This document shows positions 1-64,000 of a stretch of 64,000 bases of DNA, one piece after another. The stretch's first letter is position 1, and each line of letters opens with the position of its first letter. The stretch covers positions 186,001 to 250,000 of the forward strand of contig JACATO010000093.1 in assembly GCA_018389105.1 (NCBI GenBank), read 5' to 3'. The stretch comes from Nautilus pompilius (lineage: Eukaryota; Mollusca; Cephalopoda; Nautilida; Nautilidae). Below the pieces are notes generated by a model. That model was not told the origin of the DNA. It did not search any database and saw only the letters and a list, made by a program, of their open reading frames with translations. Both the position numbers and the translations under genes were made by a program.

Positions 1-3000
1 ATACTTCTGAAAATAACTATGCAATGAGGTGCACATTTAACAAACTTTAAATAAAATCACACTAATAAAACCAATATATGGTCATTTGGCAAGAAACCAA
101 ACTGAATACTGTTTATTGTATGCATTCCTTGCTTTTAATATTAGCTCTATGATATGACTGGCTTAAAATACCACCATTATTATACATTTTATGTTTAATT
201 ATACCACATTCACAGAATGTCTCTCTTTCAACTCTTTGTTTACCAAATTTGCATCTATTGTTGCTGGATATGTTTTCCATAAATTTCTACATGAAATTTA
301 GACTGTTTGCATTGTCTGAGCTGGGAAATAACTAACTTTAAGGGTTTTTTTGTGTATTAATTTTTTACTAACTCTAATATGCAACTAAGATGTTTACAAA
401 CTGAAATTTGTGCATATATAAGTAAGCATAGTCATGCAGGAGTGAAGTATTTATAATCTGTGTTTAAGGGGGCCCATACTTGACCTCCATTTTAACAGTT
501 CTTAATGAGACAGGCAGTAGAAAATGGTGTCAGCTTTTAACTCAATTTGTCTGTTAAAAACAACTGATTTAAAATATTTTATCCTAGCTCAAGCTGCAGA
601 GACAGACACCACTTTCACCTGTCTTGTTTTTAGGTTTTAAAGAAATTCTTTTATGTAGTTTAAGTGCACTACATGGGGGGAAAATCTCCATAGTGTATCT
701 ATTAATACAAACTTGTTTGCACGTACTGTTACCTAAAGAAATCCCCCCCCCAAAAAAACACAACGCAAAGATGTCCTCCAGAGTGCACATACATATAAAT
801 TGATCCAAAGTTTACTCATATTGGGAATAAATAATCTCTGGTGTATGCCACTGAAAATAAGGTGTTTCATTGCCAGCCAGAAAAATGAATGCAACAGCAA
901 GTGCAGTATTTCAAAGAAAAAAGACAATTTTCTGCAGATCTGGTTTTGGTTGTATGCATTCAAAGATTAGTGTATATAATGTCATCTTTACCATACCTGT
1001 GAAATAAAGCTTTTAATCAAGTTTTTAGATTAAAACAGCTTTGGGAAATGCATTGTGTTAAAATCCCAATAGTTTCGCAAATTGAGAATGACAAATGGGT
1101 TCTTCTGGTTATCCTATAGCTATAAATATTTTTATTATAAACTTCAGATTTCACAAAAACTTATCACTATACATTAAAGAATGATCTATTTGTATTTGGT
1201 GTGTGACACAAATCCCCACCTTTTTATTACCATGATTTTTTAATACAATTATTTGGATAAAATAATTCTTTTAGCTTGTTCATTTTAAATTTTCTAGGTG
1301 TAAATGCTAACAAACTTCCATCACATATAGAGATACGTTCAATGTTGTCTTGTTAATTCTGCTTAAATGCTTCATTTGGTTGAATGTATCAATTATGTTT
1401 TCGGCAATTTAAGTTGTATGATATGGGAAAATATCTTTGTAATGTACTTTTATAATATCAGTTACAAACTTTCCTTTTTCATACCAATACAAAATCAATA
1501 TTTTTTGTATCCATGTCCAGAGTTATGGCTTTCTTGTTTGTTTGTCACTGGATATGGATTTCTAAAAATGATATCAGATCAAGAGAAAATATTTATCTGT
1601 ATCATTGTAAAAAATTTTTTTTGCAAGGCGTTAAACAAGCAGCGATAGGACCTAGTAGTTAAATCTTATCTGTACTAAATAAATGTCTTCCTGCTCCGTG
1701 ATTGTATTTAGTGCATCTAAAAATATGTATTTGCACAGAAATGTTAACTATTTAAATCAGGTGTGTTTTCAGGTCTGTGTGGTAGCTTTTGTGCATTCAT
1801 CCTGGTGATGCAGAGATTTTATAATCTATAAAATTGATTATAAACAGAAGATTGCAACTGTATAATATAAGATTTTCTTTTTAAAAAAAAAATAGAAAAA
1901 GTCAAATGCATCTTTCTCAAAAAATGCAGAAATATTAAAACAGAATCATTCTCAATGTTTCTCCATAGTTGGCTCAATCTGATTATCACAGAACAAATGC
2001 ATATATAAAAATAAAACAAAAGCATTAGCTGAAGAACAAGAAACCACTTGCTGAGAGGTCTTCCAGCCAATTTAAGACTTTGTATTTGGAATATTTTGAA
2101 AATAGTATGCAAAACTATAAATATTTGTAGGTTAAACTTTTAAAATTCCAACTGCAATACAATCCTATAACAGCATCTTAACTAGAAGTTTTTTTTTTTT
2201 CTTTAGGAATGTGACACCTTGTTCCTTCCTATTAAATATGGTCACTTTCTCTTGCAGTTCTATTTTGATTAACTACCTAAAACTAATGCTAAATGAAATG
2301 TTTGGACCTAGTTTCCTCTTTGGGAAAGAGATGTTTAGAAAATACACCAAGAACTAGCAAATTTATTTTTAATAAGAATGTTTGCTTTGTTCTTATATGC
2401 TTTACTTTGCTCAGGAATTTAATTCATACTACCTAATTCATAATCTGCATGTTTTGCTGCATTAAGTGGGCACTTCAGTGCGAAAGCATAATAAATAGCA
2501 ACATTTTAAAATTCTGTGTACTGTCCTTTTGTTTTTAGCTGAGAGTGTTGTATAACCATCTCTATTTTTAAAAGTCACAGGCTTTCGTGACTTGAATTAC
2601 AGATGAGATTCTAGCTGATGCTTTGCCCACCATGTCTATTAGTTTAGCTTGCCATTTCACTTGAAATCATTATCTAGTAAAAAAGATAGAAAACAAAATA
2701 TACTGGACTTGTTAATACCTGTTTATTTTTTATTTTATCTTAGTTTGTTTTTGCCAGACTATATGGGGAAAATCTGTCAGTGCACAGCCTGTTTTTTAAA
2801 TTTTTTTTACATAATTATCAACAGCAAATTTTTTTTACATAATTATCAACAGCAAATTTTTAACTTAATTCAGTTGTGTCAGACACTTCATTAAAATCTT
2901 TTAAAAGTGGACTATGGTACTGTTAAACTTATTTTATGAAGCTGTTGAACAAGTCACTAGGATTTTAGTTAGTCATACTAAAGCACCAAAAATAGGATTA

Positions 3001-3995
3001 TCATTGATGAGTGCGACTTGTTTATACAGGAGTACTAAGATTTCTCATATAATATATTACATAGTGCTTGCTTGACATTTTATGAAAATTTATGACACAA
3101 AGTATACAGAATGTTTAAATATCTGGATACGTATTATACAAATGAATGAATCTTTTCATCAACAGTTCTTCAGTTCTAGCTATGAATGATCCTATCATCA
3201 AGATTGAACTCATCTTTTTGCTGTTTCTTTTTTTTTCACAATGTGCTATTTAAATTGTTGCTGCTTTTTAGCACATGCAATGCATTGTGGGAAGGGTGCT
3301 TTGTTACATTGAGAGTTAAGCAAGCATTCCTTGTTTTGTGTGAGTAATTTAGTTTTTGAAAATTTTAATTTATGTTAATTAATTTAAAGTTATTTAGAAT
3401 TATGCTTGGAAATGTGACAAATGCTTTCTATCAAGGAACTGAATATTTAATAAGAAAAACCCATTTTGTTACTGGTCTTAATGTTCAATGAAGAAAATAA
3501 TTGATCATGTGAAACAACATGAGAACCTTCAGTGTTGATTTTTGCACAGTTCTGCAAAATGAATGTAAAGAAAGTTACTTGTTCAAAAATTAAAAAAAAA
3601 AATTAACATTTTTTTTCCTAAGGTTGGCAGTTGCTCCTTGATATTCCTGCTTTTTGCATTTTGATGTCCTACTATTTACCTATTTGCATAGTGATTAAAT
3701 CTTTTGGCAATCATTTAGTCAGTGGAATGTGACTAAAATGATTTATTTATGTTAATCTTATTGGTTACATTTCACTGATAGCTTTTATTTAGTGACAGAA
3801 AGCAGCTGAATTATTACCTTTCATCATATATTGATTGCCACTGCATTATTAAGACAGTTATTTTTATATAATGAGATCTTTGTTACTACGTAATACAAGG
3901 CATTTCAGATGAAACTCCATGATTTTACAGATTTATTACTAACATTATTAATGGCGCAAACATAAAACTGGTACCAATATACAGAAAAGTCTAAA
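1..3995. other. AT-rich non-coding stretch
   Basis: No reading frame here resembles a known protein. The longest frames (under 100 codons) have AT-driven composition rich in F, I, L, K and N and no domain motif. The stretch has many A/T homopolymers and one clear internal structure, a 28-bp tandem duplication at 2,798-2,853. It could be intron, intergenic DNA or a long untranslated region; the sequence does not decide between them. Confidence 0.6.
2798..2853. repeat. 28-bp tandem duplication (2 copies)
   Basis: A 28-base unit, AAATTTTTTTT followed by ACATAATTATCAACAGC, occurs twice in direct succession without a mismatch. A third copy begins with AAATTTTT and then diverges. Perfect identity suggests a recent local duplication, for example replication slippage at the T run. 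Confidence 0.9.
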
Positions 3996-4003
3996 GTTAT
4001 GTT

Positions 4004-4276
4004 TCATACCTGGATATGTTCAATATGATTGCCATTCCAATTAAGCATAGCATGTATTCCTATGCACATGCTGTCCATAACTTTCCTCAAAGCATCACAA
4101 CCAATATGATATGTGCAGTCCCAGATCACTGTCTTCAGTTTACTGACATTCTTGAGGGCCATCTTGAAGACTTTCCTTGAGGTATATTCATCTTCTTGCC
4201 CCAGTAAGTAGATGCTGATTGGATTGAGGTCTGGGCTTGCTGAGGGAGGGAGGGAGGTCTTTGTCATGTTATACAA
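4004..4276 (-). pseudogene. mariner-like transposase C-terminal relic
   Basis: The minus strand reads through about 90 codons with the hallmark SPDLNPISIYLLG, matching the SPDLNPxDxxLWG block around the last catalytic acid of mariner/Tc1 DDE transposases. It continues to a C-terminus with LRKVMDSMCIGIHAML and GNHIEHI, like the mariner pattern in which a helix is followed by GGHFE and the stop. Only the last quarter of a roughly 340-residue protein is present. The first two catalytic acids and the helix-turn-helix region are not recognisable upstream (4,277-4,760), and I found no flanking inverted repeats. It is a dead fragment. Confidence 0.65.
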
Positions 4277-4599
4277 GGAAACTGTTTAAGATGATCCTGC
4301 CAGTGCGATGGGAATGAAGGAGGTAATTTAATTTTGTATGGAAACATGTAAAACCCCTTACTAAAAATTCTCTATTTTATTGTTTTTGACATATCTTCCT
4401 CCATTGGCAGATGATGCAATGATTTTTTTTGTTGGACAGGCTAAGGTTAGGGGCCTCAATGTCACTATAGCAAATATCCTGCATAATGTTGTTGGTGCAC
4501 AGTCTGCTGGCAAACATTTTGTTACTTCGCATTGCCATGTTCTAAAATTGCTGAACAAACCAATGAATGGACTGTTTGAGATTCATTAGGTATTGAACT

Positions 4600-7500
4600 C
4601 TTTCCTGAGCTTCTGTACTATCACGAGTGACTTTGTCTCAGTGACCAGTTGACAAGTTCGGTTTCTTGCTACACAGTTAGCCATAGTCTACCATGTTTTC
4701 CATTTAAACTCATCACCTGTGGACAGAAATCGGACATAACACAACTTTTAGAACTCTCTCCCTCTTTGTATATTGGCATCATTTTTATGTTTGTGTCATA
4801 AATAGTATGTTAATAATAAACATATAAAATTATGACATTTCAGTAGATTATCCCATAGAAGCACCTTGTATGAGTTATAGACACCAAGTTTAATGTATAA
4901 ATCTAATACTATTAAACATTTTAAGACTACCTAAAGTTATTTTAAATTTAGATTTTTATAAAACCATAGTAATAAAAAAGGTATTATTTTATTACTTAAC
5001 CCTAATCTCATGCAGTACTTTATACAGTTTAATATATTGTATATGTATATATATATTTTTTTTTCTTTTTTCTTTAGCATGTTAATTATTCATTTTTTTT
5101 TAAATTAGCAATAAAAAGTTAAATAAATAGTTGAATATTATTTCTACTACTCTTTCCTGCTAATGAGAAATATAGTTGGATGCTGGGAAAAAAGGTATTA
5201 TATATCATTAATCAGAGTTTAAGACTTTAAAAATATTTATCTTGATTATGAGATGGATAAAAACTGAAAGTGATAAGTTATTTTAACAAGTGAAGCTTGT
5301 GTGCTTGCCAGGTCTTGCTTCCAACCATATAGACAGACATCCGCTATCTGGTAAATAAATATGCTGCGTATAGTAAATGTTAATCCTTTTTATTACTGAC
5401 AGTAAATTTAGAGGGAAAAAAAATTAGTTTAAAAGGTTTTTGTATGTATATGGACATTTAAATAATTGATTTGATTTTTGAACTATGACAAAAACATCAA
5501 ATGCATTTCTTGAAATCTAAGAAAAGAAAAAAAAAAATTTAAATTCAGTAGTAGTTATCCAGTGTAAAGTAACATTCTTATTTATTTTTTTTAACCAAAA
5601 AAAAAAAAACAAAAAAAAAAACAATGCATTGGTACATACTAGAATTTTAAAAAAGTGAAATTCTTAAAAAAACCTGATGCTGTGCTTATCCTTTATTTCA
5701 AAATTACAGGTGCTGTTTTTTTATATCTTTTTCTTTTGGTTAAGACATATCCTCTAATTACATTTATGACCATAATGTGAATTCTCCATTGAAAATAAGA
5801 GAATCTTTCGCTGGAAACGTCTTGTAGTCGTGTTGCAAAAAAAAGTGTTCGCTGACACTGTTTTGCTATTTGAGATATTTCTGTTTTAACACTTATAAGT
5901 TTATATAGTTTACATGTTTATTCACTAATAAAATGATTATATTTATAAGATTTTGCATGTTTTTGGTAACTTTTAAAATTAATAGTTAACTTTTGATTAA
6001 ACAATTTGAATTTTCTTTTCTTTTTTTTTTTCCCCCACAGGATTATGGAATTTTAACCCTTTACTTCCCTATTCCCTAAAGCTGCCAGGAGAGGCTTAGC
6101 TATTAGTTTTATTTAATCTGGATCTTTTATTGAAAAAGTGTGTGTGTGTGAAACTGTTATGTCTTCTAATTAATTGGTTATTCACTACGTCAAGCAGGGT
6201 TACTTTAATTTACTCACATAGTTTATTAAAGATATATTCTAAACCACTTGAAGTAGCAAAAAAAGTTGGAGCAATTAAACTTCATCTCACCTTTTAGCTA
6301 AAAAAAAAAGGGGGAATCTATAAACAAATTCAAATGTAGGTGGTGACTTGAATGAGATTAAAGTAGTCTTAAGGAATGTGAAACTAGCCTTTCTTTGCTG
6401 ATAATTAATGAAAGCTGTTTCTACACACTTCAACTAAAACATGGTCACGGTCCTGTTTGTTTGTTTTTTAAATTGTACATTTTGTTTTAGTTGTGGCGTC
6501 AAGGATCTGAGTCTCGATTGTAGTGGGTGCTTTGGTGGTCAACTGTAAACTCGATTCTGTCTGCCTCTATAGCTCTATATTGTGGAAGTGTTTTCTTAGT
6601 TATCAGCAGATAGAAATTTTTTGATTCTATAGTAGCTCGTACTTGAATTTTTAATTCAGTAATTATTTAAAATCTTAAAAAATGTTTATCTTTGTTTTAT
6701 AACTTTTGGTGCATTAAAAAATGTAAGGAATGGTGGTTTCATAAGAAACTACATTTTTCTGTGAATAGCATACTGTACAGTTTACATTCCCATTTTATGC
6801 AAACAGCATTTATCAACAAGGCATATAGCCATGCTATAATTGATGATGAATTAGCAGCTACAGGTTGAAGTCGTCAAACTGTTGGATATGTGGACAGTTC
6901 ATCCTTTTTGTAGATGTGCATAATTATTTCTAAGGCCAAATGCATGTGTTGTGCTCTTATCATGGCAAGTTAAATGGAATTTTTTATTTCTCAGCTCCCA
7001 TTTCTGAAAGTTTGCTAACTTTGTTCTGTAATTATCAGTTTACTTCTCTCTCTCTGTCTGTCTGTCTGCAGCTTGTCAAAAAATTTGCTACATATTTAAA
7101 AAAATATATTTAGAAAACCTTTATTCTGGTAATACAATATCTTGGCTTAAAACAAATATGCATATGTGTGAAGTAAAAAATTTTTGCTTAAATAGGTATG
7201 GTAGCCACATTGGTCATTTAATATCACCAGAATGGATGTCATAATGTACAAGACTTTATTTGTAAATCATACTGCATCAGGTCATCCTATTTTCTTTTGA
7301 GTATTGTTTGAAAAGTAGTTATTTTGTGTGCTTTATACGTATGTACTTGATTCAATCATGTGACTGAATTCACATGAATCAAACTGCATTTTTGCACAGG
7401 GGAATTTTAACCCTTGTATAAGAAACCTATTTCTAAATTGTGGGAAATTGAAATTTGTTTAAACTATGTTGTAGAGATTTCATTCCTAAACTAATATTCT

Positions 7501-8815
7501 CTCCATTAGTGAAGAAAGGGTAAATGTAGATTTGACTAAGCTAATTTACAGAAGATTACCTGTAGGATTTAAAAAACATCGTTGAACCATTACTTATGTA
7601 CTTAGGTGCTTAGGATAAGTTCAGGTTGTTTTTAAATTGATTTATTTTTACTTTGTGACACAGTCTACTTTTTATTTTTTTTTCCTTTTCTGATTAACTC
7701 TGTTGCAGTCTTTATAATGCTTGTAAATGGACAATTTGTTGATTCAATAATCCAACTATTTTTTTTTCTTCTTCAGAAAATGCCAATGAGAATACATTAG
7801 TTACTAGATTTAACGGTGTGCACATCTTGTCTGGGTGGTTGAATTACTGAACTTTTATGCCTGATGTTTTCTTGTTAGATAATTAAAGGACGAGCATCCA
7901 GCAGTAGTGGTTTTCATTCATTGGCTGAACTGGTCACCAATGGGAAATAGTGAATAAAACTTTATTTGAAAAATTTCGTTAAAATACATAAATCTCTCAA
8001 ATTCAATCTTGATTGATGTACTTCACTAATCTAACAGTTTAATAACAGTTTATTTAAATGTCTAGCTCTGTTACTGTTGATTGGTGCACTTCTGTCTGTT
8101 GGTACTGCAGTAGTTAAGCTCTAAATCTTGCATCTGGCTACTTTTTCATTTTATATACTGCCTTCCAAGTTTTTTTTATGGTATTAGACTAGCAGAAGAG
8201 ACTAATTTTGTGAGCTTTCCTTGTAAACAAAGTTGTATGCCTTTTTTAATCATCCCAGTTTGCATCAGTTGCCAGGAATAAATTTTATTTTAACCAGATT
8301 GTTTTCCACTATTGTGGTTTCAAAGGAAAAAAAATAGCACTTAACGCATTAAAGTGGAAACATTCTCAAATTTACTGAATAAACTCTACTTGGGGAGTAA
8401 ATGTGAAATCTTATGATATGTTTAATACACGTACAACTATGGTATAAGCTAAAAACTATTCTCAAATAGGGGTACATTAGTTTGGAATCTTAATAATAGC
8501 TGGTAAAGACGGTTCAAAATGATAGTGCTCTTTTGCATCAATATCAAGTTTTTCACTTTACCTTTGAGAGAAATTTTTGTTCGCTTGTATCGTGGTTGTA
8601 CCTTTTTTCGATGACTCAGCATTGATAAATCTCCCACCTAGTTAAGTCCACTTTTTCACTTGTTTGCCATTTTTAGTATTTACCACGGCAATTAAATGTA
8701 ATATTGTTGGTAATTTTTCATAGTTAACTTTAGTACTTTCATATGACAATAGTTTTAATTCTGTTGAGATATTCTGAAAAAAAAAAAACTTGTTTAGGAT
8801 GTTTCCACCTTTTAA
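4600..8815. other. AT-rich non-coding stretch
   Basis: No protein similarity is seen. Contents worth recording are a long pyrimidine run ending CCCCCACAG at about 6,040 (splice-acceptor-like), a CT/CTGT microsatellite at about 7,046-7,070, and short GT runs near 6,139. Otherwise this is A/T homopolymers and unique AT-rich DNA. Confidence 0.6.
6010..6041 (+). other. possible splice acceptor (polypyrimidine tract + CAG)
   Basis: An uninterrupted pyrimidine tract of more than 20 bases ends in CCCCCACAG followed by GATTATGG. This has the form of a strong metazoan 3' splice site. If used, one frame gives only about 12 codons (DYGILTLYFPIP) before a stop, so it would be a very short terminal coding exon. 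Such tracts also arise by chance in this T-rich DNA and no matching donor or homology was found. Confidence 0.2.
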
Positions 8816-8826
8816 GCTGCTAATAA

Positions 8827-8850
8827 ATGTGTGTGTGTGTGTGGGGGGGG
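8827..8850. repeat. (GT)n microsatellite followed by G run
   Basis: A run of GT dinucleotides passes directly into nine G residues. It marks the left edge of the GC-rich islet that follows. Confidence 0.85.
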
Positions 8851-9083
8851 GTCAAAATAACTGTGGCTGATGTTGTTGTTGAGCGAGTTGGACTTCCGAA
8901 CAAGGAACGAGGCTCTTTCAATGGCATTGCATCCTGTAAAGACAAGTGGCCTGTTCTCTGTCGAGAGTCCCCATGACTGAGAGATGTTCCTCTAGCTGAC
9001 AAGCCGCCCGGCTCCCCCCACCGACACCTGGGAGATTGCTCTCGCGTTGGGCTGTGGTTGCTGTATGTAGACTTACAGCTCAC
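8851..9083. other. GC-rich islet of unknown nature
   Basis: About 230 bases are clearly richer in G, C and CpG than all DNA around them (for example CCGAACAAGGAACGAGGC, AAGCCGCCCGGCTCCCC, CTCTCGCGTTGGGC). The minus strand is open for 87 codons, but the product (S/T/R/P-rich with an HTHTH microsatellite tail) has no recognisable domain, so the open frame is probably a by-product of composition. It might be a repeat insertion, an exon or a small regulatory CpG island. I do not recognise it. Confidence 0.5.
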
Positions 9084-9477
9084 ATTATGTGAAAGATATC
9101 TTTTGAAAATTTCAGAAGTTTTCCAAAAAAAATTCTCTTGTTACTTTCAGTAGGTTGCAGGCTGACCTATTGTACTACTAAGCTTTTGCTAAATCTGCAA
9201 TAAATTTAAAGAATTTTTTTTATTGCATTTCTGAAATTAAAAAAAAAAAAAAACAACAGCAAAATATTCCTAGAAAAGCGCACTTTCATCTGTCGTCACC
9301 ATGAAAGTTTCCATTTATGTACATAGCTGACATTGCTAAGTTGGCTAATGCTTCTATTGCCTTTAATTCTTTCCCATTCAGAAAATGAAATATTTAATAT
9401 ATACAAATGTTAGACAATTTTCAACATGGCTACACAAAATGCACTTACCTGATTAAAATTATTAGAAAACGTTTAAG

Positions 9478-10140
9478 TCATGGATGATTCAAATAGGACT
9501 GATTCAGCGCACAGTTCCAGTAGTCCAAATGAAAAGGAAATATGTTTAGAAAATGAAAGGAAAAATTTAATTTATAGTGCAGAAAGTAAAGAAAAAAAAA
9601 TGTAGAATAAAATTGCCTGACTGTTGTGACAGAAGAAGAGCCTTTGTGAATCTTCTCACTGTCATTTCTTTTGACACTAAATCTGTCCTCTCTCCAATAA
9701 TTCTCAATGGATGGCACAGAATTATAGTTATGTTTAGTGTTACAGATGCTTTTATCTTCTCCCTGGTGGTGTCCATCAAGGTGTTGTCAGCTCTGCTTGT
9801 CTCTGGGTCTGTGTGGCATAGTTAGTCTTCATCCATGAGATGGAAGAAATCCTCTGGTATCAGGTCATAGAAGAAATCTAATGGCCTCATGTCATCAGTG
9901 ACATCAATCTTTGAGTTCCTGGACTGCAAAAGTGCCAGCATGCTGATTGGCTGCAGACAACTCTAACTTTGCTTGATGACCTTGCTCTCTTTCTCATTGT
10001 TGTGGCTTTCCACCTTCACTGCATTTCTCATTGTTTCTCCATCACTGTCTGGCCAGCTGAATGATGATGAGATTTGAGATATGAATGCAAGATCTTCACA
10101 TCACCAGAAGGAAAGGATTCACTGTTGAATTCCATCATGT
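9478..10140 (-). pseudogene. piggyBac-like transposase relic
   Basis: On the minus strand, broken frames carry pieces in the order expected of a piggyBac (PGBD-type) transposase N-terminal half. First comes an acidic segment near 10,100. Then RPLDFFYDLIPEDFFHLMDE at about 9,890-9,830, followed by a TNYATQ-like piece, matches the family pattern PLDFFxLFxxxxLxxxxxxxTNxYA. Then PSIENYWREDRFSV at about 9,715-9,675 matches the LPxIxDYWS segment. Several frameshifts and stops separate them, and the catalytic aspartate blocks and C-terminal cysteine-rich domain are missing. No TTAA-flanked inverted repeats were found. The assignment rests on these two motifs. Confidence 0.55.
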
Positions 10141-10149
10141 TTTAGATAA

Positions 10150-13100
10150 AACACGCATAGTTCATGCTAGTAGTTTCACTAGTAAAATTACTTTCATGAG
10201 AAAATGAAGTGATGTAAATAGTTAAGGAAGTGGGAATGTGGATCAGCATTCTTTATGCATTATGTATAGATGAAAGTGGTCACTCATCATTGCCTAGTCC
10301 TTTTTGGGCAATTTGCCCCAGTCAGCATTGACTGACTTGAATGAAGAAGGATTAAAACAAGACTTCCATGATGTTTACTCATTCTTTAGTTCTGATTTTT
10401 GGTAGCTGCTAGTATGTTAAATGGAAGCCATGCTAACAGAAATGTTCATGTTTAAGGGTGTTCATTTTCTGATGATAATGAATATTAGAAATTTGTCTTA
10501 ATTTTAAAACAATGCTAAGTAAAAATCCATGAATTCAGAACCATGTGAATCTTCAAAGTATTAACATTAGGATTACTAGTTAGTTTTCTAGCTTGCTGAC
10601 AAACCCACTAATATCTAATTCCATATTATTTGGTGCAAGTAACTAATGTATTTAATTTAAAGAAAAGCAGTAACTATGATTTTAAATTTTAAGGTATCTA
10701 CAGTTGCATAAATATTATATAAGTATCAGTGTGTATATAATGTGTGGTAGGTAGATGGAATAAATTCAAATGTTTTTTCCCAATTAAATTGTTGTAGTTT
10801 GTTTTTCTTTTTTTTTTGATAACCTGTGAATTTCTGTAATCTTCATAACCAGTGAATGCATGGGTAATTGAACTCTTCCCTGATTTGATTCAATTATACA
10901 GTGATTCTGGCGAGAACCAAATGCCATTTATTGCTCTTTAATGTTTGTTTTTTGTTGCTGTTTTTTAAGTAATGGGTTTTATTTGCTCATGGTCAGCCAG
11001 TTTTTAAATTCTTTTGTCAGCTTATATAACAGCTCAAATTTGTTATTGTTATTATTGTTGTTATTATTGTTGTTGTTGTTATTATCATCACTCATCATCA
11101 TCATTATTATTATTTATTATTATTATTATTTTATTATTATATTATCATTACTCCTTCATCATCATCATTATTATTATTATCATCATTATTATTATTAACT
11201 TTGAGTAACTAGAAAAACCATTAAATATATTCTGAAATTTCACTTTTGTATTTGTAGTAAAATAAAATAACATTTGCTATTTAGTTGGTAGCTGGTTCAT
11301 TCCACGTTTGCTTTATTCAATCAATGCTAAGCATTCTTTACCTGTTTTGAATTTCACTGATCTATCATTAAGAGACAAAAATAAATATTAATGATGGTTT
11401 AATAAGTTTAGAGCTTGTATATTTTTTTTAGTTTATTGGGTAATAGTAGATAGAATAACTGAGAATTTGAAATGGCAAAATGGTATTGGTTCAAATAAGC
11501 TGATAGCAACATTCTTAATAAGAAAATTCATCCAGAGCTTGCAGTTCTCTATAGCAAGAATCTGTGTTATTTTTTAAATAAAATTTTGAGTGTACTGCAG
11601 AATTGATTAAAAATTTGCTTTTTTTAAAATTAAAAGATAAAGTGAGTATGAAATTTATTTTCTTTTAAAAATGTTTATTAATGTAATATAAAACTTCCAT
11701 TCGGAAGAAATGTATTTAACTTTGGCATATGAACTTATGGGAGGATAAACTTAAGTTTTGATAGAAAAATGCCTTTTAAGCTGAATTCATGTTAAAGTAA
11801 ACATTATGAATATCTGATGATTATTTTGTTATGTACAAAAATGGAAATTGATCTTTACTGCCATGTCAATCTATTTGGCTTAGTTAGGACCTGCAGAAAG
11901 GTGCTAGCATACTGATTTAGTCTTATCTTACATTATGTTGACATGGCACCAATGTCTTGTTCGTGTTAAGAAAAGTGAGATTTCTGAAATTCTGTTATGC
12001 ATATAATTAGAAAGGCTGTAATAAACTGTGATATCTTTATTTTTGAAATCAAAGCTGTCCGTTAAAGTTTAAGAGAAATTAATGCTCTACATTCGATGCA
12101 TTTTTATTTAAATGTTTTTTAATCATAGTAAAACTTTATTTTTTATTACGTTAGTTAATGCCACTTTATATAGATTAGAAATGTTATATACACTCAAAAT
12201 ATGAACTAGAGCATTTAAAAAATATTTATACCAGTTGACACTATCCTTCAGTTTAAAAAAAAGTAACATTACTTGTGCAATCTTTTTAATAATAATTATC
12301 TCTGACTTGCGAATTAGCTCCACTAGGTCGGTTATTTCAGTGTAGTCATTGAAGTGAAAATACAGGAACTGGTTAAGTCTGTAGCATGAAATGAACTTTT
12401 CTATTTTCTTTGATAAGAATCTGTATACAATTAATGAATGTTTTTGTTGCTCATGAATGCAAGAATGATAGTGAAACATTTCTCTGTAGCAAAGGCAAAA
12501 GCAAAGTCAGTGGACTAGCAGCAAGCACTTACGATTTGTCTTGAATAATTTTAAAAGGACAGCAGTGTTTTCAGGTGAATAATCTACATGAGAAAATCAT
12601 TCATTTCTAAAACTCTTAAAATGTATGCTTTAGAAGTACTTTTTAACCTTTCATTTTCTATGCTAGTTTTCATTATATACTGGCTGGAGGGTACATTTGC
12701 ACTGTAGCTTAGAAGCACTTCTATTGAACTGGCTAGGATTGGAGTGGTATAGATTTGTTGTTGCAAAGGGTTATGTTATTGTGGAAGGTACTGTTTGTCA
12801 CAGACTCTGGCTCAACCTATACTACAGATTTGATGGGTATTGAGGTGCAGATATCCTAGGTGGTGTATAGAGGGTTAAGGAGAAAAAAATCTGATACAAC
12901 AAGTTGCACTGAAATATGTATTTTATCTATTCTTGTGTAGTTTTTCTTGAGGATTTGTTAGTGATACTTCTGAACAACTTGTCATTTGCTAAAATCAACA
13001 TCAGATATTTTTTAAATGTGAGTTTTTCTATTTAGTATGGTTAATTTTTTATAGTACAGGCAGCTAAATGAAAAGAATTTTTTAACCTACAGTAAGCAAC

Positions 13101-14379
13101 TTATCAGACCCTAATGAGACATGGAGATGGTTGGATATTTGAAAAAGTCTGATACTTGGATGGACTATTTTTAAACAAATCTTGCTGCTTATCCAACAGC
13201 ATTTTTCTTCAGTTTTGCTCAAAATAAGAACTACACACACACTTTTTGGATTGTTTACCAAAGTACCAGCTGAACTACTATTAACATTATTAAACGACAT
13301 ATTGCAGAGATTAAAATTCTTATCATTGATAAAAATCACTAACAAAGGAGAATACAATCAATACACTTCCAGCTTATTGAAAGGATGCTAACTATCTGGC
13401 TGGAAGCAAGGTGAACAGGCACAGACTGGATATAGCTTTCTTGGTGATGAACTCATGAAGTACAATGGTTCATTTTCAGCTATTCAACCTATCCTGGCTT
13501 AGATTGGAAAAGTTAGATAAATGGAGGGTGGATAACAGGTTGTTTGCTGTATTAGCTTAATACTAATGCATAGATTATCCTTCTCAAACATGCTTGTATA
13601 TGCATGCATAAATACACACATACTTTTAATCTAGCTGTCTGCTCCTGATTAAGTTAAACCCTGGTAGGAAAGGATGAAGTTACTTTTTAGTTTTGAAAAA
13701 AGTAAAAGATTAGTTGGCATATGATAAATCGCTTTCTGAATGTATTTCATTATTTGTTTGTTTTTTCTTTTAATGTGATTATAATTCTGAAAAAAGGAAA
13801 ACTACTAAAATTGAAATATTGTATTGTTTCTAAGTGTTACCCATGCTCCAATAAATCCCTATACCACACTTTAGTCCCATCTATTTAAAAAATGCCCATT
13901 TGTCTGCTTTTATGAATATTTCAGCACATGAACATTGTCTATTAAAGAATGTACTTCGTAAACAAGATGATCCATCATTATTGTCTTTACAGATACTAAA
14001 TGAAAATTAGCCATATCATTTGTAGCCTACTTCATAGTTCTTTTCACTAATGAAATATTTGTTCTAGAAATAACTTTAGATTGTTTATTCATGAAATGTG
14101 CTTATTGTTTGTTTGTACCTCTGTACATACATAGGCAAGTCTTCATAGCATTCATAGAATATTGCCTTGTCTAGTAATACATAGGAAAAAGCTTCTTGTT
14201 TGGGCATATGACTGCTGTATTGCTGCTATTCTGAATGTCAATTAAGGAAATTTGGTGTGGACATAAAAAAAGAAAGATAATAGACATAGCAAGGTGATAA
14301 GGGAAAAGTGATTATGGACATACCCAAGATGAAAAAGCAGCTACTTGGGGTTGGTTGAAAACTGAGATGCAGAAATAGA
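10150..14379. other. AT-rich non-coding stretch
   Basis: Contains the trinucleotide tract at 11,040-11,197 and otherwise AT-rich DNA with no protein similarity. The longest frame (minus strand, 12,123-12,479, 118 codons) has composition typical of random AT-rich sequence and no motif. Confidence 0.6.
11040..11197. repeat. compound trinucleotide repeat (TTG/TTA/ATC/ATT)n
   Basis: About 158 bases of near-continuous trinucleotide repeat drift from TTATTG units through ATCATC to ATTATT units. Two forward frames stay open across it, giving poly-Leu/Ile/Tyr and His/Tyr strings. These are artefacts of the repeat. Confidence 0.95.
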
Positions 14380-14562
14380 TAACACAATTTTTGCTGACTT
14401 ATATCTGAGACTTGTTTCTGACTAATTTGTGGGTGCTGAACTCAAATATCACATTGGTTTTTGCCTATCAATTCAAGGTTTTGCTCTACAGCATACCCAC
14501 ATTTTCGATCAATCGCCATAAAAAGTACCCGATTGCAATGATTTCCACCATCACCTCAATCC

Positions 14563-14795
14563 TATTCTTATCATTTTATTTAGAATACCATTCCAACAAA
14601 CAATACCATGAATCAATTTTGATATTAACAAATATATTGGTTAACTATAACATATCAATCAGGTCAAAATATTGAAATAGAAAAATATAAATCGATGCTA
14701 GAATTGAATGAATTTTAGTCAAAAATGGGCACAAACAAATCCAGAATATTCTTATCATTTCATTTATAATACCATACAAACAAAACAATGACAGA
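14563..14795. repeat. imperfect direct repeat inside copy B (about 45 bp units)
   Basis: The segment beginning ATTCTTATCATTTTATTTAG near 14,563 recurs as ATTCTTATCATTTCATTTAT near 14,748. Each is followed by AATACCAT, then a CAAACAA-type stretch and an ATGA or ATGAC. The two copies lie between the left inverted repeat and the coding end of copy B, a usual place for subterminal repeats of DNA transposons. Confidence 0.7.
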
Positions 14796-14859
14796 CATGG
14801 GTTTATTTACATTAACTGATATCAGTAAATGACACATTCTTCCTTCATGGATTAAATTT

Positions 14860-15672
14860 TCATTTGTAGGCTTTTCTGGAGTGCTTCATTTCCAGACAGT
14901 CTCTTTTAATACTCCAACAGTAGTCGGCCATCATGTGAGTATCCCACCTTCCTTGGTATCGCTCCTCCATATCTTGTATATCTTGATGGAACCTTTCACC
15001 TTGCTCATCACTTACGTCACCTAGATTTTCAGGAAATTTATCAAGATGACTGTTTGAGGAAATGAACCTTTATGCTGATGTTGCAACCCAGACGATGAAA
15101 ATTCTTAAGCAACATTTGAATAAGATCTTTGTAATTTTCAGCTTTTTTGTTTCCCAGGGAAATTTTTCACAACAGCCATGAAAAAAATTCCATGCTCTTT
15201 ACTCCATATCATTCATGGAGCTTGTGAAATGTTGATCTCATTAGTTTTCTGATTTGTGGCCTGTCAAACACACTAGCTTTTATTTTTCATAACTGAGGCT
15301 AGGAAATGTTGTGCATATGTACTTAAAACAGTCACCTTCTATGCTCAGAGCTTTAATATACTGCTTCATTAGACCCTTTTTGATGTGGAGAGGAGGAAAG
15401 ATGATTTTTACCCGATCTACTAGTGGTTGGTTTTTGATATTTGGTTCTCCGACATTTAAGCATTTTCTTAGCCGCCAGTTATTCTGAGTCCAGTGCTTGT
15501 CCTTAGCTCTACTATCCCACAGGCACAAGAAACATGGATGTTTTGTGTATCCTCCTTGTTGACCAAGTAAAAAGTTAACCATTTTTAAGATCCAATAGAA
15601 CAGAAACTTGATGTGATAGGCAAAAACTGATTTTATTTTTGAAATCAGCGCCCAAAAATTAGTTGAAAACAA
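14860..15672 (-). pseudogene. decayed protein of the CACTG-ended element, copy B
   Basis: Reading leftward from 15,672, an open frame of 130 codons begins inside the terminal inverted repeat and enters the protein at KMVNFLLGQQGGYTKHPCFL (about 15,579). It continues through IFPPLHIKKGLMKQYIKAL and GDCFKYICTTFPSL to 15,280. After frameshifts, pieces resume with FDRPQIRKLM, KKAENYKDLIQMLLKNFHRL, DKFPENLGDVSDEQGERFHQ, MEERYQGRWDTHMMADYCW and KRDC, ending about 14,860. All segments are collinear with copy A. The function of this protein is not known to me; its position inside an inverted-repeat element suggests a transposition role. Confidence 0.75.
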
Positions 15673-15722
15673 GTGTTAGATCTTAGTCAGCAGAAAAAAA
15701 GTGAAAAAAATGTTGGCCAGTG

Positions 15723-18700
15723 TCATCAACTTTTTACTTTTTCCAAATATTGTGATTGTGGCATATGAATTGTAAGAAAATAAATGAAACTGGAGATCGA
15801 ATTTTTACTTCTACTGACCACAGGTTTCCATGGCTTTACAAATCAAAGTGCCATCAGGGATATGAAAAGTCCAGACATGCAACAAACCATAATTTTCAAA
15901 ATATTGTTATGTATATTCAAACTATTTCTACATGAGTTAAATGGTGACCATTTTGTTTTCTTCATAACTAGTGTACTTTAAGAGGTAAATGAACAATTTG
16001 GATGTATACACATTTAATTTGTATTATTACCTGTGTATCTGTATTTTCTTTTTAAGAGATGTTATGCCTTTGATAGAGAGCCTTGAGATATCTATTCAAA
16101 GCTTTGAATTTGTCCACCTTTAACTGCCAAGAAATCTTTGAGGTTTTTTGTTGACTTCCTAATTTTGTCTTTTGAATCTTCCATTTTTGATCGAGCGGAG
16201 CATTGGTCTCAAAATAATTGCATCAGTCCTGTTTGCACTCGAAAATGTTCTGAATGTATTTTTTTGCAGCAATGCCTTTGTAGATTTAGCCATTCAGTGA
16301 TAGTGCATGAGCTTAATGCTGCTTGTGTGTTCTTATCACTTCAATCTTTTTACTAACTGAAAATGTGAATCTGGCTTCACAGAGATTGTACAATCATACA
16401 CCCCTCATCTAGTAGTGTTGATTTTTTAAAATTTTTTTTTTACTGATACATGACTACATGCAATTCTTGCTAGGAATTGAAATCATCTAATTTTGGCTTG
16501 TTGCAACACTTCTCTACAAAAATGTCTCATCAGTCTTTATTAGGAAGGAAATTTGAAATTCTGATGTGAAGAGATCCAAGTAAACTGCAAGTGCCTTTTT
16601 ATTAATCAAAGAACCAGGATTCTAACTCTAAAAGTTCCAAAAAGTTTGGTAGCCAGCAAAAATTTTCTAGCTATCGGCTAAAATACGGTTACACTAGGGA
16701 GGTCAAGAGAATATTTTTGGTTGTTCACACTGCAGCAGCTCAACGTATATTTCTTTCATAATGAAGCCTTACATATCTTTTGAAAATGATTTTGGTTAGA
16801 GTGGATTTGCCATCTTCTGAAGTCCTGTGATTTCTTCAAGCCATCTGCTAAGCAGAGAGAGGCTAGTAAGGTTGAAAGGCGATCCTTTTTGTTATGAGGG
16901 GTGGATCCATAGGCATGCTGCTACAAACTGAGTCTGTGTGGTCGACTTTTAACTGTCTGCGTCAAAAGTTGGACTAGGTTTCGCAGGTGTTTATGGTGTG
17001 AGGGTCATTTCCTTCCTCTAAACTTTTCACTTCCTTTAATTCACTCCTATTAACATCCTTCTGTGTTCTTATATTTTCTGTGCCGTATGTTCTTTACTCC
17101 GCTCACCACACACTACTGCTCGCTTGTTCTTTAAGATCAGACATAATGCAATTCATGAAATTGCAGTTTTCTTGCTGCTTGAGTTCATAAATAGTTTATA
17201 TTGCTATAATCTTCTAGCTATCCATAATTTGCAAGGTAAGGGTCCACACGGGTCATCTCATGTTGTTGTTGACACCTGGTTGTGGTTTTCACTGTTGGTG
17301 TTATTGATGGTTATCAGAAAAGATAGTCACCAGCTAGATTTTTTTTTTGGTCACCAACAGCAGCCTGGCAACGATATTTTTGGAGCTCGGCAAATTAAGA
17401 GAAAACTGAAAATAATGAGAAATCACCATGTTTTAGTTTGAAACATGATGATGCTACTTTGTACATGTGAATCTCAGATTTTTGGAGTAGCCAGTGGTTA
17501 AACGTTATAAACATGATCGAAAAGGATATTTCTTTGAAAGATACCATGATATTTAATCAAGATAGGAGTTAGTAATCCTTTTTACTCCTGTTTATGGTGT
17601 GTTCTTGGAATATTGCAGAAAAACAGAAAATCTGTTGTTATGAAAATCGGTGTAGGAATTAAAAATCCTTGTCATTGGTATCGGCTTGAAACTACTGTGG
17701 AGAAAATTTTTTTTTTTTTTTTTCGAAATTTGTCACTCATATCCCTGGCCATCTGTACAACCAAGTGCAGTTGGTGTGTGTCCTTCCTTTTTGGTCTTTT
17801 TTCATAGTCACTGTTTCTGTGACATGTCACTCTTTGGTTCATTTGTTTTTGTTTTTTTTTCTTTTCTTTTTTTTATTCTTTCACAACATATAAATCTATG
17901 GTATCTGTCATATATGTTCAGTGATGATTGGCTTGTATTGTCATGGAAATATTCTCTCATAGTTTAGTTTATATATTGTGATGCATTGGGGGGGGGGTTC
18001 AGCGGATTGAGATATTTTGGATTCAGCAGTTATCCATCCCAACTTTTGAATTTGGATGAGTCCAATAAACTCTTCAGGTGGCAATTAGAACTAATATGGT
18101 ACTTTTTCAAAGCATTTATTTCTAAAATTGTAAACATCTATCATTATATTTATTCATCCAACGAACAGGTTGTCATAAAGCTATAGCTGATTGAGGAGGT
18201 GTCATGAAAAATTAAGCACTTAATCTTGAAATACTACAGTATATGCCAGGAAATTATTGAACACCTGACACTCCATGTATTGCTTATTAGAGTCTGACAC
18301 TGTTGGTTAATTTATTTGTCATTTAATTATCATGAATAAATTTAAACTTTTGCACTTCAATTTTTCCCACCTATTTGTTTTTATATATATACACATAAAC
18401 TGGCCTTTTTTGTTTTGTTTTTTTGGTATTAAAATGCAAATAGATTTTTGAATCTACTCACCCCACATTTCCAATGTTTTATGTATTAGATTGGTTGAAA
18501 ATAATAGATTTACAAATTTGCCCTAGGCAAATGCTAAAAAGAATATTGTCAATAGCATTAATCTTTTTTTTTTTTGGTTTGTTTCTGCTGTTTTTTAATG
18601 CATAGCTAAAGAAGATCTAAACCAGGAATCCTTGTAAAACAAAATGGCTTTCAGCCACTTTGTATTTAATATATTGAAATTGATAGAAAAATTTGCTTTT

Positions 18701-21700
18701 GAATGAGTATATCTGCACTGTTTAATCTTTTTTGGTAAATCTTCTGAAGATTTGAGTACATCAGAATCAATTTGAGGTCACATTTCATTTGGTTAAGAAC
18801 TTTTCCTTTAAGCTTTAAACATTTTATTTTTTGTGATTCTTTCTATGGTTTAGTATTGTTTAATAAACCAATCCCCTGTCCTCCACTTACCCCTTCATAA
18901 AAAAGGGAGAAATTGCTATGATTACTTTGGTTGCCTTTAGTATCAAGTGGGAGTATGTTTTCTTTAGAAGAACGCAATTTAAAAAAAAAAATTTTTTTTT
19001 TTTCTGACAGCAGGCATATTATTACTGTATTGATCAATCTTTTTTGTCTCACCCTTGCTGTATTAGTGGTTTTTGCAAAGGAGAAAAACCAGTGATGTTT
19101 GACTTGGTTTAATACTCTGCTACTGTTGACTGGGTAATGCTGTTTGAGATTTATGAATCTTTGTGCCAGCGAGTAAACCTGAAGTGGTTGTCTGTTTTGT
19201 GGCAGGCAGTCTGGTGAAGAAACACTGGTAACTACTGCTGCTTGTGTGGATTAAATCTGCTCTTAAGGCAGAGCAGTTTAAATATTTACTCAATCTAGTA
19301 TGGATTTAATGATTGTATTCTTCACACAAATGAGTGGATTTAACTCTCCTTCCCAGTAATTCAAGAGAGAATTTCTTCAGATTTTCAATGCTATCTTAAT
19401 ATGTAAAAGGATTATTTATGTCAGTTCTAGCTGGCTTGAAATATTGTTACATGTAAATAAAGTTTAAGAAAATGTGTTATTGTTAATGAAATATTGTATT
19501 GATAAAATAGGTTAAGATTGTATGTTATTCACATTTAAAAAAAATTTGAAAGGTGATTGTGAAATATTTGAAAGACAGATATGGGAATAAACTGTCTAAT
19601 TATATTCTCCACATGATGCAAACACTTGGGTATAATGAAATATCTTTGAATAAGTTAAATAAAACAAGTTAAAGTCATAACTTTATAAAATTTAAGGGTG
19701 TTTAACATTCCAACATATTGTAGCAGATTTTCTTTACATACTTTTGAGTGACAAAGTGAGCCAGAACCAAAAACATCTTCAGATGCTGTAATTAATAGAT
19801 TTTAGAACGAAACAAACAGAAAAGTCTTAAGAAAAATGTATTAGTCTTGAAATTTCTTTATTTTGCTTTACTTTTGACTGGACTGTAAATAGCCGAATGC
19901 GTTGCTGTGGCTGAGGGGGGGGGGAGAGCTTAAAGTTCCGCCTCTGTTGGTGACCATCTTGGTTTGATGAACCTCCAATAGCATAGCATTGTTGTTTTTT
20001 TTCTCATTTTTTATCAGTCCATGGACATGACATGGGTTTTCTCAAGGTTCCTTGGCTTTCTTCCATAGCTAACCAGAGAGACTAGCAGAGTTCCCATTTT
20101 TTCTTATCGGAAAAGAATTACCTACAGTCTCTAATAATAATGTTTGAGAAGCTTTGCTTGTTTCAATAATGTGACCATAATTGTTATTACCAGAGGTTCT
20201 CTCCGTGATCTGGTCAAATTCAAAATTTTGAGTTCTTGAAGTTTGACTTGTATACATTAGTGGTTTAGACCACTATTAATTGTTCCTTCTGTTTTTTTTA
20301 TTTTAAGATTTTGGTTTCAGGTAAAGTCTCCTGAAGATTGATAATTTTAAAACTCTAAGGCTGATTAAATCTTATCAGATGGAATGAGGTTAACAAATTT
20401 GTGATTGTAGTAAAGTAGTGATCTGTTATTTAAAGACAAAAATGCTCAGCCCACAAATAACCTACAAAGTAGAAAGTACAAGCAATCATTTTCCAAAGCA
20501 AGGCATGTGCTTGTGTATGAATGACAAGATACTAACAGAAATTTAAAGGGTTGACTGAAAGAAAAGTGCTTATATTAGATATGTTTGGGGAAAGGAATTA
20601 TCATTACAAATACTTCTTTTTTGCATCTTTAGAAGCTGCTTATCTTCTATGGGCACTTTTTTTTATATTGCAGATTTTGCTTTATTGTAATGAGGAAGCT
20701 GAAATTTGCATGGATTTGAGTTCATTTTGGCTAGTCACTAAGATTGGTGCATATTCAAACACGCCAGTTCTATGATAGGCATTTTACTTGTGTTAGATGT
20801 TTTGATAGCAAAAAAAATATTAAATAGATACACAGGGACATTGAAACAAAATGTATGAAATATGATTTTGCATTATACTTAGATATGTGAAATATTGTGT
20901 AATCTTTTTTATTTGTGTTTAGTTACATCTTTATTTTTGTTTCATATCATTAATGTTTTATTTTTCCATTAACTAACTTTATATGCTCTTTTCCATTAAA
21001 TAACTTGCAAGCTTGTTGGTTTTTGTACAGAGCCTATTTAGATGCGCACTTTCTAAAATTGACCAGATAATACTACTGGCTTTCATTCCATTTAATCATA
21101 AGTGTATTTTTGTAGTAACATAATTTCCTTTTTCTCAATAGCTTTGGTATTATTCATGATGCTCTGTTATTGTGTTCCCATTCAGATAAACCTGTTAGAT
21201 GGTGCTTATAAACAAAACAGGAATGATAGCGATTTCAGCTTCATTAAGACTTGAAAGTGACTTTGGATTTGAATATATTGTTTAGTGGATATTGTATAAT
21301 TAAAAAAAAAACAAGTAAATATTACTAGAAACTGAAATAAGGTTCAGTTATAGTTTTTGGGTGTATGTGTGTGAGAGATTAATTATTAGTTTAAAGGAGT
21401 TATGGTACAGTTTAGTTATTAATTTTCTTGCTGCTTAGAAAAAAAGAAGTTGTTTAGTGTTTCTGAATTTCAAAATACCATTTCAAAATTGGTTGGTTAA
21501 AAAAGTCTTTTATTATCTATGAACTAAAGAAGAAACAAAAAATGATGATGAATGTTGCTTTTGTAAATAGTTAGGTCCTTGTCTCTATTTCAAACTTACA
21601 TACATATATAAATAGCTTTTGTTGTGCTCTATTTGTCTGTCTCTTTGCTGCTAAGCAGCTATTTATTCTCTTCATAATCTTGTTGTAACCTGTTGGTGTA

Positions 21701-23770
21701 GGTAACATTTTTACTTATGCTACTTTGCAGATTTATTTCTCATTATGGATAGCGAGTGGCTACTTCATGGTTGAGCTTATAGTAACACATGGAAAGAAAA
21801 CTGCTTGCCATTTCCACTGTTGGGCAAAAGATCTGTATTTAAAAACCTGTGATGAGAGCAAATAATAAAGTCTTCAGCAACTAGATTGCTGCTTTCAATA
21901 CTAAATGTGCATATACATTAAATGTACTGCTTTTATGGTATACTCTTGTTTTAATTAGCCAGTAGTCTTATTCAGTATTTGAAAAAATATATATCTACTA
22001 CTAAAACTTTCAAAACACAATCATAATAGTTTGCATCAAATTAGAATTCTCTAACTTTAGAAAAATCTTACATCCATGATCTAGTTAATGCAGAAATTTT
22101 TAAAAAAAAAGTTAAATTTATATTTTTATTGCCATTTTTAATTATCAAGAGAATTATAAATGATACTGGAAAAAGGGGGAAATATAATCTGATATTGTGT
22201 TTAGCTATCTGAAATAATGGAATGACTTTCAGTAGGTTTGACATTAATTTGTGGTAACTATTTTGACCTCTGTAGTCTTTGTTTGTTTTTTAGAAACAAG
22301 TATTTCATAAAGTTTATCAGGCTAATTGGTTTCATCATTGACATTTATTTGTCTGGTACACAATCGGTCATGTAGTCTTGAAACTAGGGTGGTTTGTTTT
22401 GTTAAATTGTTTATAATTTTTTAAAAAAAATTGTTAATATCCAAAGAGAAATTGTCAGCATGATAGATGGACTCCAGCAGTGTTTCTCAATTAATTCTGT
22501 TTTATTTATTGTTAGCATAGCAGTGTTAATTCTGATTTCTTTGAATAGGCTATGGATATTGTTTTAGCTCGGGTAAGAATTTCTTTATAAATGTAGGTAA
22601 TACTACTATTTTTTAAATGAAAAGAAGAAAAAGCAAGCATTAAAGAGAAATCTACAGTTTATACTCAAATGTTTTTGCTTTTCAAAGTTATTAATGATAA
22701 GGGTTTTTGAAGATTTTAAAATTAAATACGTATGCTTTATCATAGATGATAATTTTAGAACTAAAGTTCAGATAAACTTTTTTCTGAAATCAATATACTT
22801 GTCTGTTCTTGCTATGAAACTACTGACGGGTATCATCATTGGGAATATTTAAAACCACATTGACTTTATATTTCTAGTGTCTTCTTTCTGATCATCAGTC
22901 TCTGATTTGGTAATTTCTTTTATAATTTACAATAAGTTATACCTTTTTTTTTAAGAGTGGAAGTTGTAGTTTTTAAACAGTTTTCATCAGAAAACATTAC
23001 CTTTAAGATGATGTTTATATATAGTGTTTAAAAGCATCTTTCTTTTTCCACATTTTGTTAAAGTTAAGATTAAAACACACATTTGATATCAATGTTTTCA
23101 AAATGTTTTGAAGCGTTTGATGAGAAGAATTTTGGAAATAGCAGCTTTTTAAATCTCCTTTGGTAGAACTAAAAGTTAGTAGTGTTGATTTTTACCTTAC
23201 ATTACCACATAAGTATACAAAATAAGTCACACTGAAGAATAAATGGTAGCACATTAAACCTCCCAAAAATGCACACAGACAGACAGAGGCATGTACTATG
23301 TTGGCCTCTGCTGTAACTCATTTTGGTACAAGATTTTGTCTTTCCAAAAAACTTGCTAGTATGGAATAAGGCATTTACTTTCCTTCTTAAATATGTGACC
23401 TTTGGCCTGCTATTCTTAATTGAGAGTATATAAACACTGCTAGCAACGTTTTTGCCATTGATATATACATATACAGTATTAGAAATAACTATCAAAACAA
23501 AGGAACAACTAGATATAAAATATAAATAGTGATGAAATCACATCTTATGTGTAAAGAAATACTCCATAGTACATTCATGCATTGATATAGTACAATGTGA
23601 TAGGTTGTCATGCAAGCAACTGGAAAGTGTCACATCTATGAGAGGACTATAAAGGTTTATGCTGTTATATTGTAGTGAATAGCATGGCTCCTTAGAAGGA
23701 AGTATTACATGACAAGCACACAGAAATCAGTCTTTGCTAGTGAAGGCTACTTCATGTGGCAGATTGCAGT
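15723..23770. other. AT-rich non-coding stretch with an unassigned mixed-composition segment
   Basis: 16,080-17,110 and 17,225-17,410 are less AT-biased than their surroundings and look like old, decayed repeat DNA, but I could not match either strand to a known transposon protein. A frame of 105 codons at 17,124-17,441 (plus) has no motif. A short G-rich spot (a run of ten G) lies at about 19,914-19,923. The remainder is homopolymer-rich AT DNA. Confidence 0.5.
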
Positions 23771-23779
23771 CCAACTTCA

Positions 23780-24590
23780 TGTTTCAGGAGTTGTTTGTAA
23801 GACTGAGGATGATGTATAAAGCTGGTACTGCTGACAGTAGATGTGGTTGAGGAAGAAAGGCAAAACTCTCCAAAAGTGATATTAAGTACCTTAGGGTATG
23901 TTCTCTAGGTGATAGATGAGTCAGCAAAGATCTTGAGAATGACCTAGCTGCTAGTATGGGTTTTAGTGTTTCTTCAAGAACAGTAAGGTACACATTAATG
24001 TGAAGTAGTCTCAATGGATGTGTAGCTGCTTGAAAATCTTTGCTGAGGAAAGGCAATGAGCAGAAATGTAACAGTGATATGATCACACTTGGAAGAAAAT
24101 GCTCTTTTATGGATGAGTCCAAGTTTGAACTGTTTGGCAATAATCAATAGCAGTTTGTGCAAAAGAAGACTGTGGAGCAGAACAGTAATCACTGTAAAAC
24201 AGTAAAACGGGGGTGGATCATTACAAGTGTGGGGCTGAATATCAGCCAAGTGTGTCAGAGATTTGCATAAAATTTAAGGTTCCTCAGGGACATCTCATTG
24301 TGTGGGATTTATCTTCCAGCATGACCATGACCACAAGCGTACAGCCAGTGTGATGAAAATGTACCTGAAATGTAAAGAGACTGGAACACACAAAGATCTC
24401 TTTGGGACCCCCCCACAAATTCTAAATATGAACATCATTAAAGCTATTTCTTCTGAGAAAGTCAAATTGGCAACTAACACACACCTTGAATGAATTGGGG
24501 AAAGTGCTAAAGTGCTCAGGATATCTGAAACAACATTCCAATCTTACATTGATAACCAACCTGTATGGGAGAATAAAAACAAGGTTTCAT
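23780..24590 (+). pseudogene. Tc1-like transposase, near full length but decayed
   Basis: On the plus strand, pieces of a Tc1 DDE transposase appear in order across broken frames. These are an N-terminal DNA-binding part (LRVCSLGDR, then SVSSRTVRYTL near 23,965-24,000), the first catalytic aspartate block DESKFELFG at about 24,112-24,138, then QFVQKK. The block FQHDHDHKRTA follows at 24,314 (family consensus FQQDNDPKHTA, where the second catalytic D is followed by H). Last is PPQILNMNIIKAI at about 24,409 (consensus PPQSPDLNxIEAx). The third catalytic acid is lost, since PDLN has become LNMN and IEA has become IKA. Many stops and shifts are present. I found no clear flanking inverted repeats. 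Confidence 0.75.
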
Positions 24591-24599
24591 GTTCTATAT

Positions 24600-27500
24600 A
24601 GAACAAAGGGCTTACATACCATATGCTAATACACTAAAAGGTATTAATTTTGTTTTTGTATATTTTCTGTAATAATGCTCTGTGTATACACTATATACAT
24701 CTCTTAGTTGTAATTACTCATTATTTGTGCATATCCTGTATGTTTTAATAATTATATTCAATACTGTATGTAACAAACTGAAACCACAACCCCAGATTTG
24801 GCTGTATATCTTCTAGATGGAGCTTGCATTAGATAGATGATTAAATGGTAAATGTTATTTGTTGATTTATAGGAGCTATTGTTGTTATTGATTTTTTTCA
24901 GCCATGAAACAGTCATAAATGTATCAAATTGATCATGCAACACATTCACTTAAGTTTTATAAGTATACTTTATATTGCCACTGAAAATAATAATACATGA
25001 AATATTTTGACCTAACAGGCAATATACCTAATTAATGAAGACTATTAAAGTGTTATTTCTATGCTTATTTTCTAGCACGTATTTTGATTTTTGACTCAGA
25101 TTCACTAAAATAATTGCTTAGAAGAAGTATCTGCAAACTTGTGTAAATGTCTTGAAGATATGGGAAAAGGAGCCTTCTAAAATGAAAAAAAATTTTTAAT
25201 TGCTTAAATTTAAAAAAAAAAACACTAAAATTCATTTGGTTTTACTATTAGTTTTAGTTAACTAATATCTGAATGATATTTGAATTTCTTTTTTAGTGTT
25301 TTTAATTTTGTTTTAAATGTAGTTCAAATAAGCTGATTTTTAAAGAGTTAAAATATCGAGCTGCTGCCTCTCTCCCCACTTGCTGATAATAGCCAGATTG
25401 TGGATTTCTGAGTTGGATGCATGTTTAAGGGTTAATAAATTAATGAATAAGAAAACAGATGTTGAAGGTTCTCATAGTGAGTTAGCGTCCCTATTATTAG
25501 AATATGCCCCAGAAAATCTCTGACTAGCACAGAATTTTAGTTAGTTTTTTTTTTTTTTTTTGCATTATATCCATACAAATATTATCAAACATAAATACCA
25601 AGTAAAAAAAACTTATTTATACTCTAGCTGGATTTTAGTAATTGTTGAAAAATTTCAGATCTTTTAGTAGTTTCTGCGCAATAAAAAACAAAAAAGAAAA
25701 TACCGACAACCCTCTGACATCAGTAAACTGTAAAATGAAACTCTTTAGTGTATAAAGCTAAAATTTTGCCTGAGAGTTAGAGAGTATATACACATGCTCC
25801 ATATTTCATTAGAAATCTGAGTTGGTCATACTAGAGCTACTTAATGAGTTGACATGGAATGACCCTTGCATTTTACAACTGCAACCCTCCCACAAAAAAA
25901 AACAAAAAAACTGCACTATCTTTTATCAGGAAATTTAGAATATTTTCCAGGCTCTCACTGGTGTTTGTTTGTTTTTGCCACTTGCATATTTGTTGTGGAT
26001 GCTAATCTCATGCAGCTGAAATGAATGTAAGCCAAAAACAGCAGTAATTTTCATTAATAAATCTGAAATGCAGGGCACACGACATTTTGTTGGTCCCTCT
26101 TGGCTGTGATTGTGAAGTCTGGCCGAACATGCTGACTGATATTAAGCCAATGTCTTACATTTATGGCATAAATATTTTGTATTCAACAGCTATTTCTTGC
26201 TGTTGAATCAGAAATGAATTCCTCTACTTGATCTGACATTATTAAAGCTACTCTAAAGATTTGTGGTTTGTTTGGAAACATTTGATATTTTCCTTGATTT
26301 TAATTGTAAGGAGCTTGCTTGTGTATGCTTAAATGTTTTACTTTATAACAAAGTACTTCGTTTTTTTTTTTTTTTTTTGAAATTGAACATTTCCACAATT
26401 TATGAGTCTGAATGATATTCAGAAGTATTGGTGTGAATGGGAAATTTTGATTTGTTCTTGTAGTAACCTGAACATGCTAAACAGTTTCTGTTTGCATTTA
26501 CCAGATTTAGAAAGAAAAAAAAATGAATATGTCTCTCTTGTTTTTCACTTGCATTTTTATAAACTGACTATATCAAATGCTGGACCCCAGCAAAACTAAC
26601 ATAAGAAAAACCCTGGACTTCTGAACAGTTGTTACTGATGAAAAACTAGTGAGCAGAGTACTAACTTGGTATTTGCACCACAGTAGAGAACCCTTTGATA
26701 ACTTGTCTAATAGTTGGGGTGAAAATGTCAATGCTAATCTTTTACTTTTTAACATAAAGTTTGTTAACGCAGCCAAGTAGAATCAGTTGCTAAAGCGGTG
26801 TACAGAAGTGTGATCTAACAGCTGAGTAGGTACCAGCTGGCATAGATATTTAGTTGCTTTTCTCTCTCTCTCTCTGTCTGATGAATGAATAAATAAAATA
26901 GTATTTAAATAGTTTTATTTATAACTAAATGCTAGGCATTTTCTTTACCTTATAAATATTAAAATTTATTAGTTCTAATCTGTTTGAATCCTTATCTAGG
27001 AATGGAAAAAACTAGACTGTAAATAAAGTGACTGATAAACTGATTCTAGAAAACTACAGATTAAAAAATTAATTCATTGCGTAATTAAAATCAAGTTGCT
27101 GCAATCAGATATTTACCATTTTGTTATTCAGTTTATTAAAATTTAAAAAAAAAAGAGCTATTTAGTCTTTTTGGTGGGAGCATATAGGATTAAAAATAAC
27201 TATATTAGTGCAATTTTGATATAATTTGTTAGGCTACAACAGCTTGCAAAAGCTGTTTTTGTAAGTTTGATTTGGTTGGGTAGTTCTCAAATTCAGAAGT
27301 GGAGTGCCAACTTTTAAAAGTGTCAGATTTAATTGTTTTACAACACATTTATTAGATATCTAATGCCCTGTCTATCTAGCATGTTTCATTGGACTAAACT
27401 TTGCAGTGTTAGATGATATGCATTCTAGGGACTGTTAGAAAAATAAACCTGTTAAATGGATTTTTTTAAAACAATTACACCTGACCAAACCTACAGATGC

Positions 27501-29270
27501 TAGCAACAAAAATTTTACAGATTTTGCTATGACATTACCTGAGATGGAACCAGAGGATTTACATCACAGTAGTTGTATATTGTAGTTTTTTTTTTTTTTT
27601 TTTAAAAGTATGAGTTGGATAATCAGTTTGGGAATAGCTGTGCAAAAGATTTTTAAATAGAATAATTTGAAATTTTCTTTTTATAAAGTATTTAATTTAC
27701 ATGCAAAAATGCTATTTTGCTGATCATAGGTTCTGCCCAGTTTTATTATACTTGTCTCTACACCATATAGTTATTTATCACCAATTACTAGGAGACTAAA
27801 ATGTTTAGGTTCAATAAGTGTGGTAAATTATTTAGACACTGACACTACTGTATTATACCATAATATGAATGAATAAAGTGCATGATCATCATAAATCAAT
27901 TTTCCTGACCAATGTATGTGATTTAATGAGTCTTAACACAGCCAAGTTTCTCACTTTCTAAGCCTAGCCACAAAAAATGTTTGCTGTGGTTGACTACAAG
28001 TAACATGACAGAAATGATATTTTTATTTGACATCGGCTGAAGATGGTTTGCTTATGTGATTAAGAGATAGCACAGTTAATTAAACAGCCCCTTACTGCTT
28101 TCTTTTAAACATTGAAATGACACTCTATAATGTATATTCAGAAAACGGTTGAGCTTTTGGATTATGGTATATAAGAAATAGCTAGCAGCGATTAATTATT
28201 CTTTCAGAAATTTAAGCTTTACCAATTATTAGAACTCTGGAAATGTAATTACCAAGATCTTTAATAAAATTATTTCCAAGTACACTGAAGATTCAACTAA
28301 AATGCTTGTCATGTGAAGTGCTGGATAATGATACATTTTAAAAAAAGGTTATTCAGAATGTTGCTAATGTCCGAGCTTTACTATTCTAGTTATCTGGATT
28401 TTTAATATCAAAATAATGTAGCCATTTTGAGATGGATATCTGAGAAGCCTTGAAATGTTGTGGATAGTTTAAACTAGGATAAATGATAGATGAGGACTTT
28501 TGATATCTGTCAAAAGAATTTTGGAAAACTTTGTAAGGCAGGTTTTTTTTTTTTTTTTTTTATGGAAAAGGTTTTGTTTATATGATTAACTGACTACCCA
28601 GCATTTAGATGGGAGTGTTAGTCTGTGCTATTAAACCTACTGTTGCCATAGATAATTTTGATGAAATGTGACAGAGATTGACATGCTTCTCTCATTAGTC
28701 AGTACAATCATAGTATGTAAACACATTGTTGCCTTCACTTAGCATGCTTGCATTTGATAAGATAATCTTGTAACAAGTACTTGATTTATTTTTTAAGGTT
28801 AAGAGTTTATTTTTCAGATAAAAGCCTACCTTTTCTCACAGAACATTGCTAAAACAAGAGATCCTTTGTTTCTACAGTGCATTTTTGATAGGATACGGTA
28901 GTAGACATACTGAATATGCTCATGCTGTAGGCAAACCAATTTATAAAATTTGAATAACAGCTGAGAACGTTTCTTCTCAAATGCCTTATATATTTTATTT
29001 TTTAAAATATTTTTTCCCTAACGATTAAATAATGATTAAACATTAGTATTAATTCATTTATCCCATTTCAAGCCATACTTTTTAAAATTAAACCTGAAGA
29101 TGTAGTACTAAGAAAATTGTATCTAATAATGGCTGTTTGATTTTACACTGTTCAGCCTCCTAAAAAGTTTGGAAAGTCTGGTCATCTGTACAGAGGGGGT
29201 GGTTATTTGTGGTCAAAATGTAGGTTCTTTTTCAGTTTTGTGTAGACTTAGTTTTTGCTTTCTCATATAT
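24600..29270. other. AT-rich non-coding stretch
   Basis: No protein similarity. Notable small structures are T runs of 14 or more (about 25,543, 26,362, 27,584 and 28,543), a CT/CTGT microsatellite at about 26,862-26,880, and a perfect 10-bp-stem hairpin at 26,181-26,208. Otherwise I see nothing. Confidence 0.6.
26181..26208. other. perfect 10-bp hairpin
   Basis: ATTCAACAGC, then eight loop bases (TATTTCTT), then GCTGTTGAAT, which is the exact reverse complement of the first arm. It is too short to call a microRNA precursor; a terminator role does not apply in this kind of genome. Confidence 0.7.
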
Positions 29271-29278
29271 ATGCAGTA

Positions 29279-30432
29279 CTGTGCAAAAATGTTAGGCAAC
29301 CTTGCAAAAACAATAATGCTTGTTTTTTTTTTTCCTCAGAACAGTAACCAAATGAAAATGGGAAAGATATCAATTGCTAATAGATTTAAGATAATATTTC
29401 TTCTTGAACCAATAAAATCCAATGTGAAATAAGTAGTATAACTGAAATTTAAAAATATACCATTCAAAAAAATCATCAAAAATTTTTAAATGTTGGTTCA
29501 TTTTGCATTTTGAGTTTTCAGGGTTGTCCACACTTTACCTATCTAAAAATAAGATTAACAATACCTGAAGCTAACTTCTCTGAGGGATATGAAAATATTC
29601 AGCAAGGAGATAAAGTGCAATCTGATAGAATCTTCAAGAGTTCAGGTTCATGAATTTGCAGTATGAAAGTCTTTGGAATAAAATGACAAAAAAAAAAGTG
29701 CAATCTCAAGAACAATTGAACAAGCCCTTTGGTAACAGGAACCAAAGTTTGAAATTTCTGACTATAAGAGGAAGTAGGATGTAAGAAGAAGAATTGGAAA
29801 AGAGTATAAGGAAATGTCTGGAGTGTGTAGTAAAGCATGGTGGATGGAAGTTCTATTTAGGTTTGGGAAGGTGTCTCTCTGCCATTGGCATTGGAATTTA
29901 GTAAGAATAGGAGAAAATATGAATGTATCCAGATACAGGCAGATTCTTATTTACTAAGATCTTCATTATTCATTTTATTCATATTTCAACACAACAATGA
30001 TCCATAACATACTGGCAATGTTGTCAAAACATACAATGCAAGAAAATGGTGAAGTGCTAGATTTTATTAAACTGGCCTCCACAAAGACCTGATCTTAATA
30101 TTATTGAACATATTTGGGACTACTTGGGCAAAATAAAAAATTGGACAGTCAAAAACCAAGGATGAACTTTGGGCAGTGCTTCTAGATGCATGAACGACAT
30201 TTTAGCTGATATTATATAATAATTACAAGAGAATCTTCCAAGACTGACTTAGGCGGTCATGGAAGAAAAGGATGGACATACTAAATATTAGTAAATATAT
30301 ATAGTATGCATTTTATCATTTTCATTTTTACTGTACAATATTCATTTATTACATTTTATCTTATTGGTCTATTTTATTTCTTTCTGTTGAATTTATGAAT
30401 AAAAATGTAGATTGCCTAAGACTTTTGCACAG
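29279..30432 (+). mobile_element. Tc1-like DNA transposon with both terminal inverted repeats
   Basis: The left end reads CTGTGCAAAAATGTTAGGCA directly after TA (29,277-29,278). The right end, reverse-complemented, reads CTGTGCAAAAGTCTTAGGCA. This inverted repeat with a TA target fits the Tc1 group. The right-hand TA is not preserved: the element runs into a GA microsatellite (30,432 onward). The length of about 1.15 kb is that of a Tc1 element with small internal losses. Confidence 0.85.
29600..30295 (+). pseudogene. Tc1-like transposase, decayed (inside 29,279-30,432)
   Basis: Plus-strand fragments include DRIFKSSGS (position of the first catalytic D), a KYECIQ/LLRSS piece near 29,915-29,960, FQHNNDPxHTGNVVKTY at about 29,983-30,040 (second catalytic D block) and WPPQRPDLNIIEHIWDYLGK at 30,073-30,132. 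The last keeps the PDLNxIEHxW signature, with E as third catalytic residue. It ends with a KDELW piece and an SWKKR-like tail. Stops and frameshifts break every segment, and the N-terminal helix-turn-helix part is largely unrecognisable. Confidence 0.75.
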
Positions 30433-31017
30433 GAGAGAGAGAGAGGGTGAGTGAGTGTGTGTTGCAACCAATCAACCAACCATACTTTCAAAAATTTTCA
30501 TGGGGGAGACTTTGGCAATCTGAGTGGCGAAGTGCTTGAAAATGTAACCAAAGAAAACGTAAACACTCATGATTGCTTTCAGAAAACAACCTCTTATATA
30601 GATGTATGGAAATTTTGTACAAAATTACTGTTCCATGATTTAATTTTAACAAACTGAAGTTTTAGTTAATTACACTTGCAAACAAATGCACTGGGAAATA
30701 CATGTACTAGATCTGGAACATGCATTTTCGAGTGAAAATTACTTAACTCCACAGTGCATATAAAATTAAATTGACCAGAGTATTGTTACAATACAACAAT
30801 GTACGTACAATACAGTGCTTGGCACTCCGACCACAAATAAAACATATATGATTTGTTACTACACGATAAATATCTTGATAAATGATTTGTCAGTTTACAA
30901 ACTAACAAACAAGTGAAAATAGTGACAGAAAATATGTTGGAATATCGGCGTCGATAATACATATATAAGCGACATTTATTTCAAAATAAAAAGTTTATAT
31001 AAATAGACAAAAATTTG
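30433..31017. other. non-coding gap
   Basis: Starts with a short GA/GT microsatellite (GAGAGAGAGAGGGTGAGTGA) and continues as AT-rich DNA with no homology. It includes a small palindrome-like TATCGGCGTCGATA near 30,943-30,956. If the minus-strand exon ending at 31,024 is real, this is the beginning of its first intron. Confidence 0.5.
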
Positions 31018-31023
31018 TCTTAC

Positions 31024-31087
31024 CTTGCAAAATGCACTTGTCTGGGATGTTGAGCATTTTGTAACTCAAGGAAAATCTTTCTCCCAT
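31024..31087 (-). CDS. candidate first coding exon (21 codons) of an unidentified minus-strand gene
   Basis: On the minus strand an ATG at 31,087 sits in a strong initiation context, with A at -3 and G at +4 (AGCATGG). It is the first ATG after an in-frame TGA seven codons upstream. It reads MGERFSLSYKMLNIPDKCIL then Q and one base into the next codon, ending exactly at CAAG|GTAAGA, a close match to the metazoan 5' splice consensus. Upstream (31,200-31,640) is the CpG-rich segment with a CCAAT box. No next exon was identified, so the protein is unknown and the first intron would be very long. Other upstream ATGs in the supposed leader weaken the case. It could also be chance plus a decayed repeat. 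Confidence 0.3.
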
Positions 31088-31199
31088 GCTGGCTGGTATT
31101 TTGTTTCATATTTTTGATGTTTAGGGTTTGTTTTGGGTAGAGTATGTAGTATCTTCATGACTTGTCTACAAAAATATGGCAGGTTGTTGGTGCCCAAGT

Positions 31200-31640
31200 T
31201 GTGCCTAAAGCCGAGCTGGCTAGTGTGTATCTAGCCAAAGTCACTGTCCAGTCCTTGTAGCATGTTCTGCCCCGGGTGTCGTGGTCCGAGTCTTTTTACT
31301 GCTGGCCCCAATAGGAGTGTGGCTTGATTGCACCAGTCCTGCAGTAACAGGTCCAGTTCTGGCCCCTGTCGCCAGCCCAGTGTGTATTGTTTGTTTCTAT
31401 CAGGGTGACGGAGTGACGGGAAGTTGTCAGGGTGGTGGTGGTGCAAGAGCGAGTTACCGCGCAGAGGCCTGTGATGCAACTGGGAGTGCCTGCCATGGGA
31501 GACAAGCCCGCGGAGTGGCAGGTGGCTATAGGGTCAAATGGCGGATGACAATAGTGTGAGTCATACACAACGGGGCAATGGGTTTGCTGATTTCTGATTG
31601 GTCAAAATATGAAACTCGCGAAATGTTGACTATGGATGAC
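31200..31640 (-). promoter_or_regulatory. CpG-rich island, possible minus-strand promoter and 5' leader
   Basis: This stretch of about 440 bases is the largest GC-rich, CpG-containing segment in the window (for example CCCGGGTGTCGTGGTCCGAG, TTACCGCGCAGAGG, CAAGCCCGCGG). Read on the minus strand it carries TGACCAATCAG (31,594-31,604), a good CCAAT/NF-Y box. About 50 bases downstream is CATCCGCCATTTG (31,535-31,547), like a YY1 initiator-type site. No TATA box is evident. Frames of 82-92 codons are open on both strands, but their products show no domain and are expected in GC-rich DNA. Alternative: an inserted GC-rich repeat. Confidence 0.35.
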
Positions 31641-31769
31641 GAAAAATCAGGTTGTTTTCACATTTTATAGGGAGGGTTCTTAAAAATCAGGAGAAATGGG
31701 TCTTTTTTACGAAAAAAAAGCAGGGGGGGGAGATTGATTAAAAATCGGGATAATTTGCAAGTAAGTGGT

Positions 31770-33790
31770 GGGTTGGTTGATTGATAGATAAATTAATTGT
31801 TTTGGTTGCATTAATATTAAGGTGTTACTCATTACAAGGATGGTAATGGTATGTTTTGGGATAAATGGTGCACTAAGGGTTTTTTGACTTGTTGGAAGAA
31901 TAGAGCACTCTTCATCATAGTCACTTTAATGGCCACCAGCTGTTATGGATACTGAGAATAAATTTATGGACATCATTCTTTGTAAATTAAAGCCCAGACT
32001 TTGAGTGAGTAAATAAATAAAACGAAAGTATGATTATGTACTATAGGACATTTTTAGAGTAAGGAGACATTATTTTCTGGATATTGCTTTCATGTATTTG
32101 TCCACAAATGAAATCATATTCAAGGGATCAAGCAACTATTTGACAGATGTTAAAATGTTTTGTTTTTACTATCATTTGTTTATTAACTTGTTAGACTATA
32201 GAAATTAATTTTATGGAGAAAAATAGCATTAATGTTCATCTCTATTTGACAAATTGGTACAAAAATGCTTGTGCAAATAACTGATACTTTGTGATTTGGG
32301 TGAGTAAATGAGAATCTAGTTTGTTTTGATGTGTACCTTAAAACTTAATCTTTTTTTAAATTCCAAATGCAGTTGATTAGTAGTTCTTATCTCAAACCAC
32401 AGAAGCATTAACTCTTTCATTTTTAAAGCCTTTTCTTCTGTGAATAATTTATTTATTAATCCTCAGTGCACTTGTTTTATACCTTTTTATTAAACATTAT
32501 TAGAAATTCAAGCTAAACACAACTACAGAAACTGTCATCCCTTATTGATTTAGTTATTCACTTCTATCTGGCATCTGAACAAATACTTCCTACATTTTTT
32601 TTATTTAAAAAAAAACAACCTATTATTACACTAAAATTCTAGTCAATTGCAAAGTTGTATTCATTTTGAATATTCTTCAACTTTGCAATAATAGGATAAA
32701 CAATGCTTATAAAGGGATTACTATAGATTCACTCTACAGTGCACACAATTAGTCTAAAAACTTTTACATGCTCCAAAATTAAAATCTTTCTTTTTTTTCT
32801 CCCCAAAGTCATGTTGTGAATGAAATATTTTTCGACAATGAATTTCCATTGAGCGTTACTACACTAAATCCTACAACAACAACAGCAACAGCTCTTTCTA
32901 TATGTATGACGAGAGGGTTTAATTCTCATGGAGATCTTCCTACATGAGTGCTTTAATCCATTTCAAAATGAGATCTGAAAACAAAAATATTTAGTCTCTG
33001 TAATAATAAAATATCATCACACACAAGGAAAACTTAGAAAAATAACCCTTTAATCTCTCTCTCCCCCCTAGTTCTTTTTATTTTCTGAAATATGGTTAAC
33101 CTTACATAGCTGCATTACAATTATTCAGTAAAACTCTTTATTGAAAATACATTTTACAGAAGTCTTTTAACAAGAAATGGGAATTGCTTTTCTCTATTAA
33201 TGCATTTTCGAGCTGTCAAAATACTTGGTGTCTTTAGACAATACTGACAAATGAAATTTTGGTGAGAAAAAAAAGTAAAATTGTGACATGATTGTCTTTT
33301 GTCTTAGTTATTAAACTAGCCATGAAAGCTATTTTTTAATCTTTTGTGCTAAGCATTAACAGATGTTCTGCATATTTTATTAAAATTTGAAAAAGCAAAA
33401 AAATGCATTTAGATGTCACTTATTGAATTTTGTGCTGCAGACATGGATGTCAGTTTATCATCACCTTAGTATTCAAAGATAATTGTTTTTTGTTCTTTTG
33501 TGTTAAATTTTTTAAAAAAATGGATACTTTTTTTTCCCTAATGCATATTTAAGACATGTTTTAGTTATTGCATATCCATGCATGAAAGCAATATCTGTGA
33601 AAGTAAAGAATAACATTATCTATACCAACAGTAAAAAGTAAACACTGATTAATTAATATAAATACTATAATTGAATTTTTGATAGTTGAGATGGTTTATT
33701 TCATGCTACTTCATGTGATATATATTTTTGTAAAATCTATAGTTAATATGAAATTAAATTTATTGCCATGATTATAGCAATAATGGCAAT
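31770..33790. other. AT-rich non-coding stretch
   Basis: No protein similarity on either strand. Small features are a CAACAACAACAGCAACAG microrepeat at about 32,874-32,891 and a CTCTCTCTCC run at about 33,056. Nothing else supportable. Confidence 0.6.
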
Positions 33791-33796
33791 GCATTT

Positions 33797-34050
33797 CTCT
33801 GGTGGTGAGACTACTGGACTGCTAAGGTTGTAAACCCGAGTTTTCTTCCTAGCAGTGGCTTGGTTAGGAAAACTTTCACGGCATGGTTTCTTCTCTCCTC
33901 TTCCTTGGTGGCATTATGAGTTTTCTCTGGTGTCTAAAAATGAAGAGCTGTAGTATGTATCCCTGCTGGAATCAGAAGTCAGACGCCACCAGATACAGGA
34001 ATGGCAGTGCTTCCTGGTAGACAACTATGGCACTATGATCCTTCACTGGG
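33797..34050 (+). repeat. tRNA-derived SINE, copy 1
   Basis: The 5' part contains GGTGAGACTACTGGACTGCT and GTAAACCCGAG, a degraded tRNA-like region. The middle has GGCATGGTTTCT. The 3' end reads GGCAGTGCTTCCTGGTAGAC, ACTATGGCACTATGATCC and TTCACTGGG. These blocks recur in the same order at 45,105-45,385 and, inverted, at 58,055-58,350, so the boundaries are set by that three-way comparison. Read left to right it is plus-oriented. Confidence 0.75.
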
Positions 34051-34054
34051 GTTA

Positions 34055-36320
34055 TCTATCTGGTAGATAGATGTCAGTAGATCAACAATAACATGACAGC
34101 CATAAAAAGTAAACATTCAAATTGGAATGTAGAGTTAAATGCATTAAGTTTGCCATTGACCCAATGACCTCATTAATTGCCTTCTGTTAAGAAATTAAAA
34201 AAAAAATTTTTTTTTTAAGTGTTAGATTATATATATATATAATGTTTGGCATCTGTTTTTCTAAGCACAAATTTAGTTAGTGCTAATATGAAGAAATTGG
34301 AGTATATTTAGAACTTAAGAATAAAAACAAACAAACAATGGCTAACATAGCCATGCATTTCTTTTTCAACTACATAGTTTTAATTTTGTCTTTTAGTTGA
34401 TGATGAACTTTGTTTAAATTGAAAATTTCTTATTTCAAACATGACTTTAAAAAAAAAAATTTGTTTCTACTATTTTGAATATGAATGTATTTGAAAGTTA
34501 ATTTACCATTAATTAGTCAGCCTGTAAGTAGGCATGATTGTATTCTACATCTTCCATACTATTTACTTAATTAGTAATAGATAAATTAAATAAGCTGTTT
34601 TCTTCATACAGTAAGTAACTCTAAGGTACACACTACCTCAGTCTGCTTAGAGGCAAATTATTATGCTATCTTGAATATTTCTGGAAAATATTAATCAAAT
34701 GCATTTTGTTTTTTATTTTAATATGTAGTTAACTAAGAAGTTTCTTACAATTGAAAAAAAAAAACCATCTGTTATCCTTAGCCACTTGTTGAATTTTTCC
34801 ATGGAAAACCTTTGGAAGGTATTGTAGTGTTTATCCATATTTAAGATCAGTCAGTAGTATTTAAAAAATTTTTATTTTTTAAAACAGCATTTATTCTGAA
34901 CCACACAGTATACAACAAAAGTTTATAATTAAGTTAAAATTTTAGAAAACATTTTGGGGGGTTATTCAAGTTTAATAATAGTTATTTTTAAGTCCTGTAA
35001 TTATTTATATATTATATATGTCACTGCATTGAAGTGGAAATTAACGATGATTGCCAGGTCATATATGATCAGTTTTTGAATACATGCACACCTTTTATTA
35101 TATTAAAAGTATAATTTAAAAAAATTTTTTTTTTACTAATTTCTTTAACCCAGATTTGCAATTAAAATTTTAATGGAAGCTTAAACACTATGCTACATTT
35201 AGTGACAAAAGACGCTAGCTTCAGACTCATAGATACAGAGCATTCCATTGCCAGATGCTTCTTGAAAAGTTGTTTGCATGGATAGGCAATGTCAGAAGCT
35301 GCCTGGATGGACAGTGTTAGAATTGAAGGGACCATTGTAAAGCCATATTTACACATGACTGGATCAACAGCTAGGCACACTGGTCATCAATGAAAAGCTA
35401 TTAAGGATATTTGGTTGGCTACCATGACTGGGCCTCAAAGCTTGTCTACATGAAAAATTATGCGCAGAATATAAAATTAATAGTATAAAGCAAATAAGTG
35501 ATCTGGATAAATTCAGTGAAGTGTTGCCTAGTGTTTTGTGAAAAAGAAGAGGACTAACTGAATGTACCTGTTTCCAAGTTACCAAAACATGGACTTATAG
35601 GTCAATTATTGCTAGTTATTATAGGGTCGTCACAAAATTGTGGCTATATAATTTTAAGAAAATGTTGAATAAAAGTGATAGCTGATGAGTAAAAGGTTTG
35701 ATTACAGTAAGCAATGAAGAGCCGGTACAGATGTTTAGAAGTAAAAGATAAACACATTTGGTTGCTCATCTTGAGTAGCAAATACTTTAAATTATATTCA
35801 GCCATTTTCACACCTGGTTAAGTGTTGTACTGGCATGTTTGTGTGTTAAAATCATATGATTGTCTAATGCTGTGTTCTCAAATCTGTTGCAGTAATAATT
35901 GTAAATCTTTTATAAATTAGCGTATTTGACCACTATACCAACTATATATTATACACTTGTGGACATAGACCACTTCCATTCAGTATTTATTTTAAGTGAT
36001 TGTTAGACCAAGTTTGGATGGTGATTTGTTTTTTTTTTGTTTTTTTTTTAAAAAAAAAAAAAAAAACTAAAATTTCAATAGTGAAATTTCTACTGTAGTG
36101 CCTTGCCATATTAGTTTAGTTTCATATTAAAAAATGAAGCAGTTGTCTGAAATTTACATATTTTGTGGTGATGTGGGCAGATAACCAGTGTGCATTATCA
36201 CCGTGATAAAGACTGGCAGATTTTTTTGATATTTCTCAATTTACAGTCCTATTATAGGCATTTCAGAGTGTATTCAGTAATGTATAGAAAGAACTTTCTA
36301 TTTCTCTCTTAGATCTGTGA
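34055..36320. other. AT-rich non-coding stretch with one unassigned segment
   Basis: 34,200-34,245 has an A/T palindrome followed by (AT)n. 35,160-35,590 is less AT-rich and open in pieces on the minus strand (72-73 codons each), suggestive of an old repeat, but no motif could be matched. A run of T then A longer than 30 bases lies at about 36,029-36,066. Confidence 0.5.
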
Positions 36321-36329
36321 CCATTATTG

Positions 36330-36990
36330 TCTGTTGCAGCAGTGATAACACTACAAGAGCATGCCTTTACTTGTCTAATCCATGCCGATTGTCAGGATTC
36401 TTTTACTGAACATTGCCCATGCAACAAAATTGAAACTAAACCAAAGTTGGAGGAAATGAGGATGTCTAACAATTAAAGAAAAGCAACAAAAAACATCTAA
36501 TAGGAATAAAACAATTCAAAAGGCCTGGCCCGAGCATGTCTGCCAAGAAAAACTTATGTAATGGTGGAATGCACTCTTCTTTGATGAGTCCAGGTTCCTG
36601 GAAGTTGCACCTGAGTTTGAAGAAGACTTAATGAAGGCCTTCAACTTCATTGACTTTAGTCAAGTATGGAAGGCAGGAGTATCAAGGTATGTGTTACAAT
36701 CTGACGTGATGGAAAGATACATTTTGTTTATTGAAGGATATTTCAATTCTGCTGAACACATTGTGATTTTAAGGACACATTTATCAAGCGGGGTATTCAA
36801 GTTCTTTGATCAGAATCATTTCAGGGCTTTATGATACTATTACCCGGGGATGTATTCTGCATTCAGTTGATACCAACTAGTTAATATCTCACCAATATGC
36901 TGGAATTAAAAGCTCTTATACATACATGGGAACCTGGACTAGACTGTTAGGCATTGAATCAGAAAGATTTGTATAACAAAGTGGGGGCTT
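36330..36990 (+). pseudogene. Tc1-like transposase relic
   Basis: The frame WWNALFFDESRFLE at about 36,563-36,604 matches the Tc1 block WxxVLFSDESRF that carries the first catalytic aspartate. It is preceded by AWPEHVCQEKL, in the position of the WAxxHxxW segment. In a second frame IEGYFNSAEHIVILRTHL (about 36,733-36,786) corresponds to the family pattern xxGNLxSxxYIxxILxxHL. FDQNHFRAL follows, where FQQDNAxPHTA is expected, so the second catalytic D block is badly degraded. No inverted repeats were seen. Confidence 0.5.
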
Positions 36991-36999
36991 TTTATGCTG

Positions 37000-38185
37000 A
37001 AAAATTTGGCCTGATCCATGTACAAATATAATGAATTTCACTTTGTTGCTTGACATGTTTTTGTTGATGTTGCAGAGAGAGAATAAAATTTTAAAGACAT
37101 TTTGTTTAACTTAGTAATTTATGGAAATGGCTAAATTTTATAAGTTTTATGTGGAAGTTATGCGCTTAAAAATTGTGATAGTTACCACTGAACTTTGTCA
37201 AAATGCATTTGTATGAAAATAGCAAGATTTAATCAACACTTTTAAAATAAACTGAAATAAAAAAAAAAAGCCTTTTGCTTTGTTTTCAGTGTATTCCACT
37301 ATTTTTAAAAACAAATTTTCATCATTAATACTGTTTGCTTTTATTCTTATTCTTATTATTTTATTTTTTTTTCAGTAGTCTCAGATATAACAAAAGCTTT
37401 TTAATTATTTAACCAAATAATATTTTCCTTTTGCATAGATGGCTTTTTTGATGTTTGTTACTTAAGACAGTCTTTAATACACCAGGTAAATAGGCACTTT
37501 TCATTAATAATTTCTTAATTTTCATCTGATTCATTATAAAGTAGTTTTATAGAAGTCGTTACTAACATTTTGAATGCCTTGTTTGAAGACTGGATGGATG
37601 GGGTGTTAAAGTAAGCTAGAAAATATCATCAGGCATAACTGGTGTGCTCCTAAACTTTTGAAAAAGTAATACTTTTTGAAATGCTTACCAAATGAAGATA
37701 CATTTTATTTTTATTTTTCTAAGTGATATTGATATTTAATTAATGGTTTTTTTTAAAGAAAAGAAAAGAAAAAAACATTCTTTGAAAAATGATTTTTATT
37801 ATAATATTATAACATTTCTAAATATGTAAGCTGAGAAAGTTGTGATTGCACAAGAGGGGTTGAGTGAGTCTTATGGCTTTCTTTCATCTGTGCAAAAATG
37901 GGTAAAGCTTGACTTGATAGACCACAGTTCTTTATCAGTGTTCCTTAGCCTAATGTTTGCACTTTTGTCACATGAGCTGTTCTTTTACACTGGCAACTGT
38001 GATAGTGGTTTACTCAACATGATCTTCTACCACATTCCATTTATTGCATTGTTATTTGCAAGGTATTGCTGGAAATGGTTGTGGATTGCCTTGCATTGAA
38101 TCTGTCATCTGTTCTATTATTTGATGATGATTTAACTTCATGGTCCTGTCTAACCACCTTTCTCTTTTGGTTAATGAGCATTTGA
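37000..38185. other. non-coding gap
   Basis: AT-rich DNA without recognisable genes. The part at 37,850-38,185 is less AT-biased and may be a continuation of the Tc1-like relic to its right, but the motifs are too weak to assign. Confidence 0.45.
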
Positions 38186-38189
38186 GACC

Positions 38190-38440
38190 ACAATTTTCTC
38201 TCACAACAAACATTTTATTTCAATTTTTGTTATGGCTGATGAGCTTCAAATGAATGGTGTCTTAGATTAGCCTACCAGCAAAACTCTCTTGGCCATTGTG
38301 ACTCCTAGACTTGCATCCACTATCATACCTCTCTTAAATGCTGTAACATCTTTGCCTTTTCCTATATTTGTTACACTGACCACATATGTGCTTATCCAAG
38401 TCAACATCATGTAGTCAGCCTAATTTTCATCTGCAGTTAA
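38190..38440 (-). pseudogene. Tc1-like transposase N-terminal relic
   Basis: On the minus strand GKGKDVTAFKRGMIVDASLG at about 38,365-38,300 matches the N-terminus of Tc1 transposases (GKxKDLTxFERGxIVGxxxxG), the first helix of the DNA-binding domain. VTMAKRVLLVG follows where the helix-turn-helix continues. The catalytic core is not detectable further left. Confidence 0.5.
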
Positions 38441-38449
38441 GGACTGGTC

Positions 38450-41400
38450 CATGTTTAAAATGAGCCAACAAGAAACCACTTCAATCAAGAAAGTGGTGAA
38501 AAGCTTGTTTCTGCATTATAATTTATGAGCTTTTGACTTTCTTAAAATGTATAACTTTAAATATTGACTTTCATAATCATTGTCAATTTTAAATTTGTAT
38601 TTATAGACCAATATTATTTACATTACTTTAATCTTTCACATGGTTATGTATTAATTTAGATTTGGAAATGACTCTGTTGATTAGTTAGGATAGAAATCTT
38701 TAAGCTTTTGATTTTAAGTAGGGAAGTTTCAATATTTTTGACAGTTTTATAGAAGAGTTGAATTATGAATTGCAGTAGGTGAGGTAGCAGTTTCTACCTA
38801 AAAGGTATTGCCTCCCAAATTTGCATTAAAATTCATATCTATATAGGCTATACACATGGAGAGTGGTGATGGCTATGTGATTTGCCACCGCCTCTTTCAT
38901 CTTTAAGCCAGATAAATGCTTCTGGTTGTATTTAATTTTTTTCTGATTTTAAATTTACTTTTTTCTTCTGCTGTTATAACATCTAATAATGCCAATTGAT
39001 TAATCTGCAAAGTTCCCTATTACTGTTTTCCTGCTGGTTAGCACATTCCTACCTGGCATACAAGGAGGCATCATAAGCTTCTAAATTGTGTCTGTTACAT
39101 GGCAGCTAAGGAAGTCTTCTGTATACTATTAAAACAAGACTCAAAATACAATTTATAGACAAAGATTAATTAAAATTTTTTAAATAATATTTTTAGTTTT
39201 TATCTTCAAACTGGCCTTTTCTACAAACATTCTTCTTTTACCAAGAAGAAAACTAGTTAGTTTGTACCAGGTGTGTTATTTAATAACAAATAAATTGAAT
39301 TTTATATTTCATGGCAGATTTACATTATGATTTTATGAAACATAGTGAGAGAGAAACATTTTGGAAGTGATCTGATATGATCATGGCATTAAAAATAGTC
39401 CTGACAAGGTTAATAAAATAAAATAAGGACAGAATAATGTGTTTAGCTAATTCTGTCTATTCATGCGTAGATTTGTTGATTTAAATGCTTTTTCTGAAAA
39501 TAAAAAGTATATATCAGTGTTAGATTTATAATCATGATTGCATTTCTTTTCCTGATCTATTAAGTATTAGATATTTTTTTCTTTTCTTAATGCATAGTTT
39601 CATTAAAACAGTTTCCACATAATTTTTTTTGTGATAAAATCTATCTGATAGGAAAGTAGAATTACCAGGCATTTAATGGTAGTTTTCATTTTTTAAAAAA
39701 ACTTTATAATATCTGTAAATCAGTTTGAATTAGATTTTACACACCACCTCATGGTGCCCATTGTAAATGTGGCTTTCAAACTCTGAAAGAAAAAGGGAAA
39801 GCAACCCAAGTAAACTAATATTTCCTTTCTCCATATTTTTGCTCTCATACATCGTGCATTGGATGTAATTATGGTGGATTTTTTTTCCTTTTCATTTTAA
39901 CAAAATTAATGAAGTTTTGATAATGATGAATTTACTCTGTAAAAATTCAAAAGCTTCAGTGTACTTGTTTGATTTTAACTGGTTTTCTTATTGATCATAC
40001 CAGTTGTTCTTATGATACATTTTAATGAAAAAAAAAATTAGTTTGCTTTTTAAAACTATAGATAAAATCATGATTATTATTGAATAAGGAAACTTAAAAT
40101 ACACAATAGTACATATAGCTCACCAATTCATCCGTAGTCTCCATGCTGTTAGTTCATGTTAAGAGAAGTGGTCAGTATTGTTAGTTTTACAAAAGTCAGC
40201 TTCATGGGTAAATATATATCTTTGTTGTTGTTTTTTTTTTAATATATTTTTTAGTGTTGGCAGTATTTTCATTTTTTCTTTTTATTTAAAAAAAAAACCT
40301 GTAGCTATGGAAATAATTTCATATTTGATACAGCTGAAACCAGTTTATTGTCAGTATTTTTACTAATCAATATTTGGCACTTTAGAAATTCTCGATACTT
40401 TTGTCATAACTCCTGTACGTTTTATCAAGATAATCTTCTGTATGCTTGTGCAGCATTCTGACCAAAACATTTTTGGTTACTCTATAAGCATTTTTGTTTC
40501 ATTTAAGTAGGTGAAGGAGCTTTTAAACCTGATCGTTTTCTAGATGTATTAGTTCATCCAAAACCCAGATGAATTTTTATCTTTTAAAATAGTTACTCCC
40601 CACCCTGCAACCAAAGTATTTTGTCTTTAAATTTGAGTCTTAAGAAAAGCTGACTACTTTAATCACTGGGATGTATTTTATAAACCAGCAAAATATACCA
40701 AAATTCTTGTGTTTTTGGTCAAAGTATTCCAAAGGATATTGAATTACATCACACAAAAACTTTCATCTACCATGTTTGCAGTTTTTGCATTTCAGTATCT
40801 TTTAGAATCAGATTTTTCTCCAACTTCTAAAAAATATACTACTGGTAAGTGGTATTTAAATTATTCTAGTAAGTAGAAAAGCAAATAAAACCAGAGATTA
40901 ATTACAGAACACTAATCCAGAAATAATGGGTATTAAAGATTTGAAAAAGATAATCATGATTTTTTCCTTTTGTTTTAATCATTTAGAAGGATTACATTGA
41001 CTGAATTATTGCCAATTCCACAATCTGAAGGTTGAGAAGTATTCTGCAGTACAAGAATTAGACCTGCAAGAGTAATTCTTATGATGTAGTTATACAATTT
41101 TTGATCACTAAATTGCTAAATAATGCTGGTAGTGGTCCACTTAAATATGGTGAGTAATGCACATGAATAGTCTTTGTTATTTCAACGAGTCTGTGAGGGA
41201 CTTAAGAAAAATAGATAAATATTTTATATCGTCTCTTATTATGCTAAAATAATCTTAATAATGACATTCTGTTAAATAAGCAGGAAAAAAATGTGCTTTC
41301 CAAAATTTCTACTGATTGTCAAGTCCTATCATAATGCAGTCTATTTGGACAATCAGTTGAATTATTTATGCCCATTTACGTAATGACTTAGAATGTTTTG

Positions 41401-42180
41401 TACAGACAAGGTGTTAAATAATAGTTTACTACTAACGTGAACTTATTTCATTTTCAGTTAATCCTGGATAAGCAATGGGAATGTCAGAGGTAAATACTTC
41501 AGTTGGACTTGATTCAGTTTTCACCTAAAATATATATTTCTTAGAATTTTTTTTTTTAACAAAAGTTATTCAGGAATACTATATTAAGTTAAAAGGTAAA
41601 TTCAGGTTCATTTTTTTCATGCTAGCCTTTACCTTTCAAAGGGTAATAAAACAAACAATTAAAAAAAAAGTTTGTATCTTGTTTATAAAGCAGAATTCAA
41701 AGGGTTATCTTTAAAAGAAGAAAAGAATTGTTAAACAATATTTGTAAGAGTTATTTCTATGTATTTATTACTAATGATATTGCTAGTCTTGCTATGATTA
41801 CCACCACAGATTTTAGACAAATTGTATATTTTTTTAAAATATAGATTGACTACAGAGGTTTCACGTAATTAAACAGACAGAATTTTAAAGGACGTTATTT
41901 TGAAATCATAAAGCATCGTTACATATGAGTAGGGGTTGGATACATTTTTGATGCCAAGATCAATCCTGGTTTATGGGATTTCAGTCTATTCTTAACAAAA
42001 TCTGTATTAAGAAATTCTGGAAAGTATGTTTACTGAGAACACTTTCTTGGGGATGTGGCCAGGTTAGTCTAAACAAGATCAATAGGGTAAATGACCAGTG
42101 ATTAGCCAGGCCAAGGTAGGATTGTAATGCCCTGACTCATCTGCATTTCCCCCACCATCTTCCATTAAAAAAAAAAAAAA
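38450..42180. other. AT-rich non-coding stretch
   Basis: No gene or transposon protein detected. Homopolymer runs are frequent (for example A runs near 40,027, 40,289 and 42,167). Confidence 0.6.
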
Positions 42181-42189
42181 TTAATTAAT

Positions 42190-42780
42190 AATACTGCCCT
42201 CTTTGGACAGATGCCCATTGCTCTCTTTGAGAATGTTGATGTGTCAGACAGATGTTACACTTCTCAGATCACACCAGGTGTGACTGATAGTCATTCAATG
42301 GCCCAAATCATGCCTCACACCAAGATATAGCTCTAGATGGTTAATTTAAAATTGGTGTGCTATATGGCTCCAAACCCATATATGACCACTGTCTGAAAAC
42401 TCAGCAAACCTGGACTCATCAGGAAATGAGTATTCCAAAAGAAAGATGGGTATGTAGCCTTTGCATTGTCTATTTCAGTCTGCAACTTATATTGTGTGGG
42501 GTGAGAAGTGATTTGTATGTCATTGCTTTTCCACTATACCCAACCTGTGGTGATAACATCTGATGTTTCATTTGCCACATTTTCAGCCAATTGTTGGCTT
42601 TGGGCATCCTGGATGCACATAAATTATTTTATGGTTTCTCTCAAAATGGATAATCACCCTATTAAGTCAACAATAGGATGCCTGGTGCTCTAGAAATATC
42701 CTGCTGGCTTCTACCAATGCCCCATTGGTCAACTATGCTACTCTTTTCAAAGCCCATTAGTTTCTGTGAACAACCTGTTT
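42190..42780 (-). pseudogene. Tc1-like transposase relic
   Basis: Minus-strand pieces include ISRAPGI near 42,700 (a helix-turn-helix-like ISRxLGIS segment). FPDESRFAEFSDSGHIWVW at 42,427-42,371 closely follows the Tc1 block FSDESRFxLxxxDGRxxVWR and keeps the first catalytic aspartate. A piece beginning MIWAIE near 42,320 stands where VMVWGxI is expected. The later catalytic blocks are not recognisable. Several stops are present. Confidence 0.6.
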
Positions 42781-43361
42781 GTAGCATGGCTATCTGCAGA
42801 CTGAGGATTCTTCTGGCCTGTACCTCCTTTTTATAGCATGCAATCGTATAACTGGAATGGTTTATCTGAGTCTCAGGTGGTGTCTATTTACATACATCAA
42901 ATCTCTGTATGTCGTTCTGACATCTTCCATATTGAAATTTGTATGAACTGCTGTTTACATTAGCTATCAAAGTTTTCCCTAGATATAATGTTTAAAAACA
43001 AACCTAAAAGTTATTGAAGTTAGGAGTTTGGAAAGTGAAAAAGGGTTGCTATAGAAACTGGAGTTAGATTAGAATGTTTAAAGTAGCTCACTGTGCCCCC
43101 CTTCCCCAAAAGTAATTTAGTACTTTTAAATGGTTGATTCATTTAAAAGAATACTTTTTAAATTTACTATCATAATGTATTTTTCAGATAAAAAGTATTA
43201 AAAATCAGAAGCTATGAAAATAACACTGGTCACAAATTTTATTTTTTTTCTTTGGCATACCATCTAGGAGTGTTTTCTGGGTTTTGAAGGCGCTGATTAC
43301 GAATATAACGAATATACATTGGTTTTTGTCTGATTGGCTCTAGTTTAGAAGATATTGATAG

Positions 43362-43482
43362 CCTCAAATAAGCCTAAACTGCTAAAATTCTCCCTGAAAT
43401 ACGTCAATATAGAAGCAGTAAATAATAATTTTTCTGATATTATTGAATCATTATAACATACTATAGGACAAGGGAAGGCAGC
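43362..43482 (+). other. subterminal leader of copy A
   Basis: The sequence between the left inverted repeat and the first recognisable coding part. A frame in register with the protein start can be followed only from about 43,460. No promoter element is recognisable. Confidence 0.4.
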
Positions 43483-44505
43483 TTGCTTCGTTTCTTTTCT
43501 AAAGAAGATGACCTGATCTTTTGTAATGACGTTTCTGCACTTCTTAACTGCATGGGGATCTCGTCATATGACCCAGCAGATTGGCGTCTCTTTATAGATA
43601 GCTCGAAAGCAAGTCTAAAAGTTGTACTTTTGCATAATGGCAATAAGTTTGCTCCTGTACCACTTGGCCATTCTACCAAGATGAAAGAAGAGTATGATGG
43701 TATCCAATTTGTTCTTGAAAAGCTAAATTACAACACTCATAAATGGCTGATTTGTGTGGACTTGAAAATGGTGAATTTTCCTGCTTGGTCAGCAAAGTGG
43801 GTACACAAAGTATCCCTGCTTTCTTTGTTTGTGGGATAGCAGAGCAAGATCCAGCACTGGAGAAGGGAGAACGGCCAGAACGAGAAAGTCTCGAAGTCGG
43901 CACAGCCAACGTCATCAATGAGCCTTGGTACCCAGGGATAGAATCATCTTCCCTCCATTGCACATAAACTAGGGCTCATGAAGCAGTTTGTTAAGGCGTT
44001 GAACAAAGATGGGGATTGCTTCAAGTACATATGCAGGCAATTTCCAGGTCTTTCCATCGAAAAAGCTAAAGGTGGCATCTTCGATGGACCTCAGATTCGA
44101 ACGCTCATGAGGGATTCTGACTTCACTAATCATATGAACATGGTTGAGTTAAATGCTTGGGTGTCCTTCACAGATGTAGTGACAAACTTTTTGGGAAATC
44201 ACAAAGCTGCAATTACAAGCAATTGGTCCGTAAGATGCTTACTGCATACGAAAAACTAGGGGCAAATGTGAGCATCAATTCATTTCTTGTTTAGCCACCT
44301 CGACAGATTTCCTGGTAATCTTGGTGATTACAGTGAGGAGCAAGGAGAGAGATTCCATCAAGACATCAAAACAATGGAAGAGAGGTATCAAGGCAAATGG
44401 GATGAGCACATGATGGCAGACTACTGCTGGAACCTTTTGAGAGACTGCCCGAAAGTTGCTCACAAGCGAAAATCGTATAAACGTCAATTTCACTTTTGTG
44501 AATAA
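43483..44505 (+). pseudogene. protein of the CACTG-ended element, copy A (frameshifted)
   Basis: Five segments in three frames make one collinear protein. 43,483-43,778 runs from MLRFFSKEDDL through YDPADWRLFIDSSKASLK and HSTKMKEEYDGIQFVLEKL to VDLKMVNF. One inserted base near 43,779 moves the frame to LLGQQSGYTKYPCFLCLWDS. Another shift leads to RESLEVGTANVINEP and IIFPPLHI. 43,978-44,212 is MKQFVKALNKDGDCFKYICR through IFDGPQIRTLMRDSDF to VVTNFLGNHKA. A shift gives NYKQLVRKMLTAYEKLGANV. The end, 44,287-44,505, is FSHLDRFPGNLGDYSEEQGE through RFHQDIKTMEERYQGKWDEH to MMADYCWNLLRDC and a natural stop. Total about 340 residues. Cys/His residues (PCFLCLWD, FHQD, DYCW) are conserved with copy B. 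I see no DDE-transposase signature that I recognise. I recall similar sequences as abundant uncharacterised proteins in invertebrate genomes. Confidence 0.8.
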
Positions 44506-44857
44506 AATATTGTTTTTGTGTGTTCATTGTAACTAAGAATCTAGTGTATAATAATGCTTTGCATTAATTTATGATATATAACTGATTATGTAAATGTTTT
44601 TTTCCCTTGGAGAATTAAAATTCAGCAAATTTTTAGCAAATTTTTTGTATATTCTCGAAATATATGAAAAGTGTTCATTTATTAATAAATGAAATGATGT
44701 TATATCTAACTTAACTTGTTAGATTGAGATTTTACACTGTCTTTGTGTGGTTTTGGATTATCATAAAAATCAATATCTGACATTTTTTGCACTATTTAGC
44801 CGTTTTTTGTACGTTTAGTTGGGCGCGAATGGGTGATTTCAGACGAACGACCCCCCT
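44506..44857 (+). other. 3' non-coding part of copy A
   Basis: AT-rich DNA between the stop codon and the right inverted repeat. It carries AATAAA-like signals just after the stop and ends in a GC-richer patch TTGGGCGCGAATGGG and GACGAACGACCCCCC next to the right repeat. The GC patch has no counterpart on the left side. Confidence 0.6.
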
Positions 44858-45072
44858 GTGATATCTCCAAAACTAGAGCCAACTTGAAAAAACAAATGTC
44901 AGATTTCGGATTCAGCGCCCTTGAAACCCCAGAAACCAGTCTCACTTTTCCTGCCAAAAATATTGTGTTGACCAGTGTAATGCAAGTTTCATAGCATTTT
45001 ATTTTTTTTAAAAATAGTAATAATGTCAGTAAGCCTAAGGGAAAAAAAAAGTAATTTGTTACATTAAAAATA

Positions 45073-45104
45073 AATATATATATATAATATATATATATAT
45101 ATAT
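45073..45104. repeat. (TA)n microsatellite
   Basis: About 32 bases of alternating T and A directly abut the start of SINE copy 2, as if the SINE had inserted into or expanded the repeat. Confidence 0.9.
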
Positions 45105-45385
45105 GGATGGTCTAGCAGTGGACTACTGGACTGCTTGATTGTGAGAGCATGAGTTTGAATCTTGGTCTGGACCAGTTGGCATACCTCCTAGCATGGTTTC
45201 TCACTTCAGCAGCAGCCAGCCACAAGGGTATCTTGTTTTTTTGTTTTTTTTCTATGCTAAAATAATAAAGAATTCCAGTAAGACTTTCCTTGCCAGAGTT
45301 GCAAGTGCCAGGCCCCTTAAAGTGCAGTATTGGCAATGCTTCCTAATGGATAACTGAGGCATTGTTCCTTTAACCAGAGTTGTGT
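45105..45385 (+). repeat. tRNA-derived SINE, copy 2 (best preserved)
   Basis: The 5' region GGTCTAGCAGTGGACTACTGG resembles a tRNA box A, and GAGTTTGAATCTTGG, about 45 bases downstream, resembles box B (consensus GGTTCGANTCC), so an internal RNA polymerase III promoter is recognisable. It is followed by GCATGGTTTCT, a T-rich middle, TCCAGTAAGACTTTCCTTGC and the shared tail TGGCAATGCTTCCTAATGGA, TAACTGAGGCATTGTTCC and TTTAACC. The tail matches copies 1 and 3, which shows a conserved non-tRNA 3' part. Confidence 0.8.
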
Positions 45386-45389
45386 TCAG

Positions 45390-46495
45390 TACAGACATCG
45401 ATGGGCCCTTTTAATTACCAGTATATTTCATATTACTGTATAACGTGTTATCTGAAGATTTGATCTTAGAACTTGAAAGACTTCCAATTTATACATTTTG
45501 GTATATATATATATTCTAAGGTTAGCTTATAATTTATTTTTTTATTGTTATTATTTGAAACCACCTTTAGCTGCTTTTTGAAACCATGTGGTTGTTTTCT
45601 TACACAGTTTTAGTTTGTCTGCTTTATAGGCTTTCCTGTTATCACTTATATTAGCCTAATGAGGTGATGGAGAGTAAGTTTGAAAATCACTTCACAAAAT
45701 AGCATGTGTGATCAACTGGTATTCATTATCAGTATACTGCAGCCACTCATGGATATAAATTACTGAAGTAGGCTGCACTTGGCTGAATATTGACTTTATG
45801 TACTGCTTTGTTTAAAAAGCAGACCAGCCAGTTAAGTGCGGAAGACTGATGTACTTAGGTACAGCATAATATTTGTTTTCTGGTTTGGTGTAGTATACTT
45901 GACTTCTTAAGTAGCCTTATTTTTTAAAAAGTGTGCCTATGGATACAAATATCAGCGCAATCAATAGTCAGTTTGATTTATAAAAAGAGAATATTTTGGT
46001 GGTTTCAAGATTTCTTAGTTTTAAGCTTTATAGATAATCCTAAATAAATAAACTAAGATTCATCAAGGAACTTCCTGTTTATATGATTTATAATTTGGCT
46101 TCTAAGAGTAAGGTGGAATTAACTTTTTTTTCCTTTTATACAAAATTGACTGAGATGAATAATAAGGGGAGTCAGGTCTTTACTACATAAACAATTTCTT
46201 TTATATCCACTATTGGCTTTGCAACTAAAAACTTTTTGAATGCTTAATAACAGTTGAAACAAATTACAGTTGCTTTACTGGTAACATATTGTTAAAACAC
46301 TGGAGGGAGGAGAGTGAGTGAGTGTGTAAAAAAAACATGTTACTGCTGAAACTAAAGGTTGTTGTTTTTTTTTAAGAAAAATAAAATAAAAATAACACTA
46401 AGTTCTATTTCTTAAAATTTAAGAGTTAAAGTGTTTAAATATTTTATTATAATGTGGATATTCTTACCTAATATTTTTGTTGTCTTGATTTAAAG
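45390..46495. other. AT-rich non-coding gap
   Basis: No gene or repeat family recognised beyond short AT microsatellites near 45,502-45,514. Confidence 0.6.
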
Positions 46496-46499
46496 TGAA

Positions 46500-46990
46500 T
46501 ACAGGGTGTTCCATTTATCTTAAGACCAAGTAAATGCTTATTTATTTAAAAATAAGATGGTATAAATGCATGAGTTTTTGACTATATTTATTTATCAATT
46601 CATGCAGATTCACTTTGAAAAAATTTATTTCTTTCAGATGTTTTTCTTTTTGGCTTATGCACTCACAACATTAAACTAACATTTTTTTATTGCAGCCTGC
46701 AGTGTGTCCATATTGTGTCTTCATCTTTAAGGCTTTGCACAAATTGCACTTTGTGGAAGAGCAAGTTTAAGTCTTTGTAGAGGGTGCAGTGAGCAGTAGT
46801 CGGAGTTGGCCTCACAAACACATTTTATGGGGCTACACTGAATTGCTGCGATGATTATGGCAATGATGTTTATTGCTGTTAATACTGATGGTGTTTGCAT
46901 GTGTTCCTTTGGAGCCACAGAGCCTTTTTTCCTAAATTCGTCAATGCATCGCAGACATGAATGGTTTACTGGGAGAAATTTTCTGAAAGC
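46500..46990 (-). pseudogene. mariner-like element fragment: DNA-binding part of the transposase plus one terminus
   Basis: Minus strand from about 46,960: RCIDEFRKKGSVAPKEHM, TPSVLTAINIIAI, SPIKCVCEAN and then, after a shift, LQFVQSLKDEDTIWTH-like residues. This follows the mariner-group N-terminal layout GSVxxxxxxxPxVLTxENIxxI, SPxKSVRKAS, then FPYKxQxVQxLxxED. About 100 residues of the paired helix-turn-helix region are represented and the catalytic domain is absent. At 46,501-46,530 the DNA reads ACAGGGTGTTCCATTTATCT, the style of a mariner terminus. It looks like an element with its catalytic region deleted. Confidence 0.55.
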
Positions 46991-49900
46991 TTGTGTCTGA
47001 ACTATGGAGTCACTTAGAAAAATAAAGCTATAACTTTATTTGATGATACAAATTCCAGGGTTTCATTATAAATGATCTCTCACTCATTTCTCAAATATCA
47101 ACATGAAATAATAAAAAAATTATTGGAACCTGCAGTATTTTATAAAATGACATTTAAATGGTCTCGGCATAGATGTATATACTAGGTAAAAAGAAATCTG
47201 CAGGAATCCGACATTACATGTGTAATTCTGCAAGAAAAAATAACTGGCTGGCAGTTATAGAAAACAATTCATTCTTTAGCTAAATTAACCCCATGAATTT
47301 TGTTACAACATGCTAAGTAAAAGTACTCTATGGTATAAAAATCAGGGTTTCTATGAATCCAGGAGTTGTTCTTAATTTCAAAGAATATACAAATAATTAA
47401 TAAGAAACAAGAAAAAATCTAGAAAACTTAAGTGATTTGCTTTTGTTGTAGCTTGTTTGTTAACTTTTTGGTCCACCACTGTACTGAAAATGTTACAATT
47501 CTAGATTGCATACATGACTAAAACAGCTGATTATATTACTGCAAACAACCACATATCGCCACATTGTAAAAATTGTTATTTTACTATTTCAATTTGAACT
47601 TGCTTACCATCTTATCGATTAAGGGACTTCTATGCTTATGGTTATATATTTCAGGATCAGTTTCCATTCCAACTTTGTTTAGTGTCATATACGCTGTACA
47701 TATAACTAAAATTCATGAATGTGCGCACAAAGAACATGCAGCATGTGGTATCACTTGCAGATACTTGTATATAAACCACACTTGCAATCACCTGTGCTAA
47801 ATTTCTTCTAACTTTCATTTTAAATAACAAAATAGCACAAATTATGTTACAACTTGCCGTGCAAGTGTCAATTGCCATGTAATTTTTGTTTCTTAGAATT
47901 TTTTTTAGTTTATGAATACTATTATTTTTATGCTAAGCTAATTTAATTTTATTAAATTAGTTTTTATTTATTTATATATATAAAATGGAGGCTTTTTTTA
48001 ATTATCAAAAAAATGGTATGAATATCAGAAGGTTCTGTGAGTCAAAGCATGTAAACGTGTAAATTCAGACTTTATTAAATAAATGTAGTAAAGCCTCAGG
48101 GGGATTTATCATTATTTACTGTTACTTTTTAAAGCTATATTATGATAAAACATTAAGTAAACATTATGCATGTGCTAGTTTTTGCCTTGAGATTATTGAT
48201 TTTCAATCAGTTTTGCTTACCTATGAATGTAGGCAGAGGTGTGTGCATGTGGTGCACTCTTCTAATCTCCATGAAATTATGAAGATGCTGGCTATATGCA
48301 TCTTAAAAAGGAATAGAATAACAGTCTCATGTAATTATTTTCCTTCCTTCATTCATATCTGTAAATTTACGCTCACCATTTCAGTTACACATTTATTTAG
48401 TTTAATTCCATATTGCCAATTCTATCAATAAATTTTGCAAAGCTTTAAAAACACTTTAATGAATAAAATATACCAGAAAATTTATTTTATATTTATTTTT
48501 ATGTTGATGTTTTTTTTTTTTTTTGGTACTATTAGTTAGCATTATTTTACACAGATATTGTCACACTCTGCTCATGGAAAACTCTGTGTACCACTGGTAG
48601 ATTAGCAAACAAATAAATTTAATCTATAAGGTACCGTTCACTTATGGAATTTTCTTTGTACCAGCACTTTGCACTCGAATGTTTAATATAAAGCTCACAG
48701 AAATTTTGCCAAACAGAAAGCATGGAAACCATGAAAATAATCACATGGTAATTAGCATATTTAGTACTGTGTGGGGGGAAGGACTCTCTAGATTATAATG
48801 CAATTGGCACATAGTCTGGTCTGCAGATACTTAAATTGAGGCATTTGCTCACCCCACTTGGTTTGATTTGCCTGGGGATTTCTGAGCTTTATGCTTTTTC
48901 CAAAGATATTGTAGAGAAGCTCAATGGAGGAAAATTTGAAAACCTGGCTATCATTTTATTGTAGTGATGCTTAAAGAACATGATGATAACTGCACTGTCC
49001 CTGTTTGTGTTACATGATGATGTCATCTTGGAATGTGAACCTTGAACAACACAGGCAGCACATCACCAATTCAGTAACCCACTGGCAGAGAAGTCCAAAT
49101 TGGACCAACTTAATTAGAAAAAATCACTTGCTGCTGGATCTGTGGCTAAAGCTTATGCAGCTCACTCAGAGTATGGTACAGCATTAAGAGTTGCACAAAG
49201 GCAGGCATGCAAATTTACATCTGATGTATAATCCTGTATGATGAGTTTGGTTTCTGTTGGTTTTGTCTGACTGCTTACTACAACTAAGATTGCTGGAGAC
49301 TGGGAACACTGACTATCTTGTTTCACAGGGCAGTTCCTCTTATTAAATGTTCATCATGAACATTGATATTCCCAGTCTGACAGTAGCGGTATACAATTAG
49401 CTAATGGACTATGTGAAATTTGAAGGAACTTTGACTTTCCTGGCAATGTTCAGCAACTAAATGGCATGTTTGCAAACTATGATTGTCATTGTGGATTTTA
49501 CTGCTTAAATGACATTAGCTAAATCATACCTACAATTTTATACCATTACAATTATGCATTTTGAAATTCATGTTTTTATGCACCAAGTAATCTTTTAAAG
49601 ATTGAAGTGATGTGATTTTATAAACAAGTTTGTGCTATTGGTGCATTAAAACCTTTGGCTTCTTACATTAGGTTTCCAATCCATGACTTGACAATATCTG
49701 ATGGTATTTGACATTTTGGTAACTTGCAATAATGTTGATGCCCTATTATATTTTTTATAATATACATATTTACCACCTTTTAATAATTTTTAAAAAGATT
49801 ACAGTGCATCTTAATGGAATTTAGATGTTAATTCTCATTCTCCAAAAATATAATTTAAAATGTTAGATAATCTGTGCATCCAAATCATTCAGTATAATTA

Positions 49901-52900
49901 AGTAAATAAATACAGCTATTTTTGCTGGTCAATTTAGTGCAGAGTTCTAAGCAACCATTTCGATTAAAACCCTGTGAAATTCTGATACTTAGGATATTTA
50001 GTAGTTTTAAGAAAACTGGTAATAAGATGAGGGATGATTTGGTCAGTGCTTAATTTGTATTTTGCCTAGAGAGATGAATCTGTAGTTTATAAATTACTTA
50101 GTAGTTTAATTATTTCAAACTTATATTAATGGGAGTCTAAATATAAGCTTAAATATATGTAAATCACCAGTACAGTTTTTGCATTATCTTCATGTTTATA
50201 AACTTCCCTCCCATTTATTTTATGATCATTGCTTACAATTAACTCTATAAACTTAATTTTAAAAAATCTATAGCTACATTTCCTTTTCAATGTATCTGCT
50301 AGCCCGCTATCACCTAAAAAGATGTTTTTCTGATGTAGTGTTGGTTGGCTTTTTTCATGCTGAAAATATCTGGAAAGTTCTTTAAATTTTCTTTTTTTTT
50401 AAAATCTTGTGTTAAATTGGAAAAAGAAAAACCAGTAATTGCTTCTGTTCAAACTCTCATAACCCATGAATCAGATGGCAGTAATCAACCAGCCTGTGTT
50501 TATCGTGTTTTTATTATAAGGCACTGGTCATTCATTCATTTTATTATTATTATTATTTTTTTTAATATTTACAACAAAATTATGGCTTCATCACAACCTG
50601 TATGTAATTGTATTTTAAAGGCTTCTTATGAACAGACTAGACTAAAATCAATGGCAGACGCCGCCACCTAATATCAGCAATACAACAGTGTTGCTTTTTC
50701 AGCATTAATTTGTAAAACTGATTACATTAGTTGACTGACTGTAGTGGTTATAGCATAAGTTCTGATGATGATTCTTGACTGTAGTATTGCCTGCTGTTGA
50801 TTTTTTAATATTTTTTACTTAATATAGCCTTTGACTGTTTTCATCTTGAGCCAAAGATGTAATGAAGCTTGAAGGAAACAATTTGATTGCAGCACGTGTT
50901 ATACTCCAACAATCGCTAAACAGCTGATGTTGACAATAATCTGCTAAATCTTGTTGGTTTTGGATTTAGAAACATTTTTGTTTTTGTTTTGAAGTTTATA
51001 TTTTTTGTGTGTGTAGCACCAAAGAATGGATTTTGATCATATGACAGTTTGTAAGTGTCTTGTGTTTGTTTACAATAAGTATCCTTTTAACGTTAGCATG
51101 AAAGTAAAAAGAAAATAAACAGAGTTTTGGATTTGTTTCTTTAATATTTCAGCAAAGGTTTGCTGTTTTTATTCACCACCTGTTTACATTTTTTTGAACT
51201 TGTAGTAAGCCTGTTGTTGGACTCAAGCAAGGTTTGAACAACCTTAGAGTCTCTTGAACCTGAACAAGCTTGAGAGGATTGTGTCCATAGTATAGTCCTT
51301 TTGGTCATTGTCATTCAGTTTCATTATAGCAGTGCAATCATCTGGCTTTTGCAAAAAAACAAAGGAAAAATCAGTAAAAAGCATAAGTTATGGATGGCAT
51401 CTGATTGCTACAGTAATGAAAAAATGTGCACAATTTTGATTAGATGAAAATTTTACATCTCTGATGAAATAAAACAAGTATACGATACTCGGCCTGTTTC
51501 TCTGTGCATTCTCTCTCTCTCTCTCCGTGAGTAATACCATTATCTTGTTGAATGCATATTTTAAATGTTCGCTGACTAGAAAGACATTGTTCACAAAGAA
51601 ATTGATATTAACATTTACAAGATTAAGAAATTTAAGGAAACCAGTTCACTTAAAATAATAATAATAAAAAAAAACATTCTGGTAGACTGTTATAAGATTG
51701 CTTCACCATCCATGCCTCAGTTTATCATCATCAAAGCAGTTATCTCTCAACAGCTATAGAACAGGTTTATAGAATTGAATGCTGTAACACTGATGATAGT
51801 GGATATGTACAAGCAGAAGCTTAAGGATGCATTGCTTTATCACTCAAACTCTAAGCTTATGGCATTGCATTACAATTTACTTTAGTTCTATCTTTGAAAC
51901 TCCTAAAATATGTTGTAATACATTGTATATATTTTAAAAATTGCAATACAAACCCTTTAAGCAACCAAAAGGATAAGTGATTTTAGTATGTACATTGACA
52001 GAAGGGAAATGGTAGTTTTCATCTTGGAGATATTCACATGTAATTTTTTATTCAGATGCCACAGGTTTCAAGCTTAAAGTTTTGATATTTCTTGAAATTT
52101 TGCCATGAATAAATAAGGAAAGACAGACTGTTTCAGGTTCTGAATTTTATTTATTACTGGTATTCATATTAATTGTAGTATGTGCAATAAATATGTCTTC
52201 AGAAGTTAATTTTAAAATAGGAATTACTTGCCAAATTTATTATGATAAAAAAAAAATGTCTAGGATGTTGGTTTTACCCTTGTGAAAGTTGACTAAGAAC
52301 ACATTCAGCAGGAATTCTTTTGAAACCTGTTAGTAGACAACTTGATAGACTAACTAGTCATGTGACCCATACTGTTAAAGACCAGTCAAAAGAAAAAAAT
52401 CCTAAGATGATTTTTTTTTAACATTTGAGACTACAGTAAAGCAATCTTAGTACATCTGCATTAGAATCCAAGTGGGTGGATAAGTTTCTCAAATTTTTCT
52501 GTAGCTTAGTGGTAAATTCTCATACCTGTGTATGTCTCAAACGAACTATTTCATGGATATTATTTTTTTCTCATAACATTGTTATTTTTATGTGATCTTA
52601 TATTAATTTTATTGTTTATTTGAAATTTTCGCTTTAAAAAAGTTGGCAAAATTGAAATTTAAACTTTTCTCTGAATAAAAAAAATATGGTTTGAAAATTT
52701 TCTCTATTTGGTGGGAGTTAAAGGGTTCCACAAAAAAATAATAAATCTGATTCTTAATCAGTACAATATCATTCACGATGATCTGTTATGGCAAAAAAGA
52801 AAAAAAAATTAAATGCTGTTTAAGGAATCTACCACCAGCTATACTTAAACAGCTGCCTTATTGCAGATAAGCATTAGCATGGAGTTTGGTTCAGTGATAA

Positions 52901-55900
52901 GTGAAACTAATGCTATGTTGCATTTTAAATGACTTTTACATTTTATTACCGACTTTGCCACTGCACCAGTCAGGAGCATGAACTTCTCAGCTGTGCTTGA
53001 TTTGATTTGCCATCTATATTTGCCTTACTCAGATTGTAGGCTGGTCACTTTATTTTACAGAATGCATTTCTCATGTAAAGCCTGAATTCTTCAGCAGTCC
53101 CATCTAGAACTGGTTGTCAAGGAGGTATCATTATAGATCTTACTTGTAAGTTAATCACGCCTGCAAACAGTATATCTACCAACATTGACATTTGCTAATT
53201 TAGTTGAATACATAAATGCATTCATATAAAGTACTGCCAGGTTTTTTTTTTGGTGTGTGTATGTGAAAAAAAGACAGTATTGCTATCTAGTAGATTTTTT
53301 TATCACATGTACTTACAGTATACCAGTCAAAATATTACAGTTTATTAATGACAACGTTATATAGATGGATAAAGACAAAAGTTCTATCTCTGTATCTTTG
53401 AATGTTTACTGCTGTCAAGTAGAAAGATGTACTGGAAGAGTACATTTTCTTTTTTTTTTAAATCCTGCTTCAGCAATAACAACTATGACCACTATGAAAT
53501 CATTAATAACTTTGGCAAACTATATTACTGTTAAACAGTGATAATAAAAACCATTTGTAAAATAATTGAAAGGAATAACAACTGTAACATTTGGACATAC
53601 ACTAATTTTATTGTTAACTTTAAAAACAAATGTATTTTTTATTTTTTATTTGTATTAAAATAAAGAAATTATAAATAGATTTGAAATCTGTATTTTTCTT
53701 GGAGTTAAAAAAAAAATAACAACAAAATAGAATTGATTTGAATGAATTTATTATCCAGTTGAATTGCTGCTTCACAGTATTAAATTTCATTTTATATTAG
53801 TAATTATTTTATTGCTTTGTTTTAAATTCATTTTCTTTGATTTATTCTGTTGGAAGTTTAAAATATTATTTTGGCTCTTACCTGAATTTGGTATCCAATA
53901 ATTTGTATTTGCTCTTAATTTGCATCTTTCTGTGCTGGCTCATTTATTAGTGGAAATTGATGATCAAATTGAAAAAAAAAAGAGGGAAAATATTAGTTGT
54001 TTCATTGTAGAATGATGTATTTGAACCGAGAAACAACTAAAACATTGGTCATGAGATCAGCATTGTTATGCAGAGGTAGATGTGTCTAGTGTCTGGTCGT
54101 GACACATTTTGTCTAGTAAAATTAAAATTTTTATTAGAGATAAAAAGAAATCTGGCTGGATGCCATTCTAATGATACTTTGAGTTGGATTTCATTTGAAC
54201 AACATTAGTATTTTAAACAGATATATTTTTTACCTTCTAGCATATGTTTTAGTGGGGGGATGGCTAAGGGCTCACTCTTAATTTGGTGAATGTTTTTTTT
54301 TAAATTTTTTCTCTTATAGTTTAGAGACCTGGTATGATACAAAATCACTTTCTTATTTTGTATGAGTTGCTTGAATGTCATGAAATCTAAGTAGAGATAA
54401 ACATAGGAGAAAACATTGTGCATAACACCTGTGTGCAAACTGATAAGTGAGTTGGTAGGTAGATAAGTAGGTTTTGTTTACAATCAATTAACTATATAAA
54501 ATGTTATAACTGCTTTTTCCTAAAAGCTTTGTCGGTGTCAGTTCTGATAATTTTATACATTTAACCCGTATTCATTGATAGGTGTTAAGAGTGAAATATT
54601 CTAATAACTGAGAATCGGTATTATATTTTTAACTATCATACCTAATCCAATTGTTGTTAGGCTGCTTTCATTTGTATGCAGTTGTAGAATCAAACAAGTA
54701 TTGTCATTACTCAGGAAGAATATTTACGTACTGCTTGTTTAAAAAAGTATTTTCTATCTGTCTTTAATATAGCACTGGAAAGTAAGTAGTTTTTTTGTGT
54801 TTTTTTTAAGAGCCTTTTTATTAATGCTTTAAAAACCAACTTTAATATTTATTTAATTTTAAGATTGTGTCAATATATTTCACATTACAATTGAAGTAAT
54901 TGCCAATTCAGGCTATGATGCCAACATAACTACACTGAACTTGGGATCTTGAAGCCAGCTTGCTTTGTATAGTGGCTCACTGCTTAATAAATGGTTGCTG
55001 AGTTATCAGAGTAGGCTTTGCTCTTCACTCTCCAATGTGCAAACAAGTGTGAAGGATTATCTCAAATCTTATTGCATATATATATATTAGCTTCCAAATG
55101 GTAAGCAGCAAACAAATGAAATATTTCCAGAACTGTTAATATTTTATTTACCAAATGATTAAAACATTTTCTTTTGTCAGCATCTTTTCAGATAAATACT
55201 TCTTGAAATTTAGATCGAGCAAAGTAGATGTTCTCCCGAATGTGCACCTTTAGTTTGACTAAAATTATAAAGTCTTTAGCATTTCTTGCTTATGTTCTCA
55301 GCTAGAAAACCCAAATATCTAAAATATTTTGATCCCATAGTTTTTTTAAAATTAAAATATAATTTGTTAAAAGTTTCTTAAATTTAGTGATTCCATAAAT
55401 AAATACATGACTAAAGCATATTTTTAAACCTGACTTTGAAGGCTGCTGTATTATCTTACTTAACTAAAATAAAAAAATTATCATACTGTTTTATAATTAT
55501 TTTTCCAAAGATTTTATTTATCCTAATATTCAAAACAATTTTATAATCACTGGTAGCTTGTAGTTACATTTACTTTGTTTCTGCAAACAGGCTAGAAGTT
55601 AGAACTAAAAATGTAAATGATGTAATGAAAGTTGCTTGCTCATAGTGTCAAGTGACCATTTACATAGTCTGTATAGGTATAGTAAACAATGAATGCACAT
55701 GAAATGTAAATGTTAGTTAAATTTATTTATGGGAGTGGCCAAGTTAGTATAGAGCACTCACTGTATATATTTAAAAATATTCGTTCAGGTGATTGCTGAC
55801 AATTTACATAAATATATCTATTGGAGATGAAAATAACAACCACAGTGATTGATAGGAAACTTAAACACTACCTAAAGTAGATATTTCTTGATTAAATGCA

Positions 55901-56604
55901 ACAGAGTAATAAAAATGTTAACTGAAATGTTGCATAAATCTATAGATCCTTTATTCATGAGAATATAATTCAAAGGAATAGAATGTGAACTATTCATACA
56001 AGGAAAAACCAGTTAAAGAAGCAAAGGTTTTCACTGAATTATAATAATATTAGAAACAATAATGAAAAATATTAGAATTTAATATAGTCTTTCAATACCT
56101 CAAGCCTGCACATTAATTATTACAAATCTTGTACCCAACAGAAAACCTATTGAATTTAAGATACAAACATTATATAGCAGGAGATTGTCAAACACTGCAT
56201 CAGTCATTAACTCCTGCTATTTAATTATATTGGCACTATCTCTGGTGTAACTCAGCTGTTTTTATTCCCTTTCTCATATCAGCTGCCAGTCAATACACTG
56301 GCTGTCTCCCAGGACACTTTAAACAGCCTAGCCAGTTATGTACATAACTGTCTGGTTATGTAGTGACATCTGACCTGTGAAATGCTGGTGCATTCCTTGT
56401 GGGACTTCTCTGCTAAAATAATATGGGTGACCTTTGATAATATTCTGACCATGTATTACTACTGTGTGTGTAATTTCTTTGAGAAGGGAGGTGGAAGGTT
56501 ACATTAACCAAGCAGTCAGTCAGTCATGTCAAGAAGTACTTTTCTGTATTTCAGTGTAACTCAGTACATTTGTTTAGTAACAGCCCCAGTGTCTTCTACT
56601 AGTT

Positions 56605-56627
56605 CACACACACACACACACACACAG
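56605..56627. repeat. (CA)n microsatellite
   Basis: About eleven uninterrupted CA units. Confidence 0.95.
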
Positions 56628-57288
56628 GTGGCTTCTGGTTTATTTCTGTACCACACTATACTGAGCTGACATTTTTGGGATTCTTTAAGTCTTTTTAACT
56701 CGTACTCCGAAGGGAAGTTTTTCACTTTTATTGATTTTAATGAATAGTTTTGATTGGGAAAATTTCAAATTATAGCTTCTTTTTTCTTTTCTTAATGTTA
56801 AAACAATGGTTAGTTTTGAATTAGATATTGAATGTTTTGTGTTTTTTAAGTTTTGTTATAAACTAATATCATTTTAAATCAGTGGCACTGTAGCCAGTAA
56901 TTTTTAGCTTATTTTCAGGAGTTCAGACAATTAAATATATTGGTGCCAACACTTCTGAAAAGCTTCCTGAATCAGTCAGGTCTAAAAATCTTGCTGATGA
57001 GGGAGGGTTTCTTCCTGCGCCTAATTTATGGGAGATTTAGCAGGGACTTCAGTGCTAGTATGTGAAACACCTGCCATGACGCGCACCTACCATAATGTGA
57101 ATGTGAGACTTTGCTGCAATAAGGGATCATTCAGGTAGCAGCTAATTTTGTGCCTTTTTTTTTTAAACTGCTGCTTACATCAGAATTTTCTTTTGTAGAT
57201 ACATCTTACTATTCTTGTTAAAGTTTGTATACTACTTCACCTGTTATAATTTTCAGTCTACTTTACTAAGAATGGTGATGCTTCCCCC

Positions 57289-57291
<3 letters not shown>

Positions 57292-57323
<32 letters not shown>
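57292..57323. repeat. (CT)n microsatellite
   Basis: About sixteen uninterrupted CT units following a short C run. Confidence 0.95.
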
Positions 57324-57325
<2 letters not shown>

Positions 57326-58054
57326 GTTTTTCTTTAAAAAAAAAAACAATTTTAGCTACAGAGAAAGGTGGAAACAAAGGAGATGGAATTAAAAAGTCAA
57401 TATTTCAACACCTGTATAATAGTGTTTTTTAAAATTGAATAAAAGAAAGTTCTAACAAGAATTTAGCAATGCAAATATGGAAACTAAGATTTGAACTCAT
57501 AATTATCAATACTCTAAAATAATATCGTAACTTCAGACACACAATACAGTATACTGAGAGTGAACAAGCTATTAAAAATTGTCTTTTAACTGGAGTTTCT
57601 CTGATCTGGCTAACTGATATTAGATTTTCTGAAGGCAACAAAATGTAACAGTAGTGTTTGTTAAATTCTTCAGGGTAGAGAGAAGATAGTTTCATCTGGA
57701 CCTATTGCTGTGTTGAGTGATTTTAGCTTCAGGAATATTATGCATAATTTTTAAAACTTTATTTGTGAGTAAATGAGTCGAGGTATTTAGTGAAGATAGT
57801 ACCTTCACAGTTTTGTTCCTTAATATCTGCTTCCAGTAATAAAAGCTGGATTTTCGGATCAAAGATTCTGCCTTGTTTTTTGTTTTTTTATTTCCAAAAG
57901 ACTTGAAATTATTAATTTCTATTATGTGAGAGCCTTAATTGATGTAATTTACAATGACTCTCACAAAACAATTAGTTCAATTAATAATCAGAAACAAAAA
58001 TTATAAATTAAAACTGAAGGAAATCTAAATATATATACACCAATTATGAATATA

Positions 58055-58350
58055 GTGAAGGAGCATGGTGCTGCATTTTTCCACTAGGAAGCATTGATTC
58101 TGCACCACGAGAGGCTTGGCAATGCTAACTTTGGTTGAGAAAGCCTTACTGGAACTTTTCATTCTTTAGATGTGGGAAGGAATCAGAATGCCTTCAGAGA
58201 ACTCATATATGGCTGGTTGGTGAAGAAGAGAGAGAAGAAATCATTAAGGAGATATACCAAACCGAACCAAATTGGTCGCAACCAGGATTCAAGCTCAGGA
58301 CCTCGACCTAACAATTTTTGCAGTTTGCCGCAGAACCATCGCATTGCTTC
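58055..58350 (-). repeat. tRNA-derived SINE, copy 3 (inverted)
   Basis: On the minus strand the 5' part reads GCGATGGTTCTGCGGCAAAC and GAGCTTGAATCCTGGTTGCG (box B-like). Then come TCCAGTAAGGCTTTCTC and the tail ATCAATGCTTCCTAGTGGAA followed by CATGCTCCTTCACT, matching copies 1 and 2. A 65-codon plus-strand frame across it (58,172-58,369) is incidental. The divergence from the other copies implies old insertions. Confidence 0.7.
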
Positions 58351-58354
58351 AAGA

Positions 58355-59940
58355 CTTAGCAATGGTTAAATTTGTTTAGCAACAACTTTTTTTGCAAACG
58401 TGTCCATCTTATCCCTGGTGAATAAATATGCTTAGATGAAGATATTAATATTTTTTTTAATGATGAGACCCATTCTGCATTTGATTAGATTCTTTTATAT
58501 TTAAATGGTATCATTAAAATCTTTTCACTTGCTATGGATGAATGCTATTAAAGTCTAGAATAATATTTGGCATTGACTAGTGCTTACTGACTACTTTTAA
58601 TCTCATATGATATGGAATTGTTCATACTTCAGTTGGCACCAGTTACAAAACTTAACTTTTCTTTGAGTTAGTCTTGGCAAGTTGATATGTAGAAATTTTT
58701 TTGTTTCCCATGACATTCTGTTTATTTAATTTGTTATATAGCAATTATTTTCATACTTCATGCATATTAATCAGCCTAATTTATGTTTACATGTAGTAGT
58801 GACTGGAATTATTTTTTACTGTTTGTTTAATGTTAGTCCTGTAAACTTGCCCGGTTTTGATTCTGTATACACTTCTGCACATGCAAATAGATTATACATT
58901 TCAAAATGAACTTTGTATAGGTTGCTACAATCTGACTCAATTTTGAAAGCCATTTTGATTATAGAATTGACGAAACTACTGAGAGTTCAGTTTCTGTATA
59001 AAACAGATCTGTTGAAAAATACTATTAGTATTATGAAGAATCTTGATGTTGAGCTTATTTTGTAGACTCCCCAATTACAAAGCTGTTTGGGCCAGATTTA
59101 AATTAAAACCATTACCAAAGGTAATTGGAACAGTATTTGCTATATTACCAGTCTGGTAGAGACTATTTTGCTTTCTCTTTTAGAATTGTGGATGTTTATA
59201 AATTCACTTAGCTGTCACTAGATAAACAAACAAGCAAAATTGCAGTAGCCATTCTGTTTATTCTGTTTATTTGTCTCTCTTGTTAAAAATATAACTGAAA
59301 ATTCTAAACATTTTGAAACTGTTTCAATATGATTTGGGGAATTATCCTAAATGATTGTTTTACCATCTGAACAGCTGTGCTACTAGAAATGCCTGTTGGG
59401 CTTTTATTTCTCCATAATCAGTATTCTGGATTTCTATACAACAGCTCTGCTTTGGATTGAAAACATTTGTTTGTACTCTGAAATTGAGGCAATTAAAAAA
59501 AATCTCCCATTCTGAGTTGCCTTACTCTGAACATGTAGGCTGGTGCCATATATACATTTAATTATTTATTAGTATTATTCAAGAATCTAATTAGATGCTA
59601 TGTATTGAAATGACAACCTGTTTGAATATTTTGTTAACTATTTGGCACTTAGGTTTAGAAATCCTTGATGTTTGCATTTGATGAGTTTATAATGTACCAT
59701 TTAATAACAGTTTTTAACTCATAACTAAGCAAAATCACAATATTTTGTTCTCTAGGCAGGCAATACTGCTTAATAAGATATTTAGTGTCCATTGATATTA
59801 ACACCAGGGAGTCAAGCCCCATTATGAGATAATCCACTCTAGTAACATTTTGGTTTAGGAAAAGAAAAAAAAAATTGGAGTGAGAGCATGTGTGTGTGTG
59901 TGCTTGCGTTTTTAAAAAAAATTTTTTATTTGGTCTAGGA
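58355..59940. other. AT-rich non-coding gap
   Basis: No gene or repeat family recognised. It ends with a GT microsatellite at about 59,889-59,902. Confidence 0.6.
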
Positions 59941-59947
59941 TTATTCA

Positions 59948-60439
59948 CTGCAGCCAGTTCACCATGAAGATAATTTGCTGTATGCTGTTTAGCTGTGGGC
60001 CAGTTTGTCACAAGGGTTAATATGCACAATACTTAGTGTTCCAGTGCCTCTCAATGTTTTTGGAATCACTTAAAAAATAGTGAAAATATATTTGAATTTA
60101 AATAAATAAAATGAATTTCAAAGTAACAGAATTTATTTTAAATTTGATTTTACACAAATTTAAATCACAGATGTTACTCTATACTGTAATTGTTTGCTAA
60201 TACTTGAAGTTATGTTATAATGTCCATGTTATTATAATTTGTAGTGATTTTGAATATACACTCATTTGCATCATGATATTTTTGAAATTTTTGTGATGGG
60301 TTGTGACCTGCCACTAATTGTTCATAATACATATTGCACCCATGATGCACTTTATGGAGGCCATCTCAAACTCATGACAAGCTGGCCCATAGCTAAACAC
60401 CTTGTGGTGAATTGTCTGTTTTGGCAAACTGGCTGCAGC
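59948..60439. repeat. inverted repeat pair (about 63-bp arms, about 365-bp spacer)
   Basis: The left arm 59,948-60,010 reads CTGCAGCCAGTTCACC and TGTTTAGCTGTGGGCCAGTT followed by TGTCA. The reverse complement of 60,375-60,439 reads CTGCAGCCAGTTTGCC and TGTTTAGCTATGGGCCAGCT followed by TGTCA. The spacer begins near 60,040 with CAGTGCCTCTCAATGTTTTT, which resembles hAT termini (CAGxGxTTCTCAAxxTTTTT), and contains GGGTTGTGACCTGCC. It could be a foldback/MITE-like insertion or two inverted copies of one short repeat. Confidence 0.6.
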
Positions 60440-60659
60440 AACTAGTCCCGTCTGTGTGTCTCAGATATGTCTGTTAGATAGGTAGATTTGGATTTTGAGA
60501 TGAAGATAGGTGACTATTGTTAAGCATTGACAAAAAAAAACAAAATAATCCATACTGTATTATGCCACATAATGCAAATTTTTATTTCACATTGTAAATC
60601 ACAAACTTTATACAAAACAGTAAACATGACCAACTAGGGAAACAAAATCACACTACTAT

Positions 60660-62140
60660 TTTGAAAATATTGTTGCAACAAACAACCATAATGTCTTGCA
60701 GGATAATTTTTTGTCATGTTTGTTCTTTTTTTGTGATCGTGTGAACTTGAGATCTTAAAGTCACGTTCAACTGTAACTTGTGTTCATGGGGCAGTGTGTG
60801 ACTTTAGCCAGTTTGTACAGCTCAGGTTGAGCATTGTTTTGCTGATGTCAGTATTTCAAAATGCTTTTATTTTGGTTTGGCTCACAAGTAAGAAAAAAAA
60901 TAATAAAGAATTATATCAATGTTATTTTTTGACAAATTCATGATAAGATGACTTATTTCACTGCAGAAGAAGCTCGACTTCATCGTCATCTTCCCCGGCA
61001 TTCATTACTTTCATCTCTTTTGCTTGATGGTTGGTTGGTTGCTGCTGCAAGTCCAGCAGACCTGTTTTCTGGTACCTTGTGTCAAGAAAGATTGCAGCAA
61101 GATGCGTTGTTTCCAAGCTTAAATTCTTCCCCTTTTTATTTAGGTCTGTACACTGAGAAAAGTGTTGGCACTTTTGAGGTTTTAAGCTGGCATAGAGGTC
61201 TGCCATATTTAGCTATTCTGACCAGAACTATTTGCTGCCATTTTTGCTGGTTTGAGGGAAGTGAGTATTTATTAAATGGTGTTCCAATTGGCATCTTTTG
61301 ATATGAATTAGAGAATTTGACTTTGCCATATCCTGGCAGAATTCCTTCAACTTGAGCAAGCGCTCAAGCATATCATAAGTTGAGAGCCATGTCGTGAAGC
61401 AGGCTGAGATGGGTCTCTTCAGTTTGTTTCTTATGGATATCCACACCCTTCTGATTTATTCCTCGCCGACAGAATGAGTTTTAACAACTGTCTGAACAAT
61501 ACTAGAGTCTTTAGTGCAGCATCAACTGCTAGCTGGTGACTGGGCTGAGCAGTAGACGATTGTTACTCTGATGCCAGCATCAAGTTTAGTAAATTTTGTT
61601 TGTTTTTAGTCTACACATCTCACCTAAATCTTGTTTCCCTGTGACCAACCTTCTCTTTTGCATTAGCATCAAATATTTCAGTTCCAGTATCCAAGTTTTC
61701 CTCCTTACTTTCCTGTTCATTATCTTCATTTATGTGTTGGACACACTTTACCATGTTTGCACTGTTATATGTCATTATGCTGCCTATTTGCTGCATGCTG
61801 ATGTCATAGTAAGTACTTCAGAAACATGTTCTCGAGATGCTGGGATGTATGCCTTTCTCTGATTTCTTTCATAACTATGGTATGCATTGCAATCTTAGTT
61901 TTCACAAACTGGATATTAATGCTCAAAACAGTGATCCAAATGTGTTGTGCAGTCAGTTGTAAAAGAAAGAAGACTGCCATTCACTTCTCTGATGGACTGG
62001 TGACACTTGATACTTTCTTCCTAATATTGTCAGCATTAACAAAAACATTATGATATAAACCTTCAAGAATTGGATCAATTATCTTCCTAAAGCCAGAGCC
62101 TTCCATTAAGTTGAAAGGTCTTCTAAAGAGAAGCAGTCGA
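60660..62140 (-). pseudogene. hAT-family transposase, decayed
   Basis: Minus-strand pieces appear in the order of a hAT transposase across many shifts. RPFNLMEGSGFRKIIDPILE at about 62,125-62,060 corresponds to the PFxxVExxxFRKLL segment. LQLTAQHIWITV is LTxHxI-like. LKRPISACFTTWLSTYDMLE then RLLKLKEFC at about 61,415-61,330 corresponds to TRWNSTYDMLERLL. THLAAIFLDTRYQKTGL at about 61,107-61,057 matches xxLAxxLDPRYK. EDDDEVELLL follows. PELYKLAKVTHCP near 60,815 corresponds to the C-terminal dimerisation block (YPxLxxLAxxxLxxPATS). No frame is longer than about 82 codons. Possible 3' terminus near 60,040. Confidence 0.65.
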
Positions 62141-62149
62141 ACCATGAAC

Positions 62150-64000
62150 CAGTCTTGTGTCTAGTTGGTTTGGCTCGGTTCCAGAGTGGGGGGGTGTGAG
62201 AGAGAGGTTAAACTAGTTTATGGTTTCGGTTTAGTTATACTTCCCCATTAAGAGATTGCTAACCATTTATTTTTTGTTTAAAGGATAAAAGAAAAGATGT
62301 AATGATACTTCTGTTATAAGAAATTTCTTAGTGACTTCATATTTAAAAAAAAATGTACATAAATGTATCCTTATCATTGCCTTTTGTCTTACCATCTGGA
62401 TTAAATATTTAAATATGGTAATCAGATATGGCAAAGAAACTAATTGATGATGATGATGATGCACCCTTTTTTGGCGAGGAATTATTGTTTGAGGACAAAA
62501 CTTAACTTAGTGTGCCACCAGATAAATGGCTGTCACAGACAGCCTTGCACCAATAGATGTGAGGCTTAGCGATGGTTGGAGGAAAAAAAAAGAACAAAGG
62601 CTACTGTAACAACACTAGCATGACTATTTCCTTTTTTCTAAGATTCCCTTTGCTGGATCACAACCTTCTAGCTGTGAGTCTATCAGCTTAGTTGATACGA
62701 ATGCTACAAACATTTTCTTTTAACATCAAACTGGAATCTTTAGATGTTAATTTTTTAAAAAAATAATCACATATTACTTAGTTTCTCACTATTATAATCA
62801 GCAATATTAATGCTTTTTTTTTTTTTTTCATTTTTTCCCCCCAATTGTGGCCTTACAAACACATTGGAATGCTATTATTTGCTGTGCACTTGTTATAGTA
62901 GTCTAATGTCCATTTTGTATCACCTGGAATGATCTCATTGATGCTCTGATTGCTTCTAGTCATTTTTCGAAGTTGTGCAAAGAGCTTTGGTCATGTTGAG
63001 TGATGGCACATGGCTTTGTAGAAGAGTAACAACCAAGTTAGGTTTTTATACTTGCATGGATTTTAGTGAAGGTATAGAGAGTTTGCAATAACAACTTAAG
63101 CTTTACTGGGCCTTGTAACTGACCTAGGATTACTAGCCATTTTATTACTTGTAATAATGATGGTGCTCATGTCACCTTAACAGACTAGCTATCACTTTTT
63201 TAAAAACTGACAATAGTACAAGGATTAATAAATATTATGTGTAGTTAGTTTTTGCTCAGTCTCAAATTTTCTGAAAATTTTGTATATTAATGTAATGTAA
63301 TTTCACATTTAAAACGTATGAATGTCTGGTTTAATGAGTAATTATATTTGAAAAATTTTTTAATATTTCTGTTTTCTTAAAGATTTTTAAAAAAGCTTTA
63401 ATCTGTGGCTTGTAGCCTGAATTATATTTATCAGTATTGCAGTTATAGTTATGGATGTTTACTTTTGTGTCTTTGTCTGCTATTTATTTAAGAGAGATCT
63501 CAGGTTATCCAAGCATGTGTAATGAATGATAAGACAAGCTGTGAAAGTAAGACAAACAGAGCTATATGCCTGTCTATCAGCCTACTGCATTGTTTTGCAT
63601 TGTTTTTTTCATGTGCAGAGGAGTGTCAGCTCTTAAAACAGCAAATTGTTGGTTGAATTCCTTCCCCCCTTCTCTTGTTTGTCAATTAAGCAGAGAACCT
63701 GGTCATTCTTGTTGCTATGGCAATATTCATGGAACCCCATGTTTTTTGTTTTTTTTTCTTTCTAGCAGCTAGAATCTGTAATCAGATATTTAAGTTAGAC
63801 AAATCTTTCCTCAATTAGTGTCTTTGTTAAACCCCCATTGAATTTGTTAGCTTAGTAGAATGTATTTGTGACAAAATCTGTTTGATTTCTGAAAATATCT
63901 GATAAATAAATCTAATAATAATAAAAAGAAAATGTATAATGATGATGATCTGAAGGCCAGTCACATAATTTTATACAGATAATTTTACAGTATAAAGAAA
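62150..64000. other. AT-rich non-coding stretch
   Basis: Contains a G run at 62,188-62,194, a GAT trinucleotide run at about 62,444-62,461 and long T runs at about 62,813-62,828. No protein similarity or structured repeat was recognised. Confidence 0.6.

Follow-up and report, generated by a model that had tools for sequence, protein, structure and literature searches.

A decayed and internally deleted DNA transposon, very probably of the Chapaev3 type, and a second, more decayed copy on the minus strand

What kind of transposon occupies positions 43224-44977 of the DNA analysed here (the window, a stretch of 64,000 nucleotides numbered 1-64000), and can a known lineage account for it? A preliminary description of the locus had recorded matched ends, TAA on both sides and one protein of about 340 residues, for which no known lineage seemed to fit. 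Our analysis indicated that this element (copy 1) is very probably a decayed, internally deleted Chapaev3-type DNA transposon of the Chapaev group of CACTA-Mirage-Chapaev (CMC), as judged by its ends, target site and motifs rather than by alignment with a named Chapaev3 protein. Yuan and Wessler (2011) are said to have analysed CMC. Copy 1 is an ordinary element, and the earlier puzzle is due to the breaks in its reading frame and to a family that is missing among the well-known signatures. The features of copy 1 are as follows.

43224-44977, element of probable Chapaev3 type (copy 1), 1,754 bp
43221-43223, no strand, left target duplication TAA, preceded by A
43224-43355, plus strand, left terminal inverted repeat, beginning CACTGGTCACAAA
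43447-43779, plus strand, first open block (frame 1) of the transposase remnant; the joined reading starts at 43477
43597-43599 and 43759-43761, plus strand, codons of the putative first D (in DSSK) and second D (in VDLK), computed from the block starts
43778-43966, plus strand, frame-shifted blocks with the putative C(2)C (CFLC, 43817-43828) and LH (in PPLHI, 43958-43963)
43963-44276, plus strand, blocks between LH and H(4)H of the transposase remnant
44278-44505, plus strand, carboxy-terminal block with the putative H(4)H (HFLFSH, 44281-44298) and the stop TAA (44503-44505)
44347-44349, plus strand, codon of the presumed catalytic E (in GERFHQ), within the carboxy-terminal block
44861-44977, minus strand, right terminal inverted repeat, ending TGTTGACCAGTG
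44978-44980, no strand, right target duplication TAA, followed by T

The window is AT-rich (31.5% GC) and reads like intergenic or intronic eukaryote DNA. It contains 12 stop-to-stop frames of at least 110 residues, and a Pfam scan of ten of them at E 1 yielded only weak sub-threshold matches, to TMEM127 (E 0.16, 17040-17438) and FtsL_2 (E 0.068, 50339-50668). A TTA microsatellite of 155 bp is located at 11043-11197. The region at about 45103-45190 resembles the head of a tRNA-derived SINE, as judged by eye from A-box-like and B-box-like stretches; ARAGORN and Rfam (at gathering scores) reported nothing in the 64-kb window.

The termini of copy 1 were read directly as CACTGGTCA...TGACCAGTG (CACTG...CAGTG) at 43224 and 44977, and the borders in full are ATAA-CACTGGTCACAAA ... 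TGTTGACCAGTG-TAAT, so that the ends, coordinates and flanking TAA given in the preliminary description all stand, as does its conclusion that the element is a DNA transposon flanked by a 3-bp duplication. Its estimate that the arms can be aligned for about 120-135 bases (43224-43355 against 44861-44977) was borne out when the first 170 bases were aligned, with gaps allowed, to the last 170 in reverse complement: about 130 bp (left-arm bases 1 to 132) could be matched with a score of 95, compared with a maximum of 73 among 4,913 random window pairs of equal length, none of which scored as high. Under stricter scoring only 43268-43355 was aligned, with a score of 59, and 1,975 random pairs reached at most 51. 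The inverted arms of copy 1 are real.

Two further repeat structures were noted in the window. The flanks of copy 1 (43200-43219 and 44987-45006) form an inverted repeat with 20-base arms that are 85% alike, including nine exactly matching bases (GCTATGAAA/TTTCATAGC); in 5,000 random placements its alignment score was reached by 0.12% and its longest exact match by 1.96%, and the repeat is either due to chance or marks a small-palindrome loop that served as the insertion site. A candidate short element at 35378-35533, bounded by two facing terminus-like 12-mers, was rejected, with no duplication visible; such 12-mers with at most two mismatches are common in the window (13 observed, 7.8 expected, at least 13 in 3 of 100 shuffles).

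The coding remnant of copy 1 comprises about 340 readable residues and ends at the TAA stop at 44503-44505, in agreement with the length and natural stop reported before; the reading is not collinear as had been supposed, since its seven blocks (43477-43779, 43778-43852, 43866-43925, 43925-43966, 43963-44211, 44211-44276 and 44278-44502) lie in frames 1, 2, 0, 2, 1, 0 and 1, respectively. Several block boundaries touch or overlap because the limits were defined by typed peptide pieces. With six frame changes, the coding part of copy 1 is a pseudogene fragment; the element is unable to make a complete protein and could move only if transposase were supplied by another copy.

Across these breaks the motifs DSSK, VDLK, CFLC, PLHI, HFLFSH and GERFHQ follow one another, starting at 41, 94, 114, 161, 271 and 292 of the joined numbering, in which X spacers are counted. 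They may be read as D41, D95, C114/C117, L162-H163, H271/H276 and E293, that is, as a CMC-type set in which D, D and E are accompanied by C(2)C, LH and H(4)H, in place of the protein without any DDE signature that was first described. The suggestion that the protein is probably all or part of the transposase was right. As the remnant itself displays the motifs of a DDE core, though no amino-terminal part, a separate catalytic gene lost from the element need not be assumed.

Only 91 bp separate the left arm from the first open block at 43447, and no amino-terminal part of a transposase was seen in copy 1, including the Chapa zinc-finger domain, which is amino-terminal in Chapaev3 transposons (PMC4411706). 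By analogy with the known family, very roughly 200 amino-terminal residues would be absent. The missing Chapa domain says little about the family because it is taken as part of an internal deletion of copy 1. Complete Chapaev3 elements described in PMC4079192 include Garfield_BM (2,289 bp, transposase of 556 residues) and Merrow_PM (2,451 bp, 78 + 484 residues), and internally deleted Chapaev derivatives are known from the same source; the 1,754 bp and about 340 residues of copy 1 fit such a deletion, and the preliminary idea that the element could be a shortened derivative of a known superfamily was right.

A second copy, absent from the preliminary description, was found on the minus strand about 27.5 kb away, with the following features.

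about 14373-15722, minus strand, second, more decayed copy (copy 2) with its own arms, an end and the same protein
15711-15722, minus strand, recognisable end of copy 2, CACTGGCCAACA
14388-14488 and 15596-15696, arms of copy 2, 78% alike over 101 bp
15588-14854, minus strand, transposase remnant of copy 2 from just past the second D, interrupted by stops and frame changes

In a blastn comparison of the element with the window, copy 2 was matched at 15594-14897 on the minus strand with 66% identity over 706 columns, and a tblastn search of the window with the copy 1 protein matched it with an E value of 1.46e-74 over 249 columns, spanning joined residues 96-340 (from past the second D nearly to the end) and including internal stops. 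The gapped score of its arms (115) exceeded those of all 4,913 random pairs. The end CACTGGCCAACA and the right end of copy 1, CACTGGTCAACA, differ by a single base, and the left end of copy 1 differs from the latter at two positions. The CAC...GTG termini are recognisable at one end of copy 2 only; the other terminus is unrecognisable near 14373, a position estimated by alignment of the arms. No target duplication can be shown for copy 2, in which TGA stands beside the intact end and the other end is decayed. Copy 2 retains C(2)C, LH and the E motif, and a frame change splits its H(4)H.

Comparison of the two copies over seven aligned blocks gave 122 identical residues among 175 codon-aligned ones, with 46, 32 and 100 differences at codon positions 1, 2 and 3, respectively, a pS of 0.88 (saturated) and a pN of 0.20, which is probably an underestimate because the blocks were picked where both copies are readable and are thus the better conserved parts; the excess at position 3 is still clear. 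This degree of residue identity together with saturated silent sites indicates selection on the protein before both copies broke, and we infer that the two lineages split while the protein was needed and were inactivated afterwards.

Database and model searches were carried out with the remnant. No Pfam family was found at E 10 with any of four queries (three pieces and the joined reading), including PF06918, the Pfam family of Chapaev transposases (PMC3985635); at this threshold the HMMER filters discard most matches above about 0.1. The PDB sequence search with the single reading returned three sequences (E 0.49 to 0.73) and that with a two-sequence profile one sequence (E 1.2), all judged to be chance matches, with nothing convincing among chains that included RAG1 and Transib. 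An AlphaFold model covering residues 1-105 (the first block), built without relatives, was poor (mean pLDDT 50.3). Protein searches of viral contigs gave 9 and 7 pattern matches and no confirmed relatives, and degenerate patterns gave 2, 0 and 2 loci there (L001-L004), which were rejected as relatives; the best match, 27 residues in L002 with E 0.064/0.14 against the joined reading, was attributed to chance. Prokaryotic genome contigs, searched by protein and by pattern, gave 48 pattern matches with no confirmed relative and, in a further search, none at all, and tblastn of phages and plasmids found nothing at E 1. Viral, prokaryotic, phage and plasmid records would not be expected to contain an animal transposon. 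The peptide GERFHQD had no match in a literature search. Close relatives of the copy 1 protein are presumably present among the uncharacterised proteins of many invertebrates, including octopus, an assumption that was given no weight.

The assignment of copy 1 was instead based on the hallmarks of the group. Chapaev transposons are described in PMC4079192 as having CAC/GTG ends and duplications generally of 3 to 4 bp, with C(2)C, LH and H(4)H as characteristic motifs, and all Chapaev3 elements examined there have a TWA duplication between A and T. Copy 1 has CAC...GTG ends within inverted repeats, a TAA duplication with A before and T after (A-TAA...TAA-T, in one of the two copies) and, across its frame changes, motifs readable as DDE plus C(2)C, LH and H(4)H, so that a known lineage does fit, contrary to the initial view. 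According to PMC4411706, Chapaev3 is only distantly related to other Chapaevs, and PMC3630058 lists Chapaev3 in a fly.

It is unlikely that copy 1 belongs to another member of the CMC/CMCT assemblage (CACTA/EnSpm, a Transib-like element or an unnamed sister of Chapaev3) that moves by the same mechanism. C(2)C with H(3-4)H, mostly CA..TG ends and duplications of 2-5 bp are common to the whole assemblage as described in PMC12730594, where EnSpm also has CAC..GTG ends and 3-bp duplications. However, PMC4079192 reports the A-TWA-T target for Chapaev3 and LH for Chapaev. No Pfam family was matched, those of CACTA included, which weighs little because the Chapaev Pfam family was equally unmatched. 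Quite unlikely, in particular, is a sister lineage of Chapaev3 absent from every repeat library, with CACTGG ends, arms longer than 100 bp and its own DNA-binding part at the amino terminus, since lost from both copies.

The absence of any Pfam match at E 10 and of anything convincing in the PDB might also suggest an undescribed transposon superfamily with a protein of a different kind, but this is very unlikely, because the CMC core motifs, both acidic and zinc-ligand, occur in the right order and because the ends and the target match Chapaev3. A PIF/Harbinger element, with which a TAA duplication is compatible, is extremely improbable: CACTG ends and C(2)C/H(4)H are, to our knowledge, not features of Harbinger, and no Pfam match of any kind was obtained at E 10. 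Canonical Harbinger elements do have 3-bp duplications (PMC12730594). That copy 1 is a host gene or domesticated transposase within chance repeats is scarcely credible, despite the selection on the protein seen between the copies, in view of the six frame changes in copy 1, the stops and frame changes in copy 2, arms far above chance in both copies and the similarity of their ends.

Chapaev3 is a known animal kind of cut-and-paste transposon, distantly related to the RAG1 recombinase, and copy 1 looks like an element of that kind. If the known family is a guide to chemistry, fold and zinc site, binding of an intact transposase to the terminal inverted repeats would have been followed by excision of the element, through a DDE active site of the RNase H-like type that includes, like those of Transib and RAG1, a C(2)C/H(4)H zinc site, and by insertion at A-TWA-T targets with duplication of three bases.

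These findings matter mainly for repeat annotation, since a copy that is frame-shifted and truncated, and that no Pfam profile matches, can look unassigned. The two diverged copies and the strong past selection suggest that more than one Chapaev3-like family may once have been active in this genome.

Among known systems, the Chapaev3 elements Merrow, Garfield and Conan, as described in PMC4079192, resemble copy 1 in their CAC...GTG ends, in the TWA between A and T and in a DDE core that contains C(2)C, LH and H(4)H, whereas copy 1, at 1,754 bp compared with 2,289 and 2,451 bp, is shorter than complete Chapaev3 elements, frame-shifted and without the amino-terminal part. CACTA/EnSpm shares the CAC..GTG ends and the 3-bp duplication (PMC12730594), whereas the A-TWA-T target of copy 1 is that of Chapaev3, and no Pfam match was found. 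The order second D, C(2)C, H(3-4)H and E is also that of the Chapaev/Transib/RAG1 core as given in PMC12730594. Copy 1 differs from RAG1 and Transib in that its sequence did not match their PDB chains. Its 3-bp duplication also contrasts with the 5 bp of Transib, whereas the distance from its putative second D to the first C, 19 residues, is the same as in RAG1 (D708 to C727).
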